NCBI GenBank assembly: GCA_037176885.1 | Contig: JAWWNJ010000220.1 | Location: forward strand, 124,001-188,000 | DNA from: Favolaschia claudopus | Taxonomy: Eukaryota > Basidiomycota > Agaricomycetes > Agaricales > Mycenaceae | Direction: 5' to 3' | Length of the DNA stretch: 64,000 nt | In this document: positions 1 to 64,000 of the stretch, piece by piece | Position numbering within the stretch: the first letter of the stretch is position 1 | How the letters are laid out: each line of letters begins with the position of its first letter | The notes under the pieces: model-generated | The model's input: only the letters and a program-made list of their open reading frames with translations | The model's database searches: none | What the model was told of the DNA's origin: nothing | Translations under genes and position numbers: made by a program

Positions 1-2707
1 TCCGCGGAGGCGGCTCAGTCTGCCCACCGATCTATCATCTGCCTACCAATTCGGAGTAATCGTGGTCAAACCTTTGGAGCCGTCTACTTCGCGTCCAAAT
101 ACGAGTTCTCTCCAAACATTGTCACTATGTTGACACTGCTATGCCAGCAAGCCAGCATAAGCGTCGCAAACGCTCTTCTATTTCGTTCTGTCCAAGGTCC
201 GCTTGTTTTCTGTTTGTTGTCGCCGCTATTGACGCACATCGAAGCCGGGACGAGGGAAAACTTGAAGATGATTGCTGCACAGCGTGATGCACTCGAAGCG
301 GCCCGTAAGAGTCGGGAGGACGCTTTGACGGCGACCAAGGCAAGTGAAAGTTGCATCTTGGGTATCTTCTGCTGACAGCTGTTCAGATCAAAGGGTGCGA
401 GTTTCCCCGTTGCAGTTTTATCGTTCGAGTTGACTCACAGAATTCGAACCCTCAGAAACTTCTTGGCCTCAATGAGCCACGAACTGAGAACTCCTTTCAG
501 CTCCTTTTATGGCTTGTTAGATCTGCTGAGCGGTACGCAGCTTGACGCCGGTCAGAGCGAAATTGGTAAGACTCATCTCTGCCTGTGTTACCTCTATCGT
601 TTAGTCCATTTTTAGTACAAACGGCGAAACAGTCGTGTGAGCTGCTGCTGAGGGTATGTATGCTCGTCGTATATGGCCGTGACTCGACTCTTACGATTCA
701 TCAGATCATCGATTCAATCTTGGACTACAGCAAACTCGAGGCTTCTGGTAAGTTCAGCTTCGACTTGTGAAAACACTCGCTACATTGTTTCAGCCGTGAA
801 ACTAGAGCCATCGGGTTTCCTAGTAGAGGTACGTTAGTTCTGTTTCTTTAACTTGTCTCCTCAACCAGTTCCTGCAGAGTATCATTGCTGACTGCATGGA
901 GCTTCTACTACCAATGGCAGCTCAAAAGCTCGATCTGACCTTCAATATCGAGGCTAACGTTCCCACCTGTGAGTTGAGGCGCAATTGCGATTGACTCAAC
1001 TCAATCTCCACAGGGGTGTATTCCGATTATGCACGCATCCGACAAGGTATGTATCCTCCGGAGTCTCGAGATGTTTTATTCATTTCGCAGTTCTCATGAA
1101 CCTTATCGGAAATGCGGTCAAGTTTACGGCTAGTGGCTCGGTCCGAGTACTGTGTTCGGTTGATGGCACCATGTCTGCTCCAGACGAGGTCCGCTTGAAG
1201 TTTGCCATCCAGTAAGCCGCAATATCAAGTCACGTGACTATTCAGCTTATGTGCCAGGGATACCGGGATCGGTCTCTCGTCAAGTGATGTTGAGCTTCTC
1301 TTTGTGCCCTTTCAGCAAGCAGACAATTCTTCCACCCGTCGATTTGGGGGAACTGGCCTCGGTCTTTCCATTTCACGACAGCTGGTAAAACTCATGGGCG
1401 GTGCGATTGGTGTACAATCGGAGCTCAATGTCGGTTCCACATTCTGGTTTACCATCCCCGTCAAGATTTACGACGCTGAGGAATGCCGGAAGGTGGCTCA
1501 TCCCCCTCACTCGTTGCAGCGATACTGATAACATTTACAGTACTCATCAGATCTTGCGACAGTCAAATCCGTTCTGATGCATCCTCGTCCATTGCAAATT
1601 CTTGTTTGCTCTGCATCTCCCCTTACTCTGGATTTTCTCGCCACGATGTTCGATGGATTTCACGTGACTTTGGTATCCACGTTGGCTGATGTCGAATTGC
1701 GACTGCGAGAATTTGGAGCGTCGCACTCTCCGCTCGATTTCATTATTCTCGATGATCAGTCAGAAACTCGCGCAGACGAAATAGCCACGTTTCTCCGATC
1801 TCTGGGTGTGCCCTCGCTTCAGGAAACCAGGATCATTCATATGTACACACCCACGATGAACCGTTCCAGTCATTCCATTTTCAGCACCAACACCCCTGGC
1901 GTCGTGAAAATGACCAAGCCTCCAAGACAAGCCCGTATACTTCAGACCTTTGCTGGACTGAAGGACCTGCCGAATGCTATGTCAGCCCCTCCATCTTCCA
2001 CTATATCCCGGGCAATGGAGGACATCTCCGCCGCAAAGAGAACCCTCTTTGGCAACGTTTTGGTGGCAGAAGGTGTTATGATTTTTGAGCGATCTTCGCG
2101 GTTTGCTTATGAATTAAAAACCCGAACAGATAATCTCATTGCGCAGAATCTTCTGGTCAAGCAGCTTCAGAAGTATGACTTGACTGTGGTAGCAACATCC
2201 AATGGCAATGAAGCCCTAGCTGGTTCTTTCTTCCGGTTTTCGCACTATGCATCTTGCTGACCTGCCCCTTCAGAATGGCAAAAACACGAACCGGGCTACT
2301 TTAGTGTTGCTCTGTTCGATCATCGTATGCTTCTTAATTCTCTTTGCTAAATTATGGGAAGATTTACCAAAAATGTTAGACATGCCGGTATGCGACGGGG
2401 TAGAGGCTGCCAAACGGCTTAGACATCTGGAGGGAAAGCGGAAAGCCGCCGTTTTTCTGCCCAGTAAGCAGTTGTTTCCACACATCAGTGGCCTGCCTCA
2501 TGTTGTTGTAGTCATCGCTCTTAGCGCAGACTGTCAAGAATCCACGAAGCAGCTCTGTCTCAGCGCGGGGATGAATGCGTTCTTCAGTAAACCACTACGA
2601 AAGAGTCAGCACCCTCAAACTCAATTGTCTCAACTCTATGGTTGCTTACTCCCTTCGCAGGCGACCTTCTTTCGCTTCTGTCCATGTTTGGCGCACCACC
2701 TGCGTAA
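1..2707 (+). CDS. Hybrid histidine kinase, 3' part (GAF-HisKA-HATPase-REC)
   Basis: The 5' end lies outside the window. The first exon reads the end of a GAF domain ([11 protein letters not shown], then a helix ending in ALLFRSVQ). Next come a HisKA domain with the phospho-accepting His in [14 protein letters not shown] (near 470-510), an HATPase domain with the N box ([11 protein letters not shown], ~1095), F box ([10 protein letters not shown]) and G box ([13 protein letters not shown]), and a C-terminal receiver. The receiver Asp sits in ALFD at ~2318; joining exons across a 55-nt intron (2325-2379) restores LFDHHMPVCDG. A later intron (2605-2660) gives the end [20 protein letters not shown]. 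Order and wording fit the fungal group X kinases (S. pombe Mak2/Mak3, Candida Chk1), which signal oxidative stress through a phosphorelay and carry a Ser/Thr-kinase-like head that would lie upstream. At ~340 an exon seems to end at a GC donor. Subgroup placement is inference. Confidence 0.9.
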
Positions 2708-3179
2708 ACTGCTTTGATTTTGAACATGCTATCAATAATGTATTTGGATCGCTGTGATTTTAGTTTTGTTGTACACACATAGATATACCTCGCATCTAAC
2801 TCCCTCTCTATCACTAGCATATACTTATTCTTCAACTGTCTATTAGTATTCGTAGTCACACATACACGGCTTCAGGATTTATGCATAACACGCCTGGAGT
2901 CGTCTGCACGAGCAGTATGATCGGTCACAACCTTGGTCCCGGTTGTTCCTGCATTGGCTGCGGTACTCGAGGTGGTAGATCCCAGCACCCGGATCTCGAT
3001 TCGCCCCCTACAACCGTTTCAATCGGGTAGCTCAGTTGAACACACGATCACAGCGTTGTGAGTGTGCAAGTCTGCAACGTGTTCTCCGCAGTGCAAGGGA
3101 TTCCGACACATACAAAAGGCTCGAATCCCTGCCTCGTCCCCCAACCATACTTCGCTGGACAACGGCTCTCTCGCCCACA
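2708..3179. other. Intergenic, nothing recognised
   Basis: This stretch of about 470 bases lies between two plus-strand genes. It should hold the 3' UTR of the kinase and the promoter of the next gene. An open frame continues upstream of 3180 on the plus strand but is not supported by any motif. Confidence 0.5.
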
Positions 3180-4390
3180 ATGCTTGATGCTTTCAAAATC
3201 AAGCCGTTCGACCTCGAACCTGTATATGCGGCCTGGACCCCGGCCCCTCGCTTTTTGGGTGATTCCAAGAGAGACCCACCTGTAGACGACTGGCTGGAAG
3301 ACGTCAAGAACGGATGTGTTGAACGTAACGTTCCGAAGGAATATTGGCATACGTACGTGGATTCAGTATTGTTCATTGCAATTGACTTGAGCGTATTTAG
3401 TTGTGGCCAACACTTCATGGGTGATCAAGCGAAAGCCCGGTGAGTTGTTTCCATGTCTTCAGTAGCGCGCTTGATTCAGGTTCTATGTAGGCTCGCAGAG
3501 CTCAAGAAAGTCATGTCGGAGGTGCATGGCGGTCAATATCGCTGGAATTGGAAGAAATTCAAGGTCGCGATGCGGAATATGTCCTGTATGTAATCGGACG
3601 CTCGAATTCGTTCCGTGTGCTGACTCAGACCGGCAGGGAACATTGATACAAGGTTTGTTGTGAATGAGCAAATTCTTCTATATGTTGACCATGAGCGATT
3701 AGCGAGACGGAGGCCGTCAAAGTGCCGACAGGGCCATTCTGGTGGCTTCCAAAGTCTCCGAAGAAAGAGAAGCCACAGGAGGAGGGATATGTTGTGTGCG
3801 ATGAACCGGTCGAGAGCCTCGAATATTTCGACACTGTCAAGACCAAGGCAGTCTCCGTCGATAAAGACCGCCCTGTTGTCGGCCGGGCTGCCACTATTCC
3901 CTCGTTTTGGCCCATCCGGAAGAATTCCAAAGAAATTGTCGTAGCGGACGACACCACGCAACGTCCTCAGCCACGAAAGATGAAATCGGAAGGCGTTGTG
4001 GTGCCAATAAAGAGCAGCGAGATTGTCAAAGCGTTGCCTGCGCTCCCGATTTCAGGAGATGGTAGATTTTCCTTCGCGAACATCAACAGTCACTCACTGA
4101 TTGTCGTTACAGGGACAACTGTTCGCGCGCCAGCTTGGCTTTTGAATGCCGCCACTGCGCTAGACTTTCTGCAAGGCGAGCACCCTCGAGTGATGTCCAC
4201 GTTGAGCGCGATTTTGATCGTCGCTGGAACCATACCCTCGCTGCCTGCTGTGGGCGCTGGCGCCGCAGGTGCTGTTTTGGCATCTTCGACAGCCCATGCA
4301 GTAGGGGCGATAGCTGTTGGGCTAGGAAGCTGGATCAAAGCCCAACAAGAGTCGAAAATAACGCGAGAAGCACCACAGATCACCAAGTGA
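3180..4390 (+). CDS. Unrecognised protein with hydrophobic C-terminus
   Basis: I do not recognise a family. The chosen ATG (3180) starts MLDAFKIKPFDLEPVYAAW. Introns at about 3440-3489, 3593-3638 and 3655-3704 join the exons so that the frame continues through NMSWNIDTSETEAVKVPTG. The middle is charged and Pro/Lys-rich. The last ~75 residues contain two Ala/Gly-rich hydrophobic stretches (STLSAILIVAGTIPSLPAVG and a following Ala/Val segment) that could be membrane helices or a helical hairpin. A 51-nt segment (about 4062-4112) has intron ends but is also in frame, so two isoforms differing by 17 residues are possible. The gene converges on the pseudouridine synthase, with stop codons only about 80 bases apart. 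Confidence 0.6.
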
Positions 4391-4467
4391 ACAATAAATC
4401 GAAGCAGACACAAATATTAAATCAATTATTTTGGGACATTGTTGTAACATTATTCTTACTTGGGCTA

Positions 4468-5655
4468 TTAAATCCACTGTCCATTTACTTCTGGTATCTC
4501 TCCATCCGAGACTGGTTGGAAATCTCGGTCTTTGCTGGTGTCGCTCTTGAACAAGCCGCCCAAGCGTTCCTCGTCGCTCACGGGTATGCCAGCTTGGGAA
4601 CATATTTCGAGAAAGTCCTGCGGTAGCGGAGCGAACATGCGGATTTTGAATTGTTTCTTCTTCCCCACCGGTCGATATCTCTGAAAGGTAATGAGCTCCA
4701 TGAATGATTCATGAAAGGTCGTTTACTCACGAAAAATTCGATTTTCGATGCATGCAGAAACATTCGATTGTCCGGCAGGATTAGTGAGTCTGTCAGTTGC
4801 TCTACCGGTTGATTTTGTGAGTGCAAAGTGTCTCCTAGAATTGGGGCTAACGAACATCAATATAAGCACAAAGACGTTGGTGTCAAATGAATACTTTTCA
4901 AGACTTGAGCCAGGTGAACCCGGAGTTGATGTTTGCGTCCGGTCAGAAGCTTCAACCTTACAAGAGATAAGGGTAAATTGGGCTGGTGAACTTGTGTCAA
5001 TATTAGATTGAGAATTATGAAAGGGCCTCTAGCTCACTGAGGATGCCAACAATTCCCAGTCTGTCATAGATTCTTTCGAGCTCGGAGCGTCTACTGGTCC
5101 ATCTACGACCGTGGCCCGGCCGTTAGGGTGATCCAAGAAATTCCGGATTTTGCCTTTCCGTTCAGAGAAAGAGCGACTGCCGCCACAAACGAGCGCGAGA
5201 TACGATTTATGGACTGTTCTGCGTTGGAACTGCCCCGACAAATCGTGAGCTACATTGAGTGACCTCGCGAAAAGGAGACATCCGGTGGTATCCTGTATCG
5301 ATGCTCAAGATACATTATACACCAACGTTAGTGCCCGGAAGAGGGTACCTTATCCAGACGATGGATGCGACGAGGAGTAGTTGGCAAGTCAAGTCCTTGT
5401 TTTAAATCTGGGCAGACTCAACATTTGTCTCCAGGGCAATGGGGAAATTACCGTCTAACAAATTCACTAACGAACTGTCGGGACTCTGAGGGAAAAGGCA
5501 ATTGGCACGTCCTCGATAAATGAAACAGATTTTCACACTTGGACTTGGGTGACGAAATTGGGGGGTTTGTTGAATAAGATGAGACTGCGGTCAACGTATA
5601 GCACCCTATCGGACCATTCGAACGCGTTCGCGGCGAGCTTTTGACGCCAATTCAT
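4468..5655 (-). CDS. RluA-family RNA pseudouridine synthase
   Basis: It converts uridine to pseudouridine in RNA. The gene is split into short exons and is only visible after joining them. The start ATG at 5655 gives MNWRQKLAANAFEWSDRVLY, followed by the family's N-terminal motif (ILFNKPPNFVTQ). The catalytic motif HRLDKDTTG is assembled across an intron at about 5285-5346; the Asp of RLD is the conserved catalytic residue. Then come VHKSYLALVCGG (~5205), the motif LLTGRKHQLRVHLAQ (~4900-4945) and a C-terminal FLHAS block (~4750). All four hallmark blocks are in the right order. Short insertions around the KSYLALV block resemble mitochondrial members, so a mitochondrial rRNA or tRNA target is possible but not shown. 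Its promoter lies within 120 bases of the left end of the mobile element. Confidence 0.85.
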
Positions 5656-5776
5656 TCGGCGAGCATTGAGCAGGCGTGGTCGGAAATTCTTTGGCGACGT
5701 TACAGTACCTTTCGGGCAATTCCGTTCGGCACAATCGGCATATTCAATTCTGGCTCAGTGGCTAGCTCTTTGAATA

Positions 5777-5832
5777 CCAAGGCCCTCCGGGCACACCTGG
5801 TACCTCTCTCACCAAGGGAGGGGTTGTGAATT
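5777..5832 (+). repeat. Left terminal inverted repeat
   Basis: The outer 13 bases are a perfect inverted match to the right end. Two more blocks (GTACCTCTCTCAC and GGTTGTGAATT) also match, separated in this copy by insertions of about nine or ten bases. TA precedes it at 5775-5776. Confidence 0.8.
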
Positions 5833-6150
5833 GCTCGCAGAATCGAAATTTTTTCTCAACCCCCAAACTAGAACGAGAATTCGTAACCCCCCCCGGGGGG
5901 GGGTTATGAAAGATATGCGACTCAAAACACATTTTACGAGCAACTCGCACGAAAATCCATAACCCCCCCCCGGGGGGGGTTACAAAAAAATTCGACTCAA
6001 AACGCGCTTCACGAAAAACTCGAACGAGAATTCATAACCCCCCCCGGGGGGGGTTACGAAAAATTGCGACTCAAAACACATTTCACGAGCAACTCGCACG
6101 AAAATCCATAACCCCCCCCGGGGGGGGTTACAAAAAATTTGCGACTCAAA
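5833..6150. repeat. Left subterminal array, four GC-palindrome units
   Basis: Four units about 74 bases apart each hold AACCCCCCC(C)GGGGGGG(G)TT, centred near 5894, 5971, 6044 and 6119. Each palindrome is followed by a conserved spacer (GCGACTCAAAA, then a run ending in ACTCG(C/A)ACGA). Each palindrome could form a GC hairpin and contains CCCGGG. Confidence 0.9.
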
Positions 6151-6474
6151 ACGCTTTGCGAGATTGAAGGTTGCAACCGTGCGAAGATTTGGTTTGTTTG
6201 CTTTTGGGGAACATCAACCAACTTGCTCTCACCCATCAACACTGCGTCGCGTTGACGCGTTCGGCGTTCGCCCTCAACATAACGTCGTGGGAGGTGTGAC
6301 TGGACGCGTCGAGAATTCACGGACGTCCGTGAAATCTACAGGGCTCAGTAAGTAATCCAACTTCCTCTCCCGCCTCTGCAGGTCATTGATGTCAGTCTTT
6401 TCTGAAAGGTTTAGCCGCCGTCTGACTCTGACCGCGACGTCGACTGACTACAACGACACGCTGAAACGCGCCTC
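6151..6474. other. Probable 5' region of gene A inside the element
   Basis: No gene is seen in these 324 bases. They lie between the left repeat array and the ATG of gene A and probably include its promoter. Confidence 0.4.
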
Positions 6475-7757
6475 ATGGCGCTGCCGCCGATGCGGCGCCG
6501 GCCCATCCCTCAACTGAGGGCGCCCATCGGACATCCCTTGAGGGCTGCACCTCCTGTTCTGCCTCCCCAACCCGCGCCGTCGCTGCCCCCTCTGTTTCCC
6601 CCCCCCAAAATCCCCTCCGATCCCACGAAGAGCGCCTCGGCCAAACACCCCTCTGATCTTGACAAAGACGACGAGAATCCTGCAAAACAAGACGTGGACT
6701 CTGAAAGCTCGACCAACGACGAGGAAAATACGGACGACGAGGAGGAAAGCACGGAGGACGACGAGGAAAGCGTGGACGACGAGGAAAGCGTGGACGAGGA
6801 TGAAGAAAGTACGGACGACGAGGAGGAAGGTGCATCTCCAGAGCATGCTGTCTCCTCGCCATCCCTCTTTTATGAGGCTCGTGTCTTCCCCGACGAGGAA
6901 CGGATTTGCACGCCATCCAAGCCCGCGACTCCAGCACAACAACGAGACAACTCATTGCACCTAGCTAGAGACGTCGAAACATTACATTCTCCTATTCCAG
7001 CCGGTTTCATACAAGATCCTGATCCCCTTGAAGACGATGGCCGTGGTGACGGTTTGTTCCTGTCTGACTTTGTCACCCATAGCTTCTCATTGAGCGCAGA
7101 GATCCCCTCATCACAAGCCGAAAACGCTCATGCCGGAATGCGCAAACGACTTCAAGAGTTCGCGTACATCCCCCCTCCCCGCCGTTTCTATGTTGATAAA
7201 GGTTCCCTCCTCTACCAAACAAGACAACGTAATCGACGTGGACGAGCGCAGAAACCTCGCGGACCGGCTCCCATCCCTACCACGCGAAACGAGCAGAAGG
7301 CCGCGATGCGTAAGAAGATGGAAACCATTCTCGAGGGTGTCGACTCGGAACATCCCCTGACCCAATCCTACGGCGCCCAGCGCCATGATGCACCTGCAAC
7401 ACAGCCTTTCGGTGCCAGTAAACTTGCAGCGCGCGCGTCAAAATCATTGTTCTACTCCGCTGAACAGTCGCCAACACCGTCGCCAGCTGCTGGACCCAGC
7501 GCCCTCCCCCCGCCTGCTGCCCCCGCTGTAACGAAGCTCAATATGGCTGTCCCTGTCATTTTGAAGCACCCGACAACAACGTCTGTTCGTCGGCCTTTCA
7601 AAGCGCCTTCAAAGGTATGTGCCTTTCTTCAGTACATTCTCTGAGTAACGTGCTGCAGATCGGGCCAGCTCTTTTCCCGATGATGAGCGATGTAATGCAG
7701 CAGCGCAGCAAGCGGAAGAAAAGGAAGACAGAGAGCGGGCCCAGTTCACTTAGTTAA
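6475..7757 (+). CDS. Element gene A: acidic, disordered protein of unknown function
   Basis: This gene has two exons joined by an intron at about 7615-7659, giving roughly 410 residues. The N-terminal ~50 residues are Pro/Arg-rich (MALPPMRRRPIPQLRAPIG). Residues ~60-125 form a long Asp/Glu/Ser tract built of repeats like TDDEEE and SVDDEE. A middle block around residue 235 (YIPPPRRFYVDKGSLLYQ, followed by an Arg-rich RQRNRRGRAQKPRG) looks the most structured. The C-terminus ends in a basic cluster KRKKRK that could be a nuclear signal. No known domain is recognised. Alternating acid and base-rich parts suggest a nuclear or chromatin-binding role, but that is inference. It converges on gene B. 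Confidence 0.65.
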
Positions 7758-7923
7758 ACGGCATGTACATTCTACGCATGGGAAGCTTGTAACGAAAACA
7801 ACGGTTAACGAATAATTGTAATTACCGTACTGTACATTTTGAAAACTTTGTATTGTCTTGACGAATAATTGTGGTCACCGTACTTTACATTCTAAAACTT
7901 CGTATTGTCTGAACTCGTGCCAA

Positions 7924-8517
7924 CTACCCCTCCCGCTGCTTTCCGCGCGCTGTAATAGTGTGAGCTTAACTTGACAAGCAGCCGGTAGTATACCTTTCGT
8001 GGACATGGGTGCGCCTTTAAATTGTAAGCGACAAATCAAATGCGAAGCTGAACTTACCATTGTTCTCAGTTGCATTACCGGCCTTGACTGCACAAACTTT
8101 CAGAGGTGAAGAGAATGCGGTTAAAAGGCCTACCACTGGATTTTTTACGCGCTTTTTTACGCGCCTTTGACCGGGTTTCAGTGTCTTCTGCATCTTGAGC
8201 TCCAAGTTGAGTTGTTATTGACGCGGCACGTCGTTATCTAGCTACCGTCTCCGACAGGCTCGCGTTTTCTTTTCGCCGATGTCCTTTTGCCGTCTGGGTT
8301 CTTCTTCTCATCTGCGACAGGTTAACCGTGCAATGGCGAATGCAGCACACATAGTACCGTCTCGTTTGCTGGAAGGCCTGCCTGATTGACCCTGGGTCAA
8401 TGCGGGAACATGGTAGGTTCCTTCAGCCGGCATGAGGAACTTGTTGTTCTGGATCATCGCGAGATACTCTGGGGTTGGTTGAGGGAATGCGGCCCACTTC
8501 GCGGGGTTGAGGTCCAT
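7924..8517 (-). CDS. Element gene B: small basic protein, paralog of gene E
   Basis: Six exons join into an uninterrupted 118-residue frame: 8517-8358, 8311-8246, 8187-8134, 8087-8058, 8014-7994 and 7949-7924, with all introns GT-AG and 43-58 nt. The N-terminus reads MDLNPAKWAAFPQPTPEYLA followed by MIQNNKFLMPA. The rest is dense in Lys and Arg (KRTSAKRKREP, RSKARKKARKKSS) and looks like a nuclear, nucleic-acid-binding tail. The block around PTPEYL..NN.F recurs in gene E (PSPDYMLENNGYF), which has the same orientation relative to its partner. It shares a 64-bp divergent promoter with gene C. Function is unknown. Confidence 0.65.
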
Positions 8518-8581
8518 AGTGGAAAACGTGACTGTGACCCGTCGCTCATCTACTTTTCCCTTATGTCAGTAACCTGCAACC
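8518..8581. promoter_or_regulatory. Divergent promoter of genes B and C
   Basis: Only 64 bases separate the start codons of B (minus) and C (plus), so transcription signals must be shared. It contains ACGTGACTGTGACC; no clear TATA box is seen. Confidence 0.5.
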
Positions 8582-10066
8582 ATGGACGCACACAATGACC
8601 CAGAAGACTACGCACTTGAGGAGGAAATACTTGATGATGCCGAGGAAGACATTCGCAGACTAAAAGAGCTAGGGACCGAACTATACGCCCTTCTGAGTCG
8701 TCTCGAAGACACTCGCCTGACTACCGAGAAAATTCGCAACCAGGTCGAACATCTCGGGGATGCGGCCACCGACGAAGACTTTGAGTTCATGGCAAGAGCA
8801 GCGGATATCGAGGACGACTATCTGCGGACCTTGGCAGAGTTGCAGGAACTGATAACTGCCGAAGAAAAGAATGAGGTAGAGCCAACTGAGGACGAAAGCG
8901 AAGACCGAGACGACACTGATAATCAAGGAAAAAAGGCAAGTTAGGAGGAGCCGGCTAGAATCTGATGCTTAGCGAACGCAGAAAAACGAAACGACGGAGA
9001 GTGATGAAAAGTGGCAAATAAGCGACACCGTTGTACAGCAGCTCCTCGCCGCTGCACAGGAAGATGCTTTGGATGCAGAAGCTCTCGTGCAAGTCTGCAA
9101 ACAAAAGCGAGGGCGCGACGTCCCAAATCGTTTGATCCAGGCGCTCAAGCGCGCAACGCAAGGTGTTCAGCCCATCAAGGCTAACGACTGGGTAAGTCTC
9201 TTTGCACTGTGCAAAGAAAAGGTCTCAGGTGAATCCAGCTTGAGTTTATCGGCCCGGATGATCTTGGGAGCATGGACGCGATAATACGCCAACAAGTCGA
9301 TGTCCACAATAGCATGGCCAACGGAGAAGCGTCAAACATGGATGCGCTCTGTAGCCTGCATAGAGTAGGTTTCCGTTCTCAGTTCCAGTCCAATGCTCAC
9401 CCGCCACAGGCTCTCAAAACAATTCCAACTGCAGAGAAGGTGGCGGGGTGGCTGACATCAATAACAGCTAAATTGTCAGTGTTGATTTGGGCTCGCCGTT
9501 GGTATACGCACAGCACCCATGACAACGACTTTGCGAGCAAGGCTTACCGGACATATGGGCTGAGAGCGTGGAAGGGAAAGCAATTCTGGAGACTGCTCGA
9601 GGGAGCAAGTGCGATCTTGAAGAAGCAAAAACCCGGAAAAATTTCACGCGCATATCCTAGCGTCGACGAAGTCGGAGCGCAAACTTGTCCAGGGCCGCCT
9701 TGCCTTCCTCAAGGTGTATTCCAACGTGAGTGCTGGTTCCGGCATCATTGACGACAATGCTCAGCTGTAGTTCGGAGCCTGGGTCATCCTTGACCCAACG
9801 TGGGACGTCAACATGTTTATGGGCAAGAACAAAGTTAAAGCGGAGCAATTGGTTCATGGATATCACGGACAACTAGCAAAATCCCGTCATTTGCTGCGAA
9901 CGCTGTGGAGGTGGAGAAGGCAGTGGCGAGCTTGGTGGAAGCCTTGTATACAATAGGGGGTTCGACCCAGAGTCAGGCTCAGTTGTCGGCAGCAATGAAG
10001 CTGGTTAACAATCAGCTATGGGAGTTGCGCTTATGCTCAAGTTTGATCCCGCTGCAGGAGAATTGA
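8582..10066 (+). CDS. Element gene C: ~395-aa helical protein, paralog of gene D
   Basis: Seven exons (8582-8935, 8982-9191, 9239-9364, 9410-9608, 9661-9725, 9771-9814, 9877-10066) give an open frame of 395 residues. The first intron begins with GC, the rest with GT. The first ~110 residues are acidic and strongly heptad-like (coiled coil). Later blocks are WARRWYTHSTHDNDF, FGAWVILDPTW and, near the end, NNQLWELRL. The same three blocks occur in the same order in gene D. Two introns fall at matching places and phase: one about 14 residues before a conserved Trp, the other directly before the G-A-x-V-x-LDP block. No known family is recognised. The last intron is the least certain. A transposition or regulatory role is possible but unproven. 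Confidence 0.65.
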
Positions 10067-10188
10067 TGATCGTTGTCTAGTTACTATTGTGAGCGATGCC
10101 TCCCTTATCCTAATACTCAGTACTCTTCTACACGCCCTCGTTTCTTCATGGCAAGAATTTTGGTTTTCTCAACACCAAACGGCCTGTC

Positions 10189-10670
10189 TCATGTTATTAG
10201 TGATGCACTCCGTTCCTGAGACAATTCTGTACCTGTGCAAGGGACAGGCGCCGTAGCGGCAAGCTTTGAGGCGGTCGGCGCACTCATGCCCTTTATCTTG
10301 GACGGCTTTGTTTTGGACGGAGGTTTTATGGGCTTGTTTTCGCCGGCAATTGTCTTCTTCTTACTGGCAGCTGGTTTTTTCTTGGGGGGAGCGAGTTCTA
10401 CTGCACTGTAGCCGGTGCTCAGCGCAAGCAGACAACCATACCTGGAGTGTTCTGCCGGCTCGAGCCTCCAGCATTTCGTTTCATCTCTCCCTGCGCTTGG
10501 CGCTTTGTAGCCAATGTTTCTAACGCTTGAAGTGAATTGTAGAAATATCCATTGTTTTCGAGCATGTAATCGGGCGAAGGCATGTGCAGGGGCATCTGGC
10601 ACTGGTGAGTGTTGTTCTGCGAGCTGGAGGAAGCTCGCGTTACGGGACGCGACGCGTTGTTGACATGCAT
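10189..10670 (-). CDS. Element gene E: small basic protein, paralog of gene B
   Basis: Two exons (10670-10442 and 10400-10189) give 146 residues with no stop. The N-terminal half is Ser/Asn-rich with PSPDYMLENNGYF, similar in position and wording to gene B. The C-terminal half is Lys/Pro-rich (APPKKKPAASKKK, KPPSKTKPSKIKG), as expected for a nucleic-acid-binding or nuclear tail. The frame stays open further upstream, so a longer N-terminus overlapping gene D is possible. The ATG at 10670 was chosen because it precedes D by 30 bases, mirroring the B/C arrangement. Function unknown. Confidence 0.6.
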
Positions 10671-10700
10671 TTGTGAAGTGCTGGCTTCTTTCTCCCCCTC
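10671..10700. promoter_or_regulatory. Very short divergent interval of genes E and D
   Basis: Thirty bases, mostly pyrimidine on the plus strand, separate the chosen start codons of E and D. The true core promoters probably extend into both 5' regions. Confidence 0.4.
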
Positions 10701-12028
10701 ATGGCCGCCATCCAAGTCTTGAACAAGGTCAACGTATATATCGCAGCCGTTCGCACCCTCCGCCAGGCCCTCAAAGAAGTATCCGACTCGCGGGATGGAG
10801 CCGCTGAACTGCTCGACACATTCGACCTCTACTGCGAGGATAAGGATGATACGGCACACATCCTGAAACTGTTGCATGAATATGACAAGCAGTTGTCCGA
10901 ATTTCTAATACCTTCGTTGCTGCAGGTGCGAAGGGTGTTTGCCCTTTCCGCATACTTACTTAAACTCTCTAGGCTACCTGTTCGCTTAGATACGTCCACC
11001 CACGCCAGCTTCCATCTGCACTCGTCGCCCTCGCTCCAACGCTTGTTAACAACGGACCTGTTCTGCTTGCTCCTTCTATACCTTTTGTTCCCGCAGATGC
11101 TGCGACTGCCCTCCTTGCAGATCTTTTCACGCCACCGCCCGACCTGCGCCTAGCAGCTATCCAGAGGGCTGCGGTGGGCGTTGCGGAGGAAACAGATCCA
11201 TCGTGGGTGTGTCATCCCACCTTCCCTGCCGTTGATGTTGCTCAGAAGATGCAGTGCCCGGTTCTTGCGTCATTCGCCGCTGTCGACGACAATATAATCC
11301 CTCTCCTCGATGATATTGGCAAGCATGCTTCAGCACCAGGTGTTGTCGTGAATCTCATAGCGGCGCTGCGTATGGTACTCTTTTCTAAACCCTACTCCGT
11401 GCTGTGTATTAACTGCTGCGCAGCTCCTTGCTGATGCCCGTCCGCGCGAAAATTGCCTACAACGATGGGTCGACATCATTGTCTTCAAGATCGGGTGCGC
11501 TGTCTATGCCCAGCGGTACCTGTTCCAGTCGCAGAATGATAGCACTTTTGTGGAGGCATTCATCCGCCGACACTGGACGCACGGCAACAACGGCAAGACA
11601 TTCGAGCGGTCGAAGAATCTACAAAAGGAACAAAAGGCAGCTGTAATAGAAGATTTGAGGAGAGATGCACAGCGTGTTGCCAGCCAACATGCACGGGTGC
11701 TTGACGCTTACCGAGAGGTGAGTTCATTGTCGGGTCCGCCGCTACTCTGTTCAAGTTTGACTGTTTATAGCATGGCGCAATTGTCTTTTTAGACCCGAAC
11801 TGGTGCTTCAAGAAACTGGAGGAGAATCGTGTCCAAGGCGCGCGCGCGCAGGATAATACTCTGGCAGACGCAGCGGTTGCGCGACACACGGCCGCAGAGG
11901 CGGCAATCCTCAACATCGTAGGTGCATACTGCAATTCAAATAAGCACCGCTACATCGATCAAGTCTGCGGGCTCTTGTGGGAGCTGCGCCGAAGTTATGC
12001 TGTATTATCTGGGCTTGGAGTTCAGTGA
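10701..12028 (+). CDS. Element gene D: 392-aa helical protein, paralog of gene C
   Basis: Four exons (10701-10925, 10973-11374, 11424-11717, 11771-12028) join into 392 residues. The N-terminal ~70 residues are helical and charged (LRQALKEVSDSRDGAAELLD). The rest contains FIRRHWTHGNNGKTF, a long Arg/Gln-rich helix, HGAIVFLDPNW at the start of the last exon, and CGLLWELRR near the end. These match gene C in order, length (392 against 395) and two intron positions. Some stretches are Ala/Val/Leu-rich helices. I do not recognise any enzyme motif. Together with C it looks like a lineage-specific protein family carried by the element. Confidence 0.65.
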
Positions 12029-12174
12029 TTCTCATGCATGCTGTCTGAACAAGTTGCTATTGGCGCAGTGTATGTGTAAATCGAGTATCATAATTAATCC
12101 TATGCTTTGTGTTGCATGAGAAGCAGCGCACGGAACAAGGGTGCTGCAGGTCAAATTTTTCCTCGCAACGGAGG

Positions 12175-12605
12175 GGTTAAAAAAATCTATAACCCCCCCC
12201 GGGGGGGGTTATGAAAAATCGCGACTCAAAATGCTCTTCGCGAGAAACTGGAACGAAAATCCATAACCCCCCCCGGGGGGGGTTGTGAAAAAATTTCGAT
12301 TCTGCGAGCAACTCGCACAAAATTCATAAACCCCCCCGGGGGCGGTTACGAAAAAATGCGACTCAAAACGTGCTTCAGCAAAAACTCAAACGAAAATTCA
12401 TAAACCCCCCCGGGGGGGGTTGTGAAAAAATTTCGATTCTGCGAGCAACTCGCACAAAATTCATAAACCCCCCCGGGGGGGGTTACGAAAAAATGCGACT
12501 CAAAACGTGCTTCAGCAAAAACTCAAACGAAAATTCATAAACCCCCCCGGGGGGGGTTGTGAAAAAAATGCGACTCAAAACTCGCTTCACGAAAACTGGA
12601 ACGAG
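12175..12605. repeat. Right subterminal array, six GC-palindrome units
   Basis: Six C7-8/G7-8 palindromes are centred near 12200, 12274, 12337, 12411, 12474 and 12548. The spacers carry the same GCGACTCAAAA and ACTCGCACAAAA words, in the same direction as in the left array, so the arrays are direct while the terminal repeats are inverted. A two-unit block has been duplicated (about 12284-12421 and 12422-12558 are nearly identical). The third palindrome has one interrupting C. Confidence 0.9.
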
Positions 12606-12643
12606 AATTCACAACCGTGAGAGAGGTACGCGGAGGGCCTTGG
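12606..12643 (-). repeat. Right terminal inverted repeat
   Basis: It is the inverted copy of the left end without the two small insertions: AATTCACAACC, GTGAGAGAGGTAC, then CGGAGGGCCTTGG. TA follows at 12644-12645. Confidence 0.8.
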
Positions 12644-12898
12644 TATCAGATGTATTATATAATCCGTGATATGAGTTGTGCTCGACTTAACGTTCATTTG
12701 GTTTGGAGACCTGGACCTAGAACGGTACCAGGAATGCCTCTTTCCTCGCGCTTCCTTGTGAGGACGTTGGGAATATGTTCATACTATGCAGGATTCAACT
12801 CCATTGCACCCATAAACAGCAACTCGTTCAAATTGAAATTATACAACAGGCGAAATTTTCAAGTATACAAAATCCGCTGCGCGCCGACAAGGGCAGCT

Positions 12899-14975
12899 TT
12901 AAGAAGCGGTGTACACTATGATCTTGTCGAGATCGGCAGCAAAGGTGTTTTGATTTGCAGCGATAGTTATGGTGTTTGAACCACTTCTAAGATTGAGCTT
13001 AACGGGGACGGACAAGATGACATGCCCTCCTACACGCAGTTTCAGCCCACAAGCCGAGCTATGAACGTGTGAATGCATTACCTCCAGTGTTGGGTTGGTC
13101 GACAAGAACACTCGAACCGCCGTTAACACTTGATAAAGGTGGCTGAGCGTTGGTTTGAACGCGGAAACAGAGATGGACGTACCTGACGGTCGTGTTTCTC
13201 CAGGTGCTGTCGCCATTCGCGTAGTAGAGAGAAACCCATTGAGCTTGACCTATCCCTTGAACAGTGATGGTAACGCTACCACCATTTCCTACATATCATA
13301 AGTAAAGTGATACTCGGAAGTTGCGAAAAGTGGCTGCTTACCGAGGAAACCAACGGCCTTGCCTCCGCTGAAAGAAGAATCAGACGCAATAGTTGCACTT
13401 CCGCTGACCGCGCCACTTTCAGCCTCATAAGTAGTACCAGTTGCGACACTGAAGGTTCCAGCGGCCATATTGACGGACCAAACGTCTGCCCAGACAAGTT
13501 GCGGAGAGCCTGACGCCCACGACATTGGCAACCAAATGTATCTACTGCTTCCCAAAAGCGAAGGGCGCCAGCGGTCTCCCATATAGATGGCATTGGTTCC
13601 CAAAGGCATGTCGTAATTGTTCTGAGAGAAGTATGTTCGCACAGCTGAAGCGAATCAGCCGAGAAAAAGAAACTGGATGACCAAGGAGTTCACCTTCCGG
13701 CGCCACGTCGGATTGGGCAGAGAAAGTTGAGGAGATGCTCTGAAGGTCCGTCACGACCACGAAGTGACAGAAATGGGAACACTGACGGAAGCTTCGAACC
13801 AACGGTTGGGATTTGGGTCCCATCCACTTCAGATACATTCAGCATAGCGTTCATCAGGAGATCGAAGATTGTTACCTTGTGTGAGAAGCGAAGAGGTAGT
13901 AGCGCTGCCCGTGAAATTATACTGAACTGATTTGGTATAAAGAAAGGAGCAACTTACACCGCTGCGTTTGACTATGCCTGGGGCCTCAAGTGTCGAGCCT
14001 GTTAAAAGGGTATTATTTTCCAAGGTCCAAGGACACGGATAATGAACTTGCCAGACAGAACATTCACTTGTGCCGTGACATTATAATAATTGGCATCCAA
14101 ACGGGAAATCTTGAAATTCTGATTGTTATCCGACGCGTATAGGAGGTATGCGGTTTGAGCAGCTGTTCCTCGGTTTGAATGCATACACAAGATTCGTGGA
14201 AGCAAAAAGTACCATCATCTGATGCGGATAAATCAGCGGTGAAACTTTGGGACGGCTATGTGAAGAGCACACCATCCTGGAACAGGCCCATGTCACGAGA
14301 TTGGGCACCAAGTGGACTCCAACTGCCTTTGTAGGTATATGGACCACAGGGGGACTTTGCCGTTGCGACACCAACCATCGCTGCGCCATAGCTAGAAACA
14401 GAAGGACTGAGACACGCGAAATTTGACGGTAGTTTGCGCACTTGGAAGTATCACTGTGGAACCACATCACATACTCCGAATTCTGACCGACATTCAACGC
14501 CAGTCTTCGAGTAAGAGGATATACACTGACCGATTTATTGAAGATGACTAGTCACGAAAGTTTTGGTCAAACGACGACGCGTTCATAAAAGTGAAGAGTG
14601 TGACCTTTGGGTCTCTCGACGATGTTAGAAGTAGAAATCATCGTCCCAGCGATCGGGGTCAGGGCGTTGTTCTGCCGCGTCCAGGTCATCATGTCGGTAC
14701 TGCTGTAGCAGCTAACCGCAGAGAATAAGGCGCTATTGGCGGCCTTGTCCTCGCCAAACCAATAAAAGGTCGACCCAACCTTCCATGGAAACTCATTTAG
14801 CTCGGAGCGTCCAAGCCAGCATAACTGTGAGTACCTTCAAGAACCCGCCCCCATGCGCCTGAATGACGTTGCCACTTGTGTCGGTCCACGTCGCGCCAGG
14901 AACAATTACTGCAGCCCGAACCCGAGTCACCAAAGAGATCGCAGAGACGGCTAGAACTCGAAGCGAGAGCCTCAT
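12899..14975 (-). CDS. Secreted GH43 exo-beta-1,3-galactanase with CBM35
   Basis: The start at 14975 gives a signal peptide (MRLSLRVLAVSAISLVTRVR, ending near Ala-Ala). The mature protein begins VIVPGATWTDTSGNVIQAHG, as in the Phanerochaete galactan 1,3-beta-galactosidase type (GH43 subfamily 24). Further exons give YWFGEDKAA, WTRQNNALTPIAG, GVATAKSPCGPYTYKGSW, RDMGLFQDDDGTF and ATLEAPGIVKRSGVYY. The C-terminal ~130 residues form a CBM35-like beta-sandwich (YEAESGAVSGSATIASDSSF, VSLYYANGDSTW, ADLDKIIVYTAS). Many short introns interrupt the gene. Known relatives release galactose from the beta-1,3-galactan core of arabinogalactan proteins and use a Gln in place of the usual base Asp. It shares a ~220-bp divergent promoter with ROK1. 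The exact exon map is only partly resolved. Confidence 0.88.
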
Positions 14976-15196
14976 TGTTGACTCGAAGGAGTGCAAAAAC
15001 TCCGTCTGAGCATCGCCAGTGACTTCCTGCTTATATGTTGTAGAGACTTGGTCAGGAGGACCTCGAAATGCAAGGAAGACGGTGCATGTGGTGGAACGAC
15101 GGAAGAACTGGTTGAGAGCGGCAGCCGGAGCCGATCTAATCTAATCTCTTGAGCGTGCGAATTCTGAAAACTTTCCTTTCTTGGCCACCAAATTTC

Positions 15197-17371
15197 ATGG
15201 AGGCTTTCCAGTTGCTCTCTCGAGGCGGCGCAAAGTTCGATAAGAGACGGTTTCAAAAAGATGTTCATCTGTTCTCTGTATGCCATCTCGCAGTTCTATT
15301 CTCAATCGCTCATCTCACACTCCAGAAAGCGCCCGGCAAAACTCAGACCCCTTCAAAAGCAAACCTTGCGGATGGGGAATTACCCAAAGAACTAGATTAT
15401 TTCAAATACGCTGCAGGTGGTTCAGGAAAGCGGAAGACGGAGGGTGGTGGTCCGGATGTTGTGAAGAAACGGAAGGTCAGCGAAACAGAAGACGAACCTG
15501 ACTCGGCTTCAGAGGATCTAGAAGACAATGAGGCAGAAGACGCGTCGCAAAGACCACGACAGCGCATTGTTGCAAAGGGCTCAAAAGTTCCAGCGCATGC
15601 CGACACGTTCACCGAGTTAGCTGAACGATACCAAATGTCCTCTCTTCTGTTGTCAAATCTTAATCGTCACGGCTACATTCATCCGACTGGAATCCAGTCA
15701 TATGGAATTCCAATACTGCTGGAGGTAATAAGAGGGCTCTGTTTAGCTATATATATATGCTCAATTCTTTTCAAGTCCCGCGACCTGGCCGCCATTTCGC
15801 CCACAGGAACGGGCAAAACACTTTCCTATCTCCTCCCTGTCATGGCCTCCCTCGGTGCCCCCTCTTCCAGCTCTAATAGCGATGCAGGAGCAGGAGTCAG
15901 AGCCATTGTCGTTGCCCCCACCCGGGAACTCGCACATCAAATCCACAACGAATGTCTGAAACTCGCTGAAGGTCGTAAATGGCGGATTGTTCTTTTCAGT
16001 AAGGCTTCCGCCGCTACGTTGGCGGAAAAAGCCACCAGGGACAAAGTTGGTGAGCCCTAGTTTTTTATCTTGCATTTGCAATATCATTGACATTACTCAA
16101 AAGACATCATCATAACCACACCGCTTCGATTAGTAGCGTCGCTTCGATCCGGCAGTCTCGAACTGGACAAGTGAGTGAGAGCTTTGACCATATGTGCAGC
16201 AGCCTGAATCGTGAATCAACCTCAGTGTGCGCCATCTGATCCTTGATGAAGCAGATCGAATGCTAGACTCGGAATTTTTTCCTCAAGTTGAGGAAATTCT
16301 GGCTGCTTGTACCCATCCAAGTATACAAAAGGCTGTATTTAGTGCAACCCTTCCCGCCGGGGCGGAGAAAATGGCGATGCAAATGCTGCAAGATCCAATA
16401 CGTGTGGTTGTTGGCCTCAAGTGCGTAAATGGGTGTAAACTCTGATCTGTCCACTCATCTCCATATCCACAGAGATACACCTCTTCCCCTCATATCTCAA
16501 TCTTTGACCTACGTGGCCGATGACCCCTCGAAACTACCCAGCCTTTTAACCTACTTCGCGCAACCATATAACCCCCCAGTTCTCATATTCACCTCCTCTC
16601 AACCTCGAGCTACTTCACTGGCGCAAGAGCTCATACTCAATGGCGTATCCAATGTTGACTGCCTTCATGCTGGTATGACGAAGAAAGAGCGAGAAGATGC
16701 CGTGAGTCGAATGCGAAAGGGTGAGAGCTGGGTTATGGTCAGCACCGAGGTCATGGCACGAGGAATGGATTTTAAAGGTAGGCAGACTGCAGTCTCTCCC
16801 TCCCCTTGTTGGTGATGGGTAGTCCAGGGATTCGCGAGGTAATCAACTACGATTTCCCTACCAGCGTACAAAGCTACGTCCATCGTATCGGTGTGTCGGT
16901 TCCTTTATCCCTTCATCGATGTTTTGCTCACAATGGTTTAGGTCGCACAGGACGGGCGGGTCGTGAAGGCAAGGCGGTGACCTACTTCACCGACGATGAC
17001 GCTCCTTTCCTCAAAGCGTTTGTGGCCTCGCCAGTTCAACTGAGATTGGTGTTGACAACTCCAACAGCATTGCCAACGTTCTCCTGCAATCCGGTTCCAC
17101 GGTGCCAGAATGGATTCTGAAGCTGCCAAAACCCTCCAAGTTGAAGCGAAAGCAGATGGGTAAGGTGAAGAGGGCAGAGACTGTCAATCCTGCTCGGAGG
17201 ATAGGAAGAAACGACGCCATCAAGAAGAGGCAAGCATATTTTCTTGGTTCGGGTCCTACCCTTGCTCACTCTTTGGTTTTTAGGGACATGGTCGCTGGCT
17301 CGAAACGACGAATTGCTCGAGGGGCAGGTCCAATACCTCAAAGTGAAAGTACTGGGGAGGTATCTTCGTAG
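15197..17371 (+). CDS. ROK1: ATP-dependent RNA helicase ROK1 (DDX52)
   Basis: This DEAD-box helicase acts in 18S rRNA processing and 40S assembly in the nucleolus. The start ATG (15197) gives [19 protein letters not shown], which matches the Rok1 N-terminus. Motifs in order: a Q motif region ([14 protein letters not shown]), motif I SPTGTGKT after an intron ending at ~15775, PTRELA, TTPLR, DEAD in [11 protein letters not shown] (~16238), SATLPAG, a helicase C-terminal part with [34 protein letters not shown], and the Rok1-typical end [18 protein letters not shown] followed by a basic tail. The last intron starts with GC at 17230. The small shifted frames between exons are all explained by 45-60-nt introns. 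Confidence 0.95.
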
Positions 17372-17575
17372 CGTTGGAATTCTATTTGGAATTCTATTTG
17401 AATACTGTTATCAATGCACTTCATTCGTCGCGGTGGCGTATGTACGTTTGAATGGATTCTGAGCAACAGTGTAAAGACTTGGTGTCGGACTCCCGAACGC
17501 TGACTTTGTAAAGATGAAGTGCTCCTTATCTAGTTTAGTCACGCATTCTTGGACGGATTCTCATGAAGCTCTGCT

Positions 17576-17710
17576 TCGGTCCAAGCGGAAAATATTGATC
17601 CGCGCCAACCAAATAACGACAACTTTGTCACAGTGACCTGTAACGCCATTCGCCGCTTGGTCTCCCCCACCACTGCAAAAGAATACCTCCGCTCTCAGAA
17701 ACCATCCACA
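17576..17710 (+). repeat. Conserved upstream region, copy 1
   Basis: This segment is closely similar, up to the start codon, to 23479-23611. Shared words include TCGGTCCAAGCG, AATATTGATCCGCG, TCACAGTGACCTGT and CTCCCCCACCAC. It points to duplication of the promoter with the gene and to possible conserved control sites. Confidence 0.85.
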
Positions 17711-19430
17711 ATGCTTTTCCTCATCCTCTCCCTCGTCTTCTTCTTCCTTGCGTTCCATGGCGCGACTGGCCTTGCCAAGACAGGTCTCGTCGAGCTCGTG
17801 GCCGCCGCCCCCAACGTCCTCACCCTCGTGTCGGACTTCCGTCGCAACCTCGTCGTCGTCTTTCTCGTCCTCCACGTTTTTGTCCTCCCGGTTCTCATCG
17901 TCGGCTATCTTATATGGACGCTCCTCCCCCAGATTGATCCAGAGTCTGTAGTCAAGGTCACCATCCGACACGAACAAGCACCCCACTGGAGCACCATCGG
18001 TTCCATGCGCCACTCGCTCGAGGACACGGCGCGTCTGGAGGACAGCGAACCAGATCCAATTCGACTCGTCCCCGGCGCGTATCTCGATGACGACCCTCCC
18101 GATGCGACCTTGTCATCTCTTTGTTCGTGGCTCAAATCCTTATTCAAATACGCCAAGAACGTGCTCTTTCGCCTCATGGCGTCATCTGTCTGTTCTTTAG
18201 GGTTCATCAAGGCGATTCATGGTCTCTGGATGATCTCGATAGACCAGCCGTCGACATTACTTCTTTTCCTAAGTATTCGAAATGGTTTTGAATCGACCCC
18301 GACCATTCAAATACAGTTTCACTGCGCCGCCACCCGCATCACAACCAAACCCCTATGCGGACGAATCTCAGAATTCGGACGACGACTGTCCAGCGGCAGC
18401 TGATGCTCGGGATCAATACCCAATAGACGAACCATACCTTGGGAAACAAAGCGTTGCTCTCCCCCTCCCATGGATTGAATACCCAACAGACGACGCTTCT
18501 GCTATCGAAGACGATTCATCTTCTGCTTCGATCTTCGACGACACCGATACGACGTTAGTCCAATGTGTGGAAATTGCCTTGGAATCATCTGCATCCGACA
18601 CGAGTCAAGACAGCACACTCGCTGCGCATGAGGAGTCGTCCGAATCAAAATGTGTTATGCCGCCCATGGCGCCTTCGCTCAACGTATCGTACTTGTCTCT
18701 AGATGCTCCCCAGCTCGATCCAGTCCCTGAAATAGATCCCCCTTCAATCCCAAATAGTCTTCAAGCTACACCGTCTTCGATTGTCGACGGCATCGACAAG
18801 TTAGGTTCTATCGCAGGCCAGCAGCTCTTATTCATACTCAGCGCGGGCGCTCCCTCATTCATCCCGGCCTCTGCCCCTGCCACTGCACCGAAATCGACGC
18901 TCAATGCGTCCGCACGGACTTTCGTTCTGTCGGTACCTCCTTCATCATTCGCACTGGACGCCGCCGCTCCATCATTCGTTCCCGCGTCAAGCCCTCCCAC
19001 CGCACTGCAAGCGACGCTCAACGCCTCCGCTCCGAATTACATCCTCCCAATCCCTGCAACATTATCTGTACTCGATGCGGACGCTCCCTCGTTTGTCCCT
19101 ATCTCAACCCCTGCCACCGCGCCGCAATCAATCCTCAATGCCTACCCTCCGACTTCCCTACCCCCATTGCCTCCGGTAGCTGCACCCATCCGACCTAAAA
19201 AGAACAAGAAGAAGAAGGTACCTTTCGCGCGCCGAACGGAGCTACCGAGTAGCTATTGGGCTCGTGGAGGCACCGCCGTCCCTATCTATGCGCCCGATGG
19301 ATCGACTGTAGCGCCGCTTGTTCCAAGGGTGATACCGGAAAAGCCTTTGCTCACTCGCGATCCCCCCGATTTCTGGGCTCCTCGGGGTAGTTTGACTGCG
19401 ATTCCGATCATTGAGCCTCAATCTGCATGA
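17711..19430 (+). CDS. Membrane protein with disordered tail, copy 1; frame break or intron near 18220-18272
   Basis: It is a paralog of the gene at 23612. The N-terminus (MLFLILSLVFFFLAFHGATG) and a second segment near residue 50 (VVVFLVLHVFVLPVLIVGYL) are hydrophobic. Next comes a shared block with LVPGAYLDDDPPDATL and HGLWMISI, then a long Ser/Pro/Ala/Asp-rich tail with repeated phrases such as APSFVPASSPPTA. The frame that starts at 17711 runs to 18403, whereas the tail is read in another frame from about 18273. Either one base has been gained (two lost) near 18271, or a 52-nt GT-AG intron (about 18221-18272) removes a piece that is coding in copy 2. The tail frame resumes with VFEMVLNRPRPF, matching FETVPKNHR of copy 2. 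Function unknown. Confidence 0.65.
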
Positions 19431-21757
19431 TTTCTTGCTTGGTAAACCTTGTGAGTTGTTTCCTAGAGTTCATTGAAAGTTTGCTGATGTTTCTAGTTGC
19501 GCTAGATTTTTGTATCTCCATATTTCCTCCTCCTTGCTCAAATGTATCCCGATCTAGTTTCCCCTCAGTCTGCTTGCTGGTTTCTTTTTATGTGTACGGT
19601 GCTCGGAATGAATGTGTATCAAATTGAATATTATCTGTTGCTTCCAAATCATATACTGTTCGAAGAAAGGCGGAGTTCATCGTACGCGTTTCGTCCTCTC
19701 ATATCGGAGCTTCTGGACAACGCTTTATTGTAACAGCCCAAAGACGGAGCAGGAATTCGTTGAATTTGAGCGAATGTACACGAGACTACGAATCAGAACC
19801 AGCTCAGCCAGCATCCAGATCGCAATTGCAAAGGCGTCGTAATTCTGGGTGTAGACCAGCGCGAGATTAGTCCAATAGCAACCACTTGACCCCATTAACG
19901 GTGCAGCCTACTCCAGCCTCCGAGTCTTCCGTCGTCCAAAGGTACATGTGTAGAAAGTGAAAATCAGATCCCTGGCTCCGTTTTTACGCCATTTTTCTTG
20001 ACATTCAACCCTGAGGATCCAGAGTGCGGAGCTTAAGTACGCTTGGGAGACGTTAACTGCAACAACGGGCGGAGATTTGAAGACGAGATGGAGAGAGAGG
20101 CGCGTCATTACTCTTGCTGTGAGGATTTGAGACTTTGTAGCGACTTGGCCCAGGAAACGGCAAGATGGCAAATGAAGGGAAGAAAACGAGTAGCTGCTTC
20201 ATTGCCTATGTCGACGCAGTGGTACGGGTGAACGTCGCCATGGTTGACATTGGTGACTGAGTTTGAAATTCAAATTTCGGTGGCTCGGCAAATTTGAAAC
20301 ATTTTGGAAACAACCTTGACACGACTCACCTCTTCGTCTTGCCTCCCCCGCCACGACGACGCACGTAGCCTCGTTCAAATAGCCGGGGTCTGCAGGAGAC
20401 TAGCAGAGAGAGCAAATCAACCGCCACCATTCAATCATCCAGGAGGAGGATGGATTATACGGGCGCGGGCCCACAATTGGAACATCCAATTTCGTCGGAT
20501 TGAATTCGGCCTCAATGTCTTGAGGCCCCTCTTATGCTTCTGTGTTCTTGGATTTCGCGGAAGAGTCCCAGGCAGGGTGGAGAATGAAGGTGATGGCAGC
20601 ACAGGGCAGCACTCTCACTGCTGCCTCTTACCAAGGCCTCTCGCAGCAAGTTATCTCAAGTGGGTGGCAAGAGAAGCAACTGGTGGATCTTCGTTTGTCT
20701 TCATGAAGTTGAGTGCTGCTCGTCGGCTTCTCAGCAAGCTTCTCAGGTGCGTTTTTGTATAGTGGGTCTCAGTTGTTATCCGGTTTTCAATATCACGCTT
20801 TGCCGTTTCCTTGCGAGTATACTCACGCCGGAGGGTCTCCTCTGGAGTCCATATGTCGTCCAAAGACCTACCGTCGCTTGGGATTCTGATTTATTCGAGC
20901 CATGGTGTCTGGTGCTGTATTTTCCACTTGAATTGCAGTTGCTTTGTCTTCTGGCTTCTGAATCTTGCTGTTGTCGGTTAGGCGTTCGGAACATGGCTCA
21001 CATAGATATGCGTTCGTTCAGAACACTCGTCGTGGTACACGACAACATTGGTCTTTGTTACGCGTCACTGTGAGTCACGGTGTTCTTTGCGCGACTATGC
21101 GATTCCTGCAGCGGATTCAGTTGGATTGAGGGGTCGAGGAATGAGGGCCATAGCTGCAACCACCGGCAGATTCCGGTTCGCACTCACCGTTGGGTGTTGG
21201 CGGCCATGCAGCTTCGTACGACACGCGCGGCGCGGCGTTCGGGAGAGTTATCCTTCCAACGCAGACGTGCAGCCCCCTGCTGAGTTCTTGGGTGGATAGC
21301 TGCGGTTGTCGTTACGAGTGCTTGTCTGTAAAGCCTCGACAACAGGAGCCCATTGCTTCGGCTTGTGTCCCCTTTTCAGTGAGATCTAGCGCCATATTAG
21401 CTGGTCCGGCGGAATTCATTCCATCCACGCTCGTTCGAAAATCTCATTGACGGCAACGTCGCCCTTCCTTCTTCCATTGATGAACCAAATTCGTATCTGT
21501 CACGCGGGCTTCATGTCTGTCCAAGGTGTTGTGCGCTATTCGTTGGAAGGTGTCCAGTATTGGCGGTGAGGGTTCATGCCAACTTTGTTTGGAATGGTTG
21601 TGGAACGCGGAAGACTGTAGGCGTTTGTATATTCCCTAAATGGATGGTCACGGCTCAGGCGTCTATTTAAGCATATAAAGAGAACTTTCATCGCTACACC
21701 TTTTTCTTTTTCCCGCACCGCCATAATCTACCCGCTCCTTCTTGCCACCTTTTGCCC
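19431..21757. other. Gene-poor 2.3 kb; 3' UTR with an intron at its start
   Basis: The first ~100 bases hold the 3' UTR of the preceding gene with a GT-AG intron at about 19451-19496, matched by one after copy 2. The remainder has only short overlapping open frames without motifs, and I see no gene, tRNA or known repeat. Confidence 0.5.
21674..21680 (+). promoter_or_regulatory. TATA box of the small gene at 21758
   Basis: TATAAAG lies 84 bases before the ATG and is followed by a pyrimidine-rich leader. Confidence 0.5.
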
Positions 21758-22140
21758 ATGTCTCACCTAGACCCTCCTTTTCCTTCTTTCTCCCTCGTAC
21801 TCTCACAAGACGGATCGTCGTCGCGGGGCATCATCCGATACTATACATGGATCGCTGTCAACGACCATGATACCATCGCGTCCGGATCCAACATCGCACA
21901 CATCATCCCCATCTACCACAATGTTTGTCGCCTTCTATTCCAACCTTTCCCTTGCCAATCCTGTTGCAGCCCCCTCAGCCTGCAGTTGCACCAACTGCCC
22001 ATAATCCTTTCGCCAAAATTTTTGACACTATACGCGTGCGTAACTAGTTCTGCTCCCTTTGTTCTCTCAATCTCGCTGAATATGGCCCCCAGAAATTTTT
22101 GGAAAAGATAATCACCCGCGTCAAAGCCATCACATCTTGA
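21758..22140 (+). CDS. Small Pro-rich / amphipathic-helix protein, copy 1
   Basis: Three exons are inferred. The first begins MSHLDPPFPSFSLVL and ends IIPIYHN. A GT-AG intron (about 21921-21966) leads to PPQPAVAPTAHNPFAKIFD, and a second intron (about 22035-22092) leads to the end KFLEKIITRVKAITS. The start phrase (PFPSFSLVLSQ) and the amphipathic basic end resemble the gene at 27836 (PLPSFTTVLLQ; LLQRFFAALADKVKAHM). Both have a TATA box and follow a copy of the membrane-protein gene at a similar distance, so they look like the second gene of a duplicated unit. No known family. Confidence 0.5.
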
Positions 22141-23478
22141 TCATGAACTCGAAATTTGTACATCGCAATTCAACACTACTTCTTGGTAAACCACTAGGTG
22201 AATTTTTCTCTGTCTTTTTTTTTTACAGAATTAACGAACGCGACCTCAGAGTTACACATGCCTCGCGCGACACTATGATGCCAGTAATCCTGGCTTGTAC
22301 ATACAGGCTGAGCAACAGTCTTTCTGTGTCTTGACTATGTCCGTTCAGAGCCCTCCAAACCGCAGAGCGACCAACAATGAACCATGACCCAATTTCTGAA
22401 GAGGAGAAAAAAGAGAGAAGACCCCACTCACGAAGAAACCGAAATGTACTTACGTGTCGTACACCTTTGCGCCCTTTAATCTGTACATATCGAACCCGTA
22501 ATCCAGCTTTTGAATCTTCGAGGTGATGTACTCGCTCGTCCAGTGTATGGCTGACATTTTGCAACGCCGTTATGCGCTTGGGCTTGCCGCCATCCGCAAG
22601 AAATTCTGCCTGCCAATCGCATTTTCCATGCCGCTCTCATACAGGCTTTTCTTCCTCTTTTTCCACATTGGATGGCTGGCATGTATCCCCGGAAATAAAC
22701 TCGTCAAAAATGATCTTTCAAAGCTCGCAGTTGCCGCCACGACGAATTTGCCCCGTATAGTCGGCCATAAAAAGAATTGCGGCGGCGCAGTCCCAATCCC
22801 CTTATAGCACTACTCAAACTATTGCCTGGTTCGCATCACCTCAACACTTCTGTCGCCAGCACTGTCGACGCATCAGTTGCGAGAGGAGAGGGCCGAAGCG
22901 AGCAGAAAACTGATTAAGGAGACCAAGTCAGTTGTCGACGAACAAGTCCCTACCGCTCATCCTACTACAAAGAACACCTTGGCTGCAGCTGTTATGCTTT
23001 TGAGGCGCACCCCCCTTGCCGCCCATACTAATGACTACTTAGCAACATGGAATTCGAACCTACAGCTCGCCTCACGACAAGCCAGTCCTGTAATATACAC
23101 TGCCATGCAGCAATGGTGAACTTGAGGATCTATATATGTATCAGGTTCCCTGAACCGTCTGTCTCCGGGGGCGTCGGCTGTGCAAATTGTGGCGCTCGTC
23201 TTTTAGAGTCTTCGGTAGATACTGATGGAATGCCGGGATTCCTTTTCCCAAACCCTGAGACCTGAGTTCTGAGTGCTCGACTGTATTTTGAACCTTCCGT
23301 TCCCGAGTCAGACGATCATCTGATCTAAACTCTGTGACTTGTTTTTGACTTGTTTTGTTTTCTCATCGGGGATTGATTTACGTCTCGGGATTCTCTCCCG
23401 CTGCATCGTATTCATCTCACTGTCTAATGTGTCAGCTACGTTGAAGGTCCCAAAGTTATCTGGGAAATACTCGACCCG
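22141..23478. other. Gene-poor stretch, nothing recognised
   Basis: Only short frames are present. An apparent frame at 22877 begins at TTG, not ATG, and has no motif. No tRNA or known transposon ends are seen. Confidence 0.45.
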
Positions 23479-23611
23479 TCGGTCCAAGCGAGAAATATTG
23501 ATCCGCGACACCAAGCAACGACAACATGTCACAGTGACCTGTGACGCCATTCTACGCTTGCTCTCCCCCACCACAAGCAAAAGAATATCTCCGCCTCATT
23601 GAGCATCCCCA
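23479..23611 (+). repeat. Conserved upstream region, copy 2
   Basis: This is the match of 17576-17710, running up to the start codon of the second membrane-protein gene. Small differences (for example ACATGTCAC against ACTTTGTCAC) show that the copies have diverged. Confidence 0.85.
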
Positions 23612-25099
23612 ATGTTCTTCATCTACATCTCCTTCCTCGTTCTTGGCTGGTTGGCATACCTCGGCGCGGCAGACCTTGCCAAGACAGGCTACCACGAGTT
23701 TACAACCACCGCCCCCACCCTTCTCTCTTACGCTTCGGCGTTGGCCCGTGAATTCGCCATCATCACCCCCATCCTCCTCGTTCTCGCCTTTGAAATTGCC
23801 GTCGCCGGATACGTTCTATGGCACGTCCTTATCAACAACGGATACATCGATTCGGACAAGTCTAGGTTTAGCAATATCGAGGGTCCCTTCCCGCAAGCTT
23901 CGGCTACTGCATGCAGTATCGTTGTACTAGCTGGATCTAGCCTCTTTCTTTGCGCAGTCGCGAGCCCACTGGATGAAGATATAGACTTAACTCAATTCGT
24001 TCCCGGCGCGTACTCGAACGACCTCGAATCTACCAACGCAACTATATCCACCACCGCCTCCCTTGTTCTGATGTCCGTCTCCCGTACCGACCTTCAACAG
24101 GGCATGCTTTCTCGCCACTTACCATCGCTTCTCGGATGTATCAGGGCGACATATCACCTTTGGATAATTTCAACACGACAGTCTCTGAGACTGCTACTTG
24201 ACGCGTTCGAGACCGTTCCAAAGAATCACAGGCTCCTAGGATATCCATTCCCCGTACCCGAACACGCACCAGACGCATTGCAATACCAAAACAATACGGT
24301 CGAGGAGTCTTCAATGGAGGATGAACACAAGAATCCAACACTGTTAGAAGAGTTATCTTTTGCGAACCCAAGTATCCCTCGCGCTATTACATGGATCGAA
24401 CATACGTCTGACGACGCCTTCGCTGCTCTTGACATAAACGCTGCATACATCGACACAGGAGAAGATAACACGCTGGCGGAAGACGCCGAACCCGCCGCTC
24501 ACCCGCCCACTTCTGCCGTCGACGAAATTTCAACTACGCCCGCCGTGTTCGACGCAAGGGTCGAATGCGAGCCTCCGAATGTAGATTACTCGCTTGCTCG
24601 ATCGGCCACGACGCCGGCTCCGCCCACGATTACCAGCCAGTTAGATTTGGCATCCCAAACTCAAGTCTCGGTCGACGACACCTTTGATTCTGCCAGCACC
24701 GGCATCGCCTTGACCAGTCTTGAGGACTCCGAAAGCAACGATCTGTCCGCCACTCGTTTCGCCCTCGGCATGTCTGCAGCATCATCCACTCCCGTTACCA
24801 AATTAACTGGCCCTCCTGCCCCATCCAAATCCACACTCAAGGGCTCAGCCTCGGCATACATGTCCAAATTTCGTTCTGCAACGGCACGTATTGCGCCACC
24901 ATTCAAGAAGTCTTTCTCGTTCTCCGTTCGAAAGGCTTCACCCACCTCCATCCCGCCCTCGACCTCTGACGCACCGACTCTGGTTGACACTACGACGAAA
25001 AAATCGACAAAGAAGTCACTGTTCCGTCGCCCACCTCTTCCCTTCCGGGCCCGCGGCCAAAGCATTCACGCACCCGTTGTCCCCGCGCCACCGCTTTGA
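23612..25099 (+). CDS. Membrane protein with disordered tail, copy 2 (intact)
   Basis: A single exon of 495 residues. It begins MFFIYISFLVLGWLAYLGAA, then LAKTGYHEF, a second hydrophobic segment (IITPILLVLAFEIAVAGYVL) and a third near residue 100 (SIVVLAGSSLFLCAVAS). The shared block has FVPGAYSNDLESTNATI and YHLWIIS. The long tail is rich in Ser, Thr, Pro, Asp and Glu and ends in a basic, Pro-rich stretch (KKSTKKSLFRRPPLPFRARG). It is intact where copy 1 is interrupted. N-terminal helices plus a disordered cytosolic tail suggest an anchored membrane protein. No family is recognised. Confidence 0.75.
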   Translation: MFFIYISFLVLGWLAYLGAADLAKTGYHEFTTTAPTLLSYASALAREFAIITPILLVLAFEIAVAGYVLWHVLINNGYIDSDKSRFSNIEGPFPQASATACSIVVLAGSSLFLCAVASPLDEDIDLTQFVPGAYSNDLESTNATISTTASLVLMSVSRTDLQQGMLSRHLPSLLGCIRATYHLWIISTRQSLRLLLDAFETVPKNHRLLGYPFPVPEHAPDALQYQNNTVEESSMEDEHKNPTLLEELSFANPSIPRAITWIEHTSDDAFAALDINAAYIDTGEDNTLAEDAEPAAHPPTSAVDEISTTPAVFDARVECEPPNVDYSLARSATTPAPPTITSQLDLASQTQVSVDDTFDSASTGIALTSLEDSESNDLSATRFALGMSAASSTPVTKLTGPPAPSKSTLKGSASAYMSKFRSATARIAPPFKKSFSFSVRKASPTSIPPSTSDAPTLVDTTTKKSTKKSLFRRPPLPFRARGQSIHAPVVPAPPL

Positions 25100-27770
25100 A
25101 TCTTCTTCAAATACAATTGATACCAAATGTCTCGTGAGTCAGCCTTTCGGGTCTTTGAACAACTCGCTGACCATCTTCGTTTAGATATCTGCATCATTTA
25201 TATCTCATATCTCCATTTCGTGCTTAAGGAAATGTATCGTACACCTGGGATCCAAAACACTCAACCGTCCGGAACGGTCTGCTTGCTTGTGGACAATTTT
25301 ATCTCGAGTTCTCTTCGTCAGGTTTATTATTTTCAATCTATGTATTCGGATTTTGCTTGTGCTTGGGATCTAGAGAAATCGGGGGCTTCGTGTATCAGGA
25401 GAATATATTCATTTGTGCTTGTACAGGACATGCGAGGTTTTTGAGCCGGCATCTGAAGGGTTCCCGATATCTACGTGTGTCGAAGATACGCGGGATTGGC
25501 GAGCCTTTAACGAAAAGCCCGCTTCATCGGATTGCCTCCAATATCTGACCGCAAGCGCAGAGGCATCGAATACTCCCCGAAGCCATGCATCGACTTCAAA
25601 CCCAGAGTCCAATAGCCGCTACCGATCTATGTGTGGGTCTAATCATGTTTGCCATAGCCGTCGTAAAAGTTTGAGGCCGTGGCAGGGCGAAAACAATGAC
25701 GGGAAAACTGCTTGCTGGTGGCCCGGTCCATGACATGCCACTACTCGTCCATTGCATCGTCCTCCCTCCGTATACCCTGGTGCTCAATCCCATGGAAGTG
25801 ACCAGTCATTCTGTCCGCTCCCGTATCGCGATCCAGTTTAAGTATTGCGCCAGGCATTGTCTTCGAATACCTGGACCGCCAGGATTCGCCTGTGTCTGAG
25901 TGGGCGGAACTATATAGGCCGTTGTTGGCGAATCCCAGGAAAATTCTTGCTCATGCCGGTGGGCCATCCGCCAAGTCGGCGCAAATCGTACAGTGCGCGA
26001 GGAGGACGATTTGAGTGGCTTGCTTTGGGCTTGCTTGTCATATGATCATGGAGCCGGCGGTTTAGAATTATAATCGCCAAAGCGTTCGAGACTGCTGGTC
26101 CAAACCGGTCCAAAGTGTCGCACAACTTGAAAGCGGCTCGAAAGACGGGATTCGGGATTTGAAGGAGGGAAAAGGCATTGATTTGGCCGCAACGAGTTTA
26201 ACCCAAGTACAAGTTTTGAAAAAGATGGTCGCACCACGAACAGTGTAATGAGAGCTGAGGCGCATCAACACTGAGATCACTTCAGCGAAAACGATCGATC
26301 CAACACTTTTGATCCAAACCTTGAATATCTTGAAAATGTGTTTTTGCTCGTCCCTTAAAGCATCCCCGGTCACCAACTAGTCACTGCATCCCCCAGTCTT
26401 GCTGGACCGAATGCCACCAGTGTCCGGTGTCCGCATTGCTACTGTGGTAGTTTTCGTGCCTGGGTCCAACAGCTACGCAACATGCGTCCGAGATCCTGCA
26501 AAAACCAATGACTGTACCACAAGATAGCCACGGGGGTGGCAAGGAGATGTTCTATCTTCCGCTACAATCTTTGTCTCCATGCAAGTTCGGGGTGGCGAAG
26601 AGAAGAAACCTACCTCGTCAGCTTCAAGTTCGTGGTGGACTTTTTGTCGCGAATTCCAAGCAAGCAGGCACTGCTGTATAGGTCGGGTGGTGCTTGAAGT
26701 GAAACTTATGTGTTGAATGGAGTGCACTGGGAGTTTGGAGAATATTCGGGGGGCTGGGAGGCGTTGCTCGGGATCTCAATTTCGAAGTCTTCGAGGTCTG
26801 TCGATTTCACACTTTGCATTCAAATATTTTGCTGCAGGCCTTCTAGTACACCGTTTCTTGTCGATTGCTGGAGCACTCGGACTAGTCTCTGAAAGCTTGC
26901 GGTTTCTTCAATTTCAATTTGCTATTCTGGTGCTGCTTCACTCTGGCTTGAAATTTTCGCTTTTTCTTGACTCTTCGGTGTCGTGGATTTGGTGTCGGCT
27001 TCATTCAGTCAAGAGGGTTTCGACGCATGGTATTATCTGGCAATACTTCCTCGCAATATTGAGGCGACCTGGGCAAAGACAACTACGCGGAAACGTTGTC
27101 GATGGTCACGTGTCCAGACCCCGCCCATCGACTCGAATTCGTTACAGTGGGTGGCGAAGGATAGGACCATCGACGTTTCAGATTCCCCGTTCTCTATGTC
27201 TGAGACGGCCGTAGCGCATTTGTGCCGACAGATTGTGGACCAGTTTCAATATTGAACACGGTTGCATCGATCGCGACGTTCAAGTGCAGCAAAAGGAGAA
27301 CCAGCAAAACACAGCGAAGGGTCGAGCATTAATGAGCAGCTCGGCTCAATTTTGATAGCAGTTCTCTTGATTGTGCCGTCTGTCAGGTCTTGTTTTTGAA
27401 TCGGCGCGTGTGAAGCATCTTTGCAAAGCCCACGATGGTTACCTCTCGAGACGCACAGTGCTCCGTTCACGATCGCCAGCGCCGATGAAAGCATGCTAGA
27501 GAGCAACCGGGCTCGGTGAGAGAGCTCGAAGACTGCAAGACACCACCAATAGCTTCCATCTGCTTGCAGCCACCGAGTATTCCGCTTCGCTGGAAATGAG
27601 GAGCGCATGAAGCGCATCAAGAACGGCGTCGATACTTCTTGCTGGCTGGCTTGATGGCCATTGCGGTGGATCAGGATGGGCTCGGTTGGTAGCAGGGTCC
27701 AGAGGGTGGAATTTGGTCGGAGTAGGCAAAGAATTGTCCCAACTAGGACTCTAACGGCATGAAGTCCTCA
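25100..27770. other. Gene-poor 2.7 kb after copy 2; 3' UTR intron at 25134-25184
   Basis: The 3' UTR of the preceding gene appears to hold an intron at about 25134-25184, in the same place relative to the stop as after copy 1. The remaining sequence has only short frames and I see no supported gene. Confidence 0.45.
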
Positions 27771-27777
27771 TATAAAA
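27771..27777 (+). promoter_or_regulatory. TATA box of the small gene at 27836
   Basis: TATAAAA lies 65 bases before the ATG. Confidence 0.55.
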
Positions 27778-27835
27778 GCTGGGTTGCCGTCGTTATTCAA
27801 ACTCAATCCCTCTACCCACTTGTACACTAACCAAC

Positions 27836-28198
27836 ATGCGCACTGAAGAAACACCCCTCCCATCTTTCACCACCGTGCTCCTGCAACAACAGCCCGTCTA
27901 CATAAGCTCGCCTCCACCTCATCTAATCTTTCCTTGGACGCCGGTCACGTATTATCCCCCATTTGTCGCGGCACCGGCACCTCCCGCCCCATCTCTTCCA
28001 GCACGATCCTCCTCAGATTCCTTTGGAGTGTTTACTCATCATACTTTAGACCCCGACGCAAACTCCAGTGGTAGGTCGTCGGCTCAAAATTGGGATTGCA
28101 ATTCGCGTATGTTGTATGAGATCCTTCGTCCTGTAATTCTCAAACTACTGCAGCGCTTCTTTGCTGCCCTCGCCGACAAAGTCAAAGCGCACATGTAG
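27836..28198 (+). CDS. Small Pro-rich / amphipathic-helix protein, copy 2
   Basis: An open frame of 120 residues. It starts MRTEETPLPSFTTVL, runs through a Pro/Ala-rich middle (YYPPFVAAPAPPAPSLPA) and ends in a helical basic segment (ILRPVILKLLQRFFAALADK). The layout and both ends resemble the three-exon gene at 21758. A TATA box precedes it. No family is recognised and the protein could be species-specific. Confidence 0.5.
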   Translation: MRTEETPLPSFTTVLLQQQPVYISSPPPHLIFPWTPVTYYPPFVAAPAPPAPSLPARSSSDSFGVFTHHTLDPDANSSGRSSAQNWDCNSRMLYEILRPVILKLLQRFFAALADKVKAHM

Positions 28199-29146
28199 AT
28201 CCAAGGGTGCTGTAATCAAAATAAGATGCACTACTAGGTACGTTGTAATCGTCCTTGCCTACAGTACTGCTTACGCTGATATGGGGCAGAACACTCAAAC
28301 GCGCTCCACCTTCTTGAAAATCAGACTGCATCTGGCCGGTCATACCCTAACAAATTGAACATCTGGTCCTGCTGTTCGCACTATGTAGCAGAAACTCGCG
28401 AATGATGAAAAACATACGAATTGTATCAACTCACTTCTGCGCAACGCGATCATGCGCACAGTACATATAGTTCACCCGCTCCTACTGTTTCTTATTCTTT
28501 GTATAATTCTTACGCCTTGGCTACTCTTCTGCTCTTTCAATGTTCGAGATCGAAAGATCTTTTTGCTTGAACACAGACAGCACAACAACAGTGAGTTGCG
28601 AGATAAGATTAGATTGTGTCCTTGTCAATGTTATGTCACCCCATTTTGCTTCCGTTTGATTTCACACGCCAGCCTTTGTCTGATTTGTACCAAACGCTTT
28701 GGCATTAGCTTTGACGAGGAGCTTCCGACTACTTTGACGACATATACATCGGCTGTAGGCTCCGCAAAGGGCTTTTGTCCTGACAAGAAGATTGATTGAC
28801 CCCGTCGCCGTGTTACTGGACTCTGGTAGACACTCTGTCATCAACATGAGGCTGTTTTTTGCTGGATTTCTGGCTGGGACATCACCATGAGCTTGATTCC
28901 GGCCTCTGCGACACTGACTGCCTGAGAACGGATGTGATTTGTGGAGAGGGCAAACCATGCCTCACGCACAACGTGCTATTAACGAGGGGTAAGTATCCTA
29001 CGCGTCCCGTTAAGGAATATCGCGCTTCTTGCATCGAATGTTGAAAAGGAGAGCTTTCAAGACCATGGATAGGCAGGCTTTCAGTCTACTGCAGCTCGCT
29101 TCTGTCCCCCTCTTCCTCTCCTCACAAATTCCCAATTTTTTCGACG
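28199..29146. other. Intergenic, nothing recognised
   Basis: About 950 bases with only short frames; it should contain the promoter of the HMG-box gene. Confidence 0.45.
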
Positions 29147-30411
29147 ATGCCCATCCACCAAGCTATCCCTTCGCGTCGATCTCGGAGGATTTCTGTCCCT
29201 GGTCGGTCTCTTTCGCTCCCTCACTATCTATCGCACTTTTACTTATATCAGCTTACAGAGCTTCATGATGGATCGGACGAAGACCTCGAGCTTCTCTATC
29301 CCGACTCTGATTCAGAGACTCAATCCACCTCGTCCATCCCTCCCATCCATGCTGCACCTTCGGCTTCCCGGACGGCACATTCTCGCCGGCGCTCTGAAGA
29401 CCACATTCCTCGGCCGCCCAATCCGTTCATCTGTTTCCGCTCCGAATACTGTGAGAAAAACAAACTTCGCGGCGCCGCTGAGATTCGCGACCACCGCGAG
29501 GTCAGTCGCTTGGCCGGCGTAGCGTGGCGCGCGCTGTCACTTCCCGAGAAGAAGAAATACGAGGACATCGCGCGGGAGAAGAAGTCGATTCATGCGCAGA
29601 TGTACCCTGGGTACAGCTATACGCCTGGTCCTCGTCCTGGGATGAAAGGACAGGGCAAGCGGAGGAGGGTGGATGATGATGGCGACTACGAGGAGCATGT
29701 GGCCAAGTTCAAGCGTCGCCGATCCAGGGCTTACTTGCAGTACAAGCCCGAGCCCGTCTCTTCACCCTTGGACAGCGCGCCATCCTCCTCCTTCCCCAGC
29801 AGCCCCATCGAAGAGTCTTTCTTGGAGCCCGTACCCCGATCCTCCGCTCCCAGCCCGGACCCTCGACTGTCACACACGCCCGAGCTCGCTCCCGACTCCT
29901 CTGCTTCTTCGTCTGTGTCTCCTCTTCCCGAGCCCGCTCCGTACACCCCGCTTTCCTTCGTGCCCGAGGTTACTTCGGACGATATGGACGACTTTATCCC
30001 AACGGCAGACATCCCGCCTCTTGACTTGTACAGTCCTTCAAGTTATTCAGATGTATGTTCTTCCCTTGTTCCCTACGCTTTGTTCGTCGCTCATTCCTCT
30101 TTTCCCTTTCCCAGGACCTCGAGATCAAAATCGACCGTTCTCAACACCAGGCCTATTCGCAGGCCGATCCCGTTGGGTCTCAGTTCTTCAAGACAGGCGT
30201 GCCAAATCAGACGCGCGACATGTTCATCTGGTATAACAACGACGGCACCTTCGTCAACCCCCAGCTCGCGGCTGCTTCGTCGTCGTCTTCGTCTTCGAAG
30301 CAAGTGGAGCCCGAGTGCGAGGCTTGGACGACCAACTACGAGGAAGCACAGTGGGCCAATCCTTTCGAGCTCTCCATGTCGGACATATTCCACATGGATC
30401 GCATGTCGTGA
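29147..30411 (+). CDS. HMG-box transcription factor (MATA_HMG type)
   Basis: Three exons. The first (MPIHQAIPSRRSRRISVP) ends at a GT donor near 29201, and the second starts with LHDGSDEDLELLYPDSDS. The HMG box spans roughly residues 65-140: IPRPPNPFICFRSEYCEKNK, then VSRLAGVAWRALSLPEKKKY and AREKKSIHAQMYPGYSY. The PRPPNPFICFRS start is typical of fungal MATA_HMG boxes, which bind the DNA minor groove. A basic stretch follows (GKRRRVDDD, KFKRRRSRAYLQYKPEP), then a Ser/Pro-rich region. The last exon begins after an intron near 30053-30117 and holds FIWYNNDGTFVNPQ and the end SMSDIFHMDRMS. In mushrooms such factors often act in sexual development, but nothing here shows which role this one has. 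Confidence 0.88.
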
Positions 30412-30590
30412 TTCGATCGCCAATGCCAGTAAACCCTCGCGTATACCGTTTTTGTACTGTACAACTCATGTTCCCTGTGTTCCGTTGAACTCGCGATACC
30501 TTTTTTCGATACCTATGCCAAGTGTTTGTATTTGCGCAGAGATTGTTGATGATACATTTGTGTTTTACATTTCTTCAGTTACAGTTGCGT

Positions 30591-32857
30591 TCAGGCCTGC
30601 GTCCTCGCGCGTTTGGCAGCAGGTTCTGAATCGATATCAATCCGACCAGAGCTTTGTTCCTCTTTTATCCACGCCGAACACTCCTCTAAAGTCCCCTTGG
30701 GATTCGCGAGCTGCCATTCCATCACCCGTGCCATGACACTACCTGTCCAAGCCCCAGGTCGAGTTGCGCCTAGGATCTGGCAGACTTGATTGCCCTAGAA
30801 GGTAGAGAGTCGTTCAGTGGAGAATACCCTGAAGTAAAAACGAAGCAACTTACATTCAAAAGCGGCTTTTCATCGCCGACGTTGGCCAGTCCGAGTTCTT
30901 CGACACGGGCAGCGAAAGCGTTGTACAAGTTGATGATCCTGGTGGCCTGGGAAGCTACGAACGAACATCAGATTAGAAAGAAAGAAGATGCAGTCAACGA
31001 TGGTCACTGACTGTCAAGCTGATTCGTTTCGAGGTCGTAGTGTGGACTCAATTCTCGCACTAACGAAAAGAGCGCAGACAGTTGCCAGCGTGTATCAGAG
31101 CTAGGATGATGTAGAGCCTTTTCCCTCAAAAAGAGCCCTACACCAAAGGTGAGTGAGCTGATCTGCGGATATCTTATGAAGCACGAGAGACTGAACACAC
31201 CCATGGCAACCCTCTCCGAAGGCATCCTAAATTTCTCCTGGCTCAAGTCGGGGTCCTCCAGCTTCTGCGCCGCCTCGAACAGCAGAGGGATACCATTAAG
31301 ATAATGATTCTGTGTCCCGAGTTTCAGCGACTCCCGCACGGCACATTCGACTGCGCTTTGCGGCCTCTTCTTCTTGTCCGGGTAGGTGACACCGAAATGT
31401 GGGATCAACGCCGCAGCGAGGTATAGTCGCGCTGTCGTTAACGTGTCCTTTGCGGCTGAGAGGAGGGTGGGGTGGACGGGGGGGAGGGCGGGTTGGTTTC
31501 GTGGGGGGTTGGTTGGGGTTGGGGTTGAGTGTGAGTTTGAGTTTGAGTTGAGTAGGGTGTGTAGTGTGAGGGCTGCTTTTACGGAGGATGTGGATGGGGC
31601 GAGGGGGGCGGAGAGGGAGGACTTGATTTCGGGGGGTACGACGTTGAATATCGCTTCATAGAGAGAGAGATCGTGGATCATTTGGATGGTGCGGGTTGGG
31701 TCCGGACCTGCATTTATATCAGTTGCATGTTTGTTGTGCGTCGAATAAGTGTGTGTGTGTACCTTTCATCATTTTGGAAATTTCCTCGCCGACGCGTTCG
31801 CGCTTCACCTTCGTAACCAGAGCGTCCTGGGTAGATAATCAATAAAAATGGATACATACCGCTGGACCGTTATTACCTGGATTACAGGATCCTTCACCGC
31901 CTCTGCGAGCTCAGGGACGATTTCGAACCCGAACCGCGTTGCGAAGCGGAGACTGCGTAATATACGCAGAGGATCGTCGAGGAAGGTTTCCCGAGGCGGA
32001 AGAGGGGTGCGTATGGTGCCGGTTTTGAGGTCGTCGATGCCCTGGCATCAAGGAGGGATGAACGCGAGTGCGGAGGCGGTGAATAGTCAATTAATTAATT
32101 ACCTTTTCGGTGCAATCTTCCACCTCCCGAGTATGAATATTATAAAACAACGCGTTGATGGTGATATCCCGCCTCAAAGCATCTTGCAACGGCGTCCCAA
32201 AAGCCTACACAAAAAAGCATCGCATCCTAAGCCCGTTTATTTTTTTCTTGTGCGATCCCGCCGAGATCAAAATAAAAAAGCACATACAACAGCCGTCGGA
32301 ATCCGACTATTATTATTCGCATACTCCTCGCTCCTCAAATTAACCAAATCCAACTCGAGCCCGAAGATCGGTATGCGCGCGGTCTGTAGGTGTTTCGACT
32401 GTTCGGGGTTGGGGTTGATTATGGCTATGGCGCCGGTTTTGATTTGTTTGAGGTGGGCGAAAGAGGAGAGGTGAAGGGCGAAGTCTGAGCCCATGATGGA
32501 GGTGAGGGCGATGTCGATGTCGTTGCTTTGCATGCCGAGGAGCTACACCGAATTTTGAAGTTATATTTTATTTTCGATGTGGGGGAAGGGGGAAGGGGGC
32601 AGACAAACCTTATCCCGGACCCAACCACCAGCGATTCGACAAGAGGTCGAGATGTCTTTGGTTTGCTTGAGATGGGTGCAGCATTCGTCGAGGAGGGTGC
32701 AGAGTTGGTTCTCGGTTTCTGTGAGCTCGATTTTGAGGTTGCTGTTGGGGATTTGGCGGCGGGTTGGGGTGCGGAGGAGGGCCATGGATATCGACGAGAT
32801 TGTTCTTGGGCGGAGGAGATGGGAGTGGGATGGTGTTAGCTTCCGGCGAAGGAGCAT
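30591..32857 (-). CDS. CCA1: tRNA nucleotidyltransferase (CCA-adding enzyme)
   Basis: It adds or repairs the 3' CCA of tRNAs using CTP and ATP. The first exon has CRIAGGWVRDK (motif A, flexible-loop Gly-Gly). After an intron comes NDIDIALTSIMG with the two metal-binding Asp, then RRDITINALFYNI (motif B), DDPLRILRSLRFATRFGF (motif C/D) and EEISKMMKGPDP. A long helical tail ends with GNQVCQILGATRPGAWTG, MEWQLANPKGTLEEC and a basic RARTQA. The middle carries a low-complexity insertion (Asn-Ser-Thr-Pro-rich, near 31480-31560). Two in-frame start codons (32857 and 32785) bracket an Arg/Ser-rich segment that looks like a mitochondrial presequence, as in yeast CCA1, where alternative starts give mitochondrial and cytosolic/nuclear forms. 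Confidence 0.93.
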
Positions 32858-33175
32858 TCAAAGTTTTGAGTCACGTCGACTCGGGTGTTTGATGGAACCG
32901 CGACGTGATATTTTGTCTTGTTTTCGTTTTGTTGTGTCACTGAGACTGAGAGGAATTGAATCTCGTCAGGCAAGTAGGATGCAAAGGGAATATCGGATGA
33001 ATTCGTATACGGTATGTACAGTAATTACGCGGGCGATTGCGAGGACAGACTATCAAGAAAACAGTTCCAAAAAACTACAGTACTAGTAGCGGCGTCGGGC
33101 TTTGAGACGCGAAAATTCGAGGAGCGGCGAATATACACGAACGGGACGATGCGGGCTTGGCTTCAAGGGCAGGTA
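32858..33175. other. Intergenic, nothing recognised
   Basis: About 320 bases upstream of the CCA-adding enzyme and downstream of the next minus-strand gene; presumably the promoter of the former. Confidence 0.45.
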
Positions 33176-33963
33176 TCAGAAATGAGGAATGACGCGCACG
33201 GACCCCAGCTTGTCCTGCACGATTTTGTCGCCGGCGGCGCACCAATACCCTCTCTCCCTCTCCCTAGGCAATCCGCCTTTGCCCTGCCACCTAGCAGAAC
33301 ACAAACGTACGTCAGCAACCGCCAAGAACAAGTCGGAGGAGAAACAATTAACTGACCTGGCCTCCATGTCGAGCCTATGCTTATTCTTCTTCCCTCCCTC
33401 CGCGATGCGCTTCTTCTCGAAATAGACGTAGGACGCGTAATACACGCGACTGGTGCTGCCCGCAGTAGGCCCTTTCTTCGACGTGAACTGATTTAGCTGG
33501 TTGGTCTGGATTTTCGGCGCGTCGGCGTACGCGGCGCGCGAGATGTCGCGTAGGAATTGCGCTTGGGTGATGGTGCCGGTGTGGAGGAGGGCTTTGATCT
33601 TGCGGCGCATCTCGTCGCAGCTATCGAGCATCTCCACGGACTGGGTGTCGTCGCCGTCGAGCGTGATGCTGAAGAGGTCGCCGCTGCCTTCGGTGGCGGC
33701 GCTCTTCTTGGCTTTCTTGGTGGACTTGGAAGGTCCTGCCTCGTCGGACGCGTCGGATTTACGTTTCTTCGACTGTAAGAAAGAGTTATGAGTTGTTATC
33801 GACGAGAAAGACGCGTCGTAGAGCATGCCTTGTTGGTGAGGGGGGTGAGGGCGGCGGCGGCCTTCGCTTCGTCTTCTTCTGCTTTGCGCATGAACTCGAG
33901 GTTGATAGGGTTGGTGAGCAGGATGGGGTCGGGGAGTTCAGAGGCTTTGAAAGATTTAGGCAT
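33176..33963 (-). CDS. Small basic protein resembling DUF7726 fungal proteins
   Basis: The start at 33963 gives MPKSFKASELPDPILLTNPI. The first exon ends in LTPLTNK at a GC donor (about 33829) and the second starts SKKRKSDASDEAGPSKSTKK, a likely nuclear signal. The folded part has the pattern SCDEMRRKIKALLHTGTITQ followed by AQFLRDIS and YYASYVYFEKKRIAEG. This matches my memory of the DUF7726 pattern (Cys-Asp-E-x-R-R-K-I, then F-L-x-x-I, then aromatic-rich helix), a helix-turn-helix-like domain of unknown function. A third exon gives the C-terminus ending GSVRVIPHF. Family name from memory only. Confidence 0.65.
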
Positions 33964-35496
33964 TGTGGTGGTGGAGAGATGGTGGTGTTGAAGAAAGAAT
34001 TTTTTCGCGTCGTCTCAATTTATGGCTGTTTACGTGCGTTTACGGCTCCCACGGTTTACCACAGACGGCTGCAGCCGAACTTGAACCATTACCTCTCTGA
34101 TGAAGCAACTTTGAAGCCTATAGGCCTGCCTTTCACCTACTCCGACCGTGGCTGCTTTGCTGGGAAGCCTGCTCATCAGTTCTCGACGTTCGGGACAGCT
34201 ACTCCGACTGTAACTGGAAATCGTCGTCAAACGGCAGCGTTAGCATTCAATCTGGGCCTGGATCTGTTGACTCTTGACGCAAACGAACGATTCAAACCTG
34301 TTTTTGGTGTCGCTCACCGGTATCGCTACTCAGATTTTCCGCCGAGTCGATGAGAAGATCATCGTTTTCAAAAGATTCATGGAAACTCTGCATTTGTCTT
34401 CACAAAGCTGGTCCGGCCTCTTGGCGCTTAGCTCCTTAGCCTAGCTCAGTGTGCCGTCAACCGAATATCTCTCTTTCTCTCTTTCTCTTTTCACAAAGCT
34501 GGCGAAAATTCTGTTTCGTGCCACGGCCGCTGATTCGATATCCCGCTATGTCTTCGCTCTGCGCTGCCTGCTGGAAAGATCTGTATGAGAATGTGCTGGT
34601 TTGCAAGGTTGATCGTTCGAGACAAACAACCCGCAGTGGATCGGATTCAGGCTAAAAAAAATGGGCTCATAAATTCTACCACTGAAGTTGTAGACTCGAA
34701 CTGTAGACTCGAACTGGTCGATCGATGGGGCGGTCAAATAACCATCAAAACGACTGTCTTTGATTATTCTGCACCTGGGACTGGCTCGACGTTTACTGAA
34801 ATTGCCGCTCTGAACGTATCGCTGCACTTTGCATCGTATCGCTGCCTTTATGGCACTGGGAACCTCTCGACCAGGCACGATCTCGACACTATCTTCCGTT
34901 CTGGCCTCGACGTCAGTGCAGCACAGTGTCCCATTTCGGTCCTCGATATCTAGGCCGTTTCGTATCCTCCTGTCTTCTATTGCGCGCGTCTACAAGCAAA
35001 CTGCGAATCGGACTGAGCGCGGAGAAACTTGCTCGATGACCCAAAACAGCACTGTCCAACGCGTTACACTGGAGTTACACAGCTCGGAGAGACTCGGAAC
35101 TCGAAAAAAAAAGGTGCTGCGCTAAGCGCTAACGCGCACACGACAGAAGTCCGCTTAAATACCCGGCGTTAGCGAGGAATATCACGAGGGACGCCTGGAC
35201 GCGCTTGGCTTGAATTGAATTGTTTTCTGGGGATTTTTGAGCAAAATGACCTGAACGGTGTATTCGTGGGGGATCGGATAGCGATAGTTCTTCTATAGCT
35301 GATGTTCGCTGGTGGTGAGAAACGTGCGCTGTAGTGAGCCATTTTGAGCGATCCCAGCTCGAAAAAGTCGGTGAATTGACTGGATGGATTTGAACTGATT
35401 TGAAACAGCGGAAGCATAATCTGGTCGAGTGACGTCGATAAGTACGACGCTGCCCGTCAACCCGATGCGCTGTTGGCCTCTCTCCCTTGTACCACC
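33964..35496. other. Gene-poor 1.5 kb, nothing recognised
   Basis: Short frames on both strands lack motifs. A small direct repeat (CACAAAGCTGG near 34400 and 34493; CGTATCGCTGC near 34817 and 34837) is visible but explains nothing. It includes the promoter of the trehalose gene. Confidence 0.4.
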
Positions 35497-38400
35497 ATGA
35501 ACTCCTTCAGAAACCACAGAATAGTCGTCGCTTCCCTTTTTCTTCCTTCCACCGCCGTCATCGCCTCAGACTCTCCCATCGCCACCCCAGACGTAACTGC
35601 CCCTTCCTTCTCCGTCCCCGATATCCTACAACGCGTCGAGACCGCAGTAAAACAGACTGTAAATCCTAATATTCGCAAAGGCGCTGCTGCTCCCAGAAGT
35701 ATCGTCGATGACCTGCTCAACATCAAATCCCGCATCCCCACTCCGACCCTCACCCCTGCTCAGGAAATCCTGAATCCCTTCTCCAATGCTACTCCTCGGA
35801 AGCACCAGACCACCCACAGCGACAACCGCGCCCGCGTTCAGCGCAAGGCAACTTCACGCTCTTCCTCTCGGCGCCCGGAGTCCGCTCTTGGTCTGCACGA
35901 TGACTGGCACATCGAGCACAACCCCCATTGCAATGGTGGTCTCAACAATGCGGTCCTAAGTATGGGCAACAAGCTCAAGAAAAAACTATGGATCGGTACT
36001 ATTGGTACCCACACCGACTCCTTCGCCGAGCCCCTCCGTAATGCGATCGACAAGAAAATGCTGGTAGAGCATTCTTGTCACCCTGTGTGGATCCCCGACG
36101 CGGAGTTTGAGAGCTGCTACGACGAGTTCTGTCACCAGGTTCTATGGCCATGTCTCCACTACGCGATCCCGGACGCGCCCAAGACCAAAATGTTCTACGA
36201 ATCCGCGTCTTTCAAGCAGTATGTCGCGGTCAACCAACGTTTTGCCGATGCCATCGCTGCCAACTATCAGGAGGGTGATATTAGTGCGTTTTTGCGCGTT
36301 TGTCTACTGTTAAATATTTAATTCTCCTCCAAAGTCTGGGTGAACGATTATCATCTCATGCTCCTCCCCGCCATGCTGCGCGCATCGCCGCGCATCCCAG
36401 CCCACGCCCCCATCGGATTCTTCATGCACGTTGCGTTCCCGTCGTCGGAAATCTTCCGCTGTCTCTCTGTTCGGCGTTCGCTGCTGAGCGGTCTCCTCGC
36501 GGCGAACCTGATTGGTTTCCAAACCGCCAACTACGCGCGTCATTTCCGCCAGACCGTCAGTCGGATCATGTCGTACGAGGCGCTACCACGCGGCATTCAG
36601 GTCAGCGAAGGCGGCCCGGGTGAAGTGCGCCGCATGCGCTTTGTTGATGTCGGAGTGTTCCCCATGGGCATAGACGTTCAGCAGCTTGAGCAAAAAAGGT
36701 CCTCATCCCTCTTAATCGATTTGATTCATATCTGACCCTGAGCTGCAGACGTGAGCCTGATGTTGCTGAGTGGGTACAGGTCCTCAAGCAACGTTATGCC
36801 GGGATGAAGCTTGTTGTCGGACGCGACAAACTGGACGAGATTCAGGGCGTGCGCCACAAATTGCTCGCGTTCCAAACGTTCCTCGAGAAACACCCCGAGT
36901 TCCAACAAAAAGTCGTTCTCATACAGGTTGCATTGCAGACAACCTCGAGTGACGTCGCAGGCAGCATTGCGGACATTGTCACCCACATCAACAGCCGCTT
37001 CTCCACACTGACCTATCAACCCGTCGTTTTCCTCCCCACGCAAGATCTAACGTTCAGCCAGTATCTTGCCCTCCTCAGTGTCGCAGACGCGTTCATCGTC
37101 ACGAGTTTGCGGGAGGGAATGGCTCTGCGTACACACGAATTCGTCGAATGCCAAGAGGGCAGACATCGCCCGCTTATCCTCAGCGAGTTCACTGGTTCGT
37201 ACAGCTACAGCGGTTTCCGCTCCTGTATCGCCGTCAACCCATGGGACACGCGCGGCACCTCCAGCGCCATCAATCAAGCGCTCACCATGAGCGATGACGA
37301 GGCCGCCGGCCGTTGGGAAGACCTGCACAACCACGTCACGACCCAGACGGGTCAGGCGTTTGTGACGACTTTCTTGTCGCGGTGTGTGCGTTCGCATACA
37401 GAGCAGCACATGCAGAGTAACGAGCCCGCGCCGTTGTTGGATTTACACCGTTTGCTGCCGCGGTACAAGCATGCGCATGCGAGGTTGGTGTTGATGGATT
37501 TTGAGGGCACGCTGTGGAAGCGGCCGCAGCCGGGACCCGGAGGTTTCCCGCCCGAAGCGGAGGAAGACGAGGGGCTGCAGCGCGCGTTGGAGGTGCTTCG
37601 GCGGTTTGCGGCGGATGGGAGGAACGATGTGTGGCTGCTTAGTGGGCTGCCAGTCGAGGGCGTCCTGAGCCGTATCGCAAAGGCGGTCCCGCGTATTGGG
37701 ATTGTTGCGGAGAACGGGTGCTTCATCCGCCCCAAGATGCCTACTCCTTCGCGGTCGGGTTCGTCTGGGATGCTGGGGGCAAATAGTAGGCGTAATGGCT
37801 CTGAGCTGAGTCCCGTAAATACGGCTGCGACGCTGCCGGGCGGGTGGATTAATATGGTTGCGACTTTCAATCTGACGTGGAAGAGCTCTTGTGTTGAGAT
37901 CTTGAGTTATGTACGTTCTTACGCCTTTCCCATTTGTCTGGGATATTCGCTGATGGTGGAGTTCGCAGTTTACTGAACGTACACCGGGTGCTTTCGTTGA
38001 GGAACGCGAGGCTTCCGTCGTTTGGCGTTTCTGGACCGGGGAGCCGACTGACGATTGTGCTGATCGCCAGTGGGCTTTGCGGCAAGCGGCCGAGGCGCAA
38101 AATCATATATTCGATAGGTCTGTTATCTTTTCTTCTGACCGATACAACATATTGAACACTTGCATCAGTCTCGGAGAGCGCTACGGTCTGCGTATCATTC
38201 CAGGCGATAACGCTTTCCTTGTCCTACCGAGCAACGTCTCGCGTTCCACCGCTGTCGGAGCCATCCTCCACCCTGGTGGACCTGCACAAACCCCTCTTTC
38301 GCGAGGCTTCGGGTGGATGTCGCAAGACGCCGGAGACGACGTTTCTTCACACGGCGACCTCGACCTCATCATCGCCGTGAGCGGGGACGAGAAGCTCCTT

Positions 38401-38529
38401 CGCCGGCTGAACGAATTCGATGAAGCCGAGACGGTGGCGACCGGTGGGAAGGCGACGGACGCTCGATGGAGGCTCGATGCGGACAAAGTGCTCGAGACGC
38501 TCGGGGTGTTTGCCAACGTTGGAGTGTAA
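35497..38529 (+). CDS. Trehalose-6-phosphate synthase complex subunit, Tps3/Tsl1-like (regulatory)
   Basis: About 930 residues in several exons. A long disordered N-terminal part (to ~residue 165) is followed by a glycosyltransferase 20 domain: KLWIGTIGTHTDSF, CHPVWIPD, WVNDYHLMLLPAML, GFFMHVAFPSSEIFRCL, NLIGFQTANYARHF, VGVFPMGID and SLREGMALRTHEFVECQ. The usual catalytic phrase RLDYIKG is KLDEIQG here. The C-terminal HAD-type phosphatase domain has MDFEGTLW, so the second Asp of DxDGT is Glu, and it ends with the RRLNEFDEAE block. The altered residues in both domains and the THEFVECQ wording fit the regulatory subunits Tps3/Tsl1 rather than the catalytic Tps1 or Tps2. It would stabilise the trehalose synthase complex in stress and dormancy. 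Confidence 0.85.
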
Positions 38530-38774
38530 GCTACACTTTTTTATCACTCTTTATCATTCTTGGAATGGTGGGTTCCGACGAGTGTTGTTTTTCCCCGCTT
38601 TAGTTATCGACATTCTGTGTGTTAGAACGTAAAACGAAGTAAAAGTGTTGTGAGTGGGTGTATACACGGAGAAAAAGGAGGAGATATGTAGCCAAGTTAC
38701 TTACAAATTGAATGTAATACTAGAGACACGCCTGCAATTCAATAGCATCCACAACTCTCAACTATTTTCGTTTG

Positions 38775-39329
38775 CTATCCATGCTCTATCAAGTCTGGGT
38801 AGCCGTCGTCATCCTCTACACTGAACAACGCTAATCTGTCCTTCTCCCGCTTTGGCAGTTGATCGACTTCAAGGGAGTTACAACCAAACAGCTCCCTCTC
38901 CATATCCTGAAGCTGCCCTAGGAACTGCGGAGACACCTGCGGGCGCGCCCGCACGATTCGCCCAAGCGCAGCCTTCAATGACATGGCCTTCCGCCGCATG
39001 AGATACCCTGCGAGCACGGACGGCGAGCGCGAAATGCCCGCAAAGCAATGGACCAGGATTCTACCCGTCCCGTCATTCGCGCTCAGCGCGGCATCGATTA
39101 TCGTGCACGCTTCGTCGCATGCTTTGGAAAGTGAAGCTGAGGGGGAGTCTTTGAGTGATATACGGTGGTATGTGATGCCGTCGACTGGGTTTGCTGGGGT
39201 GGCTCCGATGCTGAGGACGTGTGTGATTGAGTTTGAGGTGAGTAGTGGGGCTGAGGAGGCGGCGGAGCAGGGGCCGAGGTAGATTGAGGGGAATACGAGT
39301 GATATGGTGGGTTTTTCACCTTTTCCCAT
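38775..39329 (-). CDS. Dual-specificity protein phosphatase
   Basis: A single exon of 184 residues. The core has FPSIYLGPCSAASSAPLL, ITHVLSIGATP and YHRISLKDSPSASL. The signature HCFAGISRS (HCx5R, with the nucleophilic Cys and the Arg that binds phosphate) is followed by PSVLAGYLMRRKAMSLKAAL and VRARPQVSPQFLGQLQDME, all typical of small DSPs that act on phospho-Tyr/Ser/Thr, often MAP kinases. There are no extra domains. It ends in an acidic tail. The substrate cannot be told from sequence. Confidence 0.92.
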   Translation of the reverse strand: MGKGEKPTISLVFPSIYLGPCSAASSAPLLTSNSITHVLSIGATPANPVDGITYHRISLKDSPSASLSKACDEACTIIDAALSANDGTGRILVHCFAGISRSPSVLAGYLMRRKAMSLKAALGRIVRARPQVSPQFLGQLQDMERELFGCNSLEVDQLPKREKDRLALFSVEDDDGYPDLIEHG

Positions 39330-39635
39330 GTTGTGTTGTCGGTGATGTTTTCACAGCCTGAGATTTAAGCAGCACAGCCAGTTAGTTTCGGTACCGCGAA
39401 ATAACATTGACTGTGCTCAGAAACGAGATTGCTATCGATAATTGATGTCGTCGCGGTCTTTTGGGCCGTTGGAGTGGACGTGGTGAACGCGAAGGACGCG
39501 AAGGACGCGAAGGACAGAGGAATCACCTGATCGTGTTTAGCGAGTGAAAAAACTATTTCCCTCTCGTTTCAGAAGCACTCGCAGGGGAATATAGAGATAA
39601 GATAGATTCAACCTCCTCAACAGTATACGTGCTGC
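39330..39635. other. Intergenic with a short tandem repeat
   Basis: Between two minus-strand genes. Three tandem copies of ACGCGAAGG lie near 39487-39516. Nothing else is recognised. Confidence 0.5.
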
Positions 39636-40373
39636 TCACGAAGCGCCAGGCTCGCGCAGCATCACTTTCACATACATCGATTGGTCCTCAGGACCAGTGA
39701 AGGGTTCTGGGAACTTGAACTGTGCGACTGTCTTCCATCCATATTTTTCATATAACCGCCTACTGGGTGGCGAAGAATCAAGGTAGCTTAGCATGCCTTC
39801 CTTGTCAAGGATCTTGGCAAGGTGGGCGATGAGCGCAGAGCCTGCGCCTTTTCCCTGGAAGCTGGGATGGGTCGCAAAAACATTCACGACTGTTAGAGGG
39901 CGTAAATACCCTGCTCTTGAAAACCGAAAGGTACTGACCGTAATGCGGGCGTTCTTCAACTGCGACGCGATAGAGTACAACGGCTTCATTGTGGACTTCA
40001 ACCTGCGCAGGCCCACCCCATGGAGAGCTCGTTGCCGGCTCAAAAGGCATCGCGTTAGCGTTTTCAACGCGTTCCCACATAACTGCCGAGGCGACCGCAG
40101 TGGGGTCCTCGACTGGAACTGCAACAAACCACTTGCATGGGGAAGAGGTGTCTTGGATGGTGCTTAGAGTTCGAGCAGACTGGGTGATGGTAAAGATAGG
40201 CTGGTAGCTGGATTTCATCGATTGCGTACAGTCTCAGCTGCGAATCCTGCAGGATCTTCGAGTGCAAGTGGCCGGGTACGCGGAAGCTCGGGCTGAAAGG
40301 CTTCCCAGAGTGCAGAACGGATACCCTCAACATCGGATTCTTTTGCCTCGCGAACGATGAATTGGGAGGACAT
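39636..40373 (-). CDS. GNAT-family N-acetyltransferase
   Basis: The start at 40373 reads MSSQFIVREAKESDVEGIRS, a usual GNAT opening. Further on comes CKWFVAVPVEDPTAVASAVM, then, after an intron near 39904-39950, VVNVFATHPSFQGKGAGSAL with the acetyl-CoA-binding Q-x-x-G-x-G/A, and a last block SRRLYEKYGWKTVAQFKFPE. The frame of the first block and that of the following exon differ; a 47-nt GT-AG intron (about 40219-40265) reconciles them. The substrate is unknown. A small-molecule or amino-acid acetyltransferase is likely. Confidence 0.82.
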
Positions 40374-40458
40374 GGACGTGGAGGATAGGCCACAGTATAT
40401 AGAGTCCGAGTCATGTTGGTTTTCAATTGAAATTGTACCAAAGCAAAGCGATGGCTAT

Positions 40459-40469
40459 GGTTAGGGTTT
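40459..40469 (+). promoter_or_regulatory. Telobox-like motif upstream of F-box copy 1
   Basis: GGTTAGGGTTT lies 27 bases before the chosen ATG. It equals fungal telomere repeats (TTAGGG) and recurs, in the same sense relative to the gene, upstream of copy 2. Confidence 0.5.
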
Positions 40470-40495
40470 GTACACCTCTTTTCCATAGTGCCACC

Positions 40496-41756
40496 ATGCC
40501 CTTCGTTCCTCAAGAGCTCATTGACGCTATTGTCGGCGAAATCGAGGATATGCAGTCCTTGAAAGCATGCGCGCTGGCAGGAACGATGTTTCGCGATCCG
40601 TGCCAGCGTATTCTACTTCATTCCCTCGCCTTGGACGACTCCATTCCTAAGGTAGCAGCAGCTTCCGCGCTCCTCCAGTCCTCGCCCCATATTGCGATCC
40701 ACGTTACACATCTCGAAATTACGTTTGGTACATCCATAAACGCGACAATAACAGATAGTAGTGATACGCCCAGCCTCGACGATGTGCTTGACAAGTTGAT
40801 GAATGTGGACTACTGCACCTTAATAATCGGAATCGAAAACTGTGTCATTCCAATCGACTCCATATCCAATTTCCTGGTACGCCAACCGCTGCATCGACTG
40901 AAGATCTGCCACTTCTATTCCATCCCCCCGGTGACACTTGCCCGTTTGCTCGTCCTAGCACCTGTTGTCGTGTTCTCGTCACCAGAACCGCTTCTCAAAT
41001 TTTACAGTCGCCCGTCATGGAATATTGAAAGGCAACCAGCACCGAATGTTGAAGATTTATTTATCGACTTCTTTCAGTTGGACATGGATTGCGAGCGTTT
41101 TGCTCAAATCCTTCCGACGCCAGCCTTGCGCCGTTTGTTCACCTGCATGGATTACGATCGGTGTAGGCATCTAATCGCTGCAAATGCCAGCACTCTCGAA
41201 CACTTGCACATCCGGCTTAGAAGTGCGTATCTCCTTCGTCCACTTTTACTGCTGACGGATATGGATTTTAGTTGACACCCTCGTCAATACTGTCACACCT
41301 CCGCTGCCCTTACTCCGCTTTGTCGAAATCCAAGTCATTCGGCCTTATTACCGTATTCTCTCGCCATCTGGGTTGTTGGATCTCATCCAGAGTTTCATCA
41401 GCACAAGCCCCCTTATAACACATATCACTCTCTGTTTACTGCCCTCGCCGTATTTGGACTTGAAACCCCAAGGCGACTTTTTACCACTCCCCGCGTTAGA
41501 CGCTCTACTTTCTGCGGACCATTCCCGGCCAGCCATCCACTGGCATTGGCGCATAGATTTTTGCTCCCCAACTGGTCCCGCCGGTTTCGCCAACGACATC
41601 GATGCTCAGAGCAAACAATTTGACGAGTTCGCTAATAAAGTGCGAAATGGTATGGGGCGAGCATATGCGGAGGGGCGTCTAAAGGTCGAGAGATTTGATT
41701 ATTTCGAAGACATTAAGAGGAAGATGGACGGATTTTGGTCTCGGCCGCTGGACTGA
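40496..41756 (+). CDS. F-box-like protein, copy 1
   Basis: The ATG at 40496 was chosen because it aligns with copy 2 (MPFVPQELIDAIVGEIEDM against MPSLPQELIHTIVSEIDG). The first 45 residues form an F-box-like motif (SLKACALAGTMFRDPCQRIL), as in the large agaricomycete F-box families that recruit substrates to SCF ubiquitin ligases. The rest is leucine-rich with helix-strand alternation (RQPLHRLKICHFYSI, TPALRRLFTCMDYDR, STLEHLHIRL). One intron lies near 41224-41271. The end is NGMGRAYAEGRLKVERFDY. Its tail-to-tail partner is clearly homologous. Confidence 0.78.
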
Positions 41757-41780
41757 TACATCGAGGACAGGAGTTCATGC

Positions 41781-43043
41781 TCACTGGCACTGGTACCAGG
41801 ACCAAAACCCATCACTGTTTCTCTCTCTATACTTGTCGACATTGAACCACTTGATGGCAAGCCGTCCCTCCGCGTCCGTTCGCCCCATGCCATTCCGCAC
41901 GCTCATCGCAAGCCCCTCAAAGAGCTTACTGCTAGCGTTGGAATCGATATCGTCCACTCTGTGAATGCTTCCGAAGGCGTATACATAGAAGTCCAAACGC
42001 CAACAGCAATGGACAGCTGGCCGCGCTGAAAATATAGCGTCCAACGCGGGAAGCGGGAGTATATCGTCTAGATCCATGGTCAGTTCTATAGACGTCGCAC
42101 AGCACAATACGAATGTTATGCGGGTTAGTTGGGGGCTGGAGCTGATGAAGCTCTGCACGAGGTCCAACCCGGACTGCGCTATGATGCAGTCATCGGACGC
42201 AAGGACTTCGAATTCGATGGAGCGCAGTGCAGGCAGTGGTGGAGTAATCGTTGTAGTGAGGCTGAGACCTACGAATAGCATATATGAGTGTGGTGTGAGA
42301 ATTGGCAGCGAAAAATACACACTATCTGCAAGCTCGATGCGCAAGTGTTGAAGAGTCTCCGCATTCGCACTTATTATATCTTTACTCCGGCCGTAACCCA
42401 GAGAAACGGACATCCGGCGCAACGTCGTCGTGCGGATTGAGCGAGCAAACAGCTCGAGGATATCAGCGCCAACGAGATGCAGAAACAGTTCCTCCACATT
42501 CGACGCTGTCTGCTCTCCGACATCCCACGAGGATGTATTGGAGATATCGAGGTCCGTCGAAACACCATCGGATAACAAGATAACAGGCGCTAGCGCGAGG
42601 AAACGCGAGAGTATTGTCAGGGGAATCGCACCGAACGCGCAGAGCTTCAAGCGGCGCAGAGGTTGGCGTCCAAGAAAGTCGAATAAAGGAGTGGTTGGAT
42701 CAGGATGATTCCAGCCTCTACTATTCCCGGATATAGTGCAGTGTCGTACATTCTCCAATCTATCGAGGACGTCGTAGAGGCTGCTCGTTTCTGCCGCGTC
42801 TGCGAAGAAGGCAAGCTTGAGTTCGAGGCGTGTGATATAGGCGGCGACGTGGGGTGATTCGTGGAGGAATGCGAGAGCGGCTGTTGGCTTTGGACTTTCC
42901 GCGCTCAGGGTGAGCGAATGAAGGAGGATACGCTGGCAGGCGTCGCGGAACATAGTGCTTGCCAGTGCGCATGTTTTCAAGGATGTTGTGCCGTCTATTT
43001 CAGAGACGATAGTGTGTATTAGTTCCTGGGGCAGGGAGGGCAT
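41781..43043 (-). CDS. F-box-like protein, copy 2
   Basis: It is homologous over its length to the gene on the other strand: MPSLPQELIHTIVSEIDG, TMFRDACQRILLHSLTL, GRQPLRRLKLCAFGAIPL, ETLQHLRIEL and NGMGRTDAEGRLAIKWF. The intron expected from copy 1 falls at about 42273-42329 and is 57 nt without a stop, so retention would insert 19 residues. The two genes face each other tail-to-tail with only 24 bases between stop codons, which implies an inverted duplication. The F-box part is weak but in the right place. Targets are unknown. Confidence 0.78.
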   Translation of the reverse strand: MPSLPQELIHTIVSEIDGTTSLKTCALASTMFRDACQRILLHSLTLSAESPKPTAALAFLHESPHVAAYITRLELKLAFFADAAETSSLYDVLDRLENVRHCTISGNSRGWNHPDPTTPLFDFLGRQPLRRLKLCAFGAIPLTILSRFLALAPVILLSDGVSTDLDISNTSSWDVGEQTASNVEELFLHLVGADILELFARSIRTTTLRRMSVSLGYGRSKDIISANAETLQHLRIELADSVYFSLPILTPHSYMLFVGLSLTTTITPPLPALRSIEFEVLASDDCIIAQSGLDLVQSFISSSPQLTRITFVLCCATSIELTMDLDDILPLPALDAIFSARPAVHCCWRLDFYVYAFGSIHRVDDIDSNASSKLFEGLAMSVRNGMGRTDAEGRLAIKWFNVDKYRERNSDGFWSWYQCQ

Positions 43044-43087
43044 GGTAGACTCAATGACGGGCAAGGAATTTGGAGAAAGAGTGGTAT

Positions 43088-43122
43088 AAACCCTAACCCA
43101 GCTTTAGATAAAACCTAACCCT
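43088..43122 (-). promoter_or_regulatory. Telobox-like motifs upstream of F-box copy 2
   Basis: AAACCCTAACC (43088-43098) and AACCTAACCCTAG (from 43112) are the reverse complement of telomere-like repeats, 45-75 bases upstream of the start codon at 43043. Confidence 0.5.
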
Positions 43123-43399
43123 AGCTGATGAGAAATTCCACCGACACACTGCAGATCACAGGGAAAAAAAGATGTTATTACAACCAAATAGTGGCTACTT
43201 ACCGTGACTAGAGTATGTACGAACGGGCTACAGAGTACGAGTGTTATCGATGACAGTATTGCTACAAGAGTAAGAGTCAGAGTCCAAGAAACGAGGCGCG
43301 ATGAGTTTTTTTCGTTAAGCGGAACTAGCCGTCTTCGTGTTGGGTTTAATTCGTTCGTTTGTTCGTCAAGCGAGATTCGAAGGGAAAGTGGAAACCAGA
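43123..43399. other. Intergenic, nothing recognised
   Basis: Short stretch between the 5' end of F-box copy 2 and the 3' end of the next minus-strand gene. No supported feature. Confidence 0.4.
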
Positions 43400-44260
43400 T
43401 TAGGAGCGGGGGACGTGGCGCGCGCCGAGCATGACACCGCCGGTCATGACGCGGGTGACGCCGCCCTGGTAGACGTAGGCGGTGGTGTCCTTTTTCGAGG
43501 GGTTGGTAGCGGGGATGGGTTGCGGGGCGGGGGCGGCCGTGCGGGGTTTGGTGGCGGGGGCGGAGGGAGTGGGTGCAGCTGCCCGCATGCGGGCGAAAGG
43601 AGGGCGGTAGGGGCCGACGGCGGGGAGGGCAGCAGGCGTGGATTTGACGGGGCTGTCGCTGGGAGTGTAAGACGACGCGGACGAGGCGGTGTCGGACTCA
43701 GAGTCGCAGTAGTCCGATTCGGAGTCGGAAGAGGACGAGTCGGAGTCGGAGGTGGGGGAGAAGGGAAGGCTGGGGATGCGGATGGGCTGGGCGATGACGG
43801 CGGCCTGTTGGCGGCGGGCGCTGCGCACGCGGGCGGACAGGAGCATCGCGCGGAGGCGGGCACCGGTGTTGTTTTGCTGGATGAGGCTGGCTGCAGCCTT
43901 GGGTTGGGCCTGGACGCGTGAGATGGGCACGACGCTGCCTTGGGTCTCCTCGTTCCAGATGTCCGTCACCGCGGCGTCTCCGAGACGGGCTTTGACGTAT
44001 CCGGGTCCGAAGAACAGAAGGATTTCGGAGCTGCCGAGGGCTGCGAGCCATTTCTCCCAGGGGATTCCGGCACCGAGGGATGCGGCGAGGAGGGGAGCTG
44101 GGAGGGGGGCGGACGCGTTCAATGTGAAGGTGGCGGAAAGCAGGGATGCCAGGGAAGCCGATAGGATGAGCTGGGCGGTAGATACGGCCGCAAGGGGGAA
44201 AGATTTAAGAAGAGGGCGGGTGAGGAAGGCAACGACATGGGGAACTGCGGAGGAGGACAT
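43400..44260 (-). CDS. Unrecognised protein with hydrophobic N-terminus and Ser/Pro-rich tail
   Basis: A single exon of 286 residues. The first ~70 residues are hydrophobic helices (LKSFPLAAVSTAQLILSASL, ASLLSATFTLNASAP). A compact block follows, WEKWLAALGSSEILLFFGPG then YVKARLGD, which looks like the conserved core. After residue ~120 the chain is basic and then an acidic Ser-rich stretch (SDSDSSSSDSESDYCDSESD), with a Pro/Ala-rich end TPSAPATKPRTAAPAPQPIP. I recall similar predicted proteins in other agaricomycetes but no named family. Membrane association is plausible. Confidence 0.65.
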   Translation of the reverse strand: MSSSAVPHVVAFLTRPLLKSFPLAAVSTAQLILSASLASLLSATFTLNASAPLPAPLLAASLGAGIPWEKWLAALGSSEILLFFGPGYVKARLGDAAVTDIWNEETQGSVVPISRVQAQPKAAASLIQQNNTGARLRAMLLSARVRSARRQQAAVIAQPIRIPSLPFSPTSDSDSSSSDSESDYCDSESDTASSASSYTPSDSPVKSTPAALPAVGPYRPPFARMRAAAPTPSAPATKPRTAAPAPQPIPATNPSKKDTTAYVYQGGVTRVMTGGVMLGARHVPRS

Positions 44261-45501
44261 CGTGAATCGGCTAGCGATAGAAAAATTGGGGTAGGTCTGT
44301 GAGATAGCAATATAAGCTAGGGGTTGTAGAGGGTGAAGAGCGGAAGATACACACCAAGCGTGAAGTTCGTTGAAGAAGAGAATGGATACAAGAGGCTCGG
44401 AGAACAGAGAGAGCGTGAAAGAGACGTGAAAGAGGCTTGTAAGAGGCTTGAGAGGTAGACCGGGAGTCTTGGGATGTTAGGCCGAGTTGGAAGCATATTT
44501 ATATGGGTCGGAAGACAATGTGGAGAGGCTGTAACGGTAAAAGACAATGAACGCGCATTGACTGCCCGAATGGGGAGTGGTGTACAAACAAACCACAACA
44601 ATGTTACTTCTGCAATTGTTCTTCCCAAAATGGCGTTCCTTGTTCACCAGCGCCCTACCGCGTGTTCTATTGTTGCTTGCCGAGTATCCATACCTCTCGC
44701 TTTGACTTGGCGGCAATTTCACTTGATTTCTCCGTGTACAACAAGGATTAATATTCATCGCTCGGGAACTTGGCGTAACTTTGTGAAAGTTGACTCACTG
44801 CTCTTCCATGTTCCTGGAGCCTTTATTCAGTTTATTGTCGACGAATTTGGTCTTGGTCTTGTCTACGCCCTCACGTACACCATGCACCTGAGATGCCGGC
44901 TTGGTCAAAATTGATTCGTCGCCGTCAAGCCTCTATCTTGGCCTCTAGATTCTGCATGCGCTATTAGGCAGTATCTCGCAGCCATTCCTCTCTCTTGCTG
45001 CGAAACAACTCTTCCACTCAGGCTCTATATCAAAATTTGCGAAACCGATGTGGACTGGCGTGAATATCTCGAGTTGTTTCTTGCAAAACGATTATCTCTG
45101 TGTCGACTCTAGCAACGTGACTCGCTATCATCTATGGCGATAATACTGATGCTGCAGCGGTACTCTCATGCTCGGAAGAATTCTCGATTCGTCGCCCGAC
45201 TCGCCCGACTCGCCCATCTCGAATGTCTAACTTTTGCTACCCAAATTATTTCCTTTTTTGGAATATTGCCTCTTCCACCGGGAGCTGCTAGAGCCAATTC
45301 TGCCATCGGAGACAGGTCTCACTGGCGGATGTAACTTCTCCTCTCTCTACGGAACGCATAAATATACGCCCACCACTCTCCTAATAACCACCTACTTGCT
45401 TTCGGACTATCATCTGAATTCGTTGAAGTTGATCTTTGGCACATCTTGCTCTCATAACTTTGCACTTCCACAACAACCTCTATTGTTTTTCCTTGCTTGC
45501 C
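44261..45501. other. Gene-poor 1.2 kb, nothing recognised
   Basis: It holds the promoters of the divergent neighbours. A short run of CTCGCCCGA repeats lies near 45198-45222. Open frames here are short and lack motifs. Confidence 0.4.
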
Positions 45502-47082
45502 ATGCATCCTTCCACTTCTGATCTTCTCCCCAACCTCACTGGGCAGTTCATTGACAACGGCGAACTTCAGTTACTTGCTTTACTTGGCTCTGGTGCATAC
45601 GGGAAGGTCTACAAGGCCCTCGATACTACCTCACCGCCCCACGACCCCGTCTACTACGCAGTAAAATGCATGATCCTCCACGAACCCGATTCTCGCGAAG
45701 CTCAGATCCAGGAGAACGAGCTTATGCTTCATCAGATGGTCAGACACTTTCTCCTCTCATTTGTTTCACTCCGGGTTCTGATTCGTCTTTTTCCAATTAA
45801 ACAGGTCAGCGGCCACCCTCGTGTGGTCAAGTTCCACCGCCACTTCTATACAGAGACCTTCGTTTTCGTGGTGCTCGACCTGTGCTCGGGTGGAGACTTC
45901 TTCAGCGCAATGGTCGAACGAGAGGTCTACCGCGGAAATCCTGTGGTGATTAAGAAGGCGTTCGGGGAGCTCATCGACGCGGTCGAACACATCCATAGGA
46001 ATAGTGTTTATCACCGTGACATCAAGCCCGAGAATATTCTTTGCAACGAGGCGGGTACCGACATTCGGCTGGCCGATTTTGGGCTCGCTACGCAGGTTTC
46101 TCTTTCCAATCAGTTCGGCTGTGGTAGTCGTTTCTATATGAGTCCGGGTAAGCTTCATTTTTCATGTTTGCAATCTTTCGCTGACCTACTTTTGTGCAGA
46201 ATCGCTCGACAAATCTTATCGTTGCTATTCTGCGCGCCATAGTGATGTATGGGCTCTCAGTATCATATTGACGAATATGATTTCTGGTACGTCTCTCTCA
46301 TTCGTCTCGTCTATTCATTTCTAATTTTTTCTTCAGGGAGACACCCATGGAATATGGCGTCGCAGTCTGATCCGGGCTTCGCGGCCTACCGTGCAGACAA
46401 CAACTATCTCTTCAAGGCGCTTAGAATCACCCGCCCCGCGAACGACCTTCTCAAGCGGTGTTTCCACATGAACCCGCTCCGCCGGCCCAACCTCGCCGAG
46501 CTTCGCGTGGCCGTTAACAAGATCGAATCCTTTTCGCTGGACGATAGACTTCCTACCCCTTCGTTTCCCGTGGACGTTTCCACTATTACCCCAGAACCTC
46601 CGTCTTCCGCTCCCGCTGGCGATTGCGAAACGACACCCAAATTGGCATACACGCTTCATATGCCGCGGCCGGTTAAGAAGTACGCTCCGCCCGTTTTCAG
46701 CATAACCTCTTCGTCTTCTTCCTCGTCTTCCGATTGTTCTGTATTTGTGGCTGGCCCACCTGCGTCACCTCCGCCTTCGTCTTCCTCCTTGCCTCTATCG
46801 GATGCGTCCTCGCTAGCAACCGGCACCGAATCGAGCGCACCCGCGACACCCTCCGCCTCTGCTTTATTTCTAGATTCTGCCTCCCACCTTTACCTCCCCG
46901 TCCCGCCTAAACGCGCCTTCCTCGGTCGCGCTCGCCCCATGTGGCCGGCTGGCCCGACCCCGATTAATGCGGATGGCATGGCGTATCCTACGGTCGCGTC
47001 TAATGCTCGCCCGATGTTGCCGACGAGGAAGCAGTTTTTGCGCAAGTTTCAGGTGACGAAGGGAGGGGGGGTGGCTGCTTGA
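45502..47082 (+). CDS. Ser/Thr protein kinase, Ran1/Ksp1-like
   Basis: The start MHPSTSDLLPNLTGQFIDNG leads into the kinase domain: the Gly loop LLGSGAYGKVYKA, the VAIK Lys in YYAVKCMIL, a hinge FVVLDLCSGGDFFSAM, the catalytic loop YHRDIKPENILC, the DFG motif LADFGLAT, the activation segment with GSRFYMSPES and the late HSDVWALSIILTN and GRHPWNMA. Exons are joined at introns near 45739-45804, 46148-46198 and 46287-46336. After residue ~320 comes a long Ser/Pro-rich tail (SSSSSSSSDCSVF) ending in basic residues. The domain wording resembles fungal Ran1/Pat1, Ksp1 and Sks1 kinases, which link nutrients to growth and meiosis. The subfamily is inferred from memory. Confidence 0.88.
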
Positions 47083-47592
47083 TTGGTTGATTGAAAAGAC
47101 ACAAAATAGGTGGGATGATGATTTTTTGGATCGAAGGAAACATGAATAAAAAGTGTGAAGATTTGGGGAGGGGGTTTGAAAAGGCGAAAAAATGTATCTT
47201 GTATAAATGAAGCAGAAAACGGATAGTCAATCGAATGTAGTATACTGTATTTTAGTTTTTCTTGTTGTCTTTTGGGTCAATGGATCTCTCTTGCTCTTGT
47301 TTCTGGAAGGCTTTGCATCAAATTGCATGAACTCCGATCGAGTCCGAAATTCGGCCGAAGAAGTGATGCAAACTCTCGCTTTGACCATCCCCTCCCCCAC
47401 CGATGCTTGCCCTCCCCCGAGCCATGAATGACTCGGAATACACTTTGACTCCGAAGTCTGACTAGCGCAAGCGCTAGCCTTACTCACCGCAAGACTGACT
47501 GAGCTCGGGCAGTGCTTAACAACAAGACTGCTTGGTAATATTCTGACTCGATTGGGACCTTCTCCGAATTTCTCGAACTTACCACCACCACC

Positions 47593-47629
47593 GACGCGCG
47601 TCCACTGATTACGCGTACCGACGCGCGTC
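47593..47629. promoter_or_regulatory. Duplicated 10-bp palindrome GACGCGCGTC
   Basis: The same perfect palindrome occurs at 47593-47602 and 47620-47629, within 130 bases of the ATG and just upstream of the TATA box. ACGCGT lies between them. This looks like a pair of binding sites for a dimeric regulator. Confidence 0.5.
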
Positions 47630-47643
47630 TCAGTCAGAATGTC

Positions 47644-47650
47644 TATAAAA
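47644..47650 (+). promoter_or_regulatory. TATA box of the BAG-UIM gene
   Basis: TATAAAA followed by GGGG, 71 bases before the ATG at 47721. Confidence 0.6.
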
Positions 47651-47720
47651 GGGGGCTCGGGTTCGCCGCTTTCTTCCAACAATTTATTCAAACCACCACC
47701 ACCCAACCACCCAAACAACC

Positions 47721-50264
47721 ATGTTCCATAATCACTCGTACTACCCGTCTACCACTGGCTACTCGTATCGGACACCCACTCCCTCTGTTGCCAATCCCCG
47801 TGAGAAGTACCTCGCAGCTCTCGCTGAGGCCAAGGCTGCCGAGGCAGAATACCTCGCTGCGGAACGTTTGCAGCAAGAGGAGGATGAGCTTCGTCAGAGG
47901 CTCGACCAGATCCGGCACATGAAGCACCAACATCAGCCCGCTCACCCCGTCGAGTCCTTCTACCCCCTCTACCCCCAGGCTTCTGCCCCCCTCGACATCG
48001 ACGCCCTTCGCCGACAGATTGCAGCTGAAGAGCGTGCCCGCATCGTCCGCGAGCAAGAGCTCGAAGCTATCCGCATCAAGGAAGCTCAGCGCAAGGCCCA
48101 GGCGGCTGAGGCGCGTGAGCGCGCGCTCGAGGCTCTGCGTATCAAGAAGGCTCACCAGGCGGCACACGACCTCGAGCGTAGCCGCGCCCTCGCGGCTCAG
48201 CGCGCTCATCTCGAAGCTGTCGCCCGTCGCGCAGCTGCTCCCCACGCTGTGCGCTTCGTCGTGTCTGAGCCTGCGGAACCCCCTCGTCAACAACAGCTTG
48301 TACGTAGCCCTCGTAATATCTATATTCGTTCGTTCAGCGGTCCTGACGTTCGTGTCATTTCCAAGGTCCGTCCTCGCCAACGTTCGGTGTATCCCGAGTT
48401 TCCCAACGCGATGGACGTGACGCCGCTTCTCGCCGCCGCGTCGGGCAAACGCCACCACCACCATGAGGTTCATGGCTGCGGATGTCAGCGCAAGGTACGT
48501 TTTGCGCCATATCCTCCCAAAGCTGTACGAGAGCCTCATCGCAAGCTATGTACTCAGGAGGAGCCCAAAGTGGCCACTAGCGACATTGAGAACGTTCTCA
48601 GCCAGCTCTTCGGGGGTGCCCGCGTCGAGGCGAAGCAGCAATGCAAGCACAAGAAGGCGCAGACCCCTGCCGCCCCTGAAGCCGTCTCACTCGAGCAGCT
48701 CTTGCAGCATGTGTTCTCTCCCCCCGCTTCCCAACCCCAGGCCGAATCAAAGCCCAAAGCAGAGGCTGCTCCGCAGCCAAAGCCCGAGACCGAGACCGAG
48801 GCGCCTGTGACACTCGAACAGCTTCTCAGCCATTTCCTCGGCGCTGCTGGTGTAGAGGTCGCGAAGCCCGAAGCCTCTACCCCCAAGGCTGCCGCATCGA
48901 CGCCCTCCACCGAGAAGAAAGAAGCTGTTTCGGCTCCTACTCCTGCTCCTGCTCAATCCGTCCCAGCTCCTGCTTCCAAGCCTGCGCCGACCCCTGCCGC
49001 CCAGCCTTCTCAGCCCGTTGCCCTCGAGCATGTCCTCAACCACTTCCTTGGCGCGGCTGGCGCTCAACCCTCGGCTCCCCACGCTCCCCACGCAGTTGAC
49101 CTCCAGCAGCTCTTCAACCTGTTCCTGGGAGGTGCTGCTCCTACTGCTGCTTCGGCTCAGCCTCAGGTACGAAAGCGCGTTTCTCTGATTTTATGTCGCA
49201 GGGCTGACGGGACTTGTTTCTTTCTCAAGGCGGGGCCATCTAACTCGAAGTCGGCTGCCACTTCCGCTTCCGCTACCACTCAGTCGGCACCCGCGACCCA
49301 GAAGACTGCGCTCGAGGAGCGCGAGGAACGCGAGCTTGCTGAGGCAATCCGTATGTCGCTCGCTGACTCTGCCGAAAGTAAGGGCAAGTCCCCGGCTCCC
49401 GCTCCTGTCAAGGATGTCGCATCTTCTACCGCTGAAGTCCAAGCTATCGACGCATCTTTCGGTGCCTTGTCCAACGATTTCGCCCTCCCTTCCCAGCTCG
49501 ACTTCTCCACCTCTCGCACCTCCTCACCTGTCCGCAGCATCAGCAGCGCGAACTCCAACACCACCGAGGAATCCGTAATCTCCAGGCTTTCGTTCAGTAC
49601 GCAGAATCAGCCCGTTCGGTTTTACCACCAGGCGTTGAGCGGGTTGCTTGCGAAGTTGGATGCCGTGGAGAGTTTCGGAGATGAGGAGTTGAGGCATCGC
49701 AGGAAGGAGGTTGTCGGGAAAGTCGAGGGTGCTCTGGATGAGGTTGAGCGGGTTGTCGAGGCGAGATGGAGGAAGTGGGCTGGACGGGATAGGGAGTCTG
49801 CCGTTGCACCTGCCCCGGAACCCGCTCCCCTTTCCGACGCCTCTGAGCCTGTTGTCGTGGACTCGCTGCCTTCACCTGTAGTCGAAGAGAAGGAGGAGGA
49901 AGCACCGGTCATGGTCGAGGCCGTCCCCGCCGCCGAGGAATCCGTCGCAGCCGAACCGGTCGCCGCTGAGGAGTCGATCCCCGCCACTGTCGAGATTGCA
50001 ACCGAGCCAGACTCGTTGCCTGCCTCTTACCCTCCGGCCAGCGAACCTTCCTCGTACCCCCCTTCTGCCGCTGAATCCGTTGCCACCCTCCGCCCAACCG
50101 AGGCCTCCCCTGCGCCTCTCGCCGACACCGACGTTACAGCTTCTCCCGCGCCCTCGGACATCGACACCTTCCTCCTCCCCGCCGCTTCAGAACCTGAGGT
50201 CCAGAAGAAGCCACGCGCGACGGACTCCGATGTTGGAAGTGATTGGAGCGAGGTTGATGCTTAG
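47721..50264 (+). CDS. BAG-domain co-chaperone-like protein with UIM and five internal repeats
   Basis: An open frame of up to 847 residues. Residues ~28-175 are a charged coiled coil (REKYLAALAEAKAAEAEYLA, EERARIVREQELEAIRIKEA). A His/Cys cluster (HHHHEVHGCGCQ) is near 255. Five short repeats begin near residues 287, 322, 363, 433 and 459 (SDIENVLSQLF, VSLEQLLQHVF, VTLEQLLSHFLGAAG, VALEHVLNHFLGAAG, VDLQQLFNLFLGG). A ubiquitin-interacting motif follows near 530-550 (EERELAEAIRMSLADS), and a BAG-type helix bundle near 627-690 (VRFYHQALSGLLAKLDAVES then a three-helix pattern ending WRKWAG). BAG domains bind the Hsp70 ATPase domain and the UIM binds ubiquitin, so a role in protein quality control is likely. 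Three segments have intron ends but keep the frame: about 48301-48366 (66 nt), 48496-48558 and 49168-49230 (63 nt each). Confidence 0.75.
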   Translation: MFHNHSYYPSTTGYSYRTPTPSVANPREKYLAALAEAKAAEAEYLAAERLQQEEDELRQRLDQIRHMKHQHQPAHPVESFYPLYPQASAPLDIDALRRQIAAEERARIVREQELEAIRIKEAQRKAQAAEARERALEALRIKKAHQAAHDLERSRALAAQRAHLEAVARRAAAPHAVRFVVSEPAEPPRQQQLVRSPRNIYIRSFSGPDVRVISKVRPRQRSVYPEFPNAMDVTPLLAAASGKRHHHHEVHGCGCQRKVRFAPYPPKAVREPHRKLCTQEEPKVATSDIENVLSQLFGGARVEAKQQCKHKKAQTPAAPEAVSLEQLLQHVFSPPASQPQAESKPKAEAAPQPKPETETEAPVTLEQLLSHFLGAAGVEVAKPEASTPKAAASTPSTEKKEAVSAPTPAPAQSVPAPASKPAPTPAAQPSQPVALEHVLNHFLGAAGAQPSAPHAPHAVDLQQLFNLFLGGAAPTAASAQPQVRKRVSLILCRRADGTCFFLKAGPSNSKSAATSASATTQSAPATQKTALEEREERELAEAIRMSLADSAESKGKSPAPAPVKDVASSTAEVQAIDASFGALSNDFALPSQLDFSTSRTSSPVRSISSANSNTTEESVISRLSFSTQNQPVRFYHQALSGLLAKLDAVESFGDEELRHRRKEVVGKVEGALDEVERVVEARWRKWAGRDRESAVAPAPEPAPLSDASEPVVVDSLPSPVVEEKEEEAPVMVEAVPAAEESVAAEPVAAEESIPATVEIATEPDSLPASYPPASEPSSYPPSAAESVATLRPTEASPAPLADTDVTASPAPSDIDTFLLPAASEPEVQKKPRATDSDVGSDWSEVDA

Positions 50265-50760
50265 ATTTGTTAATACGCTGCATAGTAGAACAGTCACTAC
50301 TTTATCTCTCCTTATCGTTTTCTTTCCTCTCCTCTGCATCATCTAGTGTACTTGTATAATTGTGTTGGGACATCATAACAATCAAAGCACTTTCATTGAC
50401 TATTGACTGATCGAATTTGCGGGCAAGTTCGCTGGGCCGCCTTGTTTATGAATCGTTCGACTGAGCTCTCTCCCTCTCTCCGTTATTTACTTGTACTTAA
50501 CTTATTGCACATGGTTAATATATTTATTGTGCACCCAAATTCTCTTGCGCTGCGCCTTGGTGCGACGCTTTGTGCGAGCAACTTCAGGCGGTGAATTTAC
50601 TCCAACACTGGACCGATACAAAAATTTCCCTTTACATTATCCACAGATCCCAGGTAAGTACATATAAACAACATTCGTGGGCCACAATATTACTTTCTAT
50701 AATATCTATCCAAGAGGTGAGCGTTAAGGTTACATCAAGTCAATCGTTTAATTCATCTCC
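50265..50760. other. Intergenic between convergent genes, nothing recognised
   Basis: Holds the 3' UTRs of the BAG-UIM gene and of the GH16 gene. AT-rich, no supported coding. Confidence 0.5.
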
Positions 50761-52374
50761 TCATAACGGCGCTGTTGTGTTGTAGAACTTGACGCTCTTC
50801 ACCTCCCAGTCTGCAATTCATCGTAAGTGGAGTGTAAGTAAGGAAAGACGAAGGAACTGACAGGCATCAGTGAACGACGCTCCACTGGCTTGCACGAAAG
50901 CGTCGCATGTCGAGAACCCGGTCCGTGTTGCGCAACTCTGGTCTTGGCCAGGGGCACCGGTCGACGTCCAGGCAGAGCCGGCCCCTATAAACAATACGTT
51001 AGGGCTCAAAGAAAGGAAGTAACTCGCAACTTACAATCTCCACAAAGTGTCGTATCGAATATCGCGACATGGTCGTGGAAGAATTTCCAGGGATCACAGT
51101 CCGACGGAGGCCAGTGCGCCATCGGCAGTCCCCATGAAGGCGGATTCGGTGACCCAGAAGAAATGTCACCTGGAATCGATCCGCGCGCAAAGAAGTACAC
51201 CGAGATCCCGCTCGAGTCCCATTTCATCGCGTAGACGCCGCCGCCGTTGCTGTTGAACCCTGGGCCAAAGGACTGGCTTGAGGGGCTCCGCATGCCGCAG
51301 CCTGCATTCCCGCTGGTAGCGGCTGCGCAGTCTGTTCCGCCTGTTACGGCCGAAGCGGAGGCACCGAGCTGCGATGGGTTGTCTGTCGTAAGGCTACATC
51401 CGGGACCGGTGTGGATTGTTGCTTGGTTGTTCGTGTAGTCGCTGATACCTTCCACTACATCTATTTCGCCGCCAAGAGGCCAGTCTGGGCCATTTGACCA
51501 GAATGCAGGCCACGTCGCACAACCTGGAATGAGGAGTCAAGGATGATCTCGTCACGAAATGAAGTCTGCCAACCTGTAGGCATGTGGACCTATATAACTG
51601 ATTAATGTTTGATTAACGAGGTTTTCAACGATATTCACCGAGTCCATGATGATAAGACCGCCTGTGAAGACTCGTTGCGTCGTGATACGCACGCTTTTAC
51701 GCGTATTTGCGACGGTAGGAGTCGTCTCGACGCGCATGACCGCGTTTCCGGCAGGATTGATCTCAATGAGGCCAGCGTTTTGCTGAAGCGTGTCAATGGA
51801 AGCAAAAAGTACCAAGTAAGAACATACTGCGTCCGACTGGCTGAGGTATTGGACAATCCCGTGTGTTGGATCAGCCGTGTCCCAGAAATCCCATCCGTTA
51901 AAGAACGTCGAGCCAGCCTACGCAGATGAGGAACGGAGACTTTGACACCTGGCGAAAACCCACATAATTCTGCACCAAGTGCCACGCCGACGTCGAAGTA
52001 GATGTTGCACCCCCTGCAGTTCCAGTTGGTGATGCCGACGATTTTTTCGTCGAACTCGATGAAGCATGATTTGAGATGCTCGCACCTCCATTCGTCCCAG
52101 AACCCGACGGAGACGTTGAGTTGGATTCAGGCGGCACACTAGACGATCCCAGCGCGCCTTGGGCCGAATTCTTGCAGAATATAACATGCTGAGCGGCGTC
52201 GCTCCGGGGTAATACGCCGACTCCGGCAAGCGCCACACGGAGATCTCGTGCAAGGCTGGTGGTCTGCCTTGCAGCGTAGTTGGACGCGCGGCGGATTAGA
52301 GTTCTCTTTGCAAAGACGCCGTCGCTTGCCAGGAGGAGCAGAAGGAGAGGAAGAGGCGTAGAGCACACGCGCAT
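50761..52374 (-). CDS. Secreted GH16 beta-glucanase (laminarinase-like)
   Basis: The ATG at 52374 gives a signal peptide (MRVCSTPLPLLLLLLASDGV). A Ser/Thr-rich linker follows (SSSSTKKSSASPTGTAGG). Then comes the catalytic domain: TFFNGWDFWDTADPTHG, YLSQSDALNAGLIEINPAGN, MDSVNI, MPTGCATWPAFWSNGPDWPL, the GH16 signature GEIDVVEGISDYTNNQ (ExDxxE with nucleophile and acid/base Glu), TIHTGPGC, the region up to YAMKWDSSGISVYFFARGSI and the end DWEVKSVKFYNTTAPL. Exons are separated by introns near 50821, 50982, 51457-51584 and elsewhere. The family cleaves beta-1,3(4)-glucans and is often used for fungal cell-wall remodelling or glucan degradation. The preceding linker may be glycosylated and anchor it to the wall. 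Confidence 0.9.
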
Positions 52375-53580
52375 TGTCGTCAACTGGAAATTGTCGTGAA
52401 AAATATGGGCTTTGGTGCAGCCGCGCCGACTTCAAGCGGCAGGAATGTCGAGAGTAGAAAGCGTAATGCGCGTCCAAGTCGTTCTATAGAGTACAAACGA
52501 GGGAAAGGTGGTGGTAAAGAGAAGAAAGAGCCCAGACTAATTAGTATCGCCCCGAGCCTCGTTGCTTCTTCTCATTGTTCTCACTGGGGCCGCTCCGCAT
52601 GACCGTTTAGTACCCGCACCAAGAAGACCAAGAACAATTGGACCCTGGTCGTATTATACTGTCCACAAAAACGCCAGAATAGCAAGGGAAACAGCTGCGA
52701 AGGACTTGTTGACAGACGTCAGTAACTGGAGGGTGATATCAAAATTTCATTTGCGTTTCTTGCCTTCCTACCACCATATGCTATATTGGTCTCGCTCCTC
52801 TCTCAACGGCAATACTGGCACCCGTGGACTAGAATAGTTCCCCTTCGTACACGCCATTCGACGCAGAAATTCTGTGTCCGACTCTGAACGCATGTTTCTC
52901 GGGCCTTTTCCACCCACTTGAAACCTCCGCCAAAACGAGGTTGGCCAGGTGTCCATTATCTCTGTCTGTAGTGCGGTCGCCTTCGATGTCCTATCATAAT
53001 ATTACTGCGACTGGATCTCGACGAACGCAATGGTCTCAATGGCATCGCGCATGTATCGGCCAAGAAGAAACAGTGCGGCTGTATCCCAGCAGGGCTGCAT
53101 CTCTATACGTTCACGCCTGGCATTTTTTGTATAGACCGGTCTCTGTGGCGCGTCTATGAGAATCGTCTCTTTCGCGCTGTTTGGCTTGCGGCGGACATCT
53201 TAAATCCTTTGACACCAGGATCTATCGCAATACTGTAGTTGAACAGGTATTAATCTCTTTCTCCTGTCCACAAAATGATTCTAGTCCTGCTCCCCGAGCG
53301 CTAAACAGAACCTGTATCTGCATGATGCACTCTGATCTCTGCTTTCGTCATTCAGAAAGAAAAAACCAGCTACCGTTGTCTTTCGTCACAGTGCTGCCTG
53401 GCTCCGCGCTGTCGGCCTCAGCAGACGATTCTTTCATCATCGAATTTGTATATCTTGTCGACTCAATGCCTCTAGACGAACTCCATCTATTCACATCCTC
53501 TGGCATCGCTCTTGCCTACGAACTCTGACAAGTCTTCTTTCACGATGTTGCTTTGATTTGTGGCTAATTTTTTCCCCCAG
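52375..53580. other. Gene-poor stretch, nothing recognised
   Basis: Short frames only. A splice-acceptor-like tract TTTTTCCCCCAG ends at 53580 directly before the MFS fragment. Confidence 0.45.
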
Positions 53581-53745
53581 GGCGGCGCTCTTCCTTTCTG
53601 TAGGGCAAACTCATATCCAACCTTATCGCTCGCGGTTCCGGCGTCTCTGCCGAGGTTGTTTTAATGGCCCGAGCGACCGATCTCAAGAATGCGATTGATG
53701 CACAGTTTTTACCAGCAGTCTTGGAGGTGTATAACTATTACTCAA
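53581..53745 (+). pseudogene. Stray last-exon fragment of an MFS transporter
   Basis: From GGCGGCGCTC on, about 165 bases match the last exon of the transporter at 57247-57420. Both encode [20 protein letters not shown] here and [20 protein letters not shown] there. The acceptor AG is preserved. The match stops at VYN and the following transmembrane helix is missing. The upstream exons are absent. It is 1.4 kb before the intact gene, so it is a decayed partial duplicate. Confidence 0.8.
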
Positions 53746-54979
53746 GCATTCTCGATCCAAGTTCAAGCTTTTTCACCCCTCTTATTCGCCTCATTGGATT
53801 GTCTGCTCCAACTATCAGAGCTCTCAAACTGCTAGTCGCTTCACCAATCTCCTAGTTCTAGCCCTGCATGCTCTAGAGTTCAATGCACAACCTCTGCTTA
53901 TCGGCGCAGGAAAGGGAAATTTGGACTCTGTACCTCTGGCTCTCTGAATAGGGATCCGATAGCCACTCCTTTCAGGCTCCTCAGATCACTCTTTGCAGGC
54001 TATCCAGCATCTGATGAAAGAACGTTGACAACTGTCCGAGAAGAAACGCAGGCGGTTACTGTGCAAGATATCAACAGATTATCAGCAATGCGCAATCGCT
54101 GATGCCGATGGCGTCCTTTGCATCGCCGCAGAAAATCTGCGACCGCAGCGGATTTTGCGAACAAACAAGTGCTACTCTGTTTGCGGGTCTGCATAATGAC
54201 TATGTATCTATCACCGCTAACATAGAAATTCAATTTATTCTCCTTCTCCCGCCACTTGTACATGCGGCCGATATACAGGGCTCATCTGGTCACTCTACCC
54301 GCTAGTCTTCCATGCCAAGATTTGTCAAGATCATGCTACGCAGGCAACTTGCAGACCAGCTTGTGTTCTGTGGCCGAGGCCCCCTGTTCAGGCTAGCACG
54401 TATCCTACTTGATCCCAATCCTATGTCTGTCGAAAACTGGGTGTTGTTGCTTTGCGCAGCGAGCGACTCGGACAACTTGTGTTTCGGCACCATCCACCAA
54501 CTTATACATACCTTTCTTGTGAGTCACTACTATATTGCCTAGAGGATAAGAATCTCTGTATCGAATCTACAACTGTCGCTCCTATTACGCGTCGGAGGCG
54601 ACCGGGAGTCCAAGGATTGCTCTACGTTGGTGCAGACATGTGCGACGCGTCCTGCCGAATGATTAAACCCGCAAGGAACCTGGAGGAGCTCAGGAGCGCC
54701 TGAGGTATGACCTTGTGCTCACTCGAGCTGTATTCGTGTTTAAAATGAGGCATCGACACGACAAACTTGGTATGTGAGAAATGAGTACCGCCGGCCCGTT
54801 GACTATTGGGTTGTACGCGAAAGCGTTTGTTGGGAGCTACGTGTGTCAACGGCAAAAGGCAGATGAGGTAATCCCATTCAGTCACCGGGAGAAAGGCTCC
54901 GCTCTGTTACGCGGCTGTCACATATAAAAACCTTGGAACCTGACAATTATGACTGCGCCGATCCGCTGTTTTTGCACCC
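53746..54979. other. Gene-poor stretch, nothing recognised
   Basis: Short frames only; holds the promoter of the MFS gene. No motif beyond the preceding fragment. Confidence 0.4.
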
Positions 54980-57540
54980 ATGGCTGCTCAGGTTCACCAC
55001 CAGCCCAGTGTCGAAGGCGCGACTCTCAATGGCTCTTCCCACTCGTTAGCTCGGGCTACATCGTCCGGCGAGAAGGAGAAGCAGGAGTTATCATCTAAAC
55101 ATGAACTTCCGTCGGATGTTACCCCGGGCCCGGAAGTGCCAACAGAATACCCCAGCGGGCCAAAACTGTTCATTCTTATGGTCGCCTTATGTCTGGCGGT
55201 GTTCCTGGTTGCACTTGTGAGTTTTTGTACGCGCTTCCCCTTTGTTCATTCAACGAATGACTTGCAGGATAACACAATTATAACGTGAGTTGGTTAGCAA
55301 ATGAGTAGTGTCGCGTTCCGATAGCCTCTTCAGGACGGCTATTCCCCGGATAACAGATCAGTTTCAATCTCTGAATGATGTTGGTTGGGTGAGTTTCCGA
55401 CGTGGCTCACATTACTCTAATTCTAATATCTTCTCTGCCTAGTATGGGAGCGCGTGAGTGGTGAATACTTCATCCATGTATAGCGTCCCAATTCCTACTT
55501 TCTTCCCTTCCCAAGTTATCTCCTCGTACGTGGTTTCCGGTGATTCAAAATGTTTAGTCTCATCCTCACTAGGCTGTTGGTTCGACCCAATTGCTCTTCG
55601 GCAAATTTTACACATTCTTCCCCCTCAAATTCGTGAGCCGCTCAATCAATAATATTCATCGCCTTGTTTCATCTCAATCTGTTCAAGGTCTTCCTTAGCG
55701 GCATATCTATCTTCGAACTCGGTAGTTTGATCTGCGGTGTCGCGCCCAATTCCAACGCTCTCATCATCGGCCGTGCAATTGCGGGATTGGGGAGCGCGGG
55801 CATCTTCACAGGAGCCCTCATCAGTAGGTTTCTTCGAAATTTACTGCAACTACAATTTACTAATATGCCCACCATAGTCATCGGTTAGCCTCACCCACCG
55901 CAATATTTCGACCCGGACTGAATCTGTTCTCCAGCTCACTCCGTTCCGCTAGCCAAGCGACCCATGTACACAGGGTTGATTGGAGCCATGTACGGAATTG
56001 CTAGCGTGGCAGGGCCACTTATGGGTTAGTATCAGTCTCACCTCATCCAGTCAATCTCAATCTCTCCACTAGGTGGTGCGTTTACGGATAAGGTGTCTTG
56101 GCGATGGTAAGGATTACGGCTTTCTCGTCCCTTCTTGCCCTCACTGATTACCGTTCCAATAGGTGTTTCTACAGTAAGATATCTTCATGTCGGCTTTACA
56201 AGGGATGTAAGCTGAATACAATCCTCTAGTCAATCTCCCTATCGGTGGCGTTGCCGTTACTGCCATTGCCATCTTTTTCAAGACACCCGAAACCGCTAAA
56301 CATAAGAAGCGGGAGGTCGAGCTGACCCTGCGGCAGAAAGTAGAACAATTTGATCCTATGTATGTTTTTGCATTGCGTTTTAAACTCTGTTCTCTCCTTG
56401 ACGATTAATCTAGCGGCACTCTTCTTTTCATTCCCGCGATTATCAGCTTGCTCCTCGCGCTACAATGGGGAGGTACCAAATACGCATGGGACAACGGCCG
56501 CATCATCGCTCTCTTCATAATCTTCGGTGTTTTCATTTGCGCCTTCGTTGGTGTTCAGTGGGTGTCGCAGCATTCATTGATGTCGATCGCGACTGATTGT
56601 CAAAAAGAGTATGGCAGCAGGACAACGCTACTGTTCCACCTAGAATTATATCCCAACGTAGTATCTGGGCGGGAGGGGTCTATTCCTTGTTCCAAGGCGC
56701 AAGCTTCTTCGTATTCGTGTTTTACCTCCCCATATGGTTCCAAGCGATCAAGGGTACCACTGCGGTAAGTGTTCAATCAATACACGCAGCGCATGAAACG
56801 ACGATTGAGCTGCTTAATAGGTCAAGAGCGGGATGTAAGTGCACTTGATCGTTGGGTAATTCATTCGGTGCTGACAGATCAAAAAGTGACAACCTACCAA
56901 TGATTCTTGGACTGGTTATATCTTCGATGAGTATGGGGGCGCTAGTGACCACCCTAGGATACTATGCCCCATTCATGATCTTGTCGACTGTGATGATGAC
57001 TATCGGCGCGGGTCTCATGTCCACTTTCACAACGACAACCGGCTCCTCGCACTGGATAGGGTACCAAGCTCTTTATGGCCTGGGTCTAGGCTTCGGTATG
57101 CAGGGGCCTCTCATCGCTGCGCAAACCGTTCTCGAGCTCAACGACATCCCAATTGGTACCTCATGCAACATGTTCCTCCAAACCCTTGTGAGTATCCCTT
57201 CTCACTTCGACTCGTCTGATGTCTGACTTGAGACCGGTCATCTTAGGGCGGCGCTCTCTTCATATCAGTGGGACAAAACGTGTTCCAGAACAAACTGATA
57301 TCTGGTCTTGTTTCACGCGTTCCCGGCGTATCTCCAGCAATTGTTTTCTTGGCCGGAGCGACCAACCTCAAGAATGCGATTGATCCCCAGTTCTTGCCTG
57401 CAGTATTGGAGGTATACAACTCGGCTTTGATGTCTACTTTCCAAGTGGGTATCGCCTTGGCGGGGCTCACGCTCGTTGGATCATTGGCTATGGAGTGGAG
57501 GAGTGTGAAAGGGAAAAAAATAGAAATGGCTATGGCTTGA
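54980..57540 (+). CDS. MFS drug/toxin efflux transporter, DHA14 (DHA2) type
   Basis: The start [20 protein letters not shown] is a hydrophilic N-terminus; then comes the first helix [16 protein letters not shown] and DNTIITTAIP, typical of the 14-helix drug:H+ antiporters. Later helices include [25 protein letters not shown], the motif [70 protein letters not shown] and [24 protein letters not shown] segments. It ends [16 protein letters not shown]. About ten introns of 45-65 nt interrupt the gene; a few joints near 55440-55690 and 56590-56880 are approximate. Relatives export toxins, drugs or secondary metabolites. The substrate is unknown; no biosynthetic cluster is visible next to it. Confidence 0.9.
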
Positions 57541-57648
57541 GCACGACGACTAATCACCGACGCGGCTATATGTATCATCATCTAATTTTTCGGCATCATG
57601 GATTTAGACGACATTTGTATCATACCCTACGCGTTCTGCAATAAACCC

Positions 57649-57930
57649 TCAATTTCGCGAATGTGGGTGTGAATGAAAGGCTGCTTCAGGGCGGCACAGG
57701 GACTCACCATGATCGACATCGCGACTTTGTCAGTGCAGGTTGCACCAGCCATAAGTCGAAAAGTGGAAAAGAAGAAACCCAAATTGGGCTTCGTCGTGTC
57801 GGCGGCATGAAGGTGCCGGACCTCACCGAACGATTTGATCAAACGGTGCCGAACACCCTTCAGCTTCAGGCTTCCCATTCTTGCCACCGTACTGCGTGCC
57901 CTTCAGGAAGTCTTGAACACCAGCTATCAT
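57649..57930 (-). CDS. Possible small protein, antisense overlap with TFB5
   Basis: Two exons (57930-57827 and 57724-57649) with a 102-nt GT-AG intron give 59 residues: MIAGVQDFLKGTQYGGKNGK at the start and GESLCRPEAAFHSHPHSRN at the end. The frame also extends up to an earlier ATG at 57972. No family is recognised. Its ATG shares the bases of CATG with the start codon of TFB5 on the other strand. It could be real or an antisense accident. Confidence 0.3.
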
Positions 57931-58287
57931 GCGAGCAATAAAGAGTATGGCGTTTGATCTGTCGTATCTCATTCAGGACTTCAAAGTTCTTCCCATGATT
58001 TAGGCGTCCTGCTGACATGGTGGGTCGACACTTCCGATAGTTTGTGGGCTTGAAACAAAGCTGTGACAGTGACCCCGCTGTGAAAGAGATTCTCATCGCC
58101 ATGAACGAGAGGGATAACTTTATAATTGAAGATCTTGACGATTGGCATCTCGTCATCAAGGCAGATGAGGAGTTTCGAGTTAGACGCGAGCTTGAAGTCG
58201 AGGTGAGCTGTCGCGTTTCTTTATGTCTGTGTCGCGTCTTACGGGTATCGTTAGCTCGAAAAGAACACGTATAGTATGGAGGCTTGA
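57929..58287 (+). CDS. TFB5: TFIIH subunit TFB5
   Basis: Four tiny exons (57929-57944, 58004-58019, 58061-58202, 58255-58287) sum to 207 bases, or 68 residues. Exons one to three join as MRAIKSVLLTCCDSDPAVKE, the family start (M-x-A-x-K-G-V-L-x-x-C-D-P-A-x-K). The middle is NFIIEDLDDWHLVIKADEEF and the end LEVELEKNTYSMEA, both close to Tfb5/GTF2H5. The protein stabilises the TFIIH core with Tfb2 for transcription initiation and nucleotide excision repair. All introns end in AG and start with GT. The gene is too small to be seen as a single open frame. Confidence 0.92.
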
Positions 58288-59212
58288 GTTTTTGAATGCC
58301 ATGTTGCATAAGCGGAGTCCTTCTTTCCCGTTGGGCAAATTCTGGGCGTTCTGGATGCGCTCAGCCCTCCCAATCCTAGTGTCCAGTTGGGGCTCTATCA
58401 TCAATTATGGACCGGGCACATCTGCCAATGCATTGGGTGTGGCCGAGGGACCTCCCGTCCTTCGTATATTCCCGCTACCTTTAGGCTACTGTGCCCAAGC
58501 TCGACTGGGCTCTTGAACATCTTGAAGCAATGGTTTTCTATCCAGCTTGTAGCAAGCCCTATATATACTGCGTTGCATGTTGCAGCTCGCTGATCCTCTT
58601 CACGACCGTGCGTACCACTGGGCTACGATTCCGAACCGCGACTTGCTCTTCGACTGAGGAGAACAACCACCTAAGGCGACTCGGAGCACACCGCTCGATG
58701 GTGCATGGATCTTGCTCGTCTCGCTCTTTTGGTTTACGCTAGGTTACGTCCATTGATGATTAAATTGCTATCTCTGATTCCATCGGGTGCGCATGTCGTG
58801 TGCCAGTCGATAGCAGATTCGGCGAGATGTACTCGTCGGCTCCGAGGCGCTGGCAACTTGAACTCAATCCCGAACAAAAGTCGCTGTCGGAGCCGATTCA
58901 GACATGCGCTGCGCCGTGTACACCTTTTGAACAATGCGCATTAAGTTACTGACTTGTCTAACTTGCCCACGACCATAATACAACAGCGGTTCGAGATGCA
59001 GCAGTGCCACGGCCGCACGGCCTGGTCTCTGGATACTCGCGCTGCCAACGTTAACAGCTTTGAGAAAAGCGGCCAGGATCGTCCGCGACTGAATTGCCAA
59101 CTTGACTGACTCGTTGGCATTCAATATAGTACTCGACACCCTCCCGTCAAGCATCACTCTTATAATTCGCGAAAACTTAGGCACTGGTGGTTATTTTCAT
59201 TCGTCCCTCATC
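58288..59212. other. Intergenic, nothing recognised
   Basis: About 920 bases between TFB5 and the peroxidase. Short frames without motifs; holds the peroxidase promoter. Confidence 0.45.
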
Positions 59213-61258
59213 ATGCGTCCCTCTCGCGTCGGGTTCGGTGTTCTCCTTCACCTGTTCTTTTCTATCGGTTCCTCTGTCGTTCGTGGCGACTACCACTGGC
59301 CTTCACCGTTCATCGATACACTCGAAGGGTTGCTGTACGAAGGGAAACAGGAAGGCCTACCAGATCGCGCCGTTGACTTTGTTGCGCAGCTGCTTCGATG
59401 TGAGCCTCGTGTCAACAATGAAAGCATCGCAGCGGATTGGATTCGGTTTGTTCGTAATAGCGCGCTTTTGTGTTGTGAACGGCCTCTCATTGGCGCTACT
59501 AATAGGCGTATCATGATATGGCCACTCACAATATAGACGACGGGACTGGAGGTAATACATTCCGTTGTAACGGTTTTGGGTCTGAATGTCATGGAGCCCT
59601 TAGGACTCGACAATTCCATTACTATGGAACTCGACCGTGACGAGGTGAGTTCAAAATTTTAGCGCATGTCATTGATCAAGTAATTTATTCAACCATCCTA
59701 TAGAACGTTGGACTGGGGATGCAACAGTCCAAGTTCGATTTCATAGATTTTCCCAACAAATATCTCTCCTGTATGTATCCCTTCCCCATTTGTGCGAAAT
59801 ATCTCACTTCTCATTGCCTCATAGATTCCGATACGACTGCAATGGGTGTCGTACTTGCAACAGTTGAGTGTGGCGGACCCGTAATCGCGTATCGCGGCGG
59901 GCGTATAGATGCAAAATTTCCCGGCCCGCCTGGCGTCCCCGTACCAGAGCAATCCGCCGAAGACTTTATCGAGACGTTCAGAAAACAGGGATTCACCAAA
60001 GAAGAGATGATTGCTCTCGTAGCCTGCGGTCATACTCTAGGGTTTGTTTTGCCTGATGCCCCTGCTTGACTTTGCTAATGGCTTCCATATCTTCTAGGGG
60101 CGTCCGTAACCCCGATTTTCCAACTCTTGTACCACCTGGCGATATAGAATTCGAGAACAATATCAAGTTATTCGACGGAACGCCTCAATTCGACAATACC
60201 ATGTAAGCCATTTATACCCGGTTTTCCCTGCATCGACCTACTTCGAACCAGCGTAACGAGCTATCTCGACGGAACGACAGAAAACTTACTTGTTGTTGGC
60301 GCCAATGGCAACACCACCTTGACCTCTGATTTACGAGTGTTCAGCAGTGATGGAAATGTGACTATGAAATCGTATGCATTACCAGTGTCTGCGATCTATA
60401 AAGCACTCACCCGCGCAGTCTCGCCGACCCAGATCATTTTGCAGCGACTTGCGCAAGTCTCTTGGGTCGCATGATCGATACTGTTCCGCGGAATGTTACT
60501 CTCACTGACTTCATTCATCCCCTGCCCGTGAAAGTTGCAGGCGTACAACTTGCGCCCGGGAATGAGGATCATCTCGTCCTCAACCTGACTTTGCGTGTAT
60601 GTAAATATCATCATTTCTCTGCACTTTATCTTCAAGTCCAAAATTGCAGCTGTCCAACAATGCTCGCCAGGTCACACTTCACTGGGCTGATCGCGATAGT
60701 GAATCCTGCTCTAGTGGCGCTTGCTCTGCGGCACCAATTAACTCTACACTTGTCTCAACCCGACTTCTCCAGGCTTTGGGTCTGTCGCCCGTGAAATACA
60801 CATTCTCCGCTCCCATTGCAAACACTTCAGTTAGTAAATTCTGGTTCGAGGTGGATGGCAAAATCGAAAACAACGGGGGATCCGGCTATGTCATTGAACA
60901 GGATCGCATACTGTTCGCGCCGGATCGCGGTGCCTTCGGACTATTGTTGAAAATCGTCGCTGCCGTATGTCGTTCGCGGCCTCATTTAGTGCTCAGTGCT
61001 CTCATTCATCCTACATAGGTGCGAAACGATTCTACGCCTTCAGCTGTATGGATGGACACATATCAACGGGATGGCATGTCAACCGTGGAACGTCACCCGC
61101 CCGTTAATCTCACGCTGGACGAAAGCCTCCCCGCTGCAGCAGGATACAACTTTTACTCCGCTTCGATACTGGGATCGGATCTGACTCTTGATCTCTTCGC
61201 GGAGATTGATGGGAAAGTGTATGAGGAAGAGTTCAGGGATACACATTTTATGGCGTAG
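59213..61258 (+). CDS. Secreted heme peroxidase (plant-peroxidase superfamily, fungal)
   Basis: The ATG at 59213 gives MRPSRVGFGVLLHLFFSIGS, a signal peptide. The distal site is assembled over an intron as WIRFAYHDMATHN (distal Arg and His with following Asp). Then come GLDNSITMELDRDENVG, DTTAMGVVLATVECGGPVIA, YRGGRIDA, the proximal His in LVACGHTLGGVRNPDFPTL, then NNIKLFDGTPQFDNTIVTSY, LADPDHFAATCASLLGRMID. A C-terminal part of about 220 residues has beta-sandwich-like strands (VKVAGVQLAPGNEDHLVLNL, KYTFSAPIANTSVSKFWFEV). The signature sites fit the non-animal heme peroxidases. The long C-terminal extension differs from lignin/manganese peroxidases. A substrate cannot be assigned. About nine introns. 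Confidence 0.87.
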
Positions 61259-61789
61259 TGGGGCCAAGCGACATGAGACCTCTATGATGTTTGAGCGGTT
61301 TCGCTCACCTTGTCTACTTTCTTGGATTATTCAAATTGGGGTTTTCTGCGCACATACTACAGATCACGATGAACGAAATTTGGGAGGCAACGTAGATGGC
61401 ATGAATTTCTACAAGCTGTATCAACATCCGATCTAGCCCTTGACTGTCTGCTCATCCATTAAGACATCTACCTGGAATCCGTTAAAATCATATCATTGCG
61501 TGCACGTACTATTAGTCAACTCCGAACCAAAACCTCAAGATCTCCAGTCGCCTAAGTCAAAGAATAATGAAGGATCGATAAATAGAAAACGAGCGGAGGA
61601 AAGTATGTAAAGCAAAAAAGGAAGAGTGTACGGTATTCTGTATGGTATGATGTGTAGCGCAAGTCGTAATACAAAATGAAGGGTAAATAAATTCGCCCGG
61701 ACGCAAAACCGTCTGACTGTGATATGTACAACAACACCCCGCAAAGTGAGAAAAACAGAAGAAACCCCGATCACAGTCAGCCGATGTAA
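61259..61789. other. Intergenic between convergent genes
   Basis: About 530 bases with the 3' UTRs of the peroxidase and VAC8. No other feature is seen. Confidence 0.5.
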
Positions 61790-64000
61790 TTAGCGATGCG
61801 ATCCGGGTGCGAATGCTTCCCGTACACTTCTCCTTAGCTCCTCGTGCTCGCTCTCTACCGACGACCCGGGTTGCATATGCGACGTTGCCGGCAGGCTGCC
61901 CGCCACAATTTCCTCGCCTTCGAGGATCTCGATGATCCGGCGTCCCAGCTGCTGAATCTCCCCTGCCCCCTCACCAGTCTCCGTATCCTGATACGACTGA
62001 CTTTGTGACCGGTGGCTAGTCGGAGTGCCTACGCTCGAATTATGTGACGACGTCCGGCTACTTGCTAGATTCCGGATGTTGGGAATCAACAGTGTTGAGT
62101 TCCGGATGTTGTTGATGAGTTGAACGTCTGCAGAAAGGTTTACAAAGGTGAGAAGTGAAGAGGAAGCCAATAACAAACCTCCAGATTCGAGCAGCTGAAC
62201 AATAGTCCATACAGCAATGTGTTGGAATGTAGCATCGGAGCTGGTCAGGAACCGGTACAGATACCGGTGCATGCCACCGTCTGGCTTTTCCCATACATCG
62301 TTGAAGGCAGAGTAGTCGTCGGGCGAATTACGGCCATCTGAAATGAAAGCGAACACAGAACGGAGGTTAGATGCATATCTTCTTCGCAGCAACGCACGCC
62401 GTGTTTTCTCAGTGACTCACCCTTCGATGACAGATTGCCCAACGCCGCAGCACTGTTGCCCTGCACTTCTGAACTGGCCGAGTTGGTCAGCGGAATGAGG
62501 ACCTCGCAGACACCCATCTCGAGCAGTTGACCCTTCAAGTCGTCGCTCAGCGCGAGAACCGCCACACACGCCGTCATCTCGCTTTGCACATTCATGGGAA
62601 CCTCAAGCACGAGCTCTTTGATGGACTGAACTGCGCCAGCCTTCACGATTGCTGTCTTGTTCTTCTCCGAGCTGGCGGCAAGGTTACGCAGTGTGGAGAT
62701 GGCGTGACATTGGACCTCCTCGTTCTCTTTAAAAGAGAGCAAGTTGATTAACGGTTGCAGGAAGCCGGATTCGATGATGGGAGACTCGTTCTGCGGGTGA
62801 ATGGACACATTCCGGACACACGCTGCAGACGAAAGGATGAGCGGCAGATAAGTCGATTGTAAGAGCCGTAGGAGGGATTGTAGTCCGTCAGCCTTGACGA
62901 TCTCCAGCTGGTATTTCTCTACGTCGCTAGTTGAGTAACTTTTCCACTGGGTTACGATTCAAGTTACCATCGCTAGCAAGATTTCGCAAGGCAAGAGCAG
63001 CCTGGCATTGAACCTTCAGGCTAGAACTGTCCATAAGCATCACTAGGCTGGTGACCAATTTCGGCTCGCTCTGCGCAAGCTTTTTCCGGTTGGCACCTGC
63101 AAACCGATTTAATTTGTTCTCGGATACGTGAGTGGGCACCTCTCACCATCCACGGCAATATTGCTCAGGGCAGTTGTGCAATAGTATTGCACGTCAGTGT
63201 CGGGAGAGTTCAGCAGACTCACAAGCACCGGGATAGCCCCAGCATTGACGAGTTGTTGCCGGTTCTCGTCTACACATGTGTCACACAAAGAAGCTCTATG
63301 TGCAGAAATTTACGTACCCGAATGGGTCATATTTAGCAGCGCTCCAGTTGCATTTCGCTGTACGCGCATATCCTTTGACCGGGCCAAACGTGTGAGGGGT
63401 ACCAGTGCGCCAGACTTGGCGATCTTAGTCTTGTTGTCGTCTGCACGCGAGCAATATGAAATTGAATTTGAAACCCGAGAATGTCAGAAACGGACCGTGG
63501 GTCGCAAGATTGGTGACGCAGCCGACGGCGTTGCACTGAACCTCAACGTTCGGGCTGAGCATTTGGCGAATTAAGGGTTCAAGGCCGCCAAGCTTGACGA
63601 TGAGAAGCTTGTTGTCGGCTGGAGGGTGGAGCATAAGTTCGAACAGAGCGGGAATGAGAGAGATAACGGACTGTTGACAGCAAGATTTCCGAGGGCCGCA
63701 CTGGCAGCGCGTTGGACTTCTGTATCATGGCTGCTGAGGAGGAAGAGGATAGGGTCGAGGGTATCTCGGCCGACGGGGCGAACCTCCTTCTCTGTGATCT
63801 CTGCAAAGGCGAGAGCGGCACTACGCTGGAGATCGACGTTGTCCGAGAAGGAGAGGGTTGTGAGCGCAGAGAGCGGAGAACCGGAGAAGAAGTTGGTCGT
63901 CGTTCGGTCTGGGAAAGAGCGGGTGAGTCTGCTGAGCGATGTTGAAGCTAGCGACTGGACGCACTCTCAAGATACTGAAGCAGATCCGCTACAGCCTCCC
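61790..64000 (-). CDS. VAC8: VAC8, vacuolar armadillo-repeat protein (5' part outside the window)
   Basis: The gene continues beyond 64000. Reading backwards, it gives [32 protein letters not shown], then armadillo repeats: [87 protein letters not shown] and [20 protein letters not shown]. These repeats and their wording are those of fungal Vac8. The C-terminus after [16 protein letters not shown] runs through a Ser/Thr-rich tail to FAPGSHR. The family anchors to the vacuole via N-terminal acylation (outside the window), and acts in vacuole inheritance, the nucleus-vacuole junction and selective autophagy. Many introns. Confidence 0.93.

Follow-up and report, generated by a model that had tools for sequence, protein, structure and literature searches.

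Non-autonomous Helitrons that carry genes are represented in Pleurotus ostreatus by helpo1.3, for which one 12.2 kb copy and many 1.5 kb copies, T[C/G]/CTRR ends and identified autonomous relatives are described (PMC4289320). The long copy is described as holding four captured genes without copies outside helitrons, three of which have viral- or nuclease-like domains (PMC4289320). Helentron/HINE (DINE-1-like) elements are characterized by subterminal inverted repeats that are palindromic and lie 2-4 nt from the 5′ end, by a palindrome near the 3′ end and, in some copies, by tandem repeats (PMC4067079). The Helitron2-type FoHeli elements of Fusarium oxysporum include copies with a transposase gene, and their ends are reported to start with TCAG or TGCCT (PMC5148889).

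Here we describe a mobile element in a 64-kb stretch (hereafter the window, to which all positions refer) of the genome of Favolaschia claudopus (Mycenaceae), a wood-decay mushroom. No prior paper on this element family was found in the open literature. Mushroom genomes contain many genes that have no known relatives, and where such genes come from is often obscure. In the present case, spliced orphan genes, one of them apparently under mild constraint, are linked to a mobile element that has both empty sites and a range of derivatives shortened by deletion, and therefore their birth, duplication and loss are traceable stepwise. The end signature of the family (Table 1) is usable to seek gene-carrying rolling-circle elements in large Mycenaceae genomes.

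Borders, ends and target site

Gene A and two divergent gene pairs, B/C and E/D, all lie inside a single insertion (Table 1), the borders of which were placed from recurrent genomic ends, empty sites and a flank table of 29 copies. Two related loci (L009 and L010) align with the window to position 5749 and then again from 12735. The empty site of the window copy is unclean, with flanks that are 90-94% identical and CTCTTT on either side. Given this CTCTTT, a target duplication may be present at the window copy alone; a duplication of 6-9 bp was considered and set aside, being unrepeated in the other both-ended copies.

Table 1 Features of the element and of the genes inside it (window positions).
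Feature	Position	Strand	Description
Whole mobile element	5775..12734	-	6,960 bp; 5′ end 12734, 3′ end 5775 (outer orientation, - strand)
Host bases beside element	5774, 12735		A at 5774, T at 12735; basis, flank bases
3′ end	5775..5804	-	Subterminal repeat GGTACCAGG; hairpin GCCC-GGA-GGGC 7 nt from terminus GGTA^T
5′ end	12702..12734	-	TTCCTGGTACCGTTCTAGGTCCAGGTCTCCAAA; hairpin 2 nt from terminus
Family end signature			5′ TTCCTGGTACC; 3′ GCCCGGAGGGC...GGTA^T
Left subterminal array	5866..6154	.	74/149-bp units, C8G8-type palindromes; one unit folded, z -3.7
Right subterminal array	12182..12611	.	Units similar to left array
Inner damaged 3′-type end	12625..12646	+	TACCAAGGCCCTCCG on minus strand 12631-12645; no hairpin
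Gene A	6475..7757	+	Exons 6475-7614, 7659-7757; 412 aa, acidic, Pro-rich; splice predicted, chosen by us
Gene B	8238..8517	-	Exons 8517-8391, 8311-8238; 66 aa; Lys/Arg-rich exon 2; predicted model
Gene C	8582..10067	+	R3P38DRAFT_3144186, hypothetical protein, 395 aa; seven exons: 8582-8935, 8982-9191, 9239-9364, 9410-9567, 9623-9725, 9771-9851, 9911-10067
Gene E	10189..10670	-	Exons 10670-10442, 10400-10189; 146 aa; Lys-rich exon 2; predicted model
Gene D	10582..12028	+	C paralogue; R3P38DRAFT_3144188, hypothetical protein, 391 aa; public exons 10582-10604, 10679-10925, 10973-11206, 11255-11374, 11424-11717, 11771-12028

Both ends recur throughout the genome. The generalised 3′ end has 66 exact copies (control: 0) and at least 114 when up to 3 mismatches are allowed (control: 2). 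For the 5′ end, 22 exact 25-mers were counted, rising to 25 when 3 mismatches were tolerated (control: 0), and a 13-base version of this end occurs 95 times (control: 3). The motif TACCAAGGCCCTCCG has 45 exact copies; tolerating 1 mismatch raises this to 69 (control: 18). The GCCCTCCGGGC hairpin close to the 3′ end is conserved across the 66 exact ends and absent from the control, although its folding alone (-5.3 kcal/mol, z -1.2; 29 of 200 shuffles equally good) is not clearly better than that of shuffled sequences. The 5′ hairpin folds at -5.7 kcal/mol with z -3.3. Asymmetric subterminal inverted repeats, CCTGGTACC/GGTACCAGG, are located 2 nt from the 5′ terminus and 21 nt from the 3′ terminus. 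The window copy itself is composite: its outer ends surround, in the opposite orientation, an inner unit whose 3′ hairpin is damaged (-0.2 kcal/mol). An Rfam search gave 0 matches and a tRNA search found 0.

Among the 29 both-ended copies, the base before the insertion was always A, while the base after it was T in 19, C in nine and A in one; the T side of the target is a preference and not strict. None of the 29 shared four or more flank bases. Sharing of three bases was seen in 0 copies at the exact border and in one at each of two shifted registers, and loose flank matching at five lengths was reached by 57-296 of 500 shuffles. Twenty of these copies are just 347-790 bp long. Cargo varies across the family, the C24 copy having a reverse-transcriptase frame that is apparently 5′-truncated.

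Genes and their duplication

C and D are true paralogues, as the first-pass annotation had proposed. Their Smith-Waterman score of 104 (shuffled mean 37.3, sd 5.3) and their BLOSUM45 score of 151 (shuffled 51.6) were each reached by 0 of 2000 shuffles, tblastn with D as the query matched the C region in two pieces (E = 2e-5), and the C-terminal parts share 51 identities in 227 aligned columns. The near-equal lengths noted in that annotation hold under both models of D. It had also counted two shared phase-0 introns; the common place and phase were borne out, but the number is three, at identical alignment columns 242, 284 and 382 (after DPSW/ANDW, AALRM/SLHR and AYRE/VYSN). Unmatched introns include one of D after SLLQ at column 155 versus one of C at column 132, and two more of C without a partner.

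The public model of gene C was reproduced, its first intron having a GC donor. Frameshifts in this gene were dismissed: our first model looked broken, and the public model splices through. A simpler model of gene D starts at 10701 and has four exons and 392 aa, the number given previously; the public model differs by one extra intron (11207-11254) and an upstream exon, and begins within gene E in antisense. Pfam/NCBIfam searches gave no known domain for A, no family above its cut-off for C and D, and no transposase family in A-E. When the C/D profile was searched against PDB sequences, the best match had E 0.26, and an AlphaFold2 model of D built on three sequences had a pLDDT of 43.9. No relatives of A, C or D were found outside F. 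claudopus.

Each large gene has a small divergent neighbour, with gaps of 64 bp (8518-8581) and 30 bp (10671-10700) between facing ATGs at 8517/8582 and 10670/10701, just as claimed. The further claim that B and E are duplicates agrees with this layout, but their similarity is weak. The exon-1 score was reached by only 15 of 2000 shuffles, and in both predicted splice models a Lys-rich exon comes after an intron of phase 1. Over the whole proteins, however, the score was within chance (190 of 2000). A remnant of exon 1 of B is present at another locus (C15), and the score of this B-like remnant against E was reached by 1469 of 2000 shuffles. It is thus plausible, if not quite probable, that B and E are non-homologous, being unrelated short Lys-rich frames that face C and D by chance or antisense artefacts, the latter in keeping with the overlap of E and the first exon of the public D model.

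Fusions, fragments and selection

At seven loci (C23, C31, C243, C273, C197, C57 and C10) the start of A is joined to a 3′ portion of D, and the spacing at the junction is -4 to +7 bp. Family ends lie beside the fusions at C31, C243 and C197; for the other four, no family end was found among the matches listed. The N-terminal part of gene A recurs in P0002. A P0002-type A-D fusion as the ancestor is less likely, as the first exon of D, absent there, recurs in remnants at C15 and C42; it is still conceivable because all seven fusions are without the middle.

The first-pass annotation had named homologs that always occur singly as evidence against its pairing of the genes, and this was half borne out. 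Of 20 further stretches of D, 19 begin at or after position 10979 and are 3′ pieces without an intact pair, and D pieces adjoin family ends at two loci on C62; protein C was found only at its own place among five scored candidates. An intact pair was seen in one copy only, and therefore gives no evidence of long joint maintenance; the two proteins of a pair may act together, for example as a complex, as the first-pass annotation had suggested. Exons 2-3 of D, compared with the C31 copy over 127 codons, gave dN 0.18 and dS 0.39; 39 amino-acid changes were counted where 48.1 were expected, and 10 of 2000 simulations gave so low a number. From this one comparison, part of D appears to be under mild purifying selection, which suggests that it has been translated for some time.

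Class of the element

The gene pairs are probably carried as cargo by a Helitron-like, rolling-circle transposable element that is non-autonomous. Broad Helitron-like features are the insertion between A and T, the lack of target duplication and a hairpin near the 3′ end, and asymmetric subterminal inverted repeats are a feature of the Helitron2/Helentron/HINE group. Together with the terminal hairpins, these repeats resemble those of non-autonomous Helitron2/Helentron-type elements. Canonical Helitron1 elements have 5′ TC and 3′ CTRR, whereas the family described here ends in TTCC and in GGTA or a TGAA-like sequence; Helentrons insert at TT, whereas its target is A^T or A^C. In such a process, a Rep/helicase made elsewhere would nick the 5′ end of the element, the strand would be peeled off by rolling-circle replication as far as the 3′ hairpin, and the displaced strand would be joined into a new site. 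At some earlier time the element may have taken up or assembled genes A-E, either of the small/large divergent pairs may be a copy of the other, and later deletions may have produced the shorter derivatives.

No Rep/helicase is encoded inside the element. The Rep domain (PF14214) has at least 167 matches in the F. claudopus genome (150 of 587 candidates scored), while none of 14 control genomes had a match. No autonomous element sharing the family ends was found, and no Rep was firmly tied to the ends among the matches listed. In a comparison by eye, the 5′ end at C81:79533 has a Rep 3.3 kb to its inner side, at C81:82828 (+ strand), and no others were seen within 30 kb of ends among the matches listed; by our own arithmetic, about 0.15 cases of a Rep so near an end are expected by chance. 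A pair of ends 11.6 kb apart on C44 was rejected as an autonomous copy and as one element, since eight frames from it had no Pfam match above the cut-off and additional ends are found both within it and next to it.

A cut-and-paste DNA transposon with terminal inverted repeats (TIRs), moved by its own unrecognised transposase among A, C and D, is an unlikely alternative. It would fit the inverted ATACCAAGGCCCTCCG, identical over 16 bp between 5774-5789 and 12631-12646, with its further blocks, and the fusion and deletion derivatives, which are also known for Ac/Ds. Apart from A, moreover, C and D are the sole large genes, and no part is found elsewhere more often than D. However, the insertion extends past the inner inverted copy to 12734; its two outer ends do not form an inverted repeat, none of the 29 both-ended copies shows a target duplication and A-E match no transposase family. 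The reading from the 16-bp repeat was dropped on the outer border and the missing duplications. The earlier suggestion of a transposase (C/D) with an accessory DNA-binding protein is likewise unsupported: neither C nor D matches a family above its cut-off, and the very short copies, 20 of the 29 with both ends, spread without C/D in cis. Movement by a tyrosine recombinase (Crypton-like) or by another duplication-free class would explain the lack of target duplication and the short recurrent target, but seems improbable beside the subterminal inverted repeats, the hairpin next to the 3′ end and the A^T site, which are Helitron-like. There is a slight chance that the divergent pairs, instead of being random cargo, have a two-part function that aids persistence of the element, for example as a killer-and-protector or anti-silencing pair, and that this function was duplicated and diverged on the element, with the short copies free-riding. 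Finally, an ordinary host locus of tandemly duplicated genes amid unrelated repeats, to which the conserved C/D introns and the mild constraint on D could point, is very improbable, as the entire block is missing from two related loci, A and D pieces adjoin family ends at three fusions and D pieces do so at two further loci, and A, C and D have no relatives found outside the species.

Comparison with described elements

As a probable Helitron-like element, the Favolaschia family differs in detail from each of the described systems. Like FoHeli (PMC5148889), it is fungal and has asymmetric terminal inverted repeats and non-autonomous copies, and like FoHeli1 and 2 it has hairpins at both ends; the target preference is different, and some FoHeli copies do include a transposase gene. 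With Helentron/HINE elements (PMC4067079) it shares palindromic subterminal inverted repeats, a 3′ palindrome and tandem repeats, whereas its target is A^T instead of TT, its 3′ repeat is 21 nt from the end instead of 38-60 nt, and an endonuclease-bearing partner was not found. The ends are of Helitron2/HINE type, unlike those of helpo1.3 (PMC4289320), no autonomous partner is tied to them, and the cargo has no recognised domain and includes a duplicated divergent gene pair. Nevertheless, as in helpo1.3 (PMC4289320), an Agaricomycete harbours one long gene-carrying copy and many short ones, with internal inverted repeats and a satellite, A-T insertion and a subterminal hairpin.

Setting of genes A to E

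In the Mycenaceae species Favolaschia claudopus, genes A to E of the window, including the divergent pairs B/C and E/D, lie in a Helitron-like element with gene cargo, and this setting is the main finding. The left flank of the element recurs at two other places in the assembly (264.6 Mb, 460 contigs). Both match the window to 5749 and then again from 12735, so the intervening block is an insertion. Its borders, 5775 and 12734, were set by aligning family copies. The border sequence TACCAAGGCCCTCCG has 45 exact matches in the genome, and the other border has 22 exact matches over 25 bases. On the minus strand, the element opens at its 5′ end with TTCCTGGTACC and finishes with GGTACCAGG-TGT-GCCCGGAGGGC-CTTGGTA, and the family inserts with A (or G) on one side and T on the other.

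Among the fetched loci, 29 copies had both ends fitting the search expressions, degenerate copies being excluded. Twenty were 347–790 bp long and the remainder 0.9–7.0 kb. The base preceding the left end was A in all 29, and the base following the right end was T in 19, C in nine and A in one. No copy (0/29) had a target duplication of four or more common flank bases, and loose flank matching was no better than with shuffled partners (observed value reached in 57–296 of 500 shuffles).

At 5866–6154 and 12182–12611 the window holds 74-bp units repeated in tandem, and every unit contains a near-perfect palindrome of the C8G8 type. One folded unit gave a z of -3.7, and short copies of the same subfamily hold similar units. 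These are possibly a binding or structure-forming array.

Rep domains gave at least 167 matches in the genome (150 of 587 candidates scored), and none of these was firmly linked to family ends. At C81:79533-126000, a Helitron Rep domain in a 1481-aa open frame lies 3.3 kb inward of a 5′ end, and two 3′ ends that match loosely lie at distances of 35 and 46 kb. This locus may be an autonomous partner of the family; the proximity of Rep to the 5′ end could also be coincidence. The family member at C24:198581-203181 carries a reverse-transcriptase frame as cargo (L072 3646-5640, minus strand; RVT_1, E 2.8e-9), which begins beside the 5′ end sequence and appears 5′-truncated. At C44:522501-536000 (L070/L071), a 13-kb stretch holds several family ends as well as long frames that lack any known domain.

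The host flanks are present three times (C220, C15 and C1; L009, L010) at 90–94% identity, more than expected from two haplotypes. The 265-Mb draft is described as having 86.8% of BUSCO genes duplicated (PMC10905254). A DEAD-box helicase frame close to the insertion (15149–16060, plus strand; Pfam E 1.5e-14) is an ordinary host gene.

Duplicated genes and their relatives

C and D are annotated separately as hypothetical proteins of 395 and 391 aa, and both public gene models were reproduced here. The first-pass annotation had taken B/C and E/D for duplicated pairs. For C and D this was confirmed, the alignment score exceeding all 2000 shuffles with each of two matrices. Their common introns were upheld in position and phase; their number rose from two to three, all phase 0 at identical columns, with a chance of ~2e-7 if introns are placed at random (3 hits among 5, 681 nucleotide positions). 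The D intron after SLLQ is out of register with the C intron, and two further C introns have no D partner. For B and E the described layout holds, and their similarity is borderline (exon 1 matched by 15/2000 shuffles, the whole by 190/2000), leaving this part of the observation weak at the sequence level. No match over cut-offs was found for A, C, D and E in Pfam and NCBIfam or for B in Pfam, and the suggested two-part transposase was not supported.

Searches of 5.8 billion proteins required shared 5-residue words and scored ~8000 candidates per query, so distant relatives of A, C and D may escape. D matched itself and P0002 (R3P38DRAFT_2919744) of F. claudopus; C matched nothing beyond itself; and A, a low-complexity protein for which the search calls for caution, matched P0002 alone. 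The start of P0002 resembles A and its end D, a first hint that A to E form one repeated unit.

Cargo pieces and deletion derivatives

At the DNA level, the E/D region matched 20 other stretches, 19 of them from 10979 onward, and 6200–10070 matched at least 39 (40 candidates scored), most of them short and within 6201–6343. The start of A directly meets the 3′ part of D at seven loci.

Junctions at which the 3′ part of D follows the start of A (window positions)
Contig(s)	Last A-side position	First D-side position	Remark
C23	6738	11049	probably the P0002 gene
C31, C243	6524	11275	
C273	6555	11234	
C197	6509	11914	
C57, C10	6314	11830	

Among the matches listed, 6739–10978 recurs only as two remnants, one with B plus fragments of the first exon of D (C15), the other with the E/D promoter and D exon 1 alongside small parts of C and B (C42). 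Among five scored candidates, protein C had no place in the genome beyond its own. The order of events we favour is that the full unit of A, B/C and E/D would have come first and the deletion derivatives later.

The C31 copy (L066 2300-3400) is a mosaic against the window inside one gene, with 78–84% identity in D exons 2–3 and 94–98% from intron 3 on, a pattern such as gene conversion or a template switch between copies would leave. Over 127 codons of exons 2–3, dN was 0.18 and dS 0.39, with 0 stop codons against 2.3 expected (none in 159/2000 simulations) and 39 amino-acid changes against 48.1 expected (as low in 10/2000). This one comparison suggests mild constraint. Exon 4 is little informative, with four nucleotide and two amino-acid differences.

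Composite form of the window copy

In the window, A to D run on the plus strand, followed by an array and a 3′-type end (12625–12646) without its hairpin, which folds at -0.2 kcal/mol against -5.3 kcal/mol for the intact 3′ end. At C31 the same cassette is in sense orientation, with a 3′ family end adjoining D and a 5′ family end adjoining A. By coordinates, a 3′ family end also adjoins the 3′ end of D at C243, C197 and two C62 loci; no family end was found at C23, C273, C57 and C10 among the matches listed. The window form may have arisen when the process did not stop at the damaged hairpin and ran on into a second, oppositely oriented element. The window layout, minus the genes, recurs in three short copies (L018, L038 and L075).

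Comparison with known elements

We call the element Helitron-like. As described for Helentron-derived HINEs, it has a hairpin adjoining its 3′ end, internal tandem repeats and, 2 nt from its 5′ end, subterminal inverted repeats (PMC4067079). It also has the hairpins and asymmetric inverted repeats described for Helitron2 (PMC5148889). The family shares its target with canonical Helitrons but lacks their TC/CTRR termini, and Helentrons differ from it in their TT target; it is therefore filed under neither Helitron1 nor Helentron. No account of this family turned up in searches of the open-access literature. In Pleurotus ostreatus, helpo1.3 is described as having many 1.5-kb copies and a single one of 12.2 kb that has captured four genes; one of these is species-specific, and the other three have viral- or nuclease-like domains (PMC4289320). 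The F. claudopus element is a variant of that arrangement, but with another end type, in another lineage, and with a cargo that includes a duplicated divergent gene pair with conserved introns.
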